Assembly: GCF_014235185.1 (NCBI RefSeq)
Contig: NZ_CP060131.1
Location: forward strand, 4,781,501-4,845,500
Direction of reading: 5' to 3'
Length of the DNA: 64,000 nt
Origin: Pseudonocardia petroleophila
Lineage (GTDB): Bacteria; Actinomycetota; Actinomycetes; Mycobacteriales; Pseudonocardiaceae
The notes beneath the pieces were generated by a model. That model made no database searches and had not been told where the DNA came from. It saw only the letters and a program-made list of their open reading frames with translations. Made by a program: the position numbers and the translations under genes. Shown here in pieces: positions 1 to 64,000 of the stretch (within the stretch, counting starts at the first letter, position 1; each line of letters starts with the position of its first letter).

Positions 1-467
1 CGCTTCGCGGAGTCGACGTCGTAGGAGATGCCGCTCACGGTGGTGGGCCGGGTGTGCGGGATGTCGGTGAGCAGGGCACCGAGGGTGATGACCTTGGTCA
101 CGCCGAGCCGCTCGACGTGCCCGAGCAGCTCGGAGCAGAACGAGCGCCAGCGCAGGTTCGGCTCGATGCCGTTGACGAGCACGACGTGCCGCTCGGTGCC
201 GGGGAGCGTGGCCACCGACAGGCGGGTCGTCATCCACTCGATCTTGCGGGTGACGCCGTCGGTGTAGCGGACGTGCGGGCGCGTGACCTGGAAGTCGTAG
301 TAGTCCTCGGGGTCGATCGACGCCAGCGGGGTGGCGTCCCAGCTGAGCTCCAGGTGCTCGAGCGCCGTGCTCGCGGCCTCACCCGCGTCGTTCCACCCCT
401 CGAACGCGGCGATCATCACCGGGTCGACGAGTCGGGGCAGGTCGGATGCCGGGTCGGGATCGGTCAT
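1..467 (-). CDS. PAC2 family protein (proteasome assembly chaperone-like), 3' part outside the window
   Basis: Reads leftward and runs off the window edge; about 155 residues are visible. The start [18 protein letters not shown], followed by [15 protein letters not shown] and later [16 protein letters not shown], is typical of the actinobacterial PAC2 family. That family resembles eukaryotic proteasome assembly chaperones, but its bacterial role is unproven. The ATG at 467 is supported by a TAGGCT hexamer (474-479, reverse strand) six bases upstream, fitting a leaderless transcript. It is divergent from metH, as in M. tuberculosis (Rv2125/Rv2124c, from memory). Proximity to the proteasome genes is suggestive only. 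Confidence 0.85.
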
Positions 468-473
468 CGCCCC

Positions 474-540
474 AGCCTACGGCGGTGAGGCCGTCCCGTG
501 GCGTTCCGGTCGGTGTCGGCGGGTTCGCGACCGGTAGCAT
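474..540. promoter_or_regulatory. Divergent promoter region, PAC2 gene / metH
   Basis: On the reverse strand TAGGCT (474-479) lies six bases before the PAC2 ATG. On the forward strand TAGCAT (535-540) is a candidate -10 for metH. A start about seven bases later, near 547, would place the first transcribed bases just before the riboswitch P1 stem. I see no convincing -35 elements. The hexamers are visible; the promoter roles are inferred. Confidence 0.5.
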
Positions 541-546
541 CTCGGA

Positions 547-646
547 CGCGGTCGAGAGGCGCTGCAACGGTTGGCTCGCCATCCGCCACGCTCGGCCGGT
601 TCGCGGTTCGATGAGAAGGGCGCCTCCCACGACAGACGCGGGAGGC
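547..646 (+). promoter_or_regulatory. SAH (S-adenosylhomocysteine) riboswitch controlling metH
   Basis: The conserved SAH-riboswitch core is present. P1 pairs 550-556 with 591-597 (seven pairs, one G-U). The P4 strand AGGCGC at 557-562 and the invariant-looking GCTGCAA (561-567) follow. P2 is a hairpin at 568-585 (CGG-U-UGG, CUCG loop, CCA-U-CCG). CCACG (586-590) precedes P1', where the family usually has CCAGG. The P4 partner GCGCCT is at 620-625. A second hairpin pairs 622-628 with 640-646 and covers the Shine-Dalgarno GGGAGG. The two pairings share 622-625, so they exclude each other. SAH binding should therefore free the ribosome site, giving an ON switch for homocysteine methylation. Confidence 0.8.
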
Positions 647-649
647 CCG

Positions 650-4254
<3,605 letters not shown>

Positions 4255-4258
<4 letters not shown>

Positions 4259-4944
4259 CGACCACCACTCCGGCGGCGGTGCTCTGGGACATGGACGGCA
4301 CGCTCGTCGACTCGGAGAAGGTCTGGACGGTCTCGCTCGCCGACACCGCCCGGGCACTGGGCGGCGAGCTGAGCGCGGCCGCCCGCGAGGCCATCATCGG
4401 CTCCAACCTGCCGCGGACGCTCGGGATCATGTTCGACGACCTCGGCCTGCCCCGCGACGCCGACCGGATGGCCGATGCGGAGCGGCTGATCCTGCGCCGC
4501 ACCGGCGAGCTGTTCCGGGAGGGGCTGGAGTGGCGACCGGGCGCGCAGGCCGCGCTGCGGACGGTGCGGGAGGCCGGCTGGCCCACCGCGCTGGTCACCA
4601 ACACCGTCCGCGAGCTCACCGAGCTGGCGCTCGACGGCATCGGCCGGGAGCACTTCACGGTGTCGGTCTGCGGCGACGAGGTGCCCCGCGGCAAGCCCGA
4701 CCCCGACCCGTACCTGCGGGCCGCGGAGCTGCTCGGCGTCGACGTGCGCGACTGCCTGGCCGTGGAGGACTCGCCGACCGGCGCGCTGGCCGCCGAGCGG
4801 GCCGGGGCGGCGGTGCTGGTGGTGCCCTGCGAGGTGCCGGTCCCGGCCGGCCCGGGCCGGGTCGAGCGCGACTCGCTGGTCGGTCTGACCGCCGCCGGCG
4901 TGCGCGACGACTACACCCGGGCACGGGGGCGGGACGCCGCGTGA
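4255..4944 (+). CDS. HAD superfamily hydrolase (phosphoglycolate/beta-phosphoglucomutase-type)
   Basis: A 229-residue haloacid dehalogenase-like phosphatase. Motif I is [11 protein letters not shown] (nucleophile Asp12, acid/base Asp14), the motif III lysine lies in RGKPDPDPY (Lys147), and the motif IV acid in [10 protein letters not shown] (about residue 172). The helical cap between residues 20 and 90 is of the C1 type. Its ATG overlaps the metH stop (ATGA), so translation is probably coupled to metH. The substrate cannot be read from the sequence; a housekeeping sugar-phosphate or phosphoglycolate phosphatase is likely. A 166-base gap without recognisable genes separates it from hisE. Confidence 0.9.
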
Positions 4945-5110
4945 GACCGTTGGACCGCACGGGCCGGCCTCTCGTCGGGGTTCGTTGCGCGTTCCACCGC
5001 TCCCACCGCCCGTCCGGCGCAGGTGAGCGGCCGGAGGCAGCAGCCACCCGACGGCGACGGGGCACGTCGTGCACGACATATGACACTGGTTCCGTGAGAG
5101 GTGAATCCCG

Positions 5111-5374
5111 GTGAAGACCTTCGACGAGCTCTACGCCGAGCTGACGGAGAAGGCCGCCACGAAGCCCGCGGGGTCGGGCACTGTGGAGGCACTCGCGGCG
5201 GGCGTCCATGCGCAGGGCAAGAAGGTCCTCGAGGAGGCGGGCGAGGTGTGGCTCGCCGCCGAGCACGAGGCCGACGACGCCCTCGCCGAGGAGATCTCGC
5301 AGCTGCTCTACCGCGTGCAGGTTCTGATGATCGGCCGCAAGATCACGCTCGAAGACGTCTACAAGTTCCTGTAA
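5111..5374 (+). CDS. hisE: Phosphoribosyl-ATP pyrophosphatase
   Basis: Hydrolyses phosphoribosyl-ATP to phosphoribosyl-AMP, the second step of histidine synthesis. The 87-residue all-alpha MazG-like protein carries the acidic helix signatures [17 protein letters not shown] and [14 protein letters not shown] that bind magnesium. The GTG start reading [11 protein letters not shown] is typical of actinobacterial HisE. hisG follows 25 bases later, the usual pairing for the first two histidine steps. A possible -10 (TATGAC region near 5080) lies in the gap upstream, but no attenuator was seen. Confidence 0.95.
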
Positions 5375-5399
5375 GGCCGAAACACCGAAGGACGAGCTC

Positions 5400-6284
5400 A
5401 TGCTTCGCGTCGCACTCCCGAACAAGGGCACCCTGGCCGAACCCGCCGCAACGATGATGCGCGAGGCCGGTTACCGGCAGCGTTCGGACTCGCGCGACCT
5501 GTCGATGCAGGACGACGAGAACGGCATCGAGTTCTTCTACCTGCGGCCCAAGGACATCGCCACCTACGTCGGATCCGGCGACCTGCACCTGGGCGTCACC
5601 GGAGCCGACCTCATGGAGGAGTCCGGCAGCCAGGTCCAGACGGTGCTGGAGCTGGGCTTCGGCCAGTCGAAGTTCCGCTACGCCGCCCCCGTCGACGGCG
5701 ACATCGGCAAGCTGGAGGACCTCGAGGGCAAGACGATCGCTACGTCCTACCCCCGGCTGGTGCGCTCGCACCTGGCCCGCAACCGGGTGCGCTCGGAGAT
5801 CGTCAAGCTCGACGGCGCCGTGGAGATCTCGGTGCAGCTCGGCCTGGCCGACGCCATCGCCGACGTCGTGTCCTCCGGGCGGACGCTGCGCCAGCACAAC
5901 CTGCAGGTCATCGGCGACGCGATCGCGCAGTCGGAGGCCACGCTGATCGAGCGCGAGCCGCGGCCCGACCGCGAGGAGTCGGTCGACACCAAGAACGAGA
6001 AGATCGTCTTCATCGAGCGGCTGCGCGGCGTGGTCTACGCCCGCCAGTACCTGATGCTCGACTACGACTGCCGCAACGAGCTGCTCGACCGGGCGAAGAA
6101 GATCAGCCCCGGGCTGCAGGCCCCCACCGTGTCGCCGCTCACCGAGGCCGGCTGGTCCGCGGTGCGGTCGATGGTCGTCAAGCGCGAGGTCAACCGGGTG
6201 ATGGACCAGCTCGCGCAGCTCGGGGCCCGCGCGATCCTGGCGTCGGAGATCCGGTCCTGCCGCGCGATCGACGGCCGGGGCTGA
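5400..6284 (+). CDS. hisG: ATP phosphoribosyltransferase, long form
   Basis: Condenses ATP with PRPP, the committed step of histidine biosynthesis. At 294 residues it is the long HisG form, with a catalytic periplasmic-binding-like part (MLRVALPNKGTLAEPA, later GVTGADLMEESG) and a C-terminal ACT-like domain (about 215-290) that binds histidine for feedback inhibition. It therefore does not need HisZ. GACGAG just upstream may act as ribosome site. It lies directly behind hisE and ends one base before the convergent thioesterase gene, with no terminator hairpin between. Confidence 0.96.
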   Translation: MLRVALPNKGTLAEPAATMMREAGYRQRSDSRDLSMQDDENGIEFFYLRPKDIATYVGSGDLHLGVTGADLMEESGSQVQTVLELGFGQSKFRYAAPVDGDIGKLEDLEGKTIATSYPRLVRSHLARNRVRSEIVKLDGAVEISVQLGLADAIADVVSSGRTLRQHNLQVIGDAIAQSEATLIEREPRPDREESVDTKNEKIVFIERLRGVVYARQYLMLDYDCRNELLDRAKKISPGLQAPTVSPLTEAGWSAVRSMVVKREVNRVMDQLAQLGARAILASEIRSCRAIDGRG

Positions 6285-6285
6285 C

Positions 6286-7095
6286 CTAGCTGCGCGGCCG
6301 CACGGTCAGGCCCTGGGTCGTGCGGCCCACGTGCCCGTCGGTGTCGAAGAGCAGGCCGGTGGCGGTGCCGAGCCCGGTCGGGCCGATCACGCTGCTCGCC
6401 CGCACCCCGACCCACTCGCCGGCGGGGACGCGGTGCAGGTGCACCGTCAGCTCGGTGTTGACGTAGAGCCAGTGGCGGATGTCCAGCGGCGACCCGATGC
6501 CGTTGGCGCTGTCGCCGACCACGGCCAGGCGCTGCAGCGGGGTGATCTCCTCGCCCTCGACCAGCGCCACCCGGGGGCGGCCCCACAGCTCGCCCGGACC
6601 GGGGACGTCCCATCCGCCGGACACCCACCGCCACTCGACGGCGTCGATGTAGCCGGGCAGCCAGCCCTCGGCCCGGTCGGGGTGGACCTGGACGCCGTCG
6701 GGCGGGGGCAGGGCGGGCTCGGTGCCCGACACGACCTCGGCGGTGTCGCCCTCGGCCAGGCGCCACGCGCGGGCCCGCAGCACGGCGCGGCCCCCGGCCA
6801 GCATCTCCGCCCCGAGCAGCTCGATGCTGCGGCCCGGCCGCTCCATCCGGGCACGGACCTCGACCTCGCCCGCCGGGATCCGCCCCAGCACCTCGACGGT
6901 GACCCGGGACAGCGCGGTGCCGGGCCGGGGCGCGCACCGCTCGAACGCCCGGATCAGCAGCGCGGCGGGCGGGCCGCCGTGCTGGGCGTCGGCGAACCAC
7001 GGCCCGGTGGTGGAGAAGGTGGCGTGGAAGCGCTCGCCGTCGGGGCCGTCGAGCGGGCGGTAGAAGGGTTCGAGATCCGGCACGTCCGCGATCAT
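6286..7095 (-). CDS. Thioesterase family protein (acyl-CoA thioesterase-like, double hotdog)
   Basis: A 269-residue protein with two hotdog-like halves. The N-terminal half has FHATFSTTGPWFADAQHGGPPAALL and VEVLGRIPAGEVEVRARM; the C-terminal half has ALVEGEEITPLQRLAVVGDSANG and the ending GRTTQGLTVR. This matches the actinobacterial thioesterase-like family that hydrolyses acyl-CoA. It starts six bases after the RecB-type gene on the same strand, so the two probably form an operon. The physiological acyl substrate is unknown. Confidence 0.85.
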   Translation of the reverse strand: MIADVPDLEPFYRPLDGPDGERFHATFSTTGPWFADAQHGGPPAALLIRAFERCAPRPGTALSRVTVEVLGRIPAGEVEVRARMERPGRSIELLGAEMLAGGRAVLRARAWRLAEGDTAEVVSGTEPALPPPDGVQVHPDRAEGWLPGYIDAVEWRWVSGGWDVPGPGELWGRPRVALVEGEEITPLQRLAVVGDSANGIGSPLDIRHWLYVNTELTVHLHRVPAGEWVGVRASSVIGPTGLGTATGLLFDTDGHVGRTTQGLTVRPRS

Positions 7096-7101
7096 GCCCG
7101 C

Positions 7102-9410
<2,309 letters not shown>

Positions 9411-9494
9411 GCGGACGCGGCGCGCTGCGCCGCCCGGACGCGTACCGTCACGGACACGGAAGGTGCCCGGCCCGTCAAGGTGCCGTCCGCGTGA

Positions 9495-9576
9495 GTGATC
9501 AATCACCGTTTCGCCGCACCGCATGTGTCAGGGTGTCCAGGTATCGTATGGAAACGGAACACGGAGGGAGGATGCC
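9495..9576 (+). promoter_or_regulatory. mpa leader: palindrome, -10 candidate and two-codon ORF
   Basis: GTGATCAATCAC (9495-9506) is an imperfect palindrome with perfect five-base arms. TATCGT (9542-9547) is a possible -10. The ribosome site GGAGGG (9563-9568) is followed by ATG CCG TGA (9572-9580), a start-stop ORF that overlaps the GTG of mpa. Whether the mini-ORF is translated is unknown. Confidence 0.35.
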
Positions 9577-11388
9577 GTGAACCCCTACGACGGAACCGGC
9601 AGACAGAACCCAGGTGGCCACGGGGACATGAGTCCCGACGAGGCCGTCGCCCAGATCCGCTTCCTCGAAGAAGAGGTGGCCCTACTCCGCCGCAAGCTCA
9701 CGGAGTCGCCGCGCCAGGCCCGTGCCCTGGAGCAGCGGCTCGCCGAGTCGGCCAGCAGGCTCGCCCAGCTCTCGGCCCGCAACGAGAAGCTGACCGAGAC
9801 GCTCAAGGACGCCCGGGGTCAGCTCATCGCCCTCCGCGAGGAGGTCGACCGGCTCGCCCAGCCGCCCAGCGGCTACGGCGTGTTCCTCGCGCGCTTCGAG
9901 GACGAGACGGTCGACGTCTTCACCTCCGGCCGCCGGATGCGCGTCGCGGTCTCGCCCGCGGTGTCCACCACGGACCTCCGCAGCGGCCAGACCGTGCGGC
10001 TCAACGAGGCGCTCACCGTCGTCGAGGCGGGCGACTACGAGCGCATCGGTGAGGTCTGCGGGCTCCGCGAGGTGCTCTCCGAGCCCACCGCCGACGGCCT
10101 CGCGGGCCGGGCGCTGGTCGTCGGGCACGCCGACGAGGAGCGCGTGGTGTGGCTCGCCGCGCCGCTGTTCGACGAGTCCGACCCCGACCTGGTCAAGCTC
10201 AAGCCCGGCGACTCGCTGCTCGTCGACACCAAGGCCGGCTACGCCTACGAGCGCGTGCCCAAGGCCGAGGTCGAGGACCTCGTGCTGGAGGAGGTGCCCG
10301 ACGTCGGCTACGAGGACATCGGTGGCCTGTTCCGGCAGATCGAGCAGATCCGCGACGCGGTGGAGCTGCCGTTCCTGCACGCCGAGCTGTTCACCGAGTA
10401 CGAGCTGCGGCCCCCCAAGGGCGTGCTGCTCTACGGCCCTCCCGGTTGCGGCAAGACGCTGATCGCCAAGGCCGTCGCCAACTCGCTGGCCAAGAAGATC
10501 GCGGCCCAGCGCGGCGACGACCCCAACGAGGGCCGGGCCTTCTTCCTCAACATCAAGGGTCCCGAGCTGCTCAACAAGTTCGTGGGCGAGACCGAGCGGC
10601 ACATCCGGCTGATCTTCCAGCGGGCGCGGGAGAAGGCGAGCGCCGGCACCCCGGTGATCGTGTTCTTCGACGAGATGGACTCCATCTTCCGCACCCGCGG
10701 GTCCGGCGTGTCCTCCGACGTCGAGACCACGATCGTGCCCCAGCTCCTCGCCGAGATCGACGGCGTCGAGGGCCTGGAGAACGTCATCGTCATCGGCGCC
10801 TCGAACCGCGAGGACATGATCGACCCGGCGATCCTGCGGCCGGGCCGGCTCGACGTCAAGATCAAGATCGAGCGTCCGGACGCCGAGGCGGCCCAGGACA
10901 TCTTCTCCAAGTACCTCACCGACACCCTGCCCGTCCACGACGACGACATCGCGGAGTTCGGCGGCAACCGCAAGGCCTGCATCGACGCCATGATCGAGCG
11001 CGTGGTCGAGCGGATGTACGACGAGACCGAGGAGAACCGGTTCCTGGAGGTCACCTACGCCAACGGTGACAAGGAGACCCTGTACTTCAAGGACTTCAAC
11101 TCCGGCGCCATGATCCAGAACATCGTCGACCGGTCCAAGAAGTCGGCCATCAAGGCGGTGCTCGAGTCCGGCCAGCGCGGACTGCGGGTGCAGCACCTCC
11201 TCGACGCGATCGTCGACGAGTTCGCCGAGAACGAGGACCTGCCCAACACGACCAACCCCGACGACTGGGCGCGGATCTCGGGCAAGAAGGGCGAGCGGAT
11301 CGTCTACATCCGCACGCTGGTCACGGGCAAGAACGAGGCCAGCAGCCGGGCGATCGACACGGCGTCGAACACCGGCCAGTACCTGTAG
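9577..11388 (+). CDS. mpa: Proteasome-associated AAA ATPase (ARC/Mpa)
   Basis: Hexameric unfoldase that recognises pupylated proteins through its N-terminal coiled coil and feeds them into the 20S core. Of 603 residues, about 20-75 form the Pup-binding coiled coil ([17 protein letters not shown]). Two OB-fold domains (about 80-225) are followed by the AAA domain with Walker A GPPGCGKT (Lys293) and Walker [11 protein letters not shown] (Asp365, Glu366). The C-terminus GQYL carries the penultimate Tyr that docks into the PrcA ring. GTG at 9577 fits GGAGGG upstream; codons further 5' look non-coding. It sits 6.3 kb before dop-pup-prcBA. A strong hairpin terminator follows. Confidence 0.97.
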
Positions 11389-11400
11389 CGGGCGCCTGGA

Positions 11401-11433
11401 GACGGGGCCGGTCGCACCGCGACCGGCCCCGTC
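11401..11433. terminator. Terminator between mpa and the convergent phosphatase gene
   Basis: A perfect 14-base-pair inverted repeat (11401-11414 with 11420-11433, loop CACCG). No T-tract follows, as usual in high-GC actinobacteria. It can serve both converging genes. Confidence 0.75.
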
Positions 11434-11448
11434 GGCGTCCGCGGCGGA

Positions 11449-11904
11449 TCAGAGGGTGGCGAACCAGAGCACCCAGCGGCGCTGCGCCGCCGTCTCGACC
11501 GCGCGGGGGCGGTAGTGCTCCCGGGTCCAGGCCACGGCGTCGGCGGCGGGGTGCCCGGCCAGCACCGCCATGCACGCGATGACGGTCCCGGTGCGCCCGG
11601 TGCCACCGGCGCAGGCCACCTCGACGCGGCGGCCGTCGCGGGCGAGGCGGTAGGCGTGCTCGACCGCGGCCGCGGCGCGCCTGCCGTCGCGCGGGACGCG
11701 GAAGTCGGGCCAGTCCAGCCACTCGGCCGGCCAGTCCGGGACGAGCACCGGGCGACCCAGCAGCGTGCGCCGCCGGTGCAGGTAGAGCCCGAACTCCGGG
11801 GGCGGATCGGCGGGCCGCTCCCGGCGCCCGCGGCCGCGCACCCGGGTCCCGTCCGGGAGCAGCACGTCGCCCTCGACGTGCCGCGGTCTGTGCTCGACGG
11901 ACAT
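11449..11904 (-). CDS. Protein tyrosine phosphatase-like protein (Cys-X5-Arg)
   Basis: A 151-residue protein with the P-loop VACAGGTGRTGTVIA, giving nucleophile Cys98 and Arg104 (CX5R) as in dual-specificity phosphatases; the usual HC is AC here. DWPDFRVP (66-71) may supply the general acid. I chose the ATG at 11904 because GGGAGG lies nine bases upstream; an ATG nine bases earlier would abut the ribosome site. It converges with mpa across a terminator. The substrate is unknown. Confidence 0.8.
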   Translation of the reverse strand: MSVEHRPRHVEGDVLLPDGTRVRGRGRRERPADPPPEFGLYLHRRRTLLGRPVLVPDWPAEWLDWPDFRVPRDGRRAAAAVEHAYRLARDGRRVEVACAGGTGRTGTVIACMAVLAGHPAADAVAWTREHYRPRAVETAAQRRWVLWFATL

Positions 11905-11968
11905 GCCGGGCATCCTCCCGCAGCCACCCGCGGCGCCGTGCGCGGGCTCCCGCCGGGAGACTCGCACC

Positions 11969-12325
11969 GTGCGCACCTGCCCCTGCGGTCTACCCGCCCC
12001 CTACGACGACTGCTGCGGCCGCTACCACCGCGGCGCGGCGGCCCCCACCGCCGAGGCGCTGATGCGGTCGCGGTTCAGCGCGTTCGCCGTGGGCGACGCC
12101 GCCCACCTGCACGCGTCGTGGGACCCGGAGACCCGCCCGCGGCGCGTCGACGTCGACCCGGGGACGCGGTGGACCCGGCTGGAGGTGCTCGACCGCACCG
12201 GCGGCGGGCTGCTGGAGTCCACCGGCACCGTGGAGTTCCGGGCGCACCACGACGGGGGAGTGGTGGCCGAGCACAGCCGGTTCCGCCGGGTGGACGGGCG
12301 CTGGGTCTACGTCGGGCCGGTCTGA
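11969..12325 (+). CDS. YchJ/UPF0225-like SEC-C motif protein
   Basis: A 118-residue protein starting MRTCPCGLPAPYDDCCGRYH, with a zinc-type cysteine cluster (Cys4, Cys6, Cys15, Cys16). ALMRSRFSAFAVGDAAHL and the NTF2-like fold ending SRFRRVDGRWVYVGPV follow. This is the YchJ family in a short actinobacterial form lacking the C-terminal SEC-C repeat. GTG at 11969 is preceded by GGGAG with normal spacing. Function is not established. It is divergent from the phosphatase gene. Confidence 0.88.
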   Translation: MRTCPCGLPAPYDDCCGRYHRGAAAPTAEALMRSRFSAFAVGDAAHLHASWDPETRPRRVDVDPGTRWTRLEVLDRTGGGLLESTGTVEFRAHHDGGVVAEHSRFRRVDGRWVYVGPV

Positions 12326-12335
12326 GCCGGCGCGC

Positions 12336-13952
12336 TCAGAACTGCAGGCCGAGCGCCCAGCCGCCGAGCAGCCAGCTGAACAGCGTGATCAGCAGGACGC
12401 CGACGACGTTGAGCACCGCCCCGCCGCGCGCCATCTGGCCGATGGTGACCGTGCCGCTGCCGAACACGATGGCGTTGGGCGGGGTGCCGACCGGAAGCAT
12501 GAACGCGCAGGTCGCGGCCAGGGCGGCCGGGATCAGCAGCGTCATCGAGTCGGCGCCGATGCCCAGGGCGACCCCGCCGAGCACGGGGATGAACGTCGCC
12601 GCGGTCGCGGTGTTGCTGGTGACCTCGGTGAGCAGCAGGACGATGGCCACGATCGCCCCGACGAGCAGCACGATCGGCAGCACGCCCAGGCCCTGCACCT
12701 GGGTGCCGATCCAGGCGTCCAGCCCGCTGGCCGCGACGGCCCCGGCCAGGCTCAGCCCGCCGCCGAAGAGCAGCAGGACGCCCCAGGGCAGCCCCTTCTG
12801 GGCGTCCTCCCAGACCAGGAGCATCTCGCCGCGGCCCTCACCGGTCCGGCGGTGGCCCGGCAGCAGGAACAGCACGACCCCTGCGGCGATGGCGATCGCG
12901 GTGTCGTCGAGGTCGCCGAGCCAGGGCAGCGCCGCCTCGACCGGCCCGATCTGGGTGAGCAGGCCGGGGGCGATCCACAGGAACGCCGCCCCGGCGAACA
13001 CGGCGAGGACCCGCTTCTCCCCGGTGCTCGTCGGTCCCATGTCGCGGAGCTGCCCCGCGATCATCTCCCGGCCGCCCGGCACCTCGTCCAGCCCGCTCCG
13101 GAACAGGACGCGGGTGATGAGCAGCCAGGCGATCACCAGGAACACCACGACGAGCGGCACCCCGAGCTGCATCCAGCCCAGGAAGGTGATCTCGCGGTCG
13201 AGCTGCTCGCTGACGTAGCCGGCCACGATCGCGTTGGGCGGGCTGCCGAGCAGGGTGCCGAGCCCGCCGATCGACGCCGACCAGGCGATCGACAGCACGA
13301 GCCCGACGCCGAAGATCCGCACGGCGGGATCGTCGACGGTGTCGCTGATCGCCGAGCCGCGGCGCACCTCGCCGGTGCCGTGGCTGCGCTCGACCACGAG
13401 CGCGAGCACGCTCAGGGCGATCGGCAGCATCATCAGCGTCGTCGCGGTGTTCGACACCCACATCGACAGGAACGCCGTCGCGATCATCATGCCCAGGACG
13501 ATGCGCCGGGGATGGGTGCCGACCGTCCGCAGCGTCAGCAGGGCGATCCGCCGGTGCAGCTCCCACTTCTGCATCGCGATGGCGATGAGGAAGCCGCCCA
13601 TGAACAGGAAGACGATCGGGTCGGCGTACGGGGCGGTGGCGTCGCCGACGGAGAGCACGCCGAAGGCCGGGAACGCGACGATCGGGACCAGCGCGGTTGC
13701 CGAGAGCGGGAGCGCCTCGGTCATCCACCAGACCGCCATCAGCACGCCGATCGCGGCGACCGTGCGGCCGGCGGGCTCCAGCCCGGTGGCCGAGCCGAGG
13801 GCGAGCCAGGTGATCCCGGCGACGAGCAGCCCGAGGCCGCGGAAGGCCCACACGCGGCCCGGCGGGCGCGGGTCGGCCGGGGCCGCGACCGGGGGCTCGG
13901 TCCGGGTGCCGGGCCGGTCGGCGGGGCGCGGGGCGGGCTCCGTGCTCGTCAT
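12336..13952 (-). CDS. SLC13/DASS family anion transporter
   Basis: A 538-residue polytopic membrane protein of the divalent anion:sodium symporter family, likely importing dicarboxylates or sulfate. Both signature SNT motifs are present: MWVSNTATTLMMLP in the N-terminal repeat and LTEVTSNTATAATFIP in the C-terminal repeat. GTPPNAIVFGSG and LLGSPPNAIVAGY are the paired re-entrant loop sequences. About twelve membrane helices are expected after a Pro-rich cytoplasmic leader (residues 1-38). The ATG at 13952 has AAGGAG upstream. The exact substrate cannot be read. Confidence 0.9.
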   Translation of the reverse strand: MTSTEPAPRPADRPGTRTEPPVAAPADPRPPGRVWAFRGLGLLVAGITWLALGSATGLEPAGRTVAAIGVLMAVWWMTEALPLSATALVPIVAFPAFGVLSVGDATAPYADPIVFLFMGGFLIAIAMQKWELHRRIALLTLRTVGTHPRRIVLGMMIATAFLSMWVSNTATTLMMLPIALSVLALVVERSHGTGEVRRGSAISDTVDDPAVRIFGVGLVLSIAWSASIGGLGTLLGSPPNAIVAGYVSEQLDREITFLGWMQLGVPLVVVFLVIAWLLITRVLFRSGLDEVPGGREMIAGQLRDMGPTSTGEKRVLAVFAGAAFLWIAPGLLTQIGPVEAALPWLGDLDDTAIAIAAGVVLFLLPGHRRTGEGRGEMLLVWEDAQKGLPWGVLLLFGGGLSLAGAVAASGLDAWIGTQVQGLGVLPIVLLVGAIVAIVLLLTEVTSNTATAATFIPVLGGVALGIGADSMTLLIPAALAATCAFMLPVGTPPNAIVFGSGTVTIGQMARGGAVLNVVGVLLITLFSWLLGGWALGLQF

Positions 13953-14083
13953 GCGGACTCCTTCGGCCACCGGGTTCGGGCCGGCGCACCGTACCCCGAT
14001 CGTGGCGTTTCGTCCGGTCAGAGCGTTTTGTCGGGTTGCCGGTTCGTGTCCGATCCGTACACGACGGGCGCGGCCGCGACGCC

Positions 14084-14089
14084 TAGCGT
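14084..14089 (+). promoter_or_regulatory. -10 hexamer of the VOC gene
   Basis: TAGCGT is followed by six bases and the ATG at 14096, predicting a leaderless mRNA. Confidence 0.45.
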
Positions 14090-14095
14090 GGCGGC

Positions 14096-14491
14096 ATGAC
14101 GATCGAGGCGAAGCTGGACGCCATCGGGCAGGTCGTGGGCGACATGGCCGCGACCTGCGCGTTCTACCGCATGCTGGGCCTGGCGATCCCCGACGGAGCG
14201 GAGTCCGCGCGGCACGTCGAGGCGACGCTGCCCGGCGGGCTGCGGCTGATGTTCGACACCGAGGACGTCGCCCTCTCCCTGGACCCCGACTGGGTGCCCC
14301 CGGTGACCGGTGGCCGGGTGGGGCTCGCGTTCCTGCTGCCGGACCCGGCCGGGGTCGACGCGGCGTACGCCGAGCTGACCGGCGCGGGGCACCCCGGCGA
14401 GCGGGAGCCGTTCGACGCGCCGTGGGGCCAGCGCTACGCCAGCGTGCTCGACCCGGACGGTACGACCGTCGACCTGTTCGCCCCCAGCTGA
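14096..14491 (+). CDS. VOC family protein (glyoxalase/bleomycin-resistance fold)
   Basis: A 131-residue vicinal-oxygen-chelate protein with two beta-alpha-beta-beta-beta modules: AIGQVVGDMAATCAFYRMLGL at the start and RYASVLDPDGTTVDLFAPS at the end. The metal ligands of classic glyoxalase I are not obvious, so activity is uncertain. Its last 58 bases overlap the convergent AraC gene. Expression is predicted to be leaderless. Confidence 0.87.
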   Translation: MTIEAKLDAIGQVVGDMAATCAFYRMLGLAIPDGAESARHVEATLPGGLRLMFDTEDVALSLDPDWVPPVTGGRVGLAFLLPDPAGVDAAYAELTGAGHPGEREPFDAPWGQRYASVLDPDGTTVDLFAPS

Positions 14492-15195
14492 CCGGGCGCC
14501 ACCCCGCCCAGCGCCCGCACCTCGCGCGAGAGGTGCGGCTGGTCGGCGTACCCCGCGCGGGCGGCGACCTCGGCCGGGGCGACGCCCGCGTGCAGCAGCG
14601 CCACCGCGCGGCGGAAGCGCAGCACCCGGCGCAGCACCGACGGGCCGTAGCCGAAGGCCTCCAGGCAGCGCCGGTGCAGCGTGCGGGTCGTGCAGCCGAG
14701 CGCGTCGGCCGTGGCGGCGACGCCCGCCCCGGACCCGATCCGGGCGGCGAGCTCCGCCGCCGCGCGCTCGGGACCCGGCCCGGGGAGGGCCGTGACGAGA
14801 TCGGTGAGCAGGGCGACCGCCGCGCGGAGGTCCGCGGACGGGTCCTCCCCGGCCCTGCGGTGGCGGTGCAGGCCGGTCGGGCGGGCCCCGAGGACGTCGC
14901 CGACCGGTTCTCTCCGGTCGCGCAGCGCCGTGGCCGGGACGCCGAGCAGCCCGGGCAACCGGCCGGGGGCGAAGCGCAGCCCGACCAGGACCGTGCCCGG
15001 GACCCGGCGGGCCGGATGGGGTGCGGTGTCGGGCCCCGCGACGAGGACGCCGTCGCCGGTCCAGATCAGGTCCATGCAGCCGTCGGGCAGCACGTCCTGG
15101 ACCCCGCCCGGCTCGTCGTCCCCGGTCCGGGACACCCAGCCGCACTCGACGAGCCCGGCCAGCGGAGCCGGCGCCCGGAACTCGCGGTAGGTCAC
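14434..15195 (-). CDS. AraC family transcriptional regulator
   Basis: A 253-residue regulator with an N-terminal effector-type domain (TYREFRAPAPLAGLVECGW, LPDGCMDLIWTGDGVLVAGP; the DUF6597 type). A C-terminal AraC DNA-binding domain follows, with helix-turn-helix GVAATADALGCTTRTLHRRC and VAARAGYADQPHLSREVRAL. GTG at 15195 is fixed by TACCGT six bases upstream (15202-15207, reverse strand). It overlaps the 3' end of the VOC gene on the other strand, which may be a target (inference). Confidence 0.9.
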   Translation of the reverse strand: MTYREFRAPAPLAGLVECGWVSRTGDDEPGGVQDVLPDGCMDLIWTGDGVLVAGPDTAPHPARRVPGTVLVGLRFAPGRLPGLLGVPATALRDRREPVGDVLGARPTGLHRHRRAGEDPSADLRAAVALLTDLVTALPGPGPERAAAELAARIGSGAGVAATADALGCTTRTLHRRCLEAFGYGPSVLRRVLRFRRAVALLHAGVAPAEVAARAGYADQPHLSREVRALGGVAPGQLGANRSTVVPSGSSTLA

Positions 15196-15213
15196 GGAGC
15201 CACGGTAGCCGCG

Positions 15214-15253
15214 CCCCGGACGCACCGCGGCCCCCGACGCGGTGCGTCAGGGG
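15214..15253 (-). terminator. Terminator of yceI
   Basis: An inverted repeat of eleven perfect pairs (15219-15229 with 15238-15248), flanked by CCCC and GGGG that can extend the stem. It lies between the end of yceI and the upstream side of the AraC gene. Confidence 0.65.
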
Positions 15254-15280
15254 CCGTCGGGGAGCCGGTCGGTGCGGCGA

Positions 15281-15841
15281 TCAGGCGGTGCGCAGCACGC
15301 CCTGGATCTCCAGGGTGATCTGGACCTTCTCGCTCACCACGACGCCGCCGCCGTCGAGCGGCATCGCGATGTCGACGCCGTAGTCGCTGCGGTTGATGCT
15401 GGTGGTGGCCGTGAACCCGGCGCGCGTGCCGCCGTAGGCGTCGGGGCCGAAGCCGCCGACCTCGACGGCGAGCGTGACGGGCCTGGTGACGCCCTTGATG
15501 GTCAGGTCGCCGTCGACGGCCAGGTCGTCACCGTCGGCCCGCACCGCGGTGGAGACGAAGCTCCACGTCGGGTGGTTCTCGACGTCGAAGAAGTCGGCCG
15601 AGCGGACGTGGCCGTCGCGCTGGTCGTTGCCGGTGGCGATCGAGGTGGCGTCGATCTCGACGCGGACACTCGATGCGGTGACGTCGTCCGACGTGGTGAT
15701 CGCACCGGAGAACCCGGTGAACCGGCCGCGTACCTTGCTCACCATCATGTGGCGGACCGTGAACCCGACCTCGGAGTGCACCGGGTCGATGTCCCACGTG
15801 CCGGCGATGTATCCGGGGATCTGGGTCTGTGCCGTGGTCAT
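15281..15841 (-). CDS. YceI family protein
   Basis: A 186-residue lipocalin-like beta-barrel protein of the YceI family, which binds isoprenoid-type lipids. Typical signatures are GTWDIDPVHSEVGFTVRHMM, VRGRFTGFSG, RDGHVRSADFFDVENHP and DLTIKGVTRPVTL. There is no signal peptide, so it is cytoplasmic, unlike E. coli YceI. GGAGG lies six bases before the ATG. It is divergent from a MarR gene; the shared region carries two palindromes (see 15866-15914), so MarR repression is likely. The usual context is stress or quinone-related. Confidence 0.93.
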   Translation of the reverse strand: MTTAQTQIPGYIAGTWDIDPVHSEVGFTVRHMMVSKVRGRFTGFSGAITTSDDVTASSVRVEIDATSIATGNDQRDGHVRSADFFDVENHPTWSFVSTAVRADGDDLAVDGDLTIKGVTRPVTLAVEVGGFGPDAYGGTRAGFTATTSINRSDYGVDIAMPLDGGGVVVSEKVQITLEIQGVLRTA

Positions 15842-15865
15842 CGGAACCTCCGTGGTTTTGTTGAA

Positions 15866-15914
15866 CTCTCAGGTGTTGAGAGGGACAGTACGGTAAACGG
15901 GTTGAGTGTTCAAC
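15866..15914. promoter_or_regulatory. Two MarR operator-like palindromes between yceI and marR
   Basis: Site 1 is CTCTCA-GGTGT-TGAGAG (15866-15882). Site 2 is GTTGA-GTGT-TCAAC (15901-15914). Back-to-back -10 candidates lie between them: TACTGT for yceI (15885-15890, reverse strand) and TACGGT for the MarR gene (15889-15894). Each palindrome thus falls on a predicted transcription start. The palindromes are seen; the binding is inferred. Confidence 0.6.
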
Positions 15915-15931
15915 TATTCCGGGAGGGTGAC

Positions 15932-16429
15932 GTGGACGACACACGGTGGCTGAGCGCCGACGAGCAGCGCACCTGGCGGAGCTTCCTCACGGCCAGCCGG
16001 CTGCTCTGGGACCGCGTGGAGCGCCAGCTCCAGCAGGAGGCCGGACTGCCGCACGCCTACTACGAGATCCTCGTGCGGCTCTCCGAGGCCCCGGACCGGA
16101 CGCTGCGGATGAGCCAGCTCGCCACCACGTCGCTGTCCTCGCGCAGCCGGCTCTCGCACGCCGTCTCGCGGATGGAGGAGGCCGGCTGGGTGCAGCGGCG
16201 GCCCTGCCCGTCGGACAAGCGCGGGCAGCTCGCCTCGCTGACCGAGGCCGGGATGGAGCGCCTGCGGGCCGCCGCTCCCGGGCACGTCGAGGAGGTGCGG
16301 CAGCTGCTGTTCGACCGGCTCACCCCGGCCCAGCAGGCGTCCCTGCGCGAGATCAGCGACGTGCTCGCGGCCCACCTGTCCCCGGAGCCGCTGTGGCCCG
16401 CGGCGGGGGACGTGCCCGCGGACGCGTGA
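15932..16429 (+). CDS. MarR family transcriptional regulator
   Basis: A 165-residue winged-helix regulator. LPHAYYEILVRLSEAPDRTL leads into the recognition region LRMSQLATTSLSSRSRLSHAVSRME and the wing EAGWVQRRPCPSDKRGQLASL. Helices at both ends form the dimer interface. GTG at 15932 has GGGAGGG four bases upstream. It probably represses itself and yceI through the two palindromes in the divergent promoter. The ligand is unknown; one cysteine (in RRPCPSD) lies next to the wing. Confidence 0.92.
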   Translation: MDDTRWLSADEQRTWRSFLTASRLLWDRVERQLQQEAGLPHAYYEILVRLSEAPDRTLRMSQLATTSLSSRSRLSHAVSRMEEAGWVQRRPCPSDKRGQLASLTEAGMERLRAAAPGHVEEVRQLLFDRLTPAQQASLREISDVLAAHLSPEPLWPAAGDVPADA

Positions 16430-16461
16430 ACGGCCCTCCCGCCGCAGCGGGAGGGCCGTTC
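16428..16461. terminator. Bidirectional terminator, MarR gene / alcohol dehydrogenase
   Basis: A perfect 15-base-pair stem (16428-16442 with 16447-16461) with loop CGCA. It begins inside the MarR gene stop codon and lies 12 bases before the end of the convergent dehydrogenase gene. Confidence 0.8.
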
Positions 16462-16473
16462 AGGCGGGTGGGG

Positions 16474-17541
16474 TCAGGGGAAGGTGATGAGGGGCTTGAC
16501 GATGCCGTCGGCCTTGGTCGTCATCATCTCGAACGCCTCGCTGATCCGGTCGAAGCCGAAGGTGTGCGTGGTCATGGGCGTCGGGTCGATGCGACCGGAC
16601 TCCAGCAGGCGCAGCAGCCGCTTCATCCGCTCGCTGCCGCCCGGGCACAGGCCGGTGTGCACGGCCTTGTCGTTCATGCCCAGGCCGAACGCGTCGAGCG
16701 GCAGCTGCAGCGGGGCCGGGTTCTCGCCGTGGTAGCCGATGTTCGACACGCGCCCGCCCGCCTTCGTGACGCGCAGGCAGTCCTCGAAGGTCTGCGGGAA
16801 CCCGAACGCCTCGATGGCGGCGTCGACGCCCTCGCCCCCGGTCAGGTCCATGATCTGCTCGACGGGGTTGCCCTTGCTGAAGTCGACGATGTCGGTGGCG
16901 CCGAAGCGCTTGGCCAGTGCCTGGCGCTCGGGGCGGGACTCCACCGCGATGATCCGCCCGGCCCCCATCAGCTGCGCACCGATCGTGGCGGACAGGCCGA
17001 CGGGGCCCTGCGCGAAGATCGCCACCGTCTCGCCGAACTGCAGGTAGCAGTGCTCGACGCCCATGAACCCCGTGGTGAGCATGTCGCAGCAGTAGGCGGC
17101 CTGCTCGTCGCTGATCGCCTCGGGGATCGGGGTGAGGTTGGCCGCCGCGGCCGGGACGACGAAGTACTCGGCCATGTTGCCGTCCATCTGGACGGTGTAC
17201 TTGTAGCCGCCGAGCGCGCCGCCGCACTGGCTCGTGAAGCCGCGCTGGCACGCCGAGCAGCGGTAGCAGGGCGTCACCGCGCAGACCACGACGCGCTGGC
17301 CCTCCTCGAAGCCGGTGACGGCCGAGCCCAGCTTGTGGATGACGCCGACCGACTCGTGCCCGAGCGTGCGGCCGTCGGGGACGGGGAGCGCGCCCTTGAC
17401 GGTGTGCACGTCGGAGGTGCAGATCAGGGCCGCGGTGGTGCGGACGATCGCTTCCTCCGGACCGGGATCGGGGATCGGCTTCTCGACCACCTCGGTCGCT
17501 CCGACCGTCTTGATCACGAAGGACTTCATCGTCTCCGGCAT
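16474..17541 (-). CDS. Zinc-dependent alcohol dehydrogenase family protein
   Basis: A 355-residue medium-chain dehydrogenase. Catalytic zinc ligands are in [17 protein letters not shown] and later YCCDM. The structural-zinc lobe reads [19 protein letters not shown], and the Rossmann motif is [15 protein letters not shown]. It probably oxidises secondary alcohols with NAD(P). The ATG at 17541 follows GGGGG at a distance of ten; an ATG at 17529 ([10 protein letters not shown]) with GGAG upstream is an equally good start. Palindromes upstream suggest regulation. It is divergent from dop. Confidence 0.9.
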
Positions 17542-17574
17542 CGAGTACTGCCCCCTTCGGGCTCGGGAAACCCC

Positions 17575-17623
17575 GATCATGCAGGAGGCCGCATGTGATC
17601 CCGGTCTCATCATGCAACATGAT
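17575..17623. promoter_or_regulatory. Palindromes between the alcohol dehydrogenase and dop
   Basis: A perfect palindrome ATCATG-CAA-CATGAT (17609-17623) and a related imperfect one, GATCATGC (17575-17582) with GCATGTGATC (17591-17600). The second has a two-base insertion. Both share the CATG core, as expected for two copies of one operator upstream of the dehydrogenase. The regulator is unknown. Confidence 0.5.
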
Positions 17624-17673
17624 CGACGGGCGCACGCCGGGGACCTCCGGGGCGCGGCGGTTAGGCTCGACGC

Positions 17674-17700
17674 ATGAGTGCGCTGAAGGCCCGCCCGTGA
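17674..17700 (+). CDS. Leaderless 8-codon ORF overlapping the dop start
   Basis: ATG to TGA encoding [14 protein letters not shown] (17662-17667) ends six bases before the ATG, so an mRNA beginning at this ATG is predicted. Its TGA overlaps the dop GTG as GTGA, which would couple dop translation to the short ORF. Alternatively the ATG is merely the 5' end of the dop transcript. Translation is not proven. Confidence 0.45.
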
Positions 17701-19202
17701 CGGCCCGTCGGATCATGGGCACCGAGATCGAGTACGGCATCTCGGTCCCGGGCGACCCCACCGCCAACCCGGTGATCACGTCCACGCAGGTGGTGCTGGC
17801 CTACGCCGCGGCCGCCGACATCCCGCGCTCGCGGCGCGCCCGCTGGGACTACGAGGTGGAGTCGCCGCTGCGCGACGCCCGGGGCTTCGACCTCTCCGCG
17901 CCCACCATGCACAACCCCGTCGACTCCGAGCTCGACGACCTCGGCGCGGCGAACGTCATCCTCACCAACGGCGCGCGGCTCTACGTCGACCACGCCCACC
18001 CCGAGTTCTCCACCCCCGAGGTCACCACCCCGCGCGACATCGTGGTGTGGGACAAGGCGGGGGAGCGGGTGATGGAGGAGGCCGCGATGCGCTCGGCCAC
18101 CGTGCCCGGGGCGCCGCGGATCCAGCTCTACAAGAACAACGTCGACGGCAAGGGCGCGAGCTACGGCGCCCACGAGAACTACCTGATGGCCCGCTCCACC
18201 ACGTTCCCGTCGATCGTCTCGGGGCTGACGCCGTTCTTCGTGACGCGCCAGGTCGTCTGCGGCGCGGGCCGGGTCGGCCGGGGAGCGGCCGGCGACGAGG
18301 CCGGCTACCAGCTCGCGCAGCGCAGCGACTACATCGAGGTCGAGGTCGGCCTGGAGACCACGCTCAAGCGCGGCATCATCAACACCCGCGACGAGCCGCA
18401 CGCCGACGCCGACAAGTACCGCAGGCTGCACGTCATCATCGGCGACGCCAACATGAGCGAGTACTCCACCCTCCTGAAGGTGGGGACGGCCGCGATCGTC
18501 CTGGACATGATCGAGAAGGGCGTGCGGTTCGACGAGCTGCGCCTCGCCGAGCCCGTCCGCTCGGTGCACCGGATCAGCCACGACCCGACGCTGAAGACGA
18601 CGGTCGACCTGGCGGACGGCAGGCGGATGACGGGCCTGGACATCCAGCAGGCCTACTTCGAGAAGGCGCGCGCGCACGTCGGCGACAGCCCGGACGAGGC
18701 CACCGCGGAGGTCATGCAGATCTGGGGCGAGGTCCTCGACGACCTCGCGCGCGACCCGATGAGCACCGCCGACCGCCTCGACTGGACCGCGAAGCTGCGG
18801 CTGCTGGAGGGCTACCGCGAGCGCGACGGGCTCACCTGGGACGCCCCCCGCCTGCACCTGGTCGACCTGCAGTACACCGACGTCCGGATGGCGAAGGGGC
18901 TCTACAACCGGCTCGCCACGCGCGGCTCGATCAAGCGGTTGGTCTCCGAGGACGACGTCACCGCCGCGATGACCGCGCCGCCGGAGGACACCCGCGCCTA
19001 CTTCCGCGGCCGCTGCCTGGAGCGCTACCCGGCCGAGGTCGCGGCGGCGTCGTGGGACTCGGTGATCTTCGACCTGGGCCGCGAGTCGCTGGTCCGCATC
19101 CCGACGCTGGAGCCGCTGCGCGGCACCCGTTCGCACGTCGGGGAACTGATCGACAACTCGCGCACCGCGGAGGAGCTCGTGGAGGCGCTCACCCGCGGCT
19201 GA
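17697..19202 (+). CDS. dop: Depupylase / deamidase of Pup
   Basis: A 501-residue carboxylate-amine-ligase-fold enzyme that removes Pup from substrates, and in species with Gln-ended Pup also deamidates it. Conserved blocks are [19 protein letters not shown] (catalytic metal Glu), [16 protein letters not shown], the Dop-loop region after it, [37 protein letters not shown] and [19 protein letters not shown]. Overall it is close to M. tuberculosis Dop (505 residues, from memory). GTG at 17697 is the likely start; ATG at 17715 is an alternative. pup, prcB and prcA follow. Because this Pup already ends in Glu, Dop here is probably only a depupylase. Confidence 0.96.
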
Positions 19203-19244
19203 GCGGCATCGTCGCGCGCCGGATCACGGACTTTCGTCGGCGTA

Positions 19245-19265
19245 CTGGGTTAGTGTTCAACCCAG
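19245..19265 (+). promoter_or_regulatory. Hairpin and possible promoter upstream of pup
   Basis: CTGGGTT-AGTGTTC-AACCCAG is a perfect seven-base-pair hairpin 24 bases before the pup ATG. It contains TAGTGT (19251-19256), a possible -10 for pup independent of dop. It may be an operator, an mRNA structure, or chance. Confidence 0.35.
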
Positions 19266-19289
19266 CACGACCTATCGACAGGAGGCGTC

Positions 19290-19487
19290 ATGTCGCAGGA
19301 GCAGACGAAGCGTCAGGGTGGCGGCGGCGGGGACGACGACGAGGGTGCCGACGCCGCGGCGGCCGGCCAGGAGCGTCGCGAGAAGCTCGGCGAGGACGTC
19401 GACACGATCCTCGACGAGATCGACGACGTCCTCGAGGAGAACGCGGAGGACTTCGTCCGCGCCTACGTCCAGAAGGGCGGCGAGTAG
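19290..19487 (+). CDS. pup: Prokaryotic ubiquitin-like protein Pup, Glu-terminated
   Basis: A 65-residue intrinsically disordered modifier joined through its C-terminal Glu to substrate lysines by PafA. The C-terminal part LDEIDDVLEENAEDFVRAYVQ becomes helical on Mpa. The end is QKGGE, so the ligatable glutamate is encoded directly; M. tuberculosis Pup ends GGQ and needs Dop deamidation. A Gly-rich stretch (residues 10-14) and acidic runs follow MSQEQTKRQ. AGGAGG is four to six bases before the ATG. It lies between dop and prcB. Confidence 0.97.
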   Translation: MSQEQTKRQGGGGGDDDEGADAAAAGQERREKLGEDVDTILDEIDDVLEENAEDFVRAYVQKGGE

Positions 19488-19559
19488 CCTCCCCGGCTGC
19501 CCCCCTCCTCCCTCACCCGCACGAGCAGTACCCGCACGACGAGAGGCGCAGACCTGACC

Positions 19560-20411
19560 ATGTCGTTCCCCGATCCGGGGCGTCGCGCCCCTGTCGGCCT
19601 GGACGCGTACCTCGCGCCCGGCCCGTCGTCCTTCACCGACTTCGTCACCGCCCACGCGCCGCACCTGCTCCCCTCCGCGGTGCCGGCCGGGCCCGCCGGC
19701 GGCGCGCTGGAGGTCCCGCACGGCACCACGATCGTCGCGCTGGTGTTCTCCGGCGGCGTGGTCATCGCCGGCGACCGGCGCGCGACCCAGGGCAACGTCA
19801 TCGCCCAGCGCGACATCGAGAAGGTGTTCGTCACCGACTCGCACTCCGCCGTCGGCATCGCCGGGTCGGCGGGCATCGCTCTGGAGATGGTGCGGCTGTT
19901 CACCGTCGAGCTCGAGCACTACGAGAAGATCGAGGGCACCACGCTGTCCCTCGACGGCAAGGCCAACAAGCTCGCCGCGATGGTCCGCGCCAACCTCGGT
20001 GCCGCGATGCAGGGGTTCGTGGTCGTGCCGCTGTTCGCCGGCTACGACACCGAGGCGCCCGACCCGTCGAAGGCCGGCCGGATCGTCACCTACGACGCCA
20101 CCGGCGGCCGCTACGACGAGCTGCTCGGCTACCACGCCGTCGGCTCCGGGTCGGTGTTCGCGAAGTCGGCGCTGAAGAAGCGCCACCGCGTCGACGCCGA
20201 CCTGCCCACCACGGTCCGCACCGCGATCGAGGCGCTCTACGACGCCGCCGACGACGACTCCGCCACCGGCGGGCCGGACCTCACCCGCAAGCTCTACCCG
20301 ATCGTCGTGTCGATCACCGGCCCCGAGGGCGCGATCCGCCGCCCGGAGACCGAGATCGCCGAGGTCGTCGCCCAGGTCGTGGCCGGCCGCACCGAGAACC
20401 CCGGAGGCTGA
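19560..20411 (+). CDS. prcB: 20S proteasome beta subunit
   Basis: Catalytic subunit of the 20S core. Of 283 residues, 1-55 form a propeptide (ending EVPHG) that is removed to expose Thr56 as the N-terminal nucleophile in GTTIVALVF. The conserved [12 protein letters not shown] supplies the Asp/Arg region with Lys counterpart in RDIEKVFV, and GIAGSAGIA and [12 protein letters not shown] complete the active site. It is followed by prcA after four bases and co-expressed with pup. Length and propeptide are standard for actinobacteria. Confidence 0.97.
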
Positions 20412-20415
20412 TCCC

Positions 20416-21213
20416 ATGACGATGCCGTTCTACTCGTCGGTCGACCAGCTCCTGCGCGACCGCTCGGAGCTCGCCCGCAAGGGCATCGCCCGGGGCCGCA
20501 GCGTCGTGGTCCTCACCTTCACCGACGGCGTGCTGTTCGTCGCGGAGAACCGGTCCACCGCCCTGCACAAGGTGTCCGAGATCTACGACCGCATCGGGTT
20601 CGCCGCGGTCGGGCGCTACAACGAGTTCGAGACGCTGCGCAACGCCGGCGTCCGGATGGCCGACGTCCGCGGCTACACCTACGACCGCCGCGACGTCACC
20701 GGGCGGATGCTGGCCAACACCTACGCGCAGGTGCTCGGCACCTCCTTCGTCGAGCAGCAGAAGCCCTACGAGGTGGAGCTGTGCCTGGCCGAGGTCGGGG
20801 CCACCGTCGACGCCGACCAGCTCTACCGCATCACCTACGACGGCTCCATCACCGACGAGCCGCAGTTCGTGGTCATGGGCGGCACCACCGAGCCGATCAG
20901 CGCGAAGCTCAAGGACACCTACCGGGCCGGGCTGGGCCTGGCGGAGTCGATCGCGCTCGCCGTCGAGGCGCTGCAGACCAGCTCCACCCCCGGCAACGGC
21001 GGCACCGCCCAGCCCGCCGTGCTCGGCGTGCGCGCGCTGGAGGTGGCGGTGCTCGACCGCGGCCGCCCGCGCCGGTCGTTCCGCCGGATCACCGGCTCGG
21101 CGCTGCGCGAGCTGCTCCCCGAGGCCAACCGCACTGTCGACGCCCCGGCCGGGTCCGAGGACGTGGGCGGCGACGAGAGCCCGGTGGTCCCGGAGAACGG
21201 CACCGGCTCCTGA
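20416..21213 (+). CDS. prcA: 20S proteasome alpha subunit
   Basis: A 265-residue structural ring subunit; its N-terminus [23 protein letters not shown] gates the entry pore and its surface binds the Mpa C-terminal GQYL. Alpha-type features are [22 protein letters not shown] and the lack of a Thr nucleophile after a propeptide. The C-terminal tail (about 235-265, acidic with GGDESP) is likely flexible. It starts four bases after prcB and is followed by a terminator hairpin, ending the pup-prcBA operon. Confidence 0.97.
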
Positions 21214-21222
21214 CGGGTGCGT

Positions 21223-21247
21223 GACGGGCGGGCCCGGCCCGCCCGTC
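21223..21247 (+). terminator. Terminator of the pup-prcBA operon
   Basis: A perfect 11-base-pair stem GACGGGCGGGC / GCCCGCCCGTC with loop CCG, starting nine bases after the prcA stop. It also lies at the end of the convergent RraA-like gene. Confidence 0.7.
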
Positions 21248-21278
21248 GCGCCCACCCCCGGTCGGCGCGCACCCGCGA

Positions 21279-21980
21279 TCAGGGAGCGGGGGGTTCCGAC
21301 CCGCCGCGGGCGTCGATCAGGGCGTCGATCCCGGTGGCCTGCGCCAGGGTCTGCCCGCCGGCCACGGCGGCGAGCCAGTCGGTCTCCCGCTGCGCCACGG
21401 CGCGCGTCAGCTCCAGCACGGCGGCCAGCTCGGCGCGCGGTACGACGACCAGCCCGCTGGAGTCGCCGCGCACGACGTCGCCGGGGTGCACGGCGACGCC
21501 GCCGCAGTGCACGGGCACGTTGATCGCGCCGGGCCCCTGGTTCGACCCGGTCGCGGGGTGGGCGCCGCGCGCGAACGTGGGCAGGCCGACCTCGTCGAGC
21601 CCGGCGACGTCGCGCACCGCCCCGTCGACGACCAGCCCGACCGCGCCGCGGTCGCGGATCGTGCGGCCCACGATGTCGCCGATGACCGCGGCGTCGTCGC
21701 GGCCCCCGGCGTCGATGACGAGCACGTCGCCCTCGCCGACGAGGTCGGGGGCCTTGAGCACGAACAGGATGTCGCCCGGCTTCGTCCAGACCGTGACGGC
21801 GGTGCCGCAGATCTCCGGCCCGCCCGCCACGCGCCGCAGCGGGGGCCCGACCACGGAGACCGGCCCGCCGCAGTCGGCGATCTGGGTGGTCGAGAACTCC
21901 CGCAGGGCGGCGACGTCGGCGGGGTCCGGCCGGTCGACCGACCCGTTCACCGACCACTGCTGCGGATGCGACTTGCTCAT
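21279..21980 (-). CDS. RraA-like protein (4-hydroxy-4-methyl-2-oxoglutarate aldolase family)
   Basis: A 233-residue RraA-fold protein. STTQIADCGG opens the fold, GDVLVIDAGGRDDAAVIGDI contributes the loop that binds the pyruvate moiety, and GLVVDGAVRD supplies the Arg-Asp pair for metal and substrate. Bacterial relatives are HMG/CHA aldolases or oxaloacetate decarboxylases rather than RNase E inhibitors. The ATG overlaps the stop of the upstream VOC/hydrolase fusion gene (21977-21980), so both belong to one operon, perhaps for degradation of an aromatic or epoxide-like compound (inference). Confidence 0.88.
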   Translation of the reverse strand: MSKSHPQQWSVNGSVDRPDPADVAALREFSTTQIADCGGPVSVVGPPLRRVAGGPEICGTAVTVWTKPGDILFVLKAPDLVGEGDVLVIDAGGRDDAAVIGDIVGRTIRDRGAVGLVVDGAVRDVAGLDEVGLPTFARGAHPATGSNQGPGAINVPVHCGGVAVHPGDVVRGDSSGLVVVPRAELAAVLELTRAVAQRETDWLAAVAGGQTLAQATGIDALIDARGGSEPPAP

Positions 21981-23227
21981 GCACTCTCCTGGACGCGGGT
22001 GAGGATCGCGGCGGCGAACTCCGCCGCCGCCTCGATCGGGACGAAGTGGCCGACGCCGTCGAGGAAGCGGAGGTCGACGTCGGAGAAGAACGCGTCGAGC
22101 CGGTCGGACCACTCGCGCGGGAACAGCGGGTCGTGCTCGGGCCACAGCACGGTCGTCGGGACCGCGATGCGGTCGGCGGGCGCCGGGACCTGCTCCGCGA
22201 CCGACCGGGCGACCGTGCCCGCCCCGGCGCGGTACCAGTTCACCGACGCGACGAACGCGCCCGGGCGGCCGTAGTCGGCGGCGAGGCGGTCGAGTTCGGC
22301 GTCGTCGGGGGTGAAGCCGGGCCCGGACCAGTGCGACCAGAAGTGGGCGAGGTAGCGGCGGGCCGCGGCCGGGTCGCCGTCGACGAGGTGCTCGGCGAGG
22401 GCGAGCCGGTGGAAGTGCTGGTACCAGAACTGCTCCTGCGCCGCCGCGGTCAGCACGCGGGGCCCCGCCCCCGGGGTCGGCGGGGAGACCACCAGCGCCC
22501 GCACCAGGTCGGGGCGGGACCGGGCCAGCTCCTGCGCGGTGCGCGAGCCGACGTCGTAGCCGCCGACGACGACCGGGCCGAGCCCGAGCTGCTCGATCAG
22601 CCCGGCGACGCCGGCGGCCTGCGGGCCGGCCGCGAACTCGGCGGCCCCGGCGCCGGCCGGGCGCTCGGTGGCGCCGAAGCCCCGCAGGTCGGGCACCACG
22701 ACCCGGCACGACCCCGTGAGACGGCCGACGACGTCGCGGAAGTCGTGCCGGTCGCCGGGCCAGCCGTGCAGCAGGACGACGGGGTCGCCGTCGCCGAGGT
22801 CGTCGTGGGCCAGGCGGAACCCGTCGACGGGGTCGGCGAGCGCTGCGGCCGGGCGGGCGGGGGAGTAGGTGCGCAGCTCGACCCCGTTGCCGTCGGGATC
22901 GCGCAGGTAGATGCCCTGACCCTGGCCGCGGGCCCCGAACAGGTCCCGCGGCGGGTCGACGCCGTGCCCCGCGGCCAGGGCGGCGAGCGCGTCGGGATCG
23001 GCGTCGACGACCAGCGCGAGGTGCTCGACGTTGGTGCCCGACCGGGAGCCGCGCTGCACGTCGACGATCGTGCCCGCGTCCACCCGCAGCGACGCGAACG
23101 GCACCTCGCCCGCCCGCCACCGCTCCAGCCGCAGCGGCTCCAGCCCGAGCACGTCGACGTACCAGGCGATCAGCCGTTCGGGATCGTCGCTGACGAGCAC
23201 GAGATGATCGAGTCCGGTGACGTGCAT
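21977..23227 (-). CDS. Fusion protein: VOC domain + alpha/beta hydrolase (epoxide hydrolase type)
   Basis: A 416-residue natural fusion. Residues 1-125 form a VOC domain (GLDHLVLVSDDPERLIAWYV to IYLRDPDGNGVELRTY) with plausible metal ligands His8, His69 and Glu117. Residues about 135-416 form an alpha/beta hydrolase: oxyanion loop LLHGWPGDRHDF, nucleophile elbow GGYDVGSRTAQ with Asp as nucleophile, acid in WPEHDPLFP, and catalytic His in GVGHFVPIE. An Asp nucleophile indicates epoxide hydrolase or dehalogenase chemistry rather than esterase. A TAGAAC hexamer six bases before the ATG resembles the local leaderless promoters. It is followed by the RraA-like gene with a four-base overlap. Confidence 0.88.
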   Translation of the reverse strand: MHVTGLDHLVLVSDDPERLIAWYVDVLGLEPLRLERWRAGEVPFASLRVDAGTIVDVQRGSRSGTNVEHLALVVDADPDALAALAAGHGVDPPRDLFGARGQGQGIYLRDPDGNGVELRTYSPARPAAALADPVDGFRLAHDDLGDGDPVVLLHGWPGDRHDFRDVVGRLTGSCRVVVPDLRGFGATERPAGAGAAEFAAGPQAAGVAGLIEQLGLGPVVVGGYDVGSRTAQELARSRPDLVRALVVSPPTPGAGPRVLTAAAQEQFWYQHFHRLALAEHLVDGDPAAARRYLAHFWSHWSGPGFTPDDAELDRLAADYGRPGAFVASVNWYRAGAGTVARSVAEQVPAPADRIAVPTTVLWPEHDPLFPREWSDRLDAFFSDVDLRFLDGVGHFVPIEAAAEFAAAILTRVQESA

Positions 23228-23261
23228 GCCCCCGTTCTACCGGTCCTGCCACACTCGGGCC

Positions 23262-23634
23262 ATGCCGGAGCCGCTGCTGTTCTGGGACCACACCCCGCTC
23301 CACGACGGGCCCGGCCCGTGGGTGCTCAGCCAGTGGTTCGGAGCGGGCCGAGGCGCTGGGCCGCGGGGTGGCCGGGTTCGACGGCGCGCGCTGGGCCGCC
23401 GTCGCGTTCGACGTGGTCGTCGCGGGCAACCGGGCCACGTCCGCCCGGCCCGACCTGCGCGGGTACCTGCTCGGGACGGGGCAGCGGCTGCTGGTGGAGG
23501 CGAGCCCGCACGACCGCGTCTGGGGCAGCGGGCTGGCCGCCGACCACCCCGACGCCCGGGACCCGGACCGCTGGCCCGGCCGCAACCAGCTCGGCCGGGC
23601 GCTGATGCGGGTGCGGGAGCTGCTGCGGACGTGA
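23262..23634 (+). pseudogene. NADAR family gene (YbiA-like) disrupted by an internal deletion and frameshift
   Basis: The first 26 codons (23262-23339) read LLFWDHTPLHDGPG then LSQWF, the N-terminus of actinobacterial NADAR N-glycosidases. From 23341, in another frame, the sequence continues ERAEALGRGVAGFDGARWAA, then LLGTGQRLLVEASPHDRVWG and NQLGRALMRVRELL, the C-terminal half. About 45-55 residues expected between the halves are missing, including the active-site AEHWMM region, and the frame is shifted. The product is therefore probably inactive. NADAR enzymes act on ADP-ribose-like and riboflavin intermediates. It is divergent from the fusion hydrolase. Confidence 0.82.
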
Positions 23635-23638
23635 GGGA

Positions 23639-25174
23639 CTACGGCAGGAACGGCCGGTCGCGGCCGGTCCAGTTCTCCTCGCGGCGCCGGTAGACCTCGA
23701 TCGGCTCCTTGGCCACGCGGAACGTGTAGTGCCCCGCCTCCTCGACGACCTCGCCGTCGGTGGCGAGCATCCCCGGCACGGAGAGCTGCACGTCGAACTC
23801 CGGCACCTCGCGCTGCCCGTAGACCCGGCTGTGGTCCAGCGCGCCGAGCAGCAGGGCCGCGACGGCGCGCAGCCGGGAGAACCGGACGTCGGCGCGCAGC
23901 CAGCGCACGTCGAGCAGGCCCGAGTCGAGCGTCGGGCGCCAGGCCGGGACCATGCCGCGCGGGTGGTAGGGCCCGTTGCCGACGAACAGGAACCACACCT
24001 TCGTCCAGCGTCCCTCGATCCGCACCCCCACCGGCTCGGCGCGGCGCAGCACCACGACCAGCGCCGCCGCGAACGCGGGCCACTTGCCCCACCGAGGCTG
24101 CCACTGCTCGCGCAGCCGCACCAGGTCGGGGTAGGAGCCCAGGCTCGCGGTGTTGAGGAAGCAGCGGGTGCGCACGACGGCCTCGGAGTCCGGGCCGGGG
24201 TGCACCTCGACCACCGCGAGGTCGACGGCGACGGCCTCGCCCGCCGCGGTGGCGTCGACGGCCTCCTGCAGGTCGTAGACGCCGACGTCGCGGGCGAAGT
24301 GGTTGAGCGTGCCCGTGGGGACCACGACGAACGGGAGCCTGCGGCGGCCCGCGACGGCCGCCGCAGCCGCGACGGTGCCGTCGCCGCCGGCGGCCCCGAT
24401 GGCCCGCACCCGGTCGCCCGCGGCCTCGACGGCCGCGTCGAGCTGCTCGTCGAGGTCGCGGTCGGGCTCGGCGCGGACGACGACGGCGCGCGGGAACGCC
24501 TCCTCGAGGTCGGCGGCCGGGTCGTGCTCCGGGTCGCCCGAGCGCTGGTTGGACACGATGACCAGGCCCTCGCCGCCGGACAGGACCGGGACGGCGTCGA
24601 GCGGCCGGGCGCGGGCCTCGTCGGTGAGCCGGACCGGCCACCAGCGCCGCGACAGGAGCGCGACGCCCGTGCCGACCGCGGCGCCCGCGACGACGTCGGA
24701 GGTCCAGTGGACGCCGACGTGCACCCGCGAGTAGGCGACGGTGGCGGCCAGCGGCGCGACGGCGAGCCCCAGCTTCGGGCTCTCCATCGCGACGGCCGTG
24801 GCGAACGCCGCCGCCGACGCCGCGTGCCCGGACGGGAACGACGACGACGTGGGCGGGTCGGCCAGCTTCTGGTAGGCGGGGAGCTCGGAGGCGGCCGGGC
24901 GGCGCCGCGGCAGCAGCGGCTTGAGCACCGCGTTGGCCGACGTGCTGGCCACGGCGATGGAGAACAGGCCCCGCAGCGCCGCCTTGCGGCTGGACCCGCG
25001 GCGCGCCGCCAGCAGCCCGGCCACGGCGAACCAGAGCAGGCTGTGGTTCGCCGCCGTCGACAGCGCCTTCATGGCCCCGTCGACCGGGCTGGGAGGCAGC
25101 TCGGACACCGCGCGGGTCAGCGCGCGGTCCAGGTCGCTGACTCGTCCCCTGCTCCTGCTCACCCGACTTCTCAC
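23639..25174 (-). CDS. Bifunctional PAP2 phosphatase / diacylglycerol kinase-like protein
   Basis: A 511-residue fusion. Residues about 30-180 are a PAP2 membrane phosphatase with the three motifs KPLLPRRRP, PSGHAA and SRVHVGVHWTSD, and about four to five membrane helices. Residues about 200-511 are a diacylglycerol-kinase catalytic domain with GAAGGDGTVAAAA and VVPTGTLNHFARDVG. Such fusions are common in actinobacteria and may interconvert phosphatidate-type lipids or a polyprenyl phosphate. GTG at 25174 is supported by TAGGGT seven bases upstream. It ends four bases from the NADAR remnant. Confidence 0.92.
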   Translation of the reverse strand: MRSRVSRSRGRVSDLDRALTRAVSELPPSPVDGAMKALSTAANHSLLWFAVAGLLAARRGSSRKAALRGLFSIAVASTSANAVLKPLLPRRRPAASELPAYQKLADPPTSSSFPSGHAASAAAFATAVAMESPKLGLAVAPLAATVAYSRVHVGVHWTSDVVAGAAVGTGVALLSRRWWPVRLTDEARARPLDAVPVLSGGEGLVIVSNQRSGDPEHDPAADLEEAFPRAVVVRAEPDRDLDEQLDAAVEAAGDRVRAIGAAGGDGTVAAAAAVAGRRRLPFVVVPTGTLNHFARDVGVYDLQEAVDATAAGEAVAVDLAVVEVHPGPDSEAVVRTRCFLNTASLGSYPDLVRLREQWQPRWGKWPAFAAALVVVLRRAEPVGVRIEGRWTKVWFLFVGNGPYHPRGMVPAWRPTLDSGLLDVRWLRADVRFSRLRAVAALLLGALDHSRVYGQREVPEFDVQLSVPGMLATDGEVVEEAGHYTFRVAKEPIEVYRRREENWTGRDRPFLP

Positions 25175-25263
25175 CCGGCCGACCCTACGGCGGAGGGTCC
25201 GGCGGCGTGCGGCGCGCCCGGAAACCGTCGGTCACATCCGTCACGGATCGGGCCCGCGCCGCC

Positions 25264-25269
25264 TAGGCT
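25264..25269 (+). promoter_or_regulatory. -10 hexamer of pafA
   Basis: TAGGCT ends six bases before the ATG at 25276, predicting a leaderless pafA mRNA. It is identical to the hexamers of the dop short ORF, lnt and the Ser/Thr kinase gene. Confidence 0.5.
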
Positions 25270-25275
25270 GTGGGG

Positions 25276-26637
25276 ATGCAGCGGCGGATCTACGGTGTGG
25301 AGACCGAGTTCGGGGTCACCTGCACCTTCCACGGCCAGCGGCGTCTCTCCCCGGACGAGGTGGCGCGGTACCTGTTCCGCCGCGTCGTCTCCTGGGGGCG
25401 CTCGTCGAACGTCTTCCTGCGCAACGGCGCGCGGCTCTACCTCGATGTCGGGTCCCACCCGGAGTACGCCACGGCCGAGTGCGACTCGCTCGCGCAGCTG
25501 GTCAGCCACGACAAGGCGGGGGAGCGGATCCTGGAGGACCTGCTCGTCGACGCCGAGCGCCGGCTGGTCGACGAGGGCATCGGCGGCGACATCTACCTGT
25601 TCAAGAACAACACCGACTCCGCGGGCAACTCCTACGGCTGCCACGAGAACTACCTCGTCGCCCGGGCCGGGGAGTTCTCCCGGATCGCCGACGTCCTGCT
25701 GCCGTTCCTCGTCACCCGCCAGCTGATCTGCGGGGCGGGCAAGGTGCTGCAGACCCCGCGCGGGGCCGTGTACTGCCTCTCGCAGCGGGCCGAGCACATC
25801 TGGGAGGGCGTCTCCAGCGCCACCACCCGGTCCCGGCCGATCATCAACACCCGCGACGAGCCGCACGCCGACGCCGAGCGCTACCGCCGCCTGCACGTCA
25901 TCGTCGGCGACTCGAACATGTCCGAGACCACCACCATGCTCAAGGTCGGTGCGGCCACGCTGGTGCTGGAGATGATCGAGGCGGGCGTCCAGTTCCGGGA
26001 CTTCACCCTCGACAACCCGATCCGCGCCATCCGCGAGATCAGCCACGACCTCACCGGCCGGCGCACCGTGCGGCTGGCGGGCGGCCGGGAGGCCAGCGCG
26101 CTGGACATCCAGCGCGAGTACCACGCCCGCGCCGTCGAGCACCTCGCCACGCGCGGCAGCGAGGACCCCACCATGGCCCGCGTCGTCGAGCTGTGGGGCC
26201 GCACCCTGGACGCGGTGGAGAGCCAGAACCTGTCGCTGATCGACCGGGAGATCGACTGGGCGATCAAGCACCGGCTCGTCGAGCGGTACCGCCAGCGCAA
26301 CGACCTCGACATGGCCAGCGCGCGGGTCGCCCAGCTCGACCTCGCCTACCACGACATCCGGCGGGGCCGGGGGCTGTTCGACCTGCTGCAGCGCAAGGGG
26401 ATGGTCGAGCGGGTCACCGACGACGGCGAGATCGAGGCGGCCAAGGACACCCCGCCGCAGACGACCCGGGCGAAGCTCCGCGGCGACTTCATCGCCGCCG
26501 CCCAGGCCGCGGGCCGGGACTTCACCGTCGACTGGGTGCACCTCAAGCTCAACGACCAGGCCCAGCGCACCGTGCTGTGCAAGGACCCGTTCCGCTCGGT
26601 CGACGAGCGGGTCGACCGGCTGATCGCCTCGCTGTAG
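25276..26637 (+). CDS. pafA: Pup-protein ligase
   Basis: Activates the Pup C-terminal glutamate as gamma-glutamyl phosphate and joins it to substrate lysines. The 453-residue enzyme is nearly identical in layout to M. tuberculosis PafA (452, from memory). [16 protein letters not shown] has metal-binding Glu9; [20 protein letters not shown] has catalytic Asp57. [18 protein letters not shown] and [16 protein letters not shown] follow, with the C-terminal Pup-binding end [20 protein letters not shown]. It is paralogous to Dop. It stands 4 kb from prcA, separated by the block 21.3-25.2 kb, and is predicted to have its own promoter. Confidence 0.97.
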
Positions 26638-26658
26638 GCGACGGCCGGTCGGCCGGCG

Positions 26659-26916
26659 TCACTCCTTGGGCTCGCCCAGCATCCGCTGGCGGATCTCGCT
26701 GAGCGTGTCCTGCACGTTCGGCGAGGCCACGGTCTCGTCGTTGCGCCCGGGTTCGATCCCGAACGCGCGCAGCAGGGCCGCCGCGGGCACCGCCGGGTCA
26801 CCGGCCTCGCCGAGGACCGGGTGCAGGCCGTGGTCGGACAGGTGGCCGAACACCAGGTTCACCACGGTCCACGGGTTGAACGTCTCGGTCTCGGTGTTCG
26901 GTTCGGCACTGCTCAT
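26659..26916 (-). CDS. Small conserved-looking protein of unknown function
   Basis: An 85-residue protein, MSSAEPNTETETFNPWTVVN then LVFGHLSDHGLHPVLGEAGD, with a C-terminal half LRAFGIEPGRNDETVASPN. AAGGGG lies five bases before the ATG, and composition is coding-like (few rare codons, charged ends, one hydrophobic helix). I do not recognise the family. It is divergent from pafB and convergent with pafA, so it sits inside the Pup ligase/PafBC region; any link to pupylation is speculative. Confidence 0.65.
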   Translation of the reverse strand: MSSAEPNTETETFNPWTVVNLVFGHLSDHGLHPVLGEAGDPAVPAAALLRAFGIEPGRNDETVASPNVQDTLSEIRQRMLGEPKE

Positions 26917-27052
26917 GGAATCCCCTTCGTCGCGGCTCCCGGCGAGCTTTCGCCGCCGCGGTGTCGCGGTCAAGCCGCCCGGCGGCCGGTGTCGCAGGAT
27001 GAGACACCGGGTGGATCACGGCGGCCGCCCACGGGCCGGTGACCTGCGGTCG

Positions 27053-27058
27053 TACGAT
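27053..27058 (+). promoter_or_regulatory. -10 hexamer of pafB
   Basis: TACGAT followed by seven bases and the GTG at 27066; a leaderless start is predicted. Confidence 0.4.
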
Positions 27059-27065
27059 GCGGGTC

Positions 27066-28046
27066 GTGTCCTCCTCGCGGGCCGAGCGGCTGGTGAACCT
27101 CGTGCTCTGCCTGCTGTCCACCCGCCAGTTCCTCTCGGCGGAGCGGATCCGCGCGATCGTTCCCGGTTACGCCGACGCGCCGGGCGACGAGGCGTTCTTC
27201 CGGATGTTCGAGCGCGACAAGGCCGAGCTGCGCGAGCTGGGCGTCCCGCTGGAGACCGGCCGCCGCTCCAGCTTCGACACCGCCGACGGCTACCGCATCG
27301 CCCGCCAGGACTACGAGCTCGGCGAGATCGACCTCGAACCCGACGAGGCCGCGGCCGTCGCGCTGGCCGCGCGGCTGTGGGACTCCCCGCAGCTCGCCGG
27401 GGCGGCCCGCGGCGCCCTGGTGAAGCTGCGGGCGGCCGGGGTGGAGGTCGACGAGGACTCCGGCCGGATCCAGCCCCGGGTCCGGGCGGGCGACCCGGCG
27501 TTCGCGCCGCTGCTCGCCGCCGTGCAGGCCGGGCGCGCGGTCACCTTCGACCACCGCCGCGGCGGGCCGGGCGGGGAGGTCGTGCGCCGGCACGTCGAGC
27601 CGTGGGGGGTCGTGTCGCGGCGCGGCCGCTGGTACCTCGTGGGCCACGACCGCGACCGCGACGACCGGCGCTCGTTCCGGGTGTCGCGGATCGTCGGGCC
27701 GGTCACCGCCACCGGGCCGGCCGGGGCCGTGCGCGTGCCGGAGGGGGTCGACCTGGCCGCCGCGGTCCGCGACGGCACCGACCTGCCGCCGGTCAGCGGC
27801 GTCGCCCGGGTCTGGGTGGCCGCGGGCCGCGCGCAGGGGCTGCGCCGCCTCGCCCGCCCCGTCGGCCCGCGCACCCGCGGCGGCCGGCCCGGCGACGAGC
27901 TGGAGATCGACCTGCGCGACCCCGCGACGGTCGCGCGCTGGCTCGCCGGGCACGGCCCCGACGTCGCCGTGCTCGACCCGCCGGAGCTCGCCGAGCGGGT
28001 CCGGGCGACGTGGGCCGCCGCAGCCGACCCGGTGGCGACGCGATGA
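27066..28046 (+). CDS. pafB: WYL-domain transcription activator PafB
   Basis: A 326-residue helix-turn-helix/WYL protein that forms, with PafC, the RecA-independent activator of the DNA-damage response in mycobacteria. The N-terminal HTH region is RAERLVNLVLCLLSTRQFLS with AERIRAIVPGY. The WYL-type core includes FDHRRGGPGG and VEPWGVVSRRGRWYLVGHDRDR, and a C-terminal extension carries PVGPRTRGGRPGDELEI. GTG at 27066 fits the local leaderless pattern; ATG at 27057 is an alternative. Its stop overlaps the pafC ATG. Adjacency to pafA is conserved although PafBC is not needed for pupylation. Confidence 0.94.
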   Translation: MSSSRAERLVNLVLCLLSTRQFLSAERIRAIVPGYADAPGDEAFFRMFERDKAELRELGVPLETGRRSSFDTADGYRIARQDYELGEIDLEPDEAAAVALAARLWDSPQLAGAARGALVKLRAAGVEVDEDSGRIQPRVRAGDPAFAPLLAAVQAGRAVTFDHRRGGPGGEVVRRHVEPWGVVSRRGRWYLVGHDRDRDDRRSFRVSRIVGPVTATGPAGAVRVPEGVDLAAAVRDGTDLPPVSGVARVWVAAGRAQGLRRLARPVGPRTRGGRPGDELEIDLRDPATVARWLAGHGPDVAVLDPPELAERVRATWAAAADPVATR

Positions 28047-29017
28047 GCGCCGGCAGCGTCACCGAGCGGCTGCCGCGGCTGCTGTCGCTGGTGCCCTACC
28101 TGCTGGCCCGGCCGGGCGTGTACGTCTCGGAGGTCGCCGCCGACTTCGGGGTCACCGAGCGCCAGCTGCGCCGCGACCTGGAGCTGCTGTGGATGTGCGG
28201 GCTGCCCGGGTACGGCCCCGGCGACCTCGTGGACCTGTCGTTCGCCGGTGACACCGTCACCGTCACCGAGGACGCCGGCATGCGGCGCCCGCTGCGGCTG
28301 ACCACGGCCGAGGCCACCGCCCTGCTGGTGGCGCTGCGGACGCTGGGGGAGCAGCCCGGCGTCGTCGACACCGGGGCGGTCCGCCGGGCCACCGCGAAGA
28401 TCGAGCGGGCCGTCGGCGACGCCGGGCTCTCGGGTGTCGGGCTCCCGGGCGTCGCGGTCGACCTGTCCCGCGAGGAGCAGACCACCTCGGCCGCGGTCCG
28501 GCAGGCGCTGGAGGACGGGCGGGCGCTGCGGATCGTCTACTACACGGCGGGCCGCGACGCGGTGTCCCAGCGCGTGGTCGACCCGATGCGGCTGCTGATC
28601 GTCGAGGGCCGCGGCTACCTGGAGGCGTGGTGCCGGCGGGCCGAGGGCGTCCGGCTGTTCCGGCTCGACCGCGTCGAGGACGTCACGGTGCTCGACGAGC
28701 CGGCGGAGCCGCCCCCGGACGCCGAGCCGTCCGACGTGTCCGGCGGCGCGTTCCGGGCCCGGCCCGACCACCCGGCCGCGGTGCTGCTGCTCGAGCCCGA
28801 CGCGCTGTGGGTCTCGGAGTACTACCCCGTGGAGGAGGCCGAGGAGGTCGACGGCGGGCGGCTGCGGGTCGTGCTGCGCTACGCCGACCCCGCGTGGCTG
28901 GTGCGGCTGGTGCTGGGGTTGGGTGGCGGGGCGCGGGTGCTCGACCCGCCGGAGCTGGCCGCGGCCGTGGTCCAGCGGGCCCGCGAGGCCCTCGCGGGCG
29001 ACGGGACGGAGAACTGA
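28043..29017 (+). CDS. pafC: WYL-domain transcription activator PafC
   Basis: The 324-residue partner of PafB. The HTH is LLARPGVYVSEVAADFGVTERQ, and the WYL core is LRIVYYTAGRDAVSQRVVDP with GYLEAWCRRAEGVRLFRLDR. A C-terminal domain (about 225-324) ends VVQRAREALAGDG. ATGA overlap with pafB implies coupled translation and equimolar subunits. It is followed after two bases by a small membrane protein gene and then tatA. Confidence 0.94.
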   Translation: MSAGSVTERLPRLLSLVPYLLARPGVYVSEVAADFGVTERQLRRDLELLWMCGLPGYGPGDLVDLSFAGDTVTVTEDAGMRRPLRLTTAEATALLVALRTLGEQPGVVDTGAVRRATAKIERAVGDAGLSGVGLPGVAVDLSREEQTTSAAVRQALEDGRALRIVYYTAGRDAVSQRVVDPMRLLIVEGRGYLEAWCRRAEGVRLFRLDRVEDVTVLDEPAEPPPDAEPSDVSGGAFRARPDHPAAVLLLEPDALWVSEYYPVEEAEEVDGGRLRVVLRYADPAWLVRLVLGLGGGARVLDPPELAAAVVQRAREALAGDGTEN

Positions 29018-29019
29018 TC

Positions 29020-29187
29020 ATGGTGCTGGCACTGGTGGTCGTCGGGATCGGTGTGCTGCTGCTGATCGGGGTGGTGGTCGCGGTCCTGCCCCGGGTGCAG
29101 CGGCTCTCCCGCGCCGCCTCCGACCTGCGCGGAGGCCTGGAACGGGGCCGGTCGGCACTGCCGGTCGTCCGCCGGGCACCGCGGTGA
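29020..29187 (+). CDS. Small single-pass membrane protein
   Basis: A 55-residue protein: one transmembrane helix MVLALVVVGIGVLLLIGVVV followed by a basic amphipathic tail PRVQRLSRAASDLRGGLERG. It starts two bases after pafC and precedes tatA. Position and TatA-like architecture (helix plus amphipathic segment) are notable, but the sequence is not TatA. Function unknown; a small conserved protein at this place would be expected in relatives. Confidence 0.6.
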   Translation: MVLALVVVGIGVLLLIGVVVAVLPRVQRLSRAASDLRGGLERGRSALPVVRRAPR

Positions 29188-29258
29188 ACCCGCGGGCGCC
29201 GGGGACCGAACGTCCCCCCGTGGCGTCGGCCGCTCCGGGCTCGTTCATCCGGACGGCG

Positions 29259-29264
29259 TAGGCT
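29259..29264 (+). promoter_or_regulatory. -10 hexamer upstream of tatA
   Basis: TAGGCT lies 34 bases before the tatA ATG, leaving a short leader with the ribosome site GGAAGGA (29284-29290). Confidence 0.4.
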
Positions 29265-29298
29265 ACCGACGTACTGACCTCGACGGAAGGACGAAGCC

Positions 29299-29596
29299 AT
29301 GCCGAGCCTCGGCGGCTGGGAATTCGTGATCCTGATCGGCATCCTGGTGCTGCTCTTCGGCGCCAAGCGACTGCCGGACATGGCCCGTTCGATCGGCCAG
29401 TCCGCTCGGGTGTTCAAGGGCGAGATGAAGGGGATGAAGAACGACGGCGCCGCCGAGGAGACTCCGGCCCCGCCCCCCCGCGCCCCCCGCGCCCGCGCCG
29501 CTGCCCCCCGCGGCGTCGGCTCCGGTCACCCCGCCCGCGCCCGTGCAGGAGTCCACTCCGGCCACCGGGCAGGGTCACTCCACCACCGGCCAGTAG
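29299..29596 (+). CDS. tatA: Sec-independent protein translocase TatA, reading frame broken near the C-terminus
   Basis: Pore-forming subunit of the twin-arginine translocase. The first 50 residues are a normal TatA: MPSLGGWEFVILIGILVLLF (membrane helix), then GAKRLPDMARSIGQSARVFK (amphipathic helix). After EETPAPPP the frame passes a run of seven C (29473-29479). In frame 0 it stays open to 30144 through tatC, an Arg-rich shadow. In the +1 frame the expected Pro-rich acidic tail continues and ends VQESTPATGQGHSTTGQ at TAG 29594-29596. One C too many in the tract, real or from sequencing, explains this. The functional part is intact. Confidence 0.8.
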
Positions 29597-29605
29597 CCTG
29601 CTCCG

Positions 29606-30586
29606 GTGGCCAGGTTCTCCCGGAGTCGGTCGGGGCGCAAGCCCAAGAGCGCCGACGGCACGATGTCGCTCGTCGAGCACCTCTTCGAACTGCGCAACCG
29701 ACTGACCATCGCGCTGATCGCGATCGCGGTCACCACGGTCTTCGGCTACATCTGGTACGGCGTCGAGTTCTTCGGCCTGCCGAGCCTGGGCACGCTGCTC
29801 ACCGACCCGTACTGCTCGATCCCCGCGGGACAGCGGGCCGAGTTCACGACCGACGGGTCCTGCACCCTGCTCGCCACCGGTCCGTTCGACCAGTTCAACC
29901 TGCGCCTGCGCGTCGGCGTCACGGCCGGCGTCGTGCTGGCCTGCCCGATCTGGCTCTACCAGCTGTGGGGCTTCATCACCCCCGGCCTGTACACGAAGGA
30001 ACGGCGCTACGCGATCGTCTTCGTGTCCATCGCGGCCGTGCTGTTCGTCGGCGGTGCGGTGCTGGCCTACTTCGTCGTCTCGCAGGGCCTGGCGTTCCTG
30101 CTCGCCATCGGCGACGGGGTGCAGACCACGGCGCTGTCGGGTGAGCAGTACTTCAACTTCGTCATCGGGTTGCTGCTGATCTTCGGCGTGAGCTTCGAGA
30201 TCCCGCTGCTGGTGGTGATGCTCAACTTCGCCGGCATCATCACCTACGAGAAGCTCAGCGCCTCCCGGCGCGGGCTGATCTTCGGCCTGTTCGTCTTCGC
30301 GGCGATCGCGACGCCGGGGCAGGACCCGATCTCGATGATCGCACTGGCCCTGGGCCTGGTGATCCTGTTCGAGGTCGCCATCCAGGTGGCCCGGATCAAC
30401 GACAGGCGCCGGGCCAAGCGCCGCGCGGCCGAGGGCTGGGACGACTGGGATCCCGACGCGCCGTCCCCGATCGACACCACCCCGAGCCCGATCGACACGA
30501 GCCCCAGCGCGATCGACCCCACCCCGTCCCCGGTCGACAGCACCCCGGGGGGCTCGCCCTCCCGCCGCCTCGACGACGTGACCTGA
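29606..30586 (+). CDS. tatC: Sec-independent protein translocase TatC
   Basis: Receptor of the Tat system that binds twin-arginine signal peptides. The 326-residue protein has six membrane helices. [20 protein letters not shown] is the conserved cytoplasmic start with the signal-binding Glu; later come [33 protein letters not shown] and [14 protein letters not shown]. The C-terminal tail is long and acidic with four seven-residue repeats (30464-30547). GTG at 29606 lies six bases after TAGCCT (29594-29599), whose TAG is also the tatA tail stop. tatB is not in this window. Confidence 0.95.
30464..30547 (+). repeat. Four 21-base repeats in the tatC 3' end
   Basis: Codes for [21 protein letters not shown] and SPVDSTP in tandem, in the cytoplasmic tail of TatC. 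The copies differ mainly at synonymous or conservative positions, so the repeat is old or under protein-level selection. TatC tails are normally dispensable and variable. Confidence 0.8.
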
Positions 30587-30589
30587 CCC

Positions 30590-30616
30590 GCTCACCCGGG
30601 GTGCCCCCGGGTGAGC
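30590..30616 (+). terminator. Terminator after tatC
   Basis: A perfect 12-base-pair stem GCTCACCCGGGG / CCCCGGGTGAGC with loop TGC, three bases after the tatC stop. Confidence 0.75.
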
Positions 30617-30677
30617 GTCGTCATGCCGGACCGGGTGCCGTCACGCACCGGAACCGTCGATGTGCCAGTGTGGTCCG

Positions 30678-33431
30678 GTGGCCAGCAGCACGCCTGCTCC
30701 CGCGGAGGCCTACGCCGCCGCCCGGAGCCGGGCCGCACGTCCGAACCTGACGGAGTTCGTCTCAGGTCTGCCCTTCGAGCTGGACGGGTTCCAGCGCAGC
30801 GCCTGCTCGGCGCTCGAGGACGGGCACGGCGTGCTCGTCTGCGCGCCCACCGGTGCGGGCAAGACCGTGGTGGGCGAGTTCGCCGTCCACCTCGCGCTCG
30901 CGCAGGGGCAGAAGTGCTTCTACACGACGCCGATCAAGGCGTTGAGCAACCAGAAGTACGCCGACCTCGTCGCCCGGCACGGCGCCGACGCGGTCGGGCT
31001 GCTCACCGGCGACACGGTGATCAACGGCGACGCTCAGGTGGTCGTCATGACCACCGAGGTGCTGCGCAACATGATCTACGCGGGGTCCCGGCAGCTGGAG
31101 CACCTGGGCTACGTCGTCATGGACGAGGTGCACTACCTCGCCGACCGCTTCCGCGGGGCGGTGTGGGAGGAGGTCATCCTCCAGCTCCCCGAGCACGTGG
31201 CACTGGTCAGCCTGTCGGCGACCGTCAGCAACGCCGAGGAGTTCGGCGACTGGCTGGTGACCGTCCGCGGCGACACCACCGTCGTCGTCGACGAGCACCG
31301 GCCCGTGCCGCTGTGGCAGCACATGATGGTGGGCAACCGGCTCGTCGACCTGTTCGCGGGCGAGGACGAGTCCGGGGAGCTGCAGGTCGATCCCGACCTG
31401 GTCCGCAGCACCCGCGACCTGGAGCGGTCGAGCTCGGTGTGGGACCGCGGCCGCGGGCGCTCGCCGCGCCCGGGCGGGGGCCGGTCGCAGACCCGGTTCC
31501 GGCCGCCGTCGCGCACCACCGTCATCGACCGCCTCGACCGCGACGGCCTGCTCCCGGCCATCACGTTCGTCTTCAGCCGGGCGGGCTGCGACGCCGCCGT
31601 CGGGCAGTGCCTGCGGTCCGGGCTGCGGCTCACGACCGAGGACGACGTCGCGCAGATCCGCCGGATCGTCGACGAGCACACCTCCGAGCTGCCGCAGGCC
31701 GACCTGGCCGTGCTGGGCTACTGGGAGTGGCGCGAGGCGCTGGAGCGCGGGATCGCCGCGCACCACGCCGGGATGCTCCCCGCGTTCAAGGAGACCGTCG
31801 AGGAGCTGTTCGTCCGCGGGCTGGTGCGCGCGGTGTTCGCCACCGAGACCCTCGCGCTGGGGATCAACATGCCCGCGCGCACCGTCGTGCTGGAGCGGCT
31901 GGTCAAGTACAACGGGGAGAGCCACGCCGAGCTGACGCCGGGGGAGTACACCCAGCTCACCGGGCGGGCCGGGCGCCGCGGCATCGACGTCGAGGGCCAC
32001 GCGGTCGTGATCTGGCAGCCCGGCGTCGACCCGACGCAGGTCGCCGGGCTGGCGTCGACGCGGACCTACCCGCTGCGGAGCTCGTTCAAGCCGGGCTACA
32101 ACATGGCCGTCAACCTGGTGGCGCGGTTGGGCACGGAGGCCGCGCGCGACCTGCTGGAGCAGTCGCTGGGCCAGTTCCAGGCCGACCGCTCCGTCGTCGG
32201 CATCTCGCGGCGGATCGACCGCAACGCCGAGGCGCTGGCCGGGTACGAGGAGTCGATGCGCTGCCACCTCGGCGACTTCGGCGAGTACGCGCGGCTGCGC
32301 CGGCAGGTGTCGGACCGGGAGAAGTCGCTGTCGCGCCAGGGCGTCGCGGAGAGCCGGGAGGCCTCGGCGTCGTCGCTGCGCCGGCTCAAGGTCGGCGACG
32401 TCATCGCGGTGCCGGCCGGGCGCCGCGCCGGGCTCGCGGTCGTCCTGGACCCGGGCGTCGACTCCGACGGCGACCCGCGCCCGCTGGTGCTCAGCGAGGA
32501 CCGCTGGGCCGGGCGGCTGTCGCCCGCCGACTTCCCGGGGCCGGTCGAGGCGCTGGGCCGGATGCGGCTGCCGCGCCGCGTCGACCACCGCGCCCCGCGC
32601 GTCCGCCGCGACCTGGCGTCGTCGCTGCGCAACACCGGGATCGTCGCGCCGAGCACGCCGCGGCGGCGCGGGCGCGGTGACGCCGTCGACGACCCGGAGC
32701 TCGCCACCCTGCGCCGGGCCCTGCGGGCCCACCCCTGCCACGGGTGCGACGACCGCGAGGCGCACGCGCGCTGGTCGGAGCGGCACGCCCGGCTGGAGAA
32801 GGAGACCGAGCAGCTGCGGCAGAAGCGCCGGGCCACGACGCACTCGCTGGCGCGCGCGTTCGACCGGATCCGGTCGCTGCTGGGCGAGCGCGGCTACCTC
32901 GACGGCGAGGAGGTCACCGAGCACGGCGCGCGGCTGGCCCGGCTGTGGGGCGAGTCCGACCTGCTCGCCGCCGAGTGCCTGCGCCACGGGGCGTGGGACG
33001 GGCTGGAGCCCGCGGAGCTGGCGTCGGTGGTCTCCGCTCTGGTCTACGAGACGCGGCGCGACAACGGACCGGTGCCGCGCGTGCCGTCCGGGCCGGTCAG
33101 CGAGGCGCTCGCGACGACCGTCCGGATCTGGGGCGAGCTCGACGCCGACGAGCGCCGCCACCACGTCGACCGCACCCGGGAGCCCGACCTCGGGTTCGCC
33201 TGGCCGATGCACCGCTGGGCCCGGGGCGAGTCGCTCTCGGCCGTGCTCACCGCGGCGGAGCAGAACGGCTCCGAGTTGTCGGCGGGCGACTTCGTGCGCT
33301 GGTGCCGGCAGGTCCTGGACCTGCTCGACCAGATCGCCGGGGTCGCCGGGCGCTCCAGCGGCGTCGGCCGGGTCGCCGTGCAGGCCGGGCAGGCCGTGCG
33401 CCGCGGGGTGGTGGCGGTGGGCGCCACCTGA
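30678..33431 (+). CDS. helY: Ski2/Mtr4-like DEAD/DEAH-box RNA helicase HelY
   Basis: A 917-residue superfamily 2 helicase. Motif I is CAPTGAGKT (Lys62), motif II DEVHYL, motif III SLSAT, motif V ETLALGINMPARTV and motif VI QLTGRAGRRGID. The C-terminal DSHCT-type helical domain (about 725-910) ends the protein, with a CHGCDD cysteine pair near residue 695. Length and order match M. tuberculosis HelY (906, from memory). GTG at 30678 (MASSTPAPAEAY) has CAGTGT six bases upstream; ATG at 30660 is an alternative. Likely role: RNA unwinding or degradation. Confidence 0.95.
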   Translation: MASSTPAPAEAYAAARSRAARPNLTEFVSGLPFELDGFQRSACSALEDGHGVLVCAPTGAGKTVVGEFAVHLALAQGQKCFYTTPIKALSNQKYADLVARHGADAVGLLTGDTVINGDAQVVVMTTEVLRNMIYAGSRQLEHLGYVVMDEVHYLADRFRGAVWEEVILQLPEHVALVSLSATVSNAEEFGDWLVTVRGDTTVVVDEHRPVPLWQHMMVGNRLVDLFAGEDESGELQVDPDLVRSTRDLERSSSVWDRGRGRSPRPGGGRSQTRFRPPSRTTVIDRLDRDGLLPAITFVFSRAGCDAAVGQCLRSGLRLTTEDDVAQIRRIVDEHTSELPQADLAVLGYWEWREALERGIAAHHAGMLPAFKETVEELFVRGLVRAVFATETLALGINMPARTVVLERLVKYNGESHAELTPGEYTQLTGRAGRRGIDVEGHAVVIWQPGVDPTQVAGLASTRTYPLRSSFKPGYNMAVNLVARLGTEAARDLLEQSLGQFQADRSVVGISRRIDRNAEALAGYEESMRCHLGDFGEYARLRRQVSDREKSLSRQGVAESREASASSLRRLKVGDVIAVPAGRRAGLAVVLDPGVDSDGDPRPLVLSEDRWAGRLSPADFPGPVEALGRMRLPRRVDHRAPRVRRDLASSLRNTGIVAPSTPRRRGRGDAVDDPELATLRRALRAHPCHGCDDREAHARWSERHARLEKETEQLRQKRRATTHSLARAFDRIRSLLGERGYLDGEEVTEHGARLARLWGESDLLAAECLRHGAWDGLEPAELASVVSALVYETRRDNGPVPRVPSGPVSEALATTVRIWGELDADERRHHVDRTREPDLGFAWPMHRWARGESLSAVLTAAEQNGSELSAGDFVRWCRQVLDLLDQIAGVAGRSSGVGRVAVQAGQAVRRGVVAVGAT

Positions 33432-33529
33432 TCGGGGAGATCGGGTGATCGGCTGCGCCGTCCGGGTCGGCTGTGCTTGGATCCCGGCTGTGCCCGGATG
33501 CCGCCGGGTGCGACGACGAGAGGCCGGCG

Positions 33530-34408
33530 ATGACGACGCCCGAGGGGTCCCCGCACGGCAACCCGGACGAGGGTGCCGACCGCGCCGCCTGGGGCCGTCC
33601 GCCGGCCGGGGGCTGGGGCGACCCGTCCCGCGACCCCGCCGCCGAGACCCGCTCCTGGAGCGAGAGCGCCCCCGGGGCCGACGACGCGACGCGCGTCGAC
33701 CAGCCCCGGCCGGAGCAGCCGAGGGAGGACCCGGACGCGACCCGGATGGAGCAGCCGGGGGTGTGGGGTGCCCCCGGGGCGGACCAGCAGGGTGCACAGC
33801 CGCAGGGCGGGCAGGTGCCGGCGTGGGCCCAGCAGCCGCCGCCGGGCGGGGGCTGGAACGTGCCGCCGCAGCAGGGCGGGCCGTCGGGGTGGGGTCCGCC
33901 GCCGGGCCAGTACCCGCCCCAGCCGTACCAGGGTCAGCAGCCGTACCCCGGCCAGCAGGGGTACCCGGGCCAGCAGCCCTACCCGGGGCAGGGGTATCCC
34001 GGGCAGCAGCCGTACCCCGGCCGTCCGGGCCCGCAGTGGGGCCAGGGCTACCCGCCGCTGCCCGACGCCGCCCGCCCGCCGCGCCGCTCGCGCGTCCCGC
34101 TCGTCGTCGGCGCGCTCGTGGTCGCGCTGCTCGTGATCGGCGCGGTGCTGGCCTTCGTCTCGCCCGGGTTCCTGAACACCACCGTGTTCGACCAGGCCGC
34201 GCTGCAGAGCGGCGTGCAGCGGGTGCTCGTGGAGGACTACGGCTACGGCGTCGTCGGCGACGTCGCGTGCGGGGCGCCGGGGGAGGCGATCCGGGTCACC
34301 GACGGCGCCACCTTCACCTGCACCACCACGATCGACGGCGCCCCGGCCACCGTGCCGGTGCGGGTCACGAGCAGCACCGGCGACTACGAGGTCAGCAGGC
34401 CCGCCTGA
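33530..34408 (+). CDS. DUF4333 domain membrane protein with Pro/Gln/Tyr-rich cytoplasmic tail
   Basis: A 292-residue single-pass protein. Residues 1-185 are low complexity, with repeated PYPGQQ and GYPGQQ units around 132-165. One membrane helix (189-211) follows RRSR, and the extracellular part (about 213-290) is a DUF4333 domain with two cysteines likely to form a disulfide (DVACGAPGE, TFTCTTT). Rv2091c occupies the same place beside helY in M. tuberculosis (from memory). The ATG follows GAGAGG. Its stop overlaps the acetyltransferase ATG as TGATG. Function unknown. Confidence 0.85.
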   Translation: MTTPEGSPHGNPDEGADRAAWGRPPAGGWGDPSRDPAAETRSWSESAPGADDATRVDQPRPEQPREDPDATRMEQPGVWGAPGADQQGAQPQGGQVPAWAQQPPPGGGWNVPPQQGGPSGWGPPPGQYPPQPYQGQQPYPGQQGYPGQQPYPGQGYPGQQPYPGRPGPQWGQGYPPLPDAARPPRRSRVPLVVGALVVALLVIGAVLAFVSPGFLNTTVFDQAALQSGVQRVLVEDYGYGVVGDVACGAPGEAIRVTDGATFTCTTTIDGAPATVPVRVTSSTGDYEVSRPA

Positions 34409-35601
34409 TGCCCCAGGTCCACGTCCTCGGTCCCGACGAGCTGCGCGCCGCCCATGTGCTGTTCGCGGCCTCGATCCACCGCGACACGGTCACCGACGCC
34501 GACTGGGACGCGGCGTCGCGCAGCTACAGCCCGGGCCGCACCGTGGGCGTCGCCGACGGTGGCGCTCTGATCGGCACGGCCACCTCGTTCCCGACCCGCA
34601 CCGCCGTGCCGGGCGGCGCCGCCCTCGACACCTCGGCCGTCACCCGCGTCGGGGTGCGCGCGGACCGCACCCGCCGCGGGGTCCTCTCGGCGATGATGCG
34701 CGCCCAGCTCGACGAGGCCGTCGGACGCGGCGAGCCCCTCGCGTCGCTGCGGGCCAGCGAGGCCCGGATCTACGGCCGCTTCGGCTACGGCGTGGCCAGC
34801 CGGGGGCGCCACGTCTCGGTCAACGGCCGCGGCGCGGGATGGCGCCGGGAGCCCGCGGGGGAGGTGCGGCTCGTCCTCGGCGCCGACATCGAGCCCACGC
34901 TGACGGCGCTGCACGACGCGCTCGCGCTGCGCCGCCCCGGCGGGATCACGCGCCGGGAGGCGTGGTGGCGCTGGCAGGTCGCGCAGCCGGTGGAGAAGCA
35001 CGAGCACCTGATCGCCGCCGTCCACACCGGACCCGACGGCGACGACGGGTTCGCGCTCGCGGTCCCCCTGTCGGAGGGCACGTTCGCGCACCGCGCGCTG
35101 AAGGTGAACGACCTGCACGCCGCCGACGACGACGCCACCGCCGCCCTGTGGGCGTTCCTCACCGGCATCGATCTCGTCGACCGCGTCGACGGCTGGCTCC
35201 GCCCGGTCGACGAACCGCTGGAGCTGCTGCTCGCCGATCCCCGCGACTGCAGCGTCACCGGCGGCGAGGACGAGACGTGGCTGCGCCTGGTCGACGTGCC
35301 CGTGGCCCTCGCCGCCCGCACCTGGGGCGACGGACCGCCCGTGCTGGTCGGGGTGCACGACCGCCTCCTCCCGGCCAACGACGGCGTGTACCGGATCGGC
35401 GGCGGCACCGCGGAGCGCGCGGACAGCCCCCCCGAACTGGAGTGCGACGTCGACGCCCTCGCGATGGCCTACCTCGGCGACCGCGCGCCGTCCCTGCTCG
35501 CGGCGACGGGGTGGTGGCGGGTGCACGACGCCACGGCCCCCGCCCGGGCCGACGCCCTGTTCGCCACCGACCGCCTGCCGTGGTGCGGGACGTACTTCTG
35601 A
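34408..35601 (+). CDS. Eis-like GNAT family N-acetyltransferase
   Basis: A 397-residue protein with the Eis architecture: an N-terminal GNAT domain with the CoA-binding segment TRVGVRADRTRRGVLSAMMR, a second GNAT-like domain (about 150-290) and a sterol-carrier-like C-terminal domain. Tyr122 in ARIYGRFGYG matches the general-acid Tyr of Eis, and the protein ends in Phe (WCGTYF), whose carboxylate serves as base in Eis. Such enzymes acetylate several amines of aminoglycosides or lysines. It overlaps the DUF4333 gene by one base, so both are co-transcribed. The native substrate is unknown. Confidence 0.88.
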   Translation: MPQVHVLGPDELRAAHVLFAASIHRDTVTDADWDAASRSYSPGRTVGVADGGALIGTATSFPTRTAVPGGAALDTSAVTRVGVRADRTRRGVLSAMMRAQLDEAVGRGEPLASLRASEARIYGRFGYGVASRGRHVSVNGRGAGWRREPAGEVRLVLGADIEPTLTALHDALALRRPGGITRREAWWRWQVAQPVEKHEHLIAAVHTGPDGDDGFALAVPLSEGTFAHRALKVNDLHAADDDATAALWAFLTGIDLVDRVDGWLRPVDEPLELLLADPRDCSVTGGEDETWLRLVDVPVALAARTWGDGPPVLVGVHDRLLPANDGVYRIGGGTAERADSPPELECDVDALAMAYLGDRAPSLLAATGWWRVHDATAPARADALFATDRLPWCGTYF

Positions 35602-35683
35602 AACTTCTTCGCAGGTCGCTGTAACCCCGGGCGGTCGGGCGGCGTCGGTGGGGACAGAAGCCCACGAGACCGAGGAGCCCGCG

Positions 35684-36040
35684 ATGTCCGAGTGCACCGA
35701 CCCCACCGCCCACGCCGACCCCACCACCGAGTACGTCGACCGGGACGGCGACGGCTACACCGAGACCACGCTGCTCGACACCGACGGCGACGGCGCGTTC
35801 GACACCGTGCTCGTCGACGTCGACGCGGACGGCCTCACCGACGTGGGCGCGGTCGACATCGACGCCGACGGCCGCATCGACCTGGTCGCCGTCGACATCG
35901 ACCACGACGGCTACGCCGACGTCGCGTTCCTCGACACCGACCAGGACGGTCTCCCCGACGAGGTGCTCGGTGCCGCGGACGGGCCGTTCCCGTCCCCGAC
36001 CGACGACGACACCTACCCGCGCACGGCCGCGGCGTCCTGA
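35684..36040 (+). CDS. Acidic protein with six DxDxDG calcium-loop repeats
   Basis: A 118-residue protein. After MSECTDPTAHADPTTEYV come six perfect 13-residue units (residues 19-96), each DxDxDGxxD plus four mostly hydrophobic residues: DRDGDGYTETTLL, DTDGDGAFDTVLV, DVDADGLTDVGAV and so on. The DxDxDGxxD core is the metal loop of EF-hand and thrombospondin-type calcium sites. No signal peptide is visible, so it would be cytoplasmic unless exported by an unknown route. GAGGAG lies seven bases before the ATG. I do not recognise a named family. It is convergent with an ECF sigma gene. Confidence 0.8.
   Translation: MSECTDPTAHADPTTEYVDRDGDGYTETTLLDTDGDGAFDTVLVDVDADGLTDVGAVDIDADGRIDLVAVDIDHDGYADVAFLDTDQDGLPDEVLGAADGPFPSPTDDDTYPRTAAAS
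35738..35971 (+). repeat. Six 39-base tandem repeats coding DxDxDG loops
   Basis: Six in-frame copies of a 39-base unit without spacers or gaps. The first base triplet GAC of every unit and the GACGGC core are invariant or nearly so; other positions diverge. Confidence 0.85.
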
Positions 36041-36077
36041 CATGACCCCGGCGCCCCCGACCCCGGCCGCACCGCTC

Positions 36078-36638
36078 TCAGCGCCCCAGCTGCGCCTTGA
36101 GCGAGGTGCGGGCCCGGTGGATCCACACCTTCACGCTGTTGAGGGGCGCGTCCATCAGCTCGGCCACCTGCGCGTAGGGCATGCCGCCGACCCACAGCAG
36201 CAGCGCCTCCCGGTGCTTCTCCGGCAGCGTCTCCAGCGCGGCCTGCACCGACATGGTCTCGACCAGCACGTCGGCGAACAGGCTGGCGGAGGCATCGCGG
36301 GGGCGGTCCTCGATGTCGTCCACGTTGGTCTCGGGGCGCCTGCCCCGGGCCCGGATCACGCTCAGCGCGGCGTTGCGGGCGATCGTGAACACCCAGGCCC
36401 CGAACGGGCAGCGGTGCTCGAAGCGGTGCAGGTTGCGCCAGACCGCGATCTGGCACTCCTGCAGGGCGTCGGCGGCGTCGGTGCGGTTGCCGGTCAGCCG
36501 CAGGCACAGCGCGTGCGCCTGCCGCTCCGAGGCCTTCCAGAGGGTCTTGAACGCCTCCTGGTCGCCCGCCTGGGCGGCGGCGACCAGGGCGCCCTCGTCA
36601 CCGGACTCGTCCGGTTCGGGGAAGGGGCCGGTGGCCAT
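36078..36638 (-). CDS. ECF-type RNA polymerase sigma factor
   Basis: A 186-residue sigma-70 family protein. Region 2 is QEAFKTLWKASERQAHALCL to DALQECQIAVWRNLHRFEHR with the -10 recognition helix near FGAWVFTIARNAALSVIRA. Region 4 is LPEKHREALLLWVGGMPYAQ with VAELMDAPLNSVKVWIHRAR. AGGAGG lies three bases before the ATG at 36638. No anti-sigma gene adjoins it. It is divergent from the Asp-rich protein and dynamin-like operon, which it may control; I cannot identify its promoter motif. Confidence 0.93.
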   Translation of the reverse strand: MATGPFPEPDESGDEGALVAAAQAGDQEAFKTLWKASERQAHALCLRLTGNRTDAADALQECQIAVWRNLHRFEHRCPFGAWVFTIARNAALSVIRARGRRPETNVDDIEDRPRDASASLFADVLVETMSVQAALETLPEKHREALLLWVGGMPYAQVAELMDAPLNSVKVWIHRARTSLKAQLGR

Positions 36639-36757
36639 GGTCCTCCTGCGGCTCGGGGGCGCTCGGATCATGGTTCGCGGCGCGACCGTGGATCGTTAGC
36701 CATCATGGCCCCAACGGTTCGACCCGGATAGATCCGACTCAGAGAACGGAGAGTGCG

Positions 36758-37180
36758 ATGACCGACGACATGTCCCGCGACGCGCTGCACGAGCTGTTGT
36801 TCGACGGCGTCGCGCCGCCCGCCGGGTCCGACGCGATGTTCGCGCAGACCTTCGCGGCCGAGGGTTCCGACGGCGCCGACCTGCTGCCGCCCGACGGGCT
36901 GTTCGACATCCCCGCCGACGACGACCTCGACGGCGACCCGATCCCCGGCGACCCGATCCTCGACGACCCGGCGCTCGGCGGCCTCGCCGACGACCCGGCC
37001 GACCCCGCGTTCGACGCCGACCACACCGACGACCCCGCCCTCGAGGACCCCGCCCTCGACGACCCGGCCCTCGACCACCACGCCGCCCCGGACGCCGACC
37101 ACGACGCCGCGGCCGCCGACCCGGCCCTCGGGGGCACCGACCCCGCCGCGGGCCACCCCGACCCCGGCACCGGCTGGTGA
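36758..37180 (+). CDS. Asp-rich acidic protein preceding the dynamin-like genes
   Basis: A 140-residue protein. The N-terminal 45 residues (MTDDMSRDALHELLFDGVAP then PAGSDAMFAQTFAAEG) look folded. From residue 50 on, the sequence is dominated by Asp, Pro and Ala, with repeated DDPAL and EDPAL units and no membrane helix. GGAGAG lies just upstream of the ATG. Its TGA overlaps the GTG of the first GTPase, so it is the first gene of that operon. In mycobacteria the dynamin-like iniA and iniC follow iniB, a low-complexity protein; this may be a functional analogue, but no homology is visible. Confidence 0.75.
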   Translation: MTDDMSRDALHELLFDGVAPPAGSDAMFAQTFAAEGSDGADLLPPDGLFDIPADDDLDGDPIPGDPILDDPALGGLADDPADPAFDADHTDDPALEDPALDDPALDHHAAPDADHDAAAADPALGGTDPAAGHPDPGTGW

Positions 37181-39075
37181 GCACGGCCGACCCGCTCGCC
37201 GCGCTCCGCGAGCTCTGCCACGGCGGTGCGTCGCGGGCCCGCGACGCGCGGCTGCGCGCGGAGCTGGTGGCGGTCGGGTCGCAGCTGGACCGGCCGCTGC
37301 AGCTCGCGGTGGCCGGGTCGGTCAGTGCCGGGAAGTCGACGCTGATCAACGCGATGCTGCGGCGCTCGGTCGCCCCGGCCGACGCGGGGGAGTGCACGCG
37401 GCTGGTCACCTGGTACGAGCACGGCGAGCGCGACGGCGTCGTCATCGTCGAGTGCGTCGACGGCACCGTGCACCGCCGCGCCCTGCACGACGGACGGCTG
37501 CCCGCCGACCTCGGCGTCGACCCCGCCGGGGTGCTGCGGCTGCGGGTCCAGCTCGCCGACCCGGCGTTGCGCACCGTCACGATCATCGACACGCCCGGCG
37601 TCAACACCGTCTCCGCCGAGAACGAGGACGCCACCCGGCGGCTGCTGTTCGGCGACGCGGCCGCCGAGCACGCCCAGGCCCTGCTCTACGTCCTGCGCTA
37701 CGTCCAGCGCTTCGACGCCGACACCCTCGACGAGTTCCGGGCCCTGTCCGCCGCGTGCGGGATGACCGCGGTGAACACCGCCGCCGTGCTGACCCAGATC
37801 GACCGCCGCGGCGACGGCGAGGAGGACCCGTGGCCCACCGCGCGCCGGCTCGTCGCCAAGGCCTCGGCCGACCTGGGCGGCCGCGTGCTCGACGTCGCGC
37901 CGGTGATCGGGCTGCTCGCCGAGACCGCCCGTGCGGGCCTGCTCGGCGCCGCCGAGGTCGACGCGCTGCGCGAGCTGGCCGCGCTGCCCCCCGACGAGCT
38001 CGACGACCTGCTGCTCGACCTCGACGAGTTCACGACGGAGCCGTACGGGCCCGTCGACCTCGCCACCCGCGCGGTGCTGGTCGCCCGCCTGCACCGCTAC
38101 GGCATCCGCGAGGCCGTGGCCCGGCTGCGCAGGCGTCCGTCGACCGGACCCGCCGAGCTGCACCGCTGGCTGGCCGGCTGCTCCGGCTACGGGGCGGACG
38201 TGTCCGCCGACAGCGGCACCGTCGTCTGGGAGGCCGACACGGGCGGGCCCGACCTGCCCCGCACCCTCGCCGACGTCCTGGACCGGTTCGCCCGCCACGC
38301 CGGGCGGCTCAAGGCGTTCGCCGCGGTCGGCCGGATCCGCGCGCTGACCCGCCGCGAGGTCGACCCCTGCGACGCCGGGCTGGTCGCGGAGCTGCGCGAG
38401 GCCGTCGACGAGAGCCGGCCGGTGGTCGCGGGCCTGCGCGGCCTGCGGATCCTCGCGGCCTGCGCCGCGGTCGGCCGCGGGCAGCTGCGCCTGGACGACG
38501 ACATGACCGCCGAGCTCATGCGCCTGGCCCGCTACGACGACCCCGCCACCGGGCTCGGCCTGCCGCTGACCTGCACCGCCGCCGACGTCGTCGCGGCCGC
38601 GGGGGAGGCGTCGCGGCGGTGGCGGCGGGTGGTCGCCCTGGCCGGCCCGACCGTCGGCGGGCAGCGGGCCCGCGACGTGCTCGGCGCACTGGAGGACATC
38701 GCGGCGGCCGCGCTGTCCGGGGCCCCCGCGCCCGCCCCGGCCCCCGTGCCCGTCGCCGTCCCCGAACCGGATCCCACCCTGGCCCGGATCCACCGCATCG
38801 CGCACCCGGGCTGGACCGGTCTCGACGCCGCCGTGCTCGACCGGCTCGCCCGGTCCCCGGCCCTCGGCGAGCGGGAGCGCGGGGCCGTCGGGCGGCTGCT
38901 GCGGTCGACCGGGCCCGGTGACGCGCTCGGGACCGAGGACCCGGCCGAGCTGGCGGCGCGGTTCCGGGTGCTGCTGCACCGGCCGCTGCCGGTGGTCGAG
39001 CGGCGGGGCGTGCAGGCGGTGTGCGCGGTGTTCGAGGGGCTGACGTTGGGCGCGAGTGCGGGAGGAACGGGATGA
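37177..39075 (+). CDS. Dynamin-like GTPase (first of pair)
   Basis: A 632-residue large GTPase. G1 is LAVAGSVSAGKSTLINAM (Lys53), G3 is IIDTPGVNTVS, and G4 is probably VLTQID. Helical, Arg/Leu/Ala-rich sequence beyond residue 300 would form the dynamin stalk; no clear membrane hairpin is present. A Pro/Ala linker (about 510-530) precedes a C-terminal helical segment. It starts with GTG overlapping the acidic gene and ends overlapping the second GTPase. The family includes IniA/IniC and Streptomyces DynA/DynB, which remodel membranes. As DynA/DynB-type pairs interact, a heteromer with the next product is likely. Confidence 0.87.
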   Translation: MSTADPLAALRELCHGGASRARDARLRAELVAVGSQLDRPLQLAVAGSVSAGKSTLINAMLRRSVAPADAGECTRLVTWYEHGERDGVVIVECVDGTVHRRALHDGRLPADLGVDPAGVLRLRVQLADPALRTVTIIDTPGVNTVSAENEDATRRLLFGDAAAEHAQALLYVLRYVQRFDADTLDEFRALSAACGMTAVNTAAVLTQIDRRGDGEEDPWPTARRLVAKASADLGGRVLDVAPVIGLLAETARAGLLGAAEVDALRELAALPPDELDDLLLDLDEFTTEPYGPVDLATRAVLVARLHRYGIREAVARLRRRPSTGPAELHRWLAGCSGYGADVSADSGTVVWEADTGGPDLPRTLADVLDRFARHAGRLKAFAAVGRIRALTRREVDPCDAGLVAELREAVDESRPVVAGLRGLRILAACAAVGRGQLRLDDDMTAELMRLARYDDPATGLGLPLTCTAADVVAAAGEASRRWRRVVALAGPTVGGQRARDVLGALEDIAAAALSGAPAPAPAPVPVAVPEPDPTLARIHRIAHPGWTGLDAAVLDRLARSPALGERERGAVGRLLRSTGPGDALGTEDPAELAARFRVLLHRPLPVVERRGVQAVCAVFEGLTLGASAGGTG

Positions 39076-40943
39076 GCACGGTCGTCGCAGGGGTGCTGCG
39101 CCTGGCGAACGAGGTGCACGGGCTGGCGAAGGCGGCCGGGCGGGAGGACCTGCGGGCCCCGCTGGCCGAGCAGGCCGCCCGCTGGAAGGACGGCACGACG
39201 ACGGTCGTGCTGGCCGGGGCGCAGAAGCGCGGCAAGAGCCGGCTGCTCAACTGCCTGGTCGGGCACCCCGACCTGCTCCCCGTCGACGCCGACATCGCCA
39301 CCCACACGCAGGTCGCGGTGACCCGCGGGCCCGAGCTGACGGTCACGGTGCTGCGCACCGACGGCAGCCGCACCGTCGTCGACCCGGCGGAGCTGCCCGC
39401 CTACGCCTCGGTGCTGGGCGACCCGGCCGTGCTGCGCGAGGTCACCGGACTGGAGGTGACGATCGACGAGCCGCTGCTCGACGGGCTGCGCCTCGTCGAC
39501 ACCCCCGGCGTCGACAGCCTCACCCTCGGCCACCGGCACGCCACGATGGGCGCCCTCGCCCGCGCCGACGCGCTGCTGTTCGCCGTGAGCGCCCAGGACC
39601 AGCCGATCCTGCGCCACGAGCTGGAGTTCCTCGCCGAGGCCGCCGACCGGATCCTGTCGGTCGCGTTCGTGCTGACCAAGGTCGAGGACTCGACGTCGTG
39701 GCGGGACCTGCTGGCCGAGAACCGGGCGCGCCTGGCCCGGTTCTGCGGCCCGGACGGCCCTGGCGTCGACCCGGAGGTCGCGCGGCGGCTGCTGGAGGCG
39801 CCGTGGCTGCCGGTCAGCGCGAAGCTGGGCGAGGCGGCGCTGACGCTGCAGGCCGCGGGGCACACCGAGCGCGCCGCGGCCCGGCTGGAGCGCAGCGGGC
39901 TGCCCGGGCTGCGGCGGCACGTGGAGCGCTGCGGCGAGCGCCGGGAGCTCGTGCGGGCGGGCGGGGTGCTCGGGCTCGTCGTGTCCGGGATCCGGGCGCT
40001 GTCCGAGCCGGAGGAGGACCGCGCCGCCGGTGACGCCGACGACGAGCTGGCGCAGCGGCAGGCCGTCGTCGACGAGGAGATCGCCGCGCTCACCGCCCTG
40101 AAGCGGGAGCGGCGGCGGCGCAGCATCGACCACCAGCTCATCGGGCGCCGCGTCGTCAACCGGGCCCGGGCCCGCCTGGAGGCCTACCGGCGCACCTACG
40201 AGCGCGAGCTGGTCGAGCTGACCAAGCCCGCCGACGTCAGCCGGTACGCCGCGACGCTGCCGGAGAGCATCGAGCGGACCCTCGGCGCGGCGTGGCAGGA
40301 GATCTCCGCCGACACCGAGCGGACCGTCGCCGAGGCGCTGCCGCGCTACCTCGCCGAGATGGGCGTCGACCCCTCCGAGCTCGACCGCGTCGTCATGGAG
40401 GCGCCGGTCCGCGCGCCCGGTGAGCTGAACGCGGAGGGCCCGGGCGGGAAGTTCGACGTCATCGGGGAGGGGGTGCCCGCGCTGATGATGGCCAGCAGCG
40501 TCGGCTTCCTGTCCTCGCACGCGTTCGTCGGGCTCGCGTTCGGGCTCTCGTTCCTCGCTCCCGTCGCCATCGGCGGCCTGCTGGCCGGCACCCTGCTCGC
40601 CCACCGCCGCCGCCTCGCCGAGGCCACCCGCAACCGCACCGCGCTGACCAAGGCCCTCGGCGACGCGTTCTTGGTGGCGACCAACGAGATGTCGGTCGCC
40701 GTCGAGCAGGCGGTCGCGGCGTGGCGCGGGGGAGCGGAGCAGGCCGTCGACGCCGCGTTCGCCGTCCGTCAGCAGGAGCTCGACGCCCGCCGCCGCGAGC
40801 TGGCCGGTCTCGCCGCCCAGGACGCCGCGGCCCGCAAGCGCGCCGCCGCGGCGGCCCAGAGCCGCCTGGACACCCTCACCGAGGCCGACCGGCGGGCCCG
40901 CGAGCTGTCGGCGGAGCTGGCGAAGGAGCTGGCCGTCAGCTGA
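39072..40943 (+). CDS. Dynamin-like GTPase (second of pair) with membrane hairpin
   Basis: A 623-residue GTPase. G1 is VLAGAQKRGKSRLLN (Lys55), G3 is LVDTPGVDSLT, and G4 is FVLTKVED. Two hydrophobic segments at about 467-510 (MMASSVGFLSSHAFVG and later FLAPVAIGGLLAGTLLA) form a hairpin like the membrane paddle of bacterial dynamins. Long charged coiled-coil segments (about 325-370 and 560-620, ARKRAAAAAQSRLDTLTEA) flank it. GGAGG is six bases before the ATG, which overlaps the first GTPase stop. Its last eight bases overlap the end of the convergent Hsp70-like gene. Confidence 0.88.
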   Translation: MSTVVAGVLRLANEVHGLAKAAGREDLRAPLAEQAARWKDGTTTVVLAGAQKRGKSRLLNCLVGHPDLLPVDADIATHTQVAVTRGPELTVTVLRTDGSRTVVDPAELPAYASVLGDPAVLREVTGLEVTIDEPLLDGLRLVDTPGVDSLTLGHRHATMGALARADALLFAVSAQDQPILRHELEFLAEAADRILSVAFVLTKVEDSTSWRDLLAENRARLARFCGPDGPGVDPEVARRLLEAPWLPVSAKLGEAALTLQAAGHTERAAARLERSGLPGLRRHVERCGERRELVRAGGVLGLVVSGIRALSEPEEDRAAGDADDELAQRQAVVDEEIAALTALKRERRRRSIDHQLIGRRVVNRARARLEAYRRTYERELVELTKPADVSRYAATLPESIERTLGAAWQEISADTERTVAEALPRYLAEMGVDPSELDRVVMEAPVRAPGELNAEGPGGKFDVIGEGVPALMMASSVGFLSSHAFVGLAFGLSFLAPVAIGGLLAGTLLAHRRRLAEATRNRTALTKALGDAFLVATNEMSVAVEQAVAAWRGGAEQAVDAAFAVRQQELDARRRELAGLAAQDAAARKRAAAAAQSRLDTLTEADRRARELSAELAKELAVS

Positions 40944-43278
40944 GCCGGACCAGCCGGCCGGGGTCGGAGCAGGAGTCGCCGGGGGGCGCGGCCGGGACGT
41001 GGCGGGCGAGCAGGACCCCGGACGCCCGGCCGACCGGCTCGAGCCAGCCGCGGGCGGCGGTGAGCACGCGCAGGCCGGTGGGACCGGCCGAGACGAGCTG
41101 GGAGCCGCCCGTGCCGTCGCCCGCGCCGACCAGCAGCGACTCGCCGTCGGCGCGGACCCGCGGTGCCTCGTCGGGGCGGGCGGCCGCGGGGGAGCCGAGC
41201 AGCGCGGGCAACCGGCCGAGCTCGCGCAGCCCGCCGTCGTGCAGGGCGTGCACGGCCAGCGCCCGCCCCGGGGCGAGCCGGTCCACGGCCAGTCCGTAGG
41301 CCTGCCGGCCCGCCACGGCCCACCGGACGTCGCCGCCGGGCGGGCGGGGGAGCACCGGCCGCCGGCCGGTGCCGCGCGGGTCGGCCCGGTGCTCCAGGCC
41401 GGCCGCCCCCGCCACCAGCCAGCGTCCGCCCGAGGCGAGCACCTGGCGCACGCCGGTCTCGTCGGCCACCGGGGTGATCTCCCCGGCCGGTCCGACCAGG
41501 CACAGCGTCTGGCGGCCGGCGCGCCCGAGCACCACGGCCAGCGAGCGGCCGTCGCCGAGCAGGGCGGGCAGGGTGCTGCCGGCGCGGGCGGTGGGGTCGA
41601 GCATCCGACGGGTGCCGTCGACGTAGGAGTAGACGGCGGGCCCGAGCGGCAGCACCGGCCCCGCGGTGCCGGGGCGCAGCGGGACGACCTGCACCGCGAG
41701 CGTGCCGGACTCCTCCAGCGGCCCGGTCATCCGCGTGTCCGGCGACCGCAGCACCACCCACGCGATGCCGCCCGCGGCCACCAGGAACGGCCGGTAGGGC
41801 GTGGGCAGCTTCGTCGAGGTGCCCACGGAGAGGTCGGCCCCGAGCGTGTGGCAGTGCAGGTCGCCCGCGCGGCGCTCGGCCACCACGATGCCGCCCTCGG
41901 CCACGGCCCAGCCGACGAGCCGCCCGAACCGGATCTTGCGGTCGGCCTGCCCGGTGACCGGGTCGATGCGGGCGATCCGGTGCCGCCCGGCCGTGCCGTC
42001 GGGCGCCGACCACACGTACAGGCGCCCGCCGACGACCCGGGCGTCGAGCACCTCCTCGGCCAGCGGGACCAGCTCCTCGCGCCGGGGCAGGTGCCCGATC
42101 CGCGTCGGGGGAGCGGGCGGGAGGCCGGGTGACGTCGTGGCGGCGGGGGGTGCGGTGGGTTCGGGGCCGGGCGCGGCCGGCGGCACGGGGGCGGGCTGGT
42201 CCGCCGGGATCGCGGGTCGCCCGCCCGCGAGGACCGCCGCCCCCAGCGCGACGGCGCCCTTCGGATCGGCCGACGTGCGGACCCGCGCGCCGTACCGCTC
42301 GCGCAGCACCCGCTCCACCAGCGGGGTGCGGGCGGCGCCGCCGGTGAGCAGGACGACGTCGACCTCGGTGCCCGCGACGGTCTCGGCGAGCAGCCGGGCG
42401 CTGCGGCGCACGTCGTCGCCGATCAGGTCGTCGAGCTCGGCGCGGGTGATGTGCACGTCCGCGTCGGCCCCGGCCACGTACTGGCTCGCCGTCTCGAACG
42501 TCGACAGCGCCTCCTTGGCCAGCCGGGCCTCGGTGAGCAGGTCGGCCTCGGCGGCGAGCCGGGCCGGGTCGGTCGTCAGCTCCTCCCACCACTGCGGGGC
42601 CGCGTGCTTGAGCTGCTCCCCGAAGTGCCGGAACACGAGCTGGTCGAACACCTCGCCGCCGAGGTCGGGGTCGCCCCCGGGGCGCCCGACGACGCGGAAC
42701 CCGCCGCCGTCCGGGGCGAGGACGGTCGCGTCGAACGTGACACCGCCCAGGTCGTACACGGCGACGGTGCCCGTGGCCCGGTGCTGCACCGCGGCGGCGA
42801 CGGGCTCGGCGACCAGCTCGACCTCGACGCGCGGCAGGACGCGCGCGGCGACCTCCCGCAGCTCCGCGAGCCGGTCCGCGGACCAGCCGACGGGGTGGGT
42901 GAGGACCAGGCGGGACGGGTCGGCGTCGTCGTGGCGGCGGCGGCCCTCCTGCACGAACAGCCCCAGCAGCGCGGCGAGGGCGTCGACCGCGCTGACCGGC
43001 TTCCCGCCGAGCAGCATCGGTGCCCGCCCGACGTAGCGGCGCGGGTTGCGCTCGGCCCGGTCCGGCAGCCGGCCGACGGCGCGCTGCGCGTAGCTGCCGG
43101 CGACGAGCCGGGCGTCCTCGGTGAGCAGGACGGTGGTCGGGACCCGCGGCTCGCCGCCGACCTCCAGCAGCTCCACCGCGCCGTCGACGGCGATCGCGCC
43201 CGCGGCGAAGCTCGTGCCCAGGTCGACGCCCAGCGCCCAGGCTCCCGCCCCCTCGGCCACCGTCGTCGCGTCCCTCAT
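40936..43278 (-). CDS. Hsp70-type ATPase fused to a beta-propeller-like domain
   Basis: A 780-residue protein. Residues 15-352 are an Hsp70/actin-fold ATPase: phosphate-1 LGVDLGTSFAAGAIA, phosphate-2 YDLGGVTFDATVL (176-183; the usual third Gly is Val), and adenosine motif LLTGGAARTPLVE. A Pro-rich linker (359-392) replaces the substrate-binding domain. Residues about 400-780 show repeated strands such as VVGGRLYVWSAPDG, LVGWAVAEGGIVVAERR and DVRWAVAGRQAYGLAVDR, as in a beta-propeller. It cannot be a classical DnaK. GGAGGG precedes the ATG. It lies 19 bases after the exonuclease gene and converges with the dynamin pair. Confidence 0.88.
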   Translation of the reverse strand: MRDATTVAEGAGAWALGVDLGTSFAAGAIAVDGAVELLEVGGEPRVPTTVLLTEDARLVAGSYAQRAVGRLPDRAERNPRRYVGRAPMLLGGKPVSAVDALAALLGLFVQEGRRRHDDADPSRLVLTHPVGWSADRLAELREVAARVLPRVEVELVAEPVAAAVQHRATGTVAVYDLGGVTFDATVLAPDGGGFRVVGRPGGDPDLGGEVFDQLVFRHFGEQLKHAAPQWWEELTTDPARLAAEADLLTEARLAKEALSTFETASQYVAGADADVHITRAELDDLIGDDVRRSARLLAETVAGTEVDVVLLTGGAARTPLVERVLRERYGARVRTSADPKGAVALGAAVLAGGRPAIPADQPAPVPPAAPGPEPTAPPAATTSPGLPPAPPTRIGHLPRREELVPLAEEVLDARVVGGRLYVWSAPDGTAGRHRIARIDPVTGQADRKIRFGRLVGWAVAEGGIVVAERRAGDLHCHTLGADLSVGTSTKLPTPYRPFLVAAGGIAWVVLRSPDTRMTGPLEESGTLAVQVVPLRPGTAGPVLPLGPAVYSYVDGTRRMLDPTARAGSTLPALLGDGRSLAVVLGRAGRQTLCLVGPAGEITPVADETGVRQVLASGGRWLVAGAAGLEHRADPRGTGRRPVLPRPPGGDVRWAVAGRQAYGLAVDRLAPGRALAVHALHDGGLRELGRLPALLGSPAAARPDEAPRVRADGESLLVGAGDGTGGSQLVSAGPTGLRVLTAARGWLEPVGRASGVLLARHVPAAPPGDSCSDPGRLVRLS

Positions 43279-43297
43279 CCGTTCCCTCCGGGGCGGG

Positions 43298-44272
43298 TCA
43301 GCGGGCGAGCGCGGCGCGCAGCCGCTCGACCGAGCTGCCGATGCCCCAGCGCTGCGCCAGCGCGTCGAGGCGCTCGGGGTCGACGGGTTCGGTGGGCAGG
43401 GCGTCGGGGCGGTCGAGGTGCACGTCGGCGTCGACGGCCACGCGCACGACCGGCTCGACGACCGCGAGGTAGGGCGCCGCCGCGACCAGCTTCGTGCGGA
43501 CCGTCGCGCTGATCCGGGCGTCGCTGCGGTCCTCGATCGCGGCCCGCAGCTCGGCCCACGACTCGAAGCGCCCGACCAGCGTGGCCGCGGTCTTCGCCCC
43601 GACCCCCGGCACGCCGGGGAGACCGTCGGAGGGGTCGCCGCGCAGCATCGCCATCTCCGCGTACGCCTCGCCCGCGCGCCCGATCGGCACCCCGTACTTC
43701 TCCGCGACCTCGGCGGGACCCAGCAGCTCGGCCTTGGCCAGCCCGCGTCCGACGTAGAGCAGCCGCACGGCCGGGTCGCCGTCGCCGACGATCTGCATGA
43801 GGTCGCGGTCGCCGCTGACGGCCAGCACGTGGTCGGTCCGCTCGGTGGCCGCGAGCGTGCCGATGACGTCGTCGGCCTCGAAGCCCTCCGCGCCGCCGGT
43901 GGCGATGCCGGCCGCGGCCAGCACCTCGAGGATCACCGGGACCTGCGGGGCGAGGGTGTCGGGCACCTCCTCCGGGACGCCGGCGGGGGCGGTGTCGGGC
44001 TCGCCCGGCACGCGGTGCGCCTTGTAGGTGGGCAGCGCGTCCACCCGGAACGCGGGACGCCAGTCCAGGTCGAGGCAGGCCACCAGCCGCGTGGGGCGGT
44101 GCTCGGTGACCAGCCGCGACACCATGTCGGTGAACCCGCGCACCGCGTTGACCGGGGTGCCGTCGGGGGCCGTCATCGACTCGGGCACGCCGTAGTAGGC
44201 CCGGAAGTACAGGCTCGCGGCGTCGAGCAGCATCAGTGACGGGACGCGGTTCGCTCCCAGGGGCTCGCTCAT
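43298..44272 (-). CDS. 5'-3' exonuclease (PolA N-domain/FEN-like)
   Basis: A 324-residue stand-alone 5'-3' exonuclease. [20 protein letters not shown] and [22 protein letters not shown] form the N-terminal part. Metal-binding acids are in [15 protein letters not shown] and [33 protein letters not shown] is the helix-hairpin-helix that binds DNA. It would remove RNA primers or flaps. It corresponds in place to Rv2090 (from memory). The ATG at 44272 is the best start, though no ribosome site is clear. It is divergent from the peptidase gene by 30 bases. Confidence 0.93.
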
Positions 44273-44302
44273 GGGTGCAGCTTGCCGGATACCCTGCCGG
44301 TC

Positions 44303-45424
44303 ATGACAACGGCCGCGTTCGCCGACCGCATCCGCCGCGCCGGGCTCGTCGCCGCCGACCACGGTGCCGACGTCCTGCTCATCACCCCGGGCACCGATCT
44401 GCGGTACCTGCTGGGCATGACCGGGGAGACCCACGAGCGGCTCACCTGCCTGGTGCTGCCCGCCGAGGGGCACCTCGCGCCGCCCGCGCTGGTGGTGCCC
44501 CGCCTGGAGGCCCCGGGCCTCACCGGGCTGGGCCTCGACGAGCTCGGCGTCGAGATCGTCACCTGGACCGACGCCGAGGACCCGTACCTGCTGGTCAGCG
44601 ACCTGGCCGGCGGTCCGACCCGGATCGCCGTGGCCGACGAGATGCCGGCGCGGCACGTGTTCGGGCTGCGCGACGTGTTCCCGGAGGTCGGGCAGGTCCT
44701 CGCCGGGCCGGTGATCCGCGAGCTGCGGATGCGCAAGGACGCCGTCGAGGTGGCCGAACTGCGCGCCGCCGGTGCCGCGATCGACCGCGTGCACGCCCGG
44801 ATGGCGGAGTTCCTGACGGTCGGGCGCACCGAGGCCGAGGTCGGCGAGCTGATCACGCGGGCCATCGTCGACGAGGGGCACACCGGTGCCGCGTTCGTCG
44901 TCGTCGGGTCCGGCCCGCACGGCGCCAGCCCGCACCACGACGTGTCCGACCGCGTCATCGCGCGCGGCGACGTCGTGGTGATCGACATCGGCGGCCCGCT
45001 GCCCAGCGGGTACAACTCCGACAGCACCCGCACCTACGCCGTCGGCGCCGAGCCCGCAGCCGACGTCCGCGAGGCCTACGCCGTGCTGCAGGCCGCACAG
45101 GAGGCGTCGGTCGCGTCGGTGCGGCCCGGCGTCACCGCGGAGTCCGTCGACGACGCCGCCCGCGAGCCGATCACCGCCGCGGGCCTGGGCAAGCACTTCG
45201 TGCACCGCACCGGCCACGGCATCGGCCTCGACGTGCACGAGGAGCCCTACATCGTCGGCGGCAACGCGCTGACCCTGGAGCCGGGGATGGCCTTCAGCGT
45301 GGAGCCGGGCGTGTACCTCGACGGCGAGTGGGGTGCCCGCATCGAGGACATCGTCGTGGTGACCGAGGACGGCTGCGAGCGCCTCAACACCCGCCCCCGC
45401 GACCTGGTGGTCCTGCCCGGCTGA
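44303..45424 (+). CDS. M24 family Xaa-Pro peptidase
   Basis: A 373-residue pita-bread metallopeptidase. N-terminal creatinase-like domain: [20 protein letters not shown]. The C-terminal catalytic domain supplies five metal ligands in [40 protein letters not shown] and ARIEDIVVV. It would cleave dipeptides or N-termini before proline, and corresponds to the PepE/PepQ gene next to the exonuclease in M. tuberculosis. TACCCT (44290-44295) ends seven bases before the ATG, implying a leaderless mRNA. Confidence 0.94.
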
Positions 45425-45455
45425 CGGCGGCTCGCCGCCGCTCGTCCCCGCGCGC

Positions 45456-46499
45456 TCAGGCGGGCGACGGGGCGGCGGCGACGCCCGTCTCGGCCCGGAC
45501 CCGGCCGTCGGCCCCGGCGACGCAGGCCGCGGCGGGGGAGCCGGACCGCACGAACTCCCCGATGCAGCGGCCCATCTCCGCGTGGGCCGCGGCCGTCGGG
45601 TGGAACGACTCCTGGGCCAGGTGGTAGCCCGCGGCGTCGAGACCCCCGTAGACGAACGCCTCCGGGTCGACGGTGATCCGCCGCTGCCACTCCTCCGAGC
45701 GCGGGCTGCGGCTGCACGCCTCGAAGCCCTCCGTGGCCCGGGCCATGTCGACGAACCGCACGCCGGTGCGCTCGGCCACCCCGCGCAGGGCCTCCGACAG
45801 CGCCGGGAACACCACCGTGCGGCCCCAGCCCGCGTCGGCCCGGCTGTACGGGCACCCGCGGGCCCCCTGCAGCGGCACCATCGCCTCCGTGACGGGCGAG
45901 GCGTACGAGGCGAGCACGAGCACGTAGTCCTCGTCGGCGTACCCGGCCTGGCCCATCGCCGTCCGCACGTCGCGCACCACCGCCTCGACCCGCGGCGCCA
46001 CCGCGGCCATCCGGTCCGGGACGCCCGCGCCGAGCGACTCCCGGCACGGCGGGACGGTGGGGTCGAGGTACGCGCGGATGCAGGCGATGCCGGTGCCGGT
46101 GAGCTCGGGCTCGTCGTTCGCCCCGACCTGCACGACCACCGTGGTGACCCGGTACTCCCGCGCCACCTCCACGAGCCGCGCCGCCTGCGAGCCCTCCGTG
46201 TAGTGCGTGCCCGGCCCGAACCCGACGTCGGCCGCCTCCGCCCCGGAGCACGCGAGGTTCACCGACTCCTCGGCCAGGCCCGTGCGGTGCACGTAGGCGT
46301 GCGCGGAGCGGTGGCACCAGTCGCCGCCCTCGCCCCGGGTGCCGGCCACGTAGTCGCCCGCCCCCTCCCCGGACGCAGCGCTGTCGCCGAGCGCGACGAC
46401 GGCGGTGGGCCGCTGCGCCGCGCCCGCCGGGGGCGCGGCGAGCAGCGTGAGGAGCACCACGGCGAGCACCGGGAGCAGCAGGCGACGGGATCGGGTCAC
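45456..46499 (-). CDS. Secreted SGNH/GDSL hydrolase
   Basis: A 347-residue exported esterase or lipase. The signal peptide (about 1-28) is VTRSRR then a hydrophobic core ending PPAGAA. The SGNH blocks are [17 protein letters not shown] (Ser40), [21 protein letters not shown] and [13 protein letters not shown] with the catalytic His; the usual acid of DxxH is Ser here. Several cysteines suggest disulfides, as expected outside the membrane. GTG at 46499 follows TAGCGT by seven bases. It is divergent from the PspC gene across a region with two DnaA-box-like sites. Confidence 0.9.
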
Positions 46500-46553
46500 G
46501 GGCCCGACGCTAGGGTCCGCGAGCGCCCCCTGACCAGGGCGTCCGCCGATACC

Positions 46554-46609
46554 TGTGGACAACCCCCGTGCGGAGCAGCCGCGATCACGATCCGCGACGG
46601 TTGTCCACC
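46554..46609. promoter_or_regulatory. Pair of inverted DnaA-box-like sites
   Basis: TGTGGACAA (46554-46562) is a perfect DnaA box on the reverse strand, and TTGTCCACC (46601-46609) is a one-mismatch box on the forward strand. Together they form a perfect ten-base inverted repeat, GTGGACAACC / GGTTGTCCAC, with a 34-base spacer. The sites lie in the 240-base gap between the SGNH hydrolase and PspC genes. They may titrate DnaA or bind another regulator. Confidence 0.5.
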
Positions 46610-46739
46610 GGATCCGGCGACCGGGGTTGACACCCGGGAACCTCAGGGTGTCCTCCGGGCGTTCACCTGATGTCGACGGCCCGCATCCCGCGGATCGTGG
46701 AGCACGGCGACGAGACGCGTCGCACCGAGAGGAGCCTTC

Positions 46740-46928
46740 GTGGCATCGACCCTGACCCGCCCGCGCAACGGGAAGGTCATCGCCGGCGTGTGCGCCGGGA
46801 TCGCGGACCGGTTCGGGCTGAGCCCGTTCCTCGTCCGCCTGGCCTTCGTCCTGTCCTGCATCCTGCCGGGGCCGCAGTTCATCGCCTACATCGTGATGTG
46901 GGTGCTGATGCCCAAGCGCGGCGTGTGA
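46740..46928 (+). CDS. PspC domain protein
   Basis: A 62-residue membrane protein consisting only of a PspC domain: TRPRNGKVIAGVCAGIADRF, then GLSPFLVRLAFVLSC and a second hydrophobic segment ending YIVMWVLMPKR. PspC proteins sense membrane stress or act as membrane anchors. GAGGAG lies seven bases before the GTG. Its stop overlaps the following amidohydrolase GTG, which suggests co-translation, although the two functions have no obvious link. Confidence 0.92.
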   Translation: MASTLTRPRNGKVIAGVCAGIADRFGLSPFLVRLAFVLSCILPGPQFIAYIVMWVLMPKRGV

Positions 46929-48370
46929 CGCTGCTGCTCGGCGCCCGGGTCCTCGACCCGGGCGCCCCCGCCGGACCGGCCGCCGTCGAGATCGTCGACG
47001 GCACGATCACCCGGGTCGGACCGGCCGGCGCCGAGCGCGGCGACCACGTCGTCCACCTCGACGGCGCCGTGCTCACCCCCGCCTTCGTCGACGCCCACGT
47101 GCACGCCACCTCCACCGGTCTGCTCGTCGACGGCCTCGACCTCACCGGCTGCCCCTCCCCGCGGGCGCTGCTCGACGCCGTCCGCACCCGCGCGGCCGCC
47201 CGCCCGGGCGCGCTGGTCTGGGGCCACGGCTGGCAGGAGCAGGACTGGGACGGCCCGGTCCCCACCCGCGCCGAGCTCGACCGCGCCGCCGCGGGGGCCC
47301 CGGTCTACCTCAGCCGCATCGACGTCCACTCCGCGCTGGTCACCGGCGACCTCGCCGGCGGCGCCCCGGACGGCCCGGTCACCGCCGACGCGCACCACCG
47401 CGCCCGCCGCGCCGCGCTCGACGCCGTCGACGGCCCGGTCCGCGACGCCGCCCAGCGCGCGTTCCTCGCCGACGCAGCGGCCCACGGGATCGGCGTCGTC
47501 CACGAGTGCGCGGGCCCCGACATCTCCTCCCGCGCCGACCTGGCCGCCCTGCTGGCCGCCGACGGCCCGGACGTCGTCGGCTACTGGGGCGAGGCCGTCG
47601 CGACCGCCGACGATGCGCGCGACCTGCTCGCCGCCACCGGCGCGCACGGCCTGGCCGGTGACCTGTTCGTCGACGGCTCGATCGGCTCCCGCACCGCCGC
47701 GCTGTGCGCTCCCTACTCCGACGCCCCCGGCTGCACCGGGAACCGCTACCTCGACCTCGACGCCGTGGCCGCGCACCTCGCCGCGTGCACCGCGGCCGGG
47801 ATCCAGGCCGGCTTCCACGTCATCGGCGACGCCGCGGCGGCGCTGCTGGTCGATGCCCTGCGCCGGACCCCGCCGGGCCGGGTCCGCCACCGGGTCGAGC
47901 ACCTGGAGATGGTCGACGCCGCGCAGATCGCGGTGCTGGCCGGGCACGGCGTCGTCGCGAGCGTCCAGCCGCTGTTCGACGCCTGCTGGGGCGGCGAGGA
48001 CGGCATGTACGCCGAGCGCCTCGGCCCGCGGGCCCGCGCGATGAACCCGTTCGCGGCCCTGCACGCCGCCGGGGTGGAGCTGGCGCTGGGCTCCGACAGC
48101 CCCGTCACGCCGGTCGGGCCGTGGGAGGCCGTCCGCGCGGCCGTCGCCCACCGCACCCCGGGCTCCGGCCTCACGACGGCGCAGGCCCTGGCCGCGCACA
48201 CCGTCGGCGGGCACCGCGCGGCCGGCGACACCGACCCGCTGGCCGGCCGGATCGTCCCCGGTGCCCCCGCGTCCTACGCCCTGTGGGACGGCGCCGTCGG
48301 CGACGGGCGGGTCGGCACCTGCCTGCGCACCGTGCAGCGCGGCCGGGTGCTGCACGACACCCTGCGGTGA
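46925..48370 (+). CDS. YtcJ-like amidohydrolase family protein
   Basis: A 481-residue metal-dependent hydrolase with a TIM-barrel core. The HxH metal motif is FVDAHVHAT; FHVIGDAAA and RHRVEHLEM supply the further histidines; ALGSDSPVTP supplies the catalytic Asp. A small beta-sandwich is formed by both ends (LLLGARVLDPGAP and ASYALWDG). These enzymes hydrolyse amides or cyclic amides; this substrate is unknown. It overlaps the PspC gene by four bases (GTGA). Confidence 0.9.
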   Translation: MTLLLGARVLDPGAPAGPAAVEIVDGTITRVGPAGAERGDHVVHLDGAVLTPAFVDAHVHATSTGLLVDGLDLTGCPSPRALLDAVRTRAAARPGALVWGHGWQEQDWDGPVPTRAELDRAAAGAPVYLSRIDVHSALVTGDLAGGAPDGPVTADAHHRARRAALDAVDGPVRDAAQRAFLADAAAHGIGVVHECAGPDISSRADLAALLAADGPDVVGYWGEAVATADDARDLLAATGAHGLAGDLFVDGSIGSRTAALCAPYSDAPGCTGNRYLDLDAVAAHLAACTAAGIQAGFHVIGDAAAALLVDALRRTPPGRVRHRVEHLEMVDAAQIAVLAGHGVVASVQPLFDACWGGEDGMYAERLGPRARAMNPFAALHAAGVELALGSDSPVTPVGPWEAVRAAVAHRTPGSGLTTAQALAAHTVGGHRAAGDTDPLAGRIVPGAPASYALWDGAVGDGRVGTCLRTVQRGRVLHDTLR

Positions 48371-48401
48371 CGGCCGGCACGGCCTGTGCCATAGTTCCCG
48401 C

Positions 48402-48464
48402 GTGATCGACCGGACCGGGCCCGCGCTGCGTGGGTGCTGTCCGGGGCGCTGTCGCTGTAGCTGA
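48402..48464 (+). CDS. Cysteine-rich leader peptide (leaderless, 20 codons)
   Basis: A GTG-started ORF of 20 codons ending in RGCCPGRCRCS, with four Cys among the last nine codons. CATAGT (48390-48395) ends six bases before the GTG, as expected for a leaderless mRNA. It precedes the PIG-L gene by 57 bases, a gap holding a hairpin (48486-48500). Polycysteine leaderless ORFs act as cysteine-responsive attenuators in mycobacteria. Ribosome stalling at the Cys codons would govern the downstream gene here. Alternatively the ORF is chance. Confidence 0.6.
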   Translation: MIDRTGPALRGCCPGRCRCS

Positions 48465-48485
48465 CGCCCCCGGCCCCGTCCGCCT

Positions 48486-48500
48486 GCCGCATCCTGCGGC
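48486..48500 (+). promoter_or_regulatory. Hairpin between the Cys-rich leader and the PIG-L gene
   Basis: GCCGCA-TCC-TGCGGC, a perfect six-base-pair stem 21 bases after the leader stop and 21 bases before the PIG-L ATG. No obvious Shine-Dalgarno precedes that ATG. The hairpin may take part in attenuation. Confidence 0.4.
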
Positions 48501-48521
48501 CCGCACGTCTGCGATCACCCC

Positions 48522-49334
48522 ATGAACGAGCCCGACCTCCCCACGCCCGATCTCCGGGGCCAGACCGTCCTCGTCCTCCACGCCCACCCCGACGACGAGT
48601 CGATCTTCTCCGGCCTCACGCTGCGCCGCCTCGCCGACGCGGGTGCCCGCACGATCCTCGTCCTCGCCACGGCGGGGGAGCTGGGCGGTTCCCGCGTGCC
48701 GCTGCGGCCGGGGGAGACGGTGCCGGAGCGCCGGATCGCCGAGCTGGAGACCGCGGCGGAGCTGCTCGGCGTCTCCCGGCTGGTCCTGCTCGGCGGCCGC
48801 GACTCCGGCCTGCCCGGCGGCCCCGGCCTGGCCCACCCCCGCGCGCTGGCCGCCGCCGACCCCCTCACGCTGGCCCGGCACGTCGCCGAGCTCGCCGACG
48901 ACGAGGGCGCGGCGACGATCGTCCACGACGACGAGCACGGCATCTACGGCCATCCCGACCACAACGCGGCGTTCCGCGTCGGCGCGCTCGCCGCGGAGCT
49001 GACCGGCGCCACCGCGTACCGCACCACCGTCGACCGCGAGCACCTGCACACCGCCGCCCGCGACGGCCACCTCGTGCACGGTGCGGCCCGGGCGGCGGCG
49101 ACGCCGTTCGGGCGCGCGACCGTCGAGATCGCCCTCGCGGTCAGCGGCACCGACGCCCACCTCGAGGTCAAGCGCGCGGCGATCACCGCGCACGCGAGCC
49201 AGCTCGGCCCCGACGACGTCCCGCTGTCGACGTTCGCCGCCGCCTACGGCTACGAGTGGTACCGCCGCACCGGCCCCGCGGGCGTGCTCGACCGCCTGGG
49301 CAACGCCCACCTCGTGGGCGCCCCCCGCGTGTAA
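48522..49334 (+). CDS. PIG-L family (LmbE-like) N-deacetylase
   Basis: A 270-residue zinc-dependent deacetylase. The signature VLHAHPDDES gives ligands His and Asp-Asp, and HPDHNAAFRVG supplies the third ligand. LATAGELGGSRVP and LGGRDSGLPGG resemble MshB and Mca, which act in mycothiol synthesis and detoxification, but I cannot tell which branch it belongs to. The upstream polycysteine leader would fit a role in cysteine-based thiol metabolism (inference). No gene of the mycothiol pathway adjoins it. Confidence 0.87.
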   Translation: MNEPDLPTPDLRGQTVLVLHAHPDDESIFSGLTLRRLADAGARTILVLATAGELGGSRVPLRPGETVPERRIAELETAAELLGVSRLVLLGGRDSGLPGGPGLAHPRALAAADPLTLARHVAELADDEGAATIVHDDEHGIYGHPDHNAAFRVGALAAELTGATAYRTTVDREHLHTAARDGHLVHGAARAAATPFGRATVEIALAVSGTDAHLEVKRAAITAHASQLGPDDVPLSTFAAAYGYEWYRRTGPAGVLDRLGNAHLVGAPRV

Positions 49335-49434
49335 CGGGCCCTCCCGACCCCGCGACAGTGGGTCAGGAGCGCGCTGCAGGGTCGCCGCACGCCCACCGGG
49401 TCCGTCGGGGGTCCGGCCGACCCTGGAGGCGCCC

Positions 49435-51069
49435 GTGTCCGTGACGATCCGGACCGGGTCACCGGTCCTCCCGACCACCCCTCGTGCCCGGCTGCTGTCG
49501 GTGCGTGAGGCCGGGCTGTGGGGAGCCGCGTCCGCCGCGCTGTCCACGGCCGTCACGCTCGCCGTGCCGTACCCGAACACCGGCAACGACAGCTACCAGT
49601 ACCTCGGCGTGGCCGACCACCTGCTCACCGGCCGCGGCATCACCACCGACCTGCCCTTCTTCGACGTCGAGCAGTCCCACGGCGTGCTCCCGGCCCCGTT
49701 CACCACGCAGCCGCCCGGCTACCCGCTCGCGATCGCCGGGCTGCGCCTGCTCGGTCTGCCCCCGGTCGTCGCGGGGCTCGCGGTCTCGGTCCTGGCGGTG
49801 GCGCTGACCGTGCTGGTGCTCGGCCTCGCCACCCGGACCCTGCGCGTCCCGGCCCGGTTCGCCCGCCCGGCCCTGTTCGCGTTCGCCGTCAACCCCTTCA
49901 CCCTGACGTTCGCCGGCTCGGTGCTGAGCGAGGCGCTGTTCACGCTGCTGGTCACCGGTGCGGTCCTCGGTCTGGTGCTCGCCGACCGGACCGCGGCCCA
50001 CCGCCGCGCCTCGCTGCTGGCCGGGATCGCGCTGGGCCTGTCGGTGTGGGTGCGCTACGCGGGCCTGTTCGTGGTCGTCGGGACGGCGGTGGCGCTGACG
50101 GCGCTGCTGCTGGTCCGCCGCGACCGCCGGGCGGCGGAGCGGCTCGCGATCACCGTCGGGGTGGCCGCACCGCTGGTCGGGGCGCTGCTGGCGCGCAACG
50201 CGGTCGTGGCGGGCAGCTGGCGGGGCGGGAACACCGTGTCCGTCGAGCACTCCGCGGGCGGCCTGGTCGTCGACACCGCCGACGCGCTGCTGCACCTGGT
50301 CATCGGCGACGCCTCGAGCCCGCTCGCGCGGGCCGCCCAGGCGGTGCTCGGGCTGGTGGTGCTGGCCGGGCTCGTCGTGCTGGTGCGGCGCCGTCCGCGG
50401 CCGGCCGGCGGGCCGGTCGTGCTGCTCGCGGTGGTCGTCGGGGTGCACGGCGTGCTCATGTTCGAGGCCGGGCTGGTCTCGGTCATCTCCTACGGCCCGC
50501 GGATGTTCTTCCCCCTGCTGCCCGCCGCGCTGCTGCTGGTCGCCCTGCTGGCGGCGGGCACCGTCCCCCTGGTGCCCGCGCCGCGCCCTCCCGAGCCCGT
50601 GCGGCGCGGTCCCGGGTACGCCGCGGTGGCCGCGCTCGCCCTGCTGGTCGGGGTCCTCGGGGTGGTCGCGACGTCCGACCCGCCACCGGACGTCGGTGTG
50701 GCGCAGCGGCTCGCCGCCCCGGTCGACGGCGGCGGGTCCGTCCCGCGGTGGCTCGACGCCCGCCTCGCCCCCGACGAGCCCGTCCTCGCCGCCGACGGCC
50801 AGGCCACCGGCCACGTCCTGGGCCGCCCGGTGGTCGGGCTCGTCGAGTCGACGTTCTCCGACCTGCGCTGGGACGAGGACACCGTCGCCGCCACGATGGA
50901 CCGCTTCGGCGCCCGGTACCTGCTGCTCTACCGCCACCCCCGGGACGGCGGCGGGCGGCTCGTGCAGGAGGAGACGCCGTTCCTGCGGATCGTGCTCGCC
51001 GGGCGGCCCGTGGCGACGCTGACGCCGGTCGCCGTGAGCGACGAGGTGCTGGTCCTGGAGCGCCGGTGA
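49435..51069 (+). CDS. GT-C type polytopic membrane glycosyltransferase-like protein
   Basis: A 544-residue membrane protein with about ten or eleven helices. NTGNDSYQYLGVADHLLTGR lies in the first extracytoplasmic loop and contains the Asp typical of GT-C glycosyltransferases (PMT/ArnT-like); FTTQPPGYPLAIAGL and AGSVLSEALFTLLV follow. The C-terminal part (about 420-544) is a soluble domain with TMDRFGARYLLLY. GGAGG lies six bases before the GTG. A polyprenyl-phosphate sugar donor would fit, and the ppm gene that makes such donors lies 3 kb downstream. The acceptor is unknown. Confidence 0.8.
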   Translation: MSVTIRTGSPVLPTTPRARLLSVREAGLWGAASAALSTAVTLAVPYPNTGNDSYQYLGVADHLLTGRGITTDLPFFDVEQSHGVLPAPFTTQPPGYPLAIAGLRLLGLPPVVAGLAVSVLAVALTVLVLGLATRTLRVPARFARPALFAFAVNPFTLTFAGSVLSEALFTLLVTGAVLGLVLADRTAAHRRASLLAGIALGLSVWVRYAGLFVVVGTAVALTALLLVRRDRRAAERLAITVGVAAPLVGALLARNAVVAGSWRGGNTVSVEHSAGGLVVDTADALLHLVIGDASSPLARAAQAVLGLVVLAGLVVLVRRRPRPAGGPVVLLAVVVGVHGVLMFEAGLVSVISYGPRMFFPLLPAALLLVALLAAGTVPLVPAPRPPEPVRRGPGYAAVAALALLVGVLGVVATSDPPPDVGVAQRLAAPVDGGGSVPRWLDARLAPDEPVLAADGQATGHVLGRPVVGLVESTFSDLRWDEDTVAATMDRFGARYLLLYRHPRDGGGRLVQEETPFLRIVLAGRPVATLTPVAVSDEVLVLERR

Positions 51070-51092
51070 TCGGCGGCGTCCGGCCCCGGACG

Positions 51093-51098
51093 TAGGCT
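51093..51098 (+). promoter_or_regulatory. -10 hexamer of lnt
   Basis: TAGGCT ends six bases before the GTG at 51105; a leaderless lnt-ppm transcript is predicted. Confidence 0.5.
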
Positions 51099-51104
51099 CC
51101 CTCC

Positions 51105-52703
51105 GTGGCCGCACCCACCACCGATCCCGCCCCGCCCCCCGGGGCCCCGCCGCGCCGTCTCGCGCTCGTCCCGGTCCGCGTGCTCGCGGCGGCGGCCGGC
51201 GGCTACCTGCTCTACCTCAGCTTCCCGCCCAGCACGCTGTGGTGGCTCGCGCTGCCCGCGTTCGGCCTGTTCGGCGCGGTGGTCCGCGGCCGGTCGGCGC
51301 GCGCCGGGTTCGGCTACGGGTTCGTGTTCTCGATGGCCTTCCTCACGCCGCTGCTGGTGTGGGTCAGCTCGCTGGTGCAGTGGCTGCCGTGGATCGCGCT
51401 GTCGGTCTTCGAGTCGCTGTTCGTCGCGGTGGCCTGCGCGGGGATGGCCGTGGTGTCCCGGCTGCCCGCGTGGCCGCTGTGGGCCGCCGCGGTGTGGGGG
51501 ATCGGGGAGTCGGTGCGCTCGCGGGTCCCGTGGGGCGGGATGCCGTGGGGCCGGGTCGGCTTCGGCCAGCCCGACGGCCCGTTCCTGCCGGTCGCCGCGA
51601 TCGGCGGGGTGCCGCTGCTGTCGTTCGTCACGGTGCTCGCCGGGCTCGCGCTCGGGGAGCTGGTGCGCCGCCTCGTCGCCCGTGAGGGGTTCGGCTCGGT
51701 CCGGACGCCCGCCGTGATCGCCGTCGCCGCGCTGCTCACCGGGCCCCTCGCGGCGCTGGTGCCCGCGTTCGGCGGCGGGCCCGACCGGGTCGTCACCGTC
51801 GCCGCGGTCCAGGGCAACGTGCCGCGGCTGGGCCTGGACTTCAACGCCCAGCGCCGCGCCGTGCTCGACAACCACGTCCGGGTCACCGAGGAGCTCGCCG
51901 CCGACGTCGCCGCCGGGCGCGCCGAGCAGCCCGACGTCGTCGTGTGGCCGGAGAACTCCTCCGACATCGACCCCCTGCAGAACCCCGACGCCGCCGCGCA
52001 GATCGATCGCGCTGCCCGCGCGATCGGGGTGCCGATCCTGCTGGGCACGATCCTGCGCAACCCGCCGGAGCTGGCCAACGGCGACGGCCCGACGTCGAGC
52101 AACGCCGCCGTGGTGTGGGAGCCGGGCGTCGGGGTGGTGGAGCGCAGCGACAAGCGCCGCATCCAGCCCTTCGGCGAGTACATGCCCTGGCGCAGCTTCT
52201 TCCGCCTGTTCTCGCCCTACGTCGACCGGGCCAGCAACTTCCTGCCCGGGCCGGGGGAGGGGGCGCTCGACGTCGACGGGGTGCGCGTCGGCATCGCGAT
52301 CTGCTGGGAGATCGCCTTCGACGACCTGCTCGCCGACAGCGTCGCCGCGGGCGCGGAGATGATCGCCGTGCCGAGCAACAACGCGACGTTCGGGTTCACC
52401 GACATGACGTACCAGCAGCTGGCGATGTCGCGGATCCGCGCGGTCGAGTTCGACCGGTCGGCGGTCGTCGTCACCACGTCGGGGGTGAGCGCCACGGTCA
52501 CCCCGGACGGCACCGTCACCGCCCGCACGCAGCAGTTCACCCCGGACACCCTGGTCGATCGGACGACGCTGCGCACCACCGTTACCCTGGCCAGCCAGCT
52601 GCGATCGGGCCCGGAGTGGGTCGTGGTCGCCCTGGGTCTGGGTGCCGTCGCCGTGGCGGTCCTCGCACGCCGCCGGGCGGCGGGAAGGAAGTCCGATGTC
52701 TGA
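51105..52703 (+). CDS. lnt: Apolipoprotein N-acyltransferase
   Basis: Adds the third acyl chain to the N-terminal cysteine of lipoproteins. The 532-residue protein has about seven membrane helices (first 200 residues, then one at the C-terminus) and a periplasmic nitrilase-like domain. Its Glu-Lys-Cys triad lies in [25 protein letters not shown] and [12 protein letters not shown]. It overlaps ppm by eight bases. In M. tuberculosis the two are one polypeptide (Ppm1); here they are separate, as in Corynebacterium. Confidence 0.95.
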
Positions 52704-53442
52704 GGTCCCGGGACCCGTGCTGGTGGTGATCCCGACCTACGACGAGCGCGAGAACATCGGGCCGGTCGTCGCGCGGCTGCACGCCGCCGTGCCCACCGCC
52801 GACGTGCTCGTCGTCGACGACAACAGCCCCGACGGCACCGGGAAGCTGGCCGACGAGATGGCCGCGGCCGACCCGCGGATCAGCGTGCTGCACCGCACCG
52901 CGAAGGACGGCCTCGGCGCCGCCTACCTCGCCGGGTTCGCCCACGCGCTGGACGGCCCGCACCAGGTCGTCGTCGAGATGGACGCCGACGGCTCGCACGC
53001 CCCGGAGGACCTGCCCGCCCTGCTCGACGCGCTGCGCGACGCCGACCTCGTCCTCGGCTCCCGGTACGTGCCGGGCGGTGCGGTCCGCAACTGGCCCGCG
53101 CACCGCGAGTGGCTCTCCCGCGGCGGCAACCTCTACTCCCGCCTCGCCCTGGGCGTCCCGATCCAGGACATCACCGGCGGCTACCGCGCGTTCCGGCGGC
53201 AGGTGCTCGAGGAGCTCGACCTGGGCGAGGTCGCCTCGCAGGGCTACTGCTTCCAGGTCGACGTCGCCTACCGCGCCGTGCTCGCGGGCTTCCGGGTGCG
53301 CGAGGTGCCGATCACCTTCGTCGAGCGGGAGCGGGGGGCGTCGAAGATGAGCCGGTCGATCGTCACCGAGGCGCTGTGGCTGGTCACGCGGTGGGGCGCC
53401 GAGCGGGTGCTGCGCCGCCGCGGGGCGGGCGTGCGCGCGTGA
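52696..53442 (+). CDS. ppm1: Polyprenol monophosphomannose synthase (dolichol-phosphate mannosyltransferase type)
   Basis: A 248-residue GT2 enzyme that makes polyprenyl-phosphate mannose from GDP-mannose, the donor for lipoglycans and protein mannosylation. [19 protein letters not shown] starts the fold, [15 protein letters not shown] follows, and [15 protein letters not shown] contains the DxD metal motif. [14 protein letters not shown] and [20 protein letters not shown] are typical. It lacks the C-terminal membrane domain of larger relatives, so it may rely on Lnt for membrane anchoring. It overlaps lnt and the following phosphoribosyltransferase gene. Confidence 0.94.
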
Positions 53443-53933
53443 GCGAGCGCGAGACGCTGACCTGGGACCTGTTCGGCACCGCGTCACGCGAGCTGGCCGG
53501 GCAGGTCGCCGCCGACGGGTACCGGCCCGACATCATCCTGTCGATCGCCCGCGGCGGGCTGTTCGTGGCCGGGGCGCTGGGCTACGCGCTGGACGTGAAG
53601 AACCTGCACGTCGCCAACGTCGAGTTCTACACCGGCGTCGACGAGCGCCTGCCCGTCCCGATCATGCTGCCGCCGGTGCCGAACGTCGTCGACCTGTCCG
53701 GGTCGCGGGTCCTCGTCGCCGACGACGTGGCCGACACCGGCGCCACGCTGAAGCTGGTGCGCGACTTCTGCTCCGGGCACGTCGCCGACGTCCGCTGCGC
53801 GGTGGTCTACGAGAAGCCGCACTCCACGGTGCGGTGCGAGTACGTGTGGCGGCGGACCGACCGGTGGATCAACTTCCCGTGGTCGACGCTGCCGCCCGTC
53901 GTCGAGAACGCCGGCCAGGTCCTCGACGCCTGA
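53439..53933 (+). CDS. Phosphoribosyltransferase family protein
   Basis: A 164-residue type I phosphoribosyltransferase. [19 protein letters not shown] is the N-terminal PPi-loop region and [19 protein letters not shown] is the 13-residue PRPP-binding motif. The C-terminus [13 protein letters not shown] resembles xanthine/hypoxanthine or guanine phosphoribosyltransferases. The substrate is unresolved. It overlaps ppm by GTGA and ends three bases before the convergent P450. Confidence 0.9.
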
Positions 53934-53936
53934 GCC

Positions 53937-55214
53937 TCAGAGCGCGTAGGCCTGCCGCTTCACGCCGTTGAGGAAGTCCGACAGCAGTCGGTCCGGCGGG
54001 CCGACAGCCCGGATCGTGGGCGCCCGGGTCAGCAGCTCGGTGAGCAGGATCGTCGACTCGGTGCGGGCCAGCGCCGCGCCCAGGCAGTAGTGCGGTCCGG
54101 GGCCGCCGAAGCCCAGGTGCGGGTTGGGGGAGCGGGTGATGTCGAACCGGTCCGGGTCGGCGAACACGGCCTCGTCGCAGTTGGCCGAGGTGTAGAACAG
54201 CAGCAGCTTGTCACCGGCCCGGACCGGGGTGCCCGCGAGCTCTCCGTCGGCGGTGGCGGTGCGGCGGAACTGCAGCACCGGGCTCGCGTGGCGCACCACC
54301 TCCTCGACCGCGCCCCCGATCCGTCCCGGCACGTCGGCCAGCAGGTGCTCGCGCTGCTCGGGATGGTCGGTGAGCAGGCGCAGGGCGTGGCAGATGGTGG
54401 CGCGCGTGGTCTCGCTGCCGGCCAGCACCAGCAGGATGAACAGGGTGCCGACCTCGCGCGGGGTGAGCCGCTCGCCGTCGACGTCGGCGTGCACCAGGGT
54501 CGAGACGAGGTCGTCACGGGGCTCGCGCAGCCGCTCGCGGCCGATGCGGCGCACCAGCCGGTGCAGCTGCTCACCGGCGAACGCCAGGCGGGCGCTCAGG
54601 GGGAACAGGTGCCGCACGCCGGGCGCCCCGTGGTGCAGCAGGTACGCGCGGCTGACCCCGTTGTGCTCCGGGTCGTTCGAGCCGACCAGGGTGTTGCCGT
54701 GGCGGGCGACGAGGTCGTGGTGGGAGTCGTCGAGCCCGAGCAGCGCGCAGATGACGGCCACCGGCAGCCGCTGCGCGACCCGGGACACGAACTCCCCGGA
54801 GCGCTCGGCCAGCACGTCGTCGACGATCCGGGTGGAGCGGGTGCGGATGTCGGACTCCAGCCGCGCCAGCATCCTCGGCGAGAACGCCCGCGCGACGACC
54901 TTGCGCAGCCGCGCGTGCTCCGGCCCGTCCTTGCTGATCATCGAGTCGAGGTAGCGCAGCAACCACGGCGGGATGTCGTAGAGCGAGGCGGCGTTGGGGG
55001 CGCTGCCGAACAGCCGGGAGTCCCGGCTCGCCGCCACGACGTCGGCGTGCCGGACGACGGCGTGGAAGCCGTCACGGCTCGGGGTGAACGGTGCGCGGTT
55101 GGTGAACGGGACCCACGGCAACCCGTCCCGGCGGCGCAGCGCGGCGAAGACGGCGGCGCGCTCGGCCTCCGGGCGGGCCCAGAAAGCGAGGTGGCCGGGG
55201 TCCTCGCTGGTCAT
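53937..55214 (-). CDS. Cytochrome P450
   Basis: A 425-residue soluble class I P450. The I-helix motif is LVLAGSETTRATI; the K-helix ExxR lies in EEVVRHASPVLQFRR (family-typical variation); the heme-binding loop is GFGGPGPHYCLGAALAR with Cys377 as thiolate ligand. The overall pattern is like the mycobacterial CYP125/CYP142/CYP124 group that oxidises sterol or fatty side chains, but the family number is not certain. No ferredoxin adjoins it. Its start region is duplicated (55211-55244). Confidence 0.93.
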   Translation of the reverse strand: MTSEDPGHLAFWARPEAERAAVFAALRRRDGLPWVPFTNRAPFTPSRDGFHAVVRHADVVAASRDSRLFGSAPNAASLYDIPPWLLRYLDSMISKDGPEHARLRKVVARAFSPRMLARLESDIRTRSTRIVDDVLAERSGEFVSRVAQRLPVAVICALLGLDDSHHDLVARHGNTLVGSNDPEHNGVSRAYLLHHGAPGVRHLFPLSARLAFAGEQLHRLVRRIGRERLREPRDDLVSTLVHADVDGERLTPREVGTLFILLVLAGSETTRATICHALRLLTDHPEQREHLLADVPGRIGGAVEEVVRHASPVLQFRRTATADGELAGTPVRAGDKLLLFYTSANCDEAVFADPDRFDITRSPNPHLGFGGPGPHYCLGAALARTESTILLTELLTRAPTIRAVGPPDRLLSDFLNGVKRQAYAL

Positions 55215-55244
55215 CCCGGCATCCTGGTCATCCCGGCATCCTGG
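55211..55244 (-). repeat. Tandem 17-base duplication at the P450 start, creating a short upstream ORF
   Basis: The 17-base unit TCATCCCGGCATCCTGG occurs twice without spacer (55211-55227 and 55228-55244). Read on the gene strand, each copy carries AGGA and an ATG. The upstream ATG (55231) opens a six-codon ORF, MTRMPG, whose TGA overlaps the P450 ATG as ATGA. The P450 start may thus be translationally coupled to a duplicated start. Confidence 0.75.
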
Positions 55245-55265
55245 GCGACAGGGGTCGGACGGACA

Positions 55266-55299
55266 AGAGCCGGGCCACCCCGTGGGGTGGCCCGGCTCT
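55266..55299 (-). terminator. Terminator of rbpA
   Basis: A perfect 16-base-pair stem (55266-55281 with 55284-55299) with a two-base loop, 36 bases past the rbpA stop and upstream of the P450 gene. It is the strongest hairpin in the window. Confidence 0.8.
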
Positions 55300-55334
55300 C
55301 GTGGTGGTGCGGTGCGTCAGGTGGATCCCGCGGA

Positions 55335-55679
55335 TCAGGCGATCTCGCGACGACGCTCGGCCAGCAGCTCGAGGCGCTCGTTGAGCAGCACCTCGAGGTC
55401 GGCGACGGAGCGGCGCTCGAGCAGCATGTCCCAGTGGGTGCGCGGCGGCTTGGTCTTCTTCTGCTCCGGCTCCGAGCCGTCCACCAGCTTGGAGATGCTG
55501 CCGTGCAGGCGGCACTCCCAGGTGTGCGGGGCTTCGGCGTCGTGCGAGAAGGGCACCTCGAAGTCGTGCCCGCGCGGGCACGCGTAGCGCATCGACTGCC
55601 GCGGCGCGAGGTCGTGGTTGCGGTCGGTCTCGTAGCTGACAGCCCCGAGCCGGCTGCCACGGAGCACGCGGTCGGCCAT
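55335..55679 (-). CDS. rbpA: RNA polymerase-binding protein RbpA
   Basis: A 114-residue actinobacterial transcription factor that binds RNA polymerase and group 1 and some group 2 sigma factors and stabilises open complexes. MADRVLRGSRLGAVSYETDR is the N-terminal tail, MRYACPRGHDFEVPFSHDAE and WECRLHG form the core domain with its cysteines, and KPPRTHWDMLLERRSVADLE is the basic linker and sigma-interacting helix. GGGAGG precedes the ATG at 55679. The upstream region holds a SigR-type promoter and a hairpin, so induction by disulfide stress is likely, as in Streptomyces. Confidence 0.97.
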   Translation of the reverse strand: MADRVLRGSRLGAVSYETDRNHDLAPRQSMRYACPRGHDFEVPFSHDAEAPHTWECRLHGSISKLVDGSEPEQKKTKPPRTHWDMLLERRSVADLEVLLNERLELLAERRREIA

Positions 55680-55700
55680 GCGTCTTCCTCCCGTTCTGAA

Positions 55701-55719
55701 CCGAGGGAGCCTCCCTCGG
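55701..55719 (-). promoter_or_regulatory. Hairpin in the rbpA 5' leader
   Basis: CCGAGGGA-GCC-TCCCTCGG, a perfect eight-base-pair stem between the predicted transcription start and the ribosome site. One arm contains GGGAGG-like sequence. It could modulate translation or stability of rbpA mRNA. Confidence 0.5.
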
Positions 55720-55736
55720 CTTTCACTACCGGGTGT

Positions 55737-55764
55737 AACGTCTACGTCGCAGGCGCTTGTTCCC
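55737..55764 (-). promoter_or_regulatory. SigR-type promoter of rbpA
   Basis: On the reverse strand GGGAAC (55759-55764) is followed by 19 bases and GTT (55737-55739). This matches the GGAAY-N18/19-GTT consensus of SigR/SigH. In Streptomyces coelicolor rbpA is a known SigR target. The elements are visible; use by a SigR homologue is inferred. Confidence 0.65.
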
Positions 55765-55887
55765 GTTCCGGGGCCGCTGACGACCGGTGTCGACGTCATA
55801 CGACCGACACCCGCTGTTCGCCGCCCCGATCCGACAGTGTGGCGCATCGGGCCCGATCGCACACGCGACTGTGACGTGTCAGCCAAC

Positions 55888-55903
55888 TGTGACTTATGTC
55901 ACC
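55888..55903. promoter_or_regulatory. CRP-like site upstream of rbpA
   Basis: TGTGA-CTTATG-TCACC matches the TGTGA-N6-TCACA consensus at nine of ten positions and contains the perfect palindrome GTGAC-TTAT-GTCAC. A second palindrome, TGAC-GT-GTCA (55872-55881), lies nearby. They are 120 bases or more upstream of the SigR-type promoter. Confidence 0.4.
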
Positions 55904-55920
55904 GGGCTAACCACTGGTGT

Positions 55921-57291
55921 TCACAGGACGGAAGGTTCGTCGTTACCGGCCTCCCGGATGGCCCGCCGCACCGGGACGAGGGCGAGCGCGACGCCGCCCA
56001 CGACGAAGAAGGCGATCAACGACAGGATCGCCGGCCGGAACGACCCGGTGGCGTCGGCGACGGCCGCGAACACCAGCGGACCGAGCCACGACGTGCCCTT
56101 CTCGCCGATCTCGTAGAGCGCGAAGTACTCCGCCTCGTGGCCGGGGGGCACCATCTGGCTGAACAGCGAGCGGGTCAGCGCCAGCGTGCCGCCCAGGACG
56201 AGACCGATGCCGAACGCCACCGCGTAGAACTGCAGCTGCTGCCCGGCCGTGACGAAGTACGCGCCGGTCACGACCACCGTCCACGCCGCGAGGCTGCCCA
56301 GCACCGTCCGCTTCGCGCCGAACCGGGCGGCGAGCCGGCCGTGCACGACGGCGCCGGCGAACGCCACGAACTGCACGATCAGGATCGTCACGATGAGCAC
56401 CTCGCGGGGGAGCAGCAGCTCGCGCTCCCCGTAGAGCCCCGCGATCTGCGCGACCGTCGTGATGCCGTCGGCGAAGACCAGGTAGCTGCCGAGGAACGCG
56501 AGCGTGAGCGGCACCCCGCGGGCGTGGCGCAGGGTGTCGGCGAGCTGGCGGAACCCCGCCGTCACCACCGCGGCGCCGCGCTCGGTGCCCTGCGGGGGCT
56601 GGTGGCGGCGCAGCCGCCGCAGCGGGATCAGCGTGAACGCCGCCCACCACAGCCCGGCGGTGAGGAAGCAGATCCGCACGGCGGCGGACTCCGAGAGCCC
56701 GACGAGGTCGCGCCCGAGGTAGATCGCCAGGTGCAGCAGCAGCGCGAGGCCGCCGCCGAGGTAGCCGAACGCCCAGCCGCGCGCGGAGAGCGCGTCGCGG
56801 CCGTCGGGGCCGGCCAGCTCGGGCAGGAACGCGTAGTAGACGACGATCGAGGCGCCGTACGCGGTGTTCGCGACGAGGAACAGCACGAACCCGAGCTGCC
56901 AGTCCGTGCCCGCGGTCAGCGCGAGCGCCGCGGTGGCGGCGGACCCGACGAACGCGGAGACGCCGAGCATCCGCCGCTTGTCCTGGGTGCGGTCGGCGAT
57001 CGCGCCGGTGATCGGCAGCACGAGCACCTGCAGGACCGTGGCCAGCGAGACCAGGTACCCGAAGACCGAGCCCGCGGCGACGTCGAACCCGAGCAGGTCC
57101 ACGTCGCAGTCGACCAGTGCGCTGTCGCCGGTGCAGGCCTGCCCGCGCGCGCGGGCGTCGGCCTCGGCGATCCCCGTCAGGTACAGCGACAGGAAGACCG
57201 TGATCACCGAGGTCTGGAAGACCTGGTTGGCCCAGTCGTAGAAGATCCAGCCGCGGCGCTCGCGCTCGTCCGCGCTCACCGCGGGGGTCAC
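55921..57291 (-). CDS. MFS transporter, Atg22-like (copy 1)
   Basis: A 456-residue twelve-helix transporter of the UMF1/Atg22-like MFS family. RRGWIFYDWANQVFQTSVIT is the family N-terminus; YLVSLATVLQVLVLPITGAIADRTQDKRR and FGAKRTVLGSLAAW mark the cytoplasmic loops. A loop with two cysteines (GQACTGDSALVDCDVD) lies between helices 1 and 2. Fungal Atg22 exports amino acids from vacuoles; the bacterial substrate is unknown. GTG at 57291 overlaps the stop of the second copy as GTGA, so the pair is co-translated. Confidence 0.9.
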   Translation of the reverse strand: MTPAVSADERERRGWIFYDWANQVFQTSVITVFLSLYLTGIAEADARARGQACTGDSALVDCDVDLLGFDVAAGSVFGYLVSLATVLQVLVLPITGAIADRTQDKRRMLGVSAFVGSAATAALALTAGTDWQLGFVLFLVANTAYGASIVVYYAFLPELAGPDGRDALSARGWAFGYLGGGLALLLHLAIYLGRDLVGLSESAAVRICFLTAGLWWAAFTLIPLRRLRRHQPPQGTERGAAVVTAGFRQLADTLRHARGVPLTLAFLGSYLVFADGITTVAQIAGLYGERELLLPREVLIVTILIVQFVAFAGAVVHGRLAARFGAKRTVLGSLAAWTVVVTGAYFVTAGQQLQFYAVAFGIGLVLGGTLALTRSLFSQMVPPGHEAEYFALYEIGEKGTSWLGPLVFAAVADATGSFRPAILSLIAFFVVGGVALALVPVRRAIREAGNDEPSVL

Positions 57292-58583
57292 GCCGGCCGT
57301 CGTACGGGCAGCAGCGCCACCAGCCCCACGCCGAGCACCAGCAGGATGCCGAGGATGCCCGCGCGGTCGGAGGCGAACAGGTAGGTGAACAGGCCGACCA
57401 GCGTCGGCGCGAGGAACGACGCCGCACGGCCGGTGGTGGCGTAGAGGCCGAACAGCTCGCCCTCCTTCCCCGGCGGCGCGAGCCGGGCCAGGAACGTCCG
57501 CGACGAGGACTGCGCCGGACCGACGAACAGGCACAGCGCCAGCCCGAACACCCAGAACATCGCCGGCCCGGACACCACCAGCAGCACCACCCCGACGACC
57601 AGCATCCCGGCCAGCGACCCCACGATCACCGCCTTGGGCCCGACCCGGTCGTCGACGTACCCGGCCGCGAGCGCCCCCGCCGCGGCCACGACGTTGGCCG
57701 CCACCCCGAAGATGAGCACGTCGTCCTCGGCGATGCCGTAGACGGTCACCGCGAGCACCGCGCCGAAGGTGAACACCGCGGCCAGCCCGTCGCGGAACAG
57801 GGCGCTGGCCCCGAGGAAGTACAGCGTGTGCGGGCTGTCCCGGTAGAGCGCCCGCAGGTCGGCGAACAGCGCCCGGTAGGAGGCGAGGACGCCGAGCCGG
57901 GCCTCCGCGGCGCGGGTCGGCGGCACCTCGGGCACCAGCAGCAGCATCGGGATCGCGAACACCAGGAACCAGGCCGCCGCCACCAGGGCCACGAGCCGGA
58001 TGTGGAACCCGTTCTCCGTCGGGACGCCGAGCACCCCGCCGCCGCCGACGATGAACCCGACGTAGACGACGAGCAGCAGCACGATCCCGCCGAGGTAGCC
58101 CATCGCCCAGCCGAAGCCGGACACCCGGCCCACCGTCGCGGGCGTCGAGACCTGGGAGAGCACGGCGTTGTAGGACACCGACGCGAGCTCGAAGAAGATC
58201 GACCCCAACCCGAGCAGCACGAGCCCGAGCGCGAGGAACTGGTAGCTGTCCTGCACCAGGAACAGCCCGGCCATGGTGGCGATCGTCAGCGCCGTCCAGA
58301 TCGCGACGGCCCGCTTGCGCCGCCCGGCCGCGTCGGCCCGCCGCGCGATCACCGGTGCCATCAGCGCGATGAGCAGCCCCGACGCGCCGATCGAGTAGCC
58401 GAGCCAGCTGTTCGCGCTGACGTCCCCCGGCAGGTCGGCCCCGACCGAGTCGGTGAGGTAGACGGAGAAGACGAAGGTGAGGATCACCGCGTTGTAGGCC
58501 GCGGATCCCCAGTCCCACAGCCCCCACGCCAGTACCTGGCCGCGGGTGACGGTCGGGGCGCCCACGGGCACGTCGGTACTCAC
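57288..58583 (-). CDS. MFS transporter, Atg22-like (copy 2)
   Basis: A 431-residue paralogue of the preceding transporter: VLAWGLWDWGSAAYNAVILT corresponds to the first-helix motif of copy 1, and VSGFGWAMGYLGGIVLLLVV to its WAFGYLGGGLALLL. Identity is clearly partial, so the duplication is old. About twelve helices. GTG at 58583 is fixed by TACCCT six bases upstream (58590-58595, reverse strand). The two products may function as separate transporters or as a heteromeric unit. Confidence 0.91.
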   Translation of the reverse strand: MSTDVPVGAPTVTRGQVLAWGLWDWGSAAYNAVILTFVFSVYLTDSVGADLPGDVSANSWLGYSIGASGLLIALMAPVIARRADAAGRRKRAVAIWTALTIATMAGLFLVQDSYQFLALGLVLLGLGSIFFELASVSYNAVLSQVSTPATVGRVSGFGWAMGYLGGIVLLLVVYVGFIVGGGGVLGVPTENGFHIRLVALVAAAWFLVFAIPMLLLVPEVPPTRAAEARLGVLASYRALFADLRALYRDSPHTLYFLGASALFRDGLAAVFTFGAVLAVTVYGIAEDDVLIFGVAANVVAAAGALAAGYVDDRVGPKAVIVGSLAGMLVVGVVLLVVSGPAMFWVFGLALCLFVGPAQSSSRTFLARLAPPGKEGELFGLYATTGRAASFLAPTLVGLFTYLFASDRAGILGILLVLGVGLVALLPVRRPA

Positions 58584-58630
58584 CGGCGGAGGGTAGCGGC
58601 CGGACGCGGTGCGCGGCCCCGCCCGACGCG

Positions 58631-59413
58631 TCAGGTCCAGGCGCCGCGGTCCCGCAGGACGTCGCGGAGCAGGTCGGGGCGGTCCGACAGCAGCCCGTCG
58701 ACGCCCATGTCGAGCAGCTCGGTCATCTCCGCGGGATCGTCGACGGTCCACACGTGCACCTCGCGGCCGGCGGCGTGGGCGGTGCGCACCAGCTGCTCGT
58801 CGACGACGGTGAGCGGGCCGAAGCGGCGCGGCAGCTGCGCGAGCTGCCCGGTGAAGGGCAGGGCCGGCAGGCTCGACAGCGGGGCGGGCAGGGCGTCGGT
58901 CCACGCCCGGGTGCGCAGGCCCAGCGCCGAGGTCTGCCCCATCGACGTGCACAGCCGCGGGCCGGCCGCGCGCCGCGCCCGCTGCAGCCACCGCTCGTCG
59001 TAGGCGCCGAGGCAGACCCGGTCCCAGGCGTCGAGGCGCTCCAGCACGGGCAGCGTCACGTCGACGGCGGCGGCGGACTTCATCTCGATCGTGCAGCGCG
59101 TGCCGGGCAGCGCGGCGAGGACGTCGGCCAGCAGCGGCACGGGTTCGGTTCCGCCGACGCGGATCCCGGCGATCTCGCGGGAGTCGAGCGCGGAGATGCG
59201 CCCGGAGCCGTCGGTGGTGCGGTCCAGGGTGGGGTCGTGGTGCACGACGGCGACCGCGTCGGCCGAGGCGTGCACGTCGAACTCGAGGTAGGAGAAGCCC
59301 TCGTCGACGGCCCGGGTGAAGCCGGCCAGCGTGTTCTCCTGGCCCCCGCCGACGTGCCAGCCGCGGTGGGCGTAGGCGCGGGGGTAGGGGCCGTCCAGGT
59401 AGGGGTGTCCCAT
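58631..59413 (-). CDS. Glycerophosphodiester phosphodiesterase
   Basis: A 260-residue GDPD of the TIM-barrel type. PRAYAHRGWHVGGGQENTLA holds the catalytic His16-Arg17 pair, FSYLEFDVHASAD the metal ligands Glu44 and Asp46, and VVHHDPTLDRTTDGSG the second His. CTIEMKSAAAVDV and VDGLLSDRPDLLR complete the barrel. There is no signal peptide, so it hydrolyses glycerophosphodiesters in the cytoplasm. It starts two bases after ligD, but TACGCT (59421-59426, reverse strand) seven bases before its ATG suggests an own promoter inside the ligD end. Confidence 0.93.
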   Translation of the reverse strand: MGHPYLDGPYPRAYAHRGWHVGGGQENTLAGFTRAVDEGFSYLEFDVHASADAVAVVHHDPTLDRTTDGSGRISALDSREIAGIRVGGTEPVPLLADVLAALPGTRCTIEMKSAAAVDVTLPVLERLDAWDRVCLGAYDERWLQRARRAAGPRLCTSMGQTSALGLRTRAWTDALPAPLSSLPALPFTGQLAQLPRRFGPLTVVDEQLVRTAHAAGREVHVWTVDDPAEMTELLDMGVDGLLSDRPDLLRDVLRDRGAWT

Positions 59414-59415
59414 GA

Positions 59416-61323
59416 TCAGGAGCGTAGCCGGGGCAGGCGCTGGGGATCGCGCAGCAGCGGGGCCATGAGATCGCCGTGCTCGGCGATCCGCGCGGGCAGG
59501 TCGGTGTGCAGGAACGTCAGGTCCGCGGGCGTGCGGCACGCGCGCACCTCGTCCCAGGTCAGCGGTGTGGCGACGGTCGGCCGGGCCCGGCCGCGCAGGG
59601 AGTAGCTCCCGATCGTCGTCTTGTGCGGGTTGTTCTGGCTCCAGTCGACGAAGATCCGCCCGCGCCGCCGCGCCTTCGCCATGACGGCGGTGACCCGCTT
59701 CGGGTCGTCGCCAGCGAGGTCCTCGGCGATCGCCTTCGCGAACTCGGAGGTCTGCTCGGGGCGCGTGACAACGACCGGCAGGTACAGCTGCATCCCCTTG
59801 CCGCCGCTGGTCCGCGGGTAGGCGACCAGGCCGTCGTCGGCGATGCGCTCGGCGATGCGCAGCGCCACCCGGGCGCAGTCGACGACGGTGGTGCCGTCGC
59901 CGGGGTCGAGGTCGAACACGACGAGGTCCGGCGGGTGCCGCCCGTCGCGCGGGCCCAGGCGCCACTGCGGGACGTGCAGCTCCAGCGCGGCGAGGTTGGC
60001 CGCCCAGGCGAGGCCCTGCTCGTCGTCGATGACGGGGAAGTCGGCGCTCTCCGACCGCCCGCCGGGGGTGCCGACCCGGGCGGTGCGGATCCAGGACGGG
60101 GCGTGCCGCGAGACGTCCTTCTCGAAGAACGAGCCGCGCTCGACGCCGTCGGGCCAGCGGACCATCGTGACCGGGCGGTCGCGCAGGTGCGGCAGCATCA
60201 CCTCGGCTACGGCCAGGTAGTGCTCCAGCACCTCGGCCTTGGTGGTGCCGGTCATCGGGTAGAGGACCTTGTCCGGGTTGGTCAGCCGGGCCTTCCCGAC
60301 GGGCGCGCGCCGCACCGGCGGCACGGGACGGGGCGCTGCCGGCCTCCCCGGCCCGGTGGCGACCTCCACCCAGTCCCCGCTCGGGCCGGGCGCGTACACC
60401 GACCCGCCGGCCTTGGCGATCACCGACGGCAGCCCCTGCGCGGCCACCGCCGTGACCACCTCCGCGCCCGCCCCGGGGAAGACCGGTGCCGGCCGCCAGT
60501 GCGCGCCCGCCAGCGGCAGGGCGTCGAGCAGGGCACGGCGCTCCCGGAACGGCAGCGCCGCGGTGTCGCGGCCGTCGAGGTGCAGGAGGTCGCCGATCCA
60601 CAGGTCGGCGGTGTCGGGGGCCAGCTCGCCGTCGAACAGCGCGCGGGTGGCCGACAGGGAGGGGCCCAGGCCGCGCAGGTGGGGGAGTGTCGCGGTGAGG
60701 TCCTCGCCGTCGGCGTCGGCGACCGTGGCGCGGCCCCCGTCGACCCGGACGATCACCCGGCGCCCGCCGAAGCCGACCTGCAGCCACCAGTCGTCACCCT
60801 CGGGCAGCGGCCCGGGCGTCGGCTCCATCGGGCGGGCGTCGCGGGGGAGGGGCTCGTGGCCCGCGGGCGTGGGGTCCGAGCGGCGCAGCAGCCAGTCGTC
60901 CTCCCCCCGTCCGGTGCGGATGAACAGGTAGCGGCCCCGCGCGCGCTCGCCGTGGAACACCACCGCCACCTCGCGGTGGTGCCACTTCTCGGTCTCGTAG
61001 GTGCCGGTGTCCCAGATGGTCATCGAGCCCGCGCCGTACTCGCCCGCCGGGATCTCCCCGTGGAAGTCGAGGTACTCCATCGGGTGGTCCTCGGTGCGCA
61101 CGGCGAGGCGCACCGTCTCGTTGTCGGTGGGTAGGCCCTTGGGCACCGCCCACGACGCGAGGACGCCGTCGTGCTCGAGCCGGACGTCCCAGTGCAGTCG
61201 CCGCGCGTGGTGCTCCTGGATGACGAACCGGGTGCCCGGGCCCGTGACCTGCGGATCCGTCTCCGGAACCGGCTCCGGCGTGCGTGCGGCATCGCGCTTG
61301 CGGCGGTACTCGTCGAGCGGCAC
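59416..61323 (-). CDS. ligD: LigD-type NHEJ protein: phosphoesterase + degenerate ligase + primase-polymerase
   Basis: A 635-residue protein. Residues about 20-160 are the 3'-phosphoesterase domain (EHHARRLHWDVRLEHDG, DHPMEYLDFHGEIPAGEYG). Residues about 178-323 align with a DNA-ligase nucleotidyltransferase (FDGELA, DLLHLDG, GLPSVIAKAGG), but motif I reads QVGFGGRR where active ligases have a KxDG lysine, and the motif V lysines are lost. Residues about 346-630 are the polymerase domain (LTNPDKVLYP, VFDLDPGDGT, SGGKGMQLYLP, VDWSQNNPHKTT). It can process and extend ends but probably not ligate. GTG at 61323 follows TAGTCT by six bases. No ku gene is in the window. Confidence 0.9.
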   Translation of the reverse strand: MPLDEYRRKRDAARTPEPVPETDPQVTGPGTRFVIQEHHARRLHWDVRLEHDGVLASWAVPKGLPTDNETVRLAVRTEDHPMEYLDFHGEIPAGEYGAGSMTIWDTGTYETEKWHHREVAVVFHGERARGRYLFIRTGRGEDDWLLRRSDPTPAGHEPLPRDARPMEPTPGPLPEGDDWWLQVGFGGRRVIVRVDGGRATVADADGEDLTATLPHLRGLGPSLSATRALFDGELAPDTADLWIGDLLHLDGRDTAALPFRERRALLDALPLAGAHWRPAPVFPGAGAEVVTAVAAQGLPSVIAKAGGSVYAPGPSGDWVEVATGPGRPAAPRPVPPVRRAPVGKARLTNPDKVLYPMTGTTKAEVLEHYLAVAEVMLPHLRDRPVTMVRWPDGVERGSFFEKDVSRHAPSWIRTARVGTPGGRSESADFPVIDDEQGLAWAANLAALELHVPQWRLGPRDGRHPPDLVVFDLDPGDGTTVVDCARVALRIAERIADDGLVAYPRTSGGKGMQLYLPVVVTRPEQTSEFAKAIAEDLAGDDPKRVTAVMAKARRRGRIFVDWSQNNPHKTTIGSYSLRGRARPTVATPLTWDEVRACRTPADLTFLHTDLPARIAEHGDLMAPLLRDPQRLPRLRS

Positions 61324-61358
61324 CCGCACAGACTATTGCGCGCGTCACTGCACGGGTG

Positions 61359-61377
61359 CGAACATAGCCTGGCCTAA
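61359..61377 (+). promoter_or_regulatory. Candidate iron box (IdeR/DmdR type) upstream of the Bfd-like gene
   Basis: The 19 bases match the palindromic TTAGGTTAGCCTAACCTAA-type consensus at about 12 positions; the right half TAGCCT..CCTAA is good and the left half poor. It lies 15 bases before the GTG of the Bfd-like gene, where repression by an iron-loaded regulator would block transcription. Confidence 0.45.
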
Positions 61378-61391
61378 ACAAAGGAGTGGCT

Positions 61392-61589
61392 GTGTACGTG
61401 TGCATGTGCTTCGCCGTGTGCGACCGGACCATCCGTTCGTGCATCGCGCGGGGCGCGCGCACCGTCGAGGAGGTCGGCGAGATCACCGAGGCCGGCACCG
61501 GCTGCGGCGGCTGCCAGGGCCACATCGACACCCTGCTCACGGCCACCCTGGCGCCATCGGTACTCGACGACCTGCCCGCCACCGGCTGA
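61392..61589 (+). CDS. bfd: Bacterioferritin-associated ferredoxin (Bfd-like, [2Fe-2S])
   Basis: A 65-residue protein: MYVCMCFAVCDRTIRSCIAR with Cys4 and Cys6, then TGCGGCQGHI with Cys38 and Cys41, the CxC and CxxC pattern that binds a [2Fe-2S] cluster. Bfd reduces the ferric core of bacterioferritin so iron can be released. AAGGAG (61381-61386) has good spacing to GTG 61392; GTG 61386 would overlap it. The bfr gene follows after 103 bases, and a candidate iron box lies upstream. Confidence 0.9.
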   Translation: MYVCMCFAVCDRTIRSCIARGARTVEEVGEITEAGTGCGGCQGHIDTLLTATLAPSVLDDLPATG

Positions 61590-61692
61590 GGCGGCACTTA
61601 CCGCCGATCAGGCGATCCTGCCTCGTTCGTGTCCGGAACGGGCCGTTAACGTCCGCGTCGACCCTTTCCCCCGACGCGAGGACACGACACCG

Positions 61693-62178
61693 ATGCGTGG
61701 CGACCCCGAGATCATCGAGCTGCTCAACGCGCAGCTGACCAGCGAGCTCACGGCGATCAACCAGTACTTCCTGCACGCGAAGATGCAGCAGAACTGGGGA
61801 CTCACGAAGCTCGCGGCCTACACGCGCGACGAGTCCATCGACGAGATGAAGCACGCGGAGAAGATCACCGACCGCATCCTGTTCCTCGAGGGCCTGCCGA
61901 ACTACCAGCGGCTGGGCACGCTGCGGATCGGGCAGACCGTCAAGGAGCAGCTGGAGTCCGACCTCGCGATCGAGATCGCGGTCGTCGAGCGGCTGCGTCC
62001 CGGCGTCCAGATGTGCCGGTCGAAGGGCGACCACACCTCCGCGATCCTGCTCGAGGAGATCCTCGCCGACGAGGAGCACCACATCGACTACATCGAGACC
62101 AACCTCGAGCTGATCGACAAGCTCGGCGAGCAGCTGTACCTGGCCCAGCTCGTCGACCAGCCCCCGAACCCGGGCTGA
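61693..62178 (+). CDS. bfr: Bacterioferritin
   Basis: A 161-residue heme-containing ferritin that oxidises and stores iron in a 24-mer shell. Ferroxidase ligands are Glu18, Tyr25, Glu51 and His54 (TSELTAINQYFLHAK, IDEMKHAEKI), Glu94 and the late pair in LLEEILADEEHHIDYIE. Met52 ligates the interfacial heme. A GAGG lies upstream of the ATG at a wide spacing. Genes for storage (bfr) and release (Bfd) stand together. It ends four bases from the convergent kinase gene. Confidence 0.97.
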   Translation: MRGDPEIIELLNAQLTSELTAINQYFLHAKMQQNWGLTKLAAYTRDESIDEMKHAEKITDRILFLEGLPNYQRLGTLRIGQTVKEQLESDLAIEIAVVERLRPGVQMCRSKGDHTSAILLEEILADEEHHIDYIETNLELIDKLGEQLYLAQLVDQPPNPG

Positions 62179-62182
62179 TCGG

Positions 62183-63643
62183 TCAGTCGGCGCAGGCCGG
62201 CTCCACCGCCCCCGCCTCCTGGTAGGACTCCGGCAGCCCGGTCACGCCGAGCTGCTGGAGCAGGGTGGCGGCGTAGGACAGGTTGCGGGTGGCGTCGCCG
62301 AAGCGGGCGACGCCCTGCGAGTACGCGTCGGCCGTGAGCGGGTCCGACGCCTCGACGATCCCCTGCCCCTCGACGAGCGACGCCCGGGCCTGCGTGAACT
62401 CGTCGATGACCAGCCCGAAGCCCGAGGCGATCGCCGGGGTCGGCGCGTTGTCGCGCAGGTAGGTGTAGTCGATCAGGGCGATGTCGATCGTCGCGATCGT
62501 GCGCGAGACCCCGGCGAGGTACTCCTGCCGGGCGACCGTCGGGTCCCCGGTGACCGTCGTCGTGCCCGTCGACTCGCTGATGTCGACGAGCAGGTCACCG
62601 CTCTCGCACAGCCGCCGTACGTACTGGGCCTCCGGGCCGTCCGGGTCGACGTCGGAGACGACCGCGGGCGTCGTGGTCGGCGGGGTGTCGACGACCGGGC
62701 CGGTGGCGGCGCGGTCGGCCACCGCCAGCGCCGTGGCCCCGGCCAACAGGACGACCCCGACGGCGGTCCCCGCCACCAGCAGCGCCCGGCGCCGTCCGGG
62801 ACGCGGGGGGCGGGGCGGGAGCGGCATCGGCGGGGGAGCGCTCGCCCCGCGCAGCCACATAGCGACCTGTGGGGCCGTCGGACGGCGGGCGGGGTCCTTC
62901 GCCAGGCAGCGGCGGGCGATGTCGGCCGCGGCCGGCGGCATCCCGCGCAGGTCGGGCTCGGACTCCAGCACCCGGTAGAGCACCGCCGCCGAGCTCCCGG
63001 CCGCGAACGGGCCGCGCCCGGTGGCGGCGAAGCACAGCGTGGCGCCCATCGAGAACACGTCGCTCGCCGGTCCGGGCGGGCCGGTGCCGGCCACCTGCTC
63101 GGGCGACATGTACTCCGGCGTGCCGATCATCTCCCCGGTGCCGGTCAGCGGCGTCGCGTCGGAGGTGTGGGCGATCCCGAAGTCGATGACCTTCGCGCCG
63201 TCGGCGGCCAGCAGGACGTTGGCCGGCTTGAGGTCGCGGTGCACCAGCCCGGCCGCGTGGATCGCGCTCAGCGCCTCGGCGAGCCCCAGCGTCAGCCGGT
63301 GCAGCGAGCGCTCGTCGAGCGGGCCGTGGGTCAGCACCACCTCGCGCAGCGGCGGCCCCTCGACGAACTGGGTGGCCAGCCAGGGCGGCTCGCCCTCGGG
63401 GTCGGCGTCCAGGACCCGGGCGGTGAACATGCCGGCGACGGCGGTGGCCGCCGAGACCTCGCGGCGGAACCGGTGCCGGAACCCCGTGTCGCCGGCCAGG
63501 TCGTCGCGGATGACCTTCACGGCGGCCTGCTGGCCCTCCGGGGTGCGGCCCAGGTACACCCGGCCCATCCCGCCCTCGCCGAGGCGGCCGAGCAGGCGGT
63601 ACCGCCCGACGCTGTCCGGGTCACCGGCCTGGAGGGGGTCCAC
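62183..63643 (-). CDS. Transmembrane Ser/Thr protein kinase (Pkn family)
   Basis: A 486-residue Hanks-type receptor-like kinase. Catalytic domain, about 14-265: glycine loop LGRLGEGGMGRVYLG, Lys43 in AAVKVI, catalytic loop VHRDLKPANVLL (Asp137), DFG at 154-156, activation loop with GTPEYMSPEQ. A Pro-rich juxtamembrane stretch precedes one membrane helix (287-309). The extracellular domain (about 325-486) is helical with two cysteines (RRLCESGD, VEPACAD) and matches no PASTA or NHL sensor I know. GTG at 63643 follows TAGGCT by six bases. Confidence 0.93.
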   Translation of the reverse strand: MDPLQAGDPDSVGRYRLLGRLGEGGMGRVYLGRTPEGQQAAVKVIRDDLAGDTGFRHRFRREVSAATAVAGMFTARVLDADPEGEPPWLATQFVEGPPLREVVLTHGPLDERSLHRLTLGLAEALSAIHAAGLVHRDLKPANVLLAADGAKVIDFGIAHTSDATPLTGTGEMIGTPEYMSPEQVAGTGPPGPASDVFSMGATLCFAATGRGPFAAGSSAAVLYRVLESEPDLRGMPPAAADIARRCLAKDPARRPTAPQVAMWLRGASAPPPMPLPPRPPRPGRRRALLVAGTAVGVVLLAGATALAVADRAATGPVVDTPPTTTPAVVSDVDPDGPEAQYVRRLCESGDLLVDISESTGTTTVTGDPTVARQEYLAGVSRTIATIDIALIDYTYLRDNAPTPAIASGFGLVIDEFTQARASLVEGQGIVEASDPLTADAYSQGVARFGDATRNLSYAATLLQQLGVTGLPESYQEAGAVEPACAD

Positions 63644-63756
63644 GGGGCCAGCCTACTGAGCCGTCCGGCCCTGTCCGCCGTACGACTACGCAGGCGCGGG
63701 AGTGTCATAACGGGGGCCGGGGTGCGCCCCGAGGTGCGGGGGCGGGGGTTCGAAGA

Positions 63757-63762
63757 TACGTT
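63757..63762 (+). promoter_or_regulatory. -10 hexamer of the DUF3072 gene
   Basis: TACGTT, six bases before the ATG at 63769; a leaderless start is predicted. Confidence 0.4.
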
Positions 63763-63768
63763 CGAGCC

Positions 63769-63975
63769 ATGACTGACAAGAACGATGTCCCGGCCACGGC
63801 GGAGAAGGATCCCGACGACTGGACGACCGGCGACGAGCCCATGACGGGCGCGCAGAAGTCCTACCTCCAGACGCTGGCCACCGAGGCCGGCGAGCAGGTG
63901 CCGGACGACCTGTCCAAGGCCGACGCGTCGAAGCGGATCGACGAGCTGCAGGCCCAGACCGGCCGGGGTCAGTGA
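63769..63975 (+). CDS. DUF3072 domain protein
   Basis: A 68-residue hydrophilic protein: EKDPDDWTTGDEPMTGAQKS then YLQTLATEAGEQVPDDLSKA and DASKRIDELQAQTGR, the DUF3072 pattern. It is acidic at the start and helical at the end, where a SAP-like helix pair may bind nucleic acid (inference). Function unknown. It is divergent from the kinase and close to the window end. Confidence 0.9.
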   Translation: MTDKNDVPATAEKDPDDWTTGDEPMTGAQKSYLQTLATEAGEQVPDDLSKADASKRIDELQAQTGRGQ

Positions 63976-64000
63976 CCCGCTCCTAACGATCCGATAATCG

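Follow-up and report, generated by a model that had tools for sequence, protein, structure and literature searches.

The window analysed here is a stretch of 64,000 nucleotides from Pseudonocardia petroleophila (contig NZ_CP060131.1, positions 4,781,501 to 4,845,500), and all coordinates refer to it. The five genes that the initial annotation had placed at this locus were all recovered as open reading frames, and all but the acidic protein gene also by Pfam matches. An ECF sigma factor gene is located on the minus strand (36078..36638); its frame is open up to 36671, and 36638 is the likely start, as inferred from relatives. Divergent from it, on the plus strand, an operon is headed by the gene for an acidic leader protein (36758..37180; 140 aa, 26% D+E) and continues with the genes for two dynamin-like GTPases, GT1 of the IniC-like branch (37177..39075) and GT2 of the IniA-like branch (39072..40943). 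The operon genes overlap as described previously, with four bases shared between the acidic protein gene and GT1 and another four between GT1 and GT2, and the gene for an Hsp70-like protein on the minus strand (43278-40936) converges on GT2 with an overlap of eight bases. This gene set was incomplete. A short, acidic D-x-D-G repeat protein (118 aa, 28% D+E) is encoded on the plus strand (35684..36040), convergent with the ECF gene, as an extra member of the cassette, and relatives contain a GrpE gene. No tRNA genes and no Rfam families were matched in the window.

Both GTPases have a Dynamin_N domain (51.4 bits for GT1 and 52.9 bits for GT2, at a Pfam cut-off of 27) with P-loop and DTPG motif. 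The G4 motif of either protein in the window deviates from the canonical [NT]KxD: GT1 reads TQID, with the Gln and the Asp invariant in 19 rows of alignment A4, and GT2 reads TKVED, as do the other rows of alignment A3 except L081 (TKTD). The altered motifs may affect nucleotide use and in this respect would count against the mechanism that we favour below. A hydrophobicity scan revealed a hydrophobic segment in GT2 at about residues 477-495, which is also hydrophobic in relatives (alignment A3), and none in GT1. The best match among solved structures was IniA for both proteins (6j72; 1.9e-11 for GT1, 1.3e-19 for GT2), and IniA carries out membrane fission (PMC6715688). Neither dynamin matched PHROG families; on this basis, and in view of the lack of tRNA and Rfam matches in the window, a phage origin was rejected.

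The Hsp70-like protein matches the Pfam HSP70 profile with 99 bits, but only over the first 373 of its 599 positions, so that neither a peptide-binding domain nor a lid is covered; this agrees with the earlier view that the peptide-binding domain is absent. Its nucleotide-binding domain comprises residues 1-352 (42223..43278), and a profile of this domain (A1) finds Hsp70 chains in the PDB at 6.3e-42. In place of the peptide-binding domain there is a C-terminal domain (residues 396-780; 40936..42093), which was matched in all of 30 loci picked by GT2 alone and could be aligned (A2), with no relative in Pfam or PDB. The initial annotation had read this part as a beta-propeller. We found no Pfam match, no PDB match and no significant internal repeat that would confirm this. 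Blades drawn by eye are weakly similar to each other, scoring higher than blade-versus-control pairs (p 0.03) but not higher than control-versus-control pairs (p 0.68); the domain is propeller-like by eye only, and the fold is unproven.

The DLGGVTFD loop noticed earlier is present, and a second substitution had been missed, as the position of DnaK Lys70 is occupied by Arg. All five Pseudonocardia proteins have lost both the catalytic Lys and the GGG loop (DLGGGTFD), whereas the 23 non-Pseudonocardia rows compared from loci of the same type (ECF-type) all keep them. A dedicated GrpE gene is distributed in a similar way: it is found at 26 of 27 ECF-type loci outside Pseudonocardia and at none of five distinct Pseudonocardia loci. 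The three ECF-type GrpE proteins tested all passed the Pfam cut-off, and four of the six scanned have two hydrophobic segments. The suggestion that ATP turnover is altered is thus strengthened by Lys to Arg, Gly to Val and the lack of GrpE at the locus, but applies to Pseudonocardia only. The null mutant described for human HspA1A is K71A (PMC7503672), and Lys to Arg is another substitution, a point that counts against the mechanism favoured below. With dN/dS values of 0.21-0.39 the Pseudonocardia proteins are under purifying selection and hence not dead. Loss of GrpE does not universally mean decay of the ATPase, because four ini-type loci (L017, L018, L019 and L092) have no GrpE gene and encode Hsp70 proteins with intact motifs; these may use the housekeeping GrpE.

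The 30 GT2-selected loci all contain GT1 and an Hsp70 gene without peptide-binding domain but with the C-terminal domain; 29 show the same convergent order and 27 an ECF sigma gene. No ECF gene was seen in L075 and L081, and in L081 the Hsp70 gene sits upstream, which counts against our favoured interpretation. Across three actinobacterial families the layout of the cassette is nearly unchanged, and the neighbouring genes vary between families according to our own reading among the frames listed. Within one family, the Hsp70 tail and GT2 occur in the identical 11 of 100 genomes, always as adjacent, convergent genes, and either one alone occurs in none. The distribution is patchy, with the cassette in 4 of 13 genomes of the genus and the Hsp70 tail in 3 of 197 genomes of the class. 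An Hsp70 gene also adjoins each of ten further dynamin pairs read, three of them in the P. petroleophila genome. This bears out the linkage put forward in the initial annotation, since homologues of the Hsp70-like gene lie next to dynamin genes and not far from them. The linkage does not extend to every member of either family: for a related Hsp70 in the same genome (L020), the 17 kb read contained no match to a dynamin, so that "Hsp70 always with dynamin" does not hold, and three further, weaker Dynamin_N places in the genome have no Hsp70 match nearby.

Pairwise distances of Hsp70, GT1 and GT2 correlate at 0.95-0.99, a value reached in none of 2000 permutations, and each of three cassette classes forms one clade in all three trees, a congruence that is due in part to the common descent of genes that are linked, and that is subject to long-branch warnings. 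The genes are real, and they are conserved as a set and in order, co-occur and co-evolve. As this conservation spans three families and is accompanied by co-occurrence, the Hsp70-dynamin linkage is not due to chance.

Regulation by the ECF sigma factor had also been proposed. The protein has regions 2 and 4 (Sigma70_r2, 1.1e-14; Sigma70_r4_2, 4e-14; Pfam) and matches the sigma70-ECF model TIGR02937 with 82 bits (cut-off 42.9). In the gap between the ECF gene and the operon, an alignment of five Pseudonocardia sequences revealed a conserved block, a possible promoter element (36691..36702; GATCGTTAGCCA in the window), that the window shares letter for letter with L053 and L083 and that carries a single change in L054 and another in L055. 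Other families have a different block in the divergent gap. The exact block patterns occur once each in 14 of the 30 loci, inside the gap or at its edge. The divergent placement at 27 of 30 loci and the gap block suggest control of the operon by the ECF factor; the block is a candidate promoter, and none was seen before the Hsp70 gene. A single ECF promoter for all units is therefore unsupported. The Hsp70 gene, being on the opposite strand, need not be under ECF control, which also counts against the favoured interpretation.

The acidic leader protein (dN/dS 0.77 and 0.93) has a short conserved N-terminal region and a fast-evolving acidic tail, and showed no family match. Of the 28 loci read, 24 have its N-terminal motif, as recognised by eye, ahead of GT1 (missing in L071, L075, L078 and L081). 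Exactly one ORF with at least three D-x-D-G motifs is present in 30 of 32 sources (the window, L083 and the 30 loci), the misses being L053 and L067. Pfam matches of this protein to EF-hand and FG-GAP are weak and below the cut-off; it possibly binds Ca2+.

We tentatively favour, at slightly less than even chances, an ini-like dynamin machine that is probably ECF-controlled and has a dedicated Hsp70 to gate its assembly; this function we infer from sequence. On this view, the cassette would be the ECF-type form of a machine in which actinobacterial dynamins are coupled to an Hsp70 of their own. The ECF sigma factor would respond to stress on the membrane or envelope by turning on the divergent operon for the acidic protein, GT1 and GT2. 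GT1 and GT2, the latter with its hydrophobic segment, could form a heterotypic scaffold at the inner face of the membrane that brings about fission, fusion or sealing. The Hsp70-like protein may use its C-terminal domain, in the absence of a peptide-binding domain, to bind the dynamins or the acidic protein, and the ATP state of the Hsp70-like protein would gate assembly or disassembly of the scaffold, comparable to the action of Hsc70 on clathrin coats. Resetting of the Hsp70-like protein would fall to a dedicated GrpE in Streptosporangiaceae and Micromonosporaceae, where this factor often has membrane-anchor segments. As Pseudonocardia has lost both the GrpE of the locus and the catalytic residues, the protein is probably a slow or non-hydrolysing ATP-bound clamp there. 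A bolder generalisation, which we put forward with more reserve, is that actinobacteria possess a general Hsp70-gated dynamin machine, in which a tail-bearing Hsp70 switch, with a membrane-anchored GrpE to reset it, builds up and strips off coats of heterotypic dynamins as a bacterial counterpart of Hsc70 uncoating, and which in Pseudonocardia became a hydrolysis-poor clamp under ECF control.

The cassette could also be an ordinary iniBAC-like envelope-stress operon, with the Hsp70 gene a neighbour kept only for regulation and without a role for the dynamins. The dynamins are indeed ini-like, ini-type loci of the same genome have the same partners, and the Hsp70 gene forms a transcription unit of its own. 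We nevertheless regard this as unlikely, considering that the Hsp70-dynamin pairing persists despite an orientation that depends on the class (the ini-type loci of this genome are divergent, those of the ECF-type convergent), that Hsp70 tail and GT2 co-occur perfectly and that relatives have a dedicated GrpE.

Somewhat less probable still is an anti-phage or conflict system, in which dynamins would seal or break membranes on infection and Hsp70 would be the trigger, comparable to LeoABC or to the GTPase, Hsp70 and GrpE systems of Kaur et al. 2020. In PADLOC, LeoA matches GT1 (1.2e-12) and LeoBC matches GT2 (2.9e-7), although the shared dynamin fold may be the sole cause; the patchy distribution, phage protection by B. 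subtilis DynA (PMC8844932) and the actinobacterial GAP1-N2 systems, which join GTPase, Hsp70 and GrpE (PMC7159879), would fit as well. However, the Pfam matches of nine window proteins include neither an effector domain nor a GAP1 family, the dynamins lack PHROG matches, and the Pseudonocardia flanks appear housekeeping-like in our own reading of the frames. To a module for septation or sporulation with Hsp70 timing we assign a similarly low probability. The genera carrying the cassette have a mycelial and sporulating life style, and Streptomyces has a heterotypic dynamin pair, DynA/DynB (PMC6104087), but an ECF gene as neighbour points to stress and not to development, and the cassette is present in only 11 of 100 genomes of one family.

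The regulation of bacterial dynamins and the joint role of the ini dynamins are not settled; the work in PMC6715688 was unable to study IniC. The presence of an Hsp70 gene, often together with GrpE, next to dynamin pairs of several actinobacterial families provides a partner that can be tested directly and connects bacterial membrane remodelling with the nucleotide cycle of a chaperone, and the Pseudonocardia lineage (Lys to Arg, no local GrpE) offers a built-in comparison. Among the matches listed from a search of titles and abstracts, with closed journals and preprints outside its scope, none brings bacterial dynamins together with Hsp70 or GrpE.

Like iniBAC (IniB, IniA, IniC) and its in-genome relatives L017, L018 and L019, the cassette has adjacent IniA-like and IniC-like dynamins; a small protein heads the operon in both types, and an Hsp70 gene lies alongside at the six ini-type loci read (L017-L019, L090-L092). 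In contrast to the ini-type, the order of the dynamins is reversed, an ECF gene takes the place of the LuxR-type regulator seen by eye beside several ini-type loci, and the Hsp70 gene, divergent in the ini-type loci of the P. petroleophila genome, is convergent and has a new C-terminal domain. We rejected the ini-type label, because the trees of all three proteins (Hsp70, GT1 and GT2) place the ECF-type in a clade of its own and an IniB N-terminal profile, built from six IniB-like proteins, did not match the operon-heading protein of the window at E 1e-3; ini remains the nearest relative. Campylobacter Cj-DLP1/2 and other heterotypic bacterial pairs are also encoded side by side in an operon (PMC6104087), but the Cj-DLP1/2 operon holds a beta-lactamase-like gene, and in the available part of that article Hsp70 appears only in the references. 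The second theme of the GAP1-N2 GTPase-centric systems (PMC7159879) likewise combines an actinobacterial GTPase with Hsp70 and GrpE, and some of these systems have an Hsp70 without peptide-binding domain, like that of the cassette; the word "dynamin" is absent from the main text of that article, and a Pfam scan of nine window proteins gave no match to GAP1, FNIII or DnaJ. From DnaK/Hsc70 the cassette protein differs by the missing peptide-binding domain and, in Pseudonocardia, by Arg at the Lys70 position and the altered GGG loop, while it has in common with them the nucleotide-binding domain and, in relatives, the GrpE partner.

The cassette lies on a complete chromosome of 6.49 Mb and starts with the acidic D-x-D-G repeat gene (35684-36040). 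It is followed by the ECF sigma gene (36638/36671-36078, minus strand; regions 2 and 4 matched), from which an operon diverges that is headed by the gene for an acidic 140-aa protein (36758-37180). The two dynamin-like GTPase genes, GT1 (37177-39075) and GT2 (39072-40943), both match Dynamin_N, and each start overlaps the preceding gene by four bases. The Hsp70-like gene (43278-40936) is convergent with GT2, overlaps it by eight bases, and matches HSP70 to profile position 373 of 599. The operon, the convergent overlap and the divergent ECF gene described in the initial annotation are all present where it placed them, and the group gains two members, the repeat gene and, in relatives, a GrpE gene. 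Elsewhere in the window, reading of frames gave a putative proteasome/pupylation-like cluster (Dop, Pup, PrcB, PrcA, PafA; 17595-21213 and 25270-26637).

The best solved-structure match of both GTPases is IniA, and the G4 motif is altered in both. Membrane fission is carried out by IniA, with IniC as suspected helper (PMC6715688, in part), and bacterial dynamins mostly occur as pairs (PMC6104087, in part).

Using GT2 alone as query, the named-genome scan yielded 30 loci, three from Pseudonocardia and the remainder from genera of Streptosporangiaceae and Micromonosporaceae, families that for part of the loci we presume from the genus name. GT1 and an Hsp70 with the C-terminal domain were matched in all 30, GT1 only partially in L065, which starts inside this gene. 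The Hsp70 gene is convergent and behind GT2 in 29 of the loci, and upstream in L081. A divergent ECF gene is present in 27; the three loci that gave no match to it are L075, L081 and L065, which the contig end truncates. By reading of frames, the flanks listed are unlike between families. Extra frames or space of up to about 2.5 kb, varying by locus, separate GT2 from the Hsp70 gene in L055 (frame at 9879-10382, minus strand), L068, L069, L074, L076 and L079. The GT1 match of Phytohabitans flavus (L062, 6165-7942) switches frame near 6575, a sequencing error or a real frameshift.

One family (probably Streptosporangiaceae) was scanned over 100 genomes, with scoring of the 12 to 19 top-ranked first-look candidates in each. 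The same 11 genomes, from 8 genera, gave a match to the Hsp70 tail (at most E 1e-6) and one to GT2 (at most E 1e-40); the other 89 gave neither. The odds of this agreement are 7e-15 by counting alone, for genomes that are related. Tail and GT2 are adjacent and convergent in all 11, and the ends of their matches lie 10 to 2467 bases apart (read off). The tail is rare in the class (3 of 197 genomes, 9 candidates scored per genome), and within the genus 4 of 13 genomes, the window's own counted, have GT2 at no less than 80% identity. The proposed dynamin-Hsp70 linkage is borne out by both the GT2-selected loci and the tail-bearing genomes.

Three further dynamin pairs in the window's own genome are each adjoined by an Hsp70 gene, as are those of seven loci from other genomes (L086-L092), which makes 10/10 in a non-random sample chosen from GT2 matches. 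The ini-type class (L017-L019, L090-L092) has an IniB-like protein and an IniA-like, then an IniC-like dynamin; in the GrpE-type class (L086-L089) GrpE was found in three loci and not in L089. The window cassette is a third class, ECF-type. Each class forms one clade in the Hsp70, GT1 and GT2 trees, which were built without L090 from 23 loci (14 ECF-type) and in which long branches meet for GT1 and long rows occur for Hsp70 (DnaK, L091) and GT2 (L088, L089). Pairwise distances among the three proteins correlate at 0.95, 0.96 and 0.99, values reached by 0 of 2000 permutations. The Hsp70 of L020 in the own genome (G000:C1:2899000-2916000; 7323-9200, minus strand) clusters with that of the ini-type locus L017; no dynamin match was found within the 17 kb read, and it is perhaps an orphaned partner.

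Exactly one ORF with at least three D-x-D-G motifs was found in 30 of 32 sources (the window, L083 and the 30 loci), L053 and L067 having no such ORF. Of the 30, 29 lie upstream of GT1, and the one in L065 stands on the far side of the Hsp70 gene. A GrpE-domain gene is present at 26 of 27 non-Pseudonocardia ECF-type loci, the exception being the cut L065, and was found at none of five distinct Pseudonocardia loci (window, L053, L054, L055, L083). All three ECF-type GrpE proteins run against Pfam scored above cut-off. Two hydrophobic segments were seen in four of six scanned (none in L056 and L080) and in GrpE-type L087. Away from the cassette, cassette-bearing genomes gave one GrpE hit (G007, G009) or two (G005; own genome, one below cut-off). 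In L021 of the own genome (G000:C1:4511000-4527000), the longest frame of an Hsp70-family gene (7042-9192, plus strand) overlaps an opposite frame (7059-7481, minus strand) that matches GrpE weakly (35 bits to a profile built here, below the Pfam cut-off); the stretch read held no dynamin match.

Read against the DnaK of the window's genome, 5/5 Pseudonocardia proteins have Arg in place of the catalytic Lys, and their GGG loop is altered (GGVTFD in four, GAGSVD in L054); both are intact in all 23 other ECF-type rows. Human HspA1A K71A, with Ala and not Arg, is reported as ATPase-null (PMC7503672, in part). Since dN/dS is 0.14-0.36 in three comparisons, the Hsp70 domain is kept. The C-terminal domain had no relative in Pfam or the PDB (best PDB E 0.58). 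Blade-like segments drawn by eye in it do not appear to part clearly from controls in profile comparison (p 0.03 versus one, 0.68 versus the other). Strongly decayed nucleotide-binding motifs were also seen in the Hsp70-like proteins beside ini-type dynamins in L090 (3969-6377, minus strand) and L091 (4483-6534, minus strand), a separate instance of Hsp70 decay.

Our data demonstrate linkage, gene order, co-occurrence, co-evolution and motif loss; the interpretation offered in the initial annotation is supported in part. For the remaining part we infer that the ECF factor would induce expression, the dynamins would build a heterotypic scaffold at the membrane, and Hsp70 together with GrpE would gate it. 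The cassette is a variant of ini-like dynamin loci, for which the titles and abstracts searched gave no description of a link to Hsp70 and GrpE. GAP1, FNIII and DnaJ, parts of the GAP1-N2 theme, are unmatched in nine window proteins scanned, and the word dynamin is absent from its main text (PMC7159879); this theme unites GTPase, Hsp70 and GrpE and is the nearest published genomic analogy. For an Hsp70-gated dynamin scaffold, the nearest analogy is the uncoating of clathrin by Hsc70 (PMC4436892, in part).
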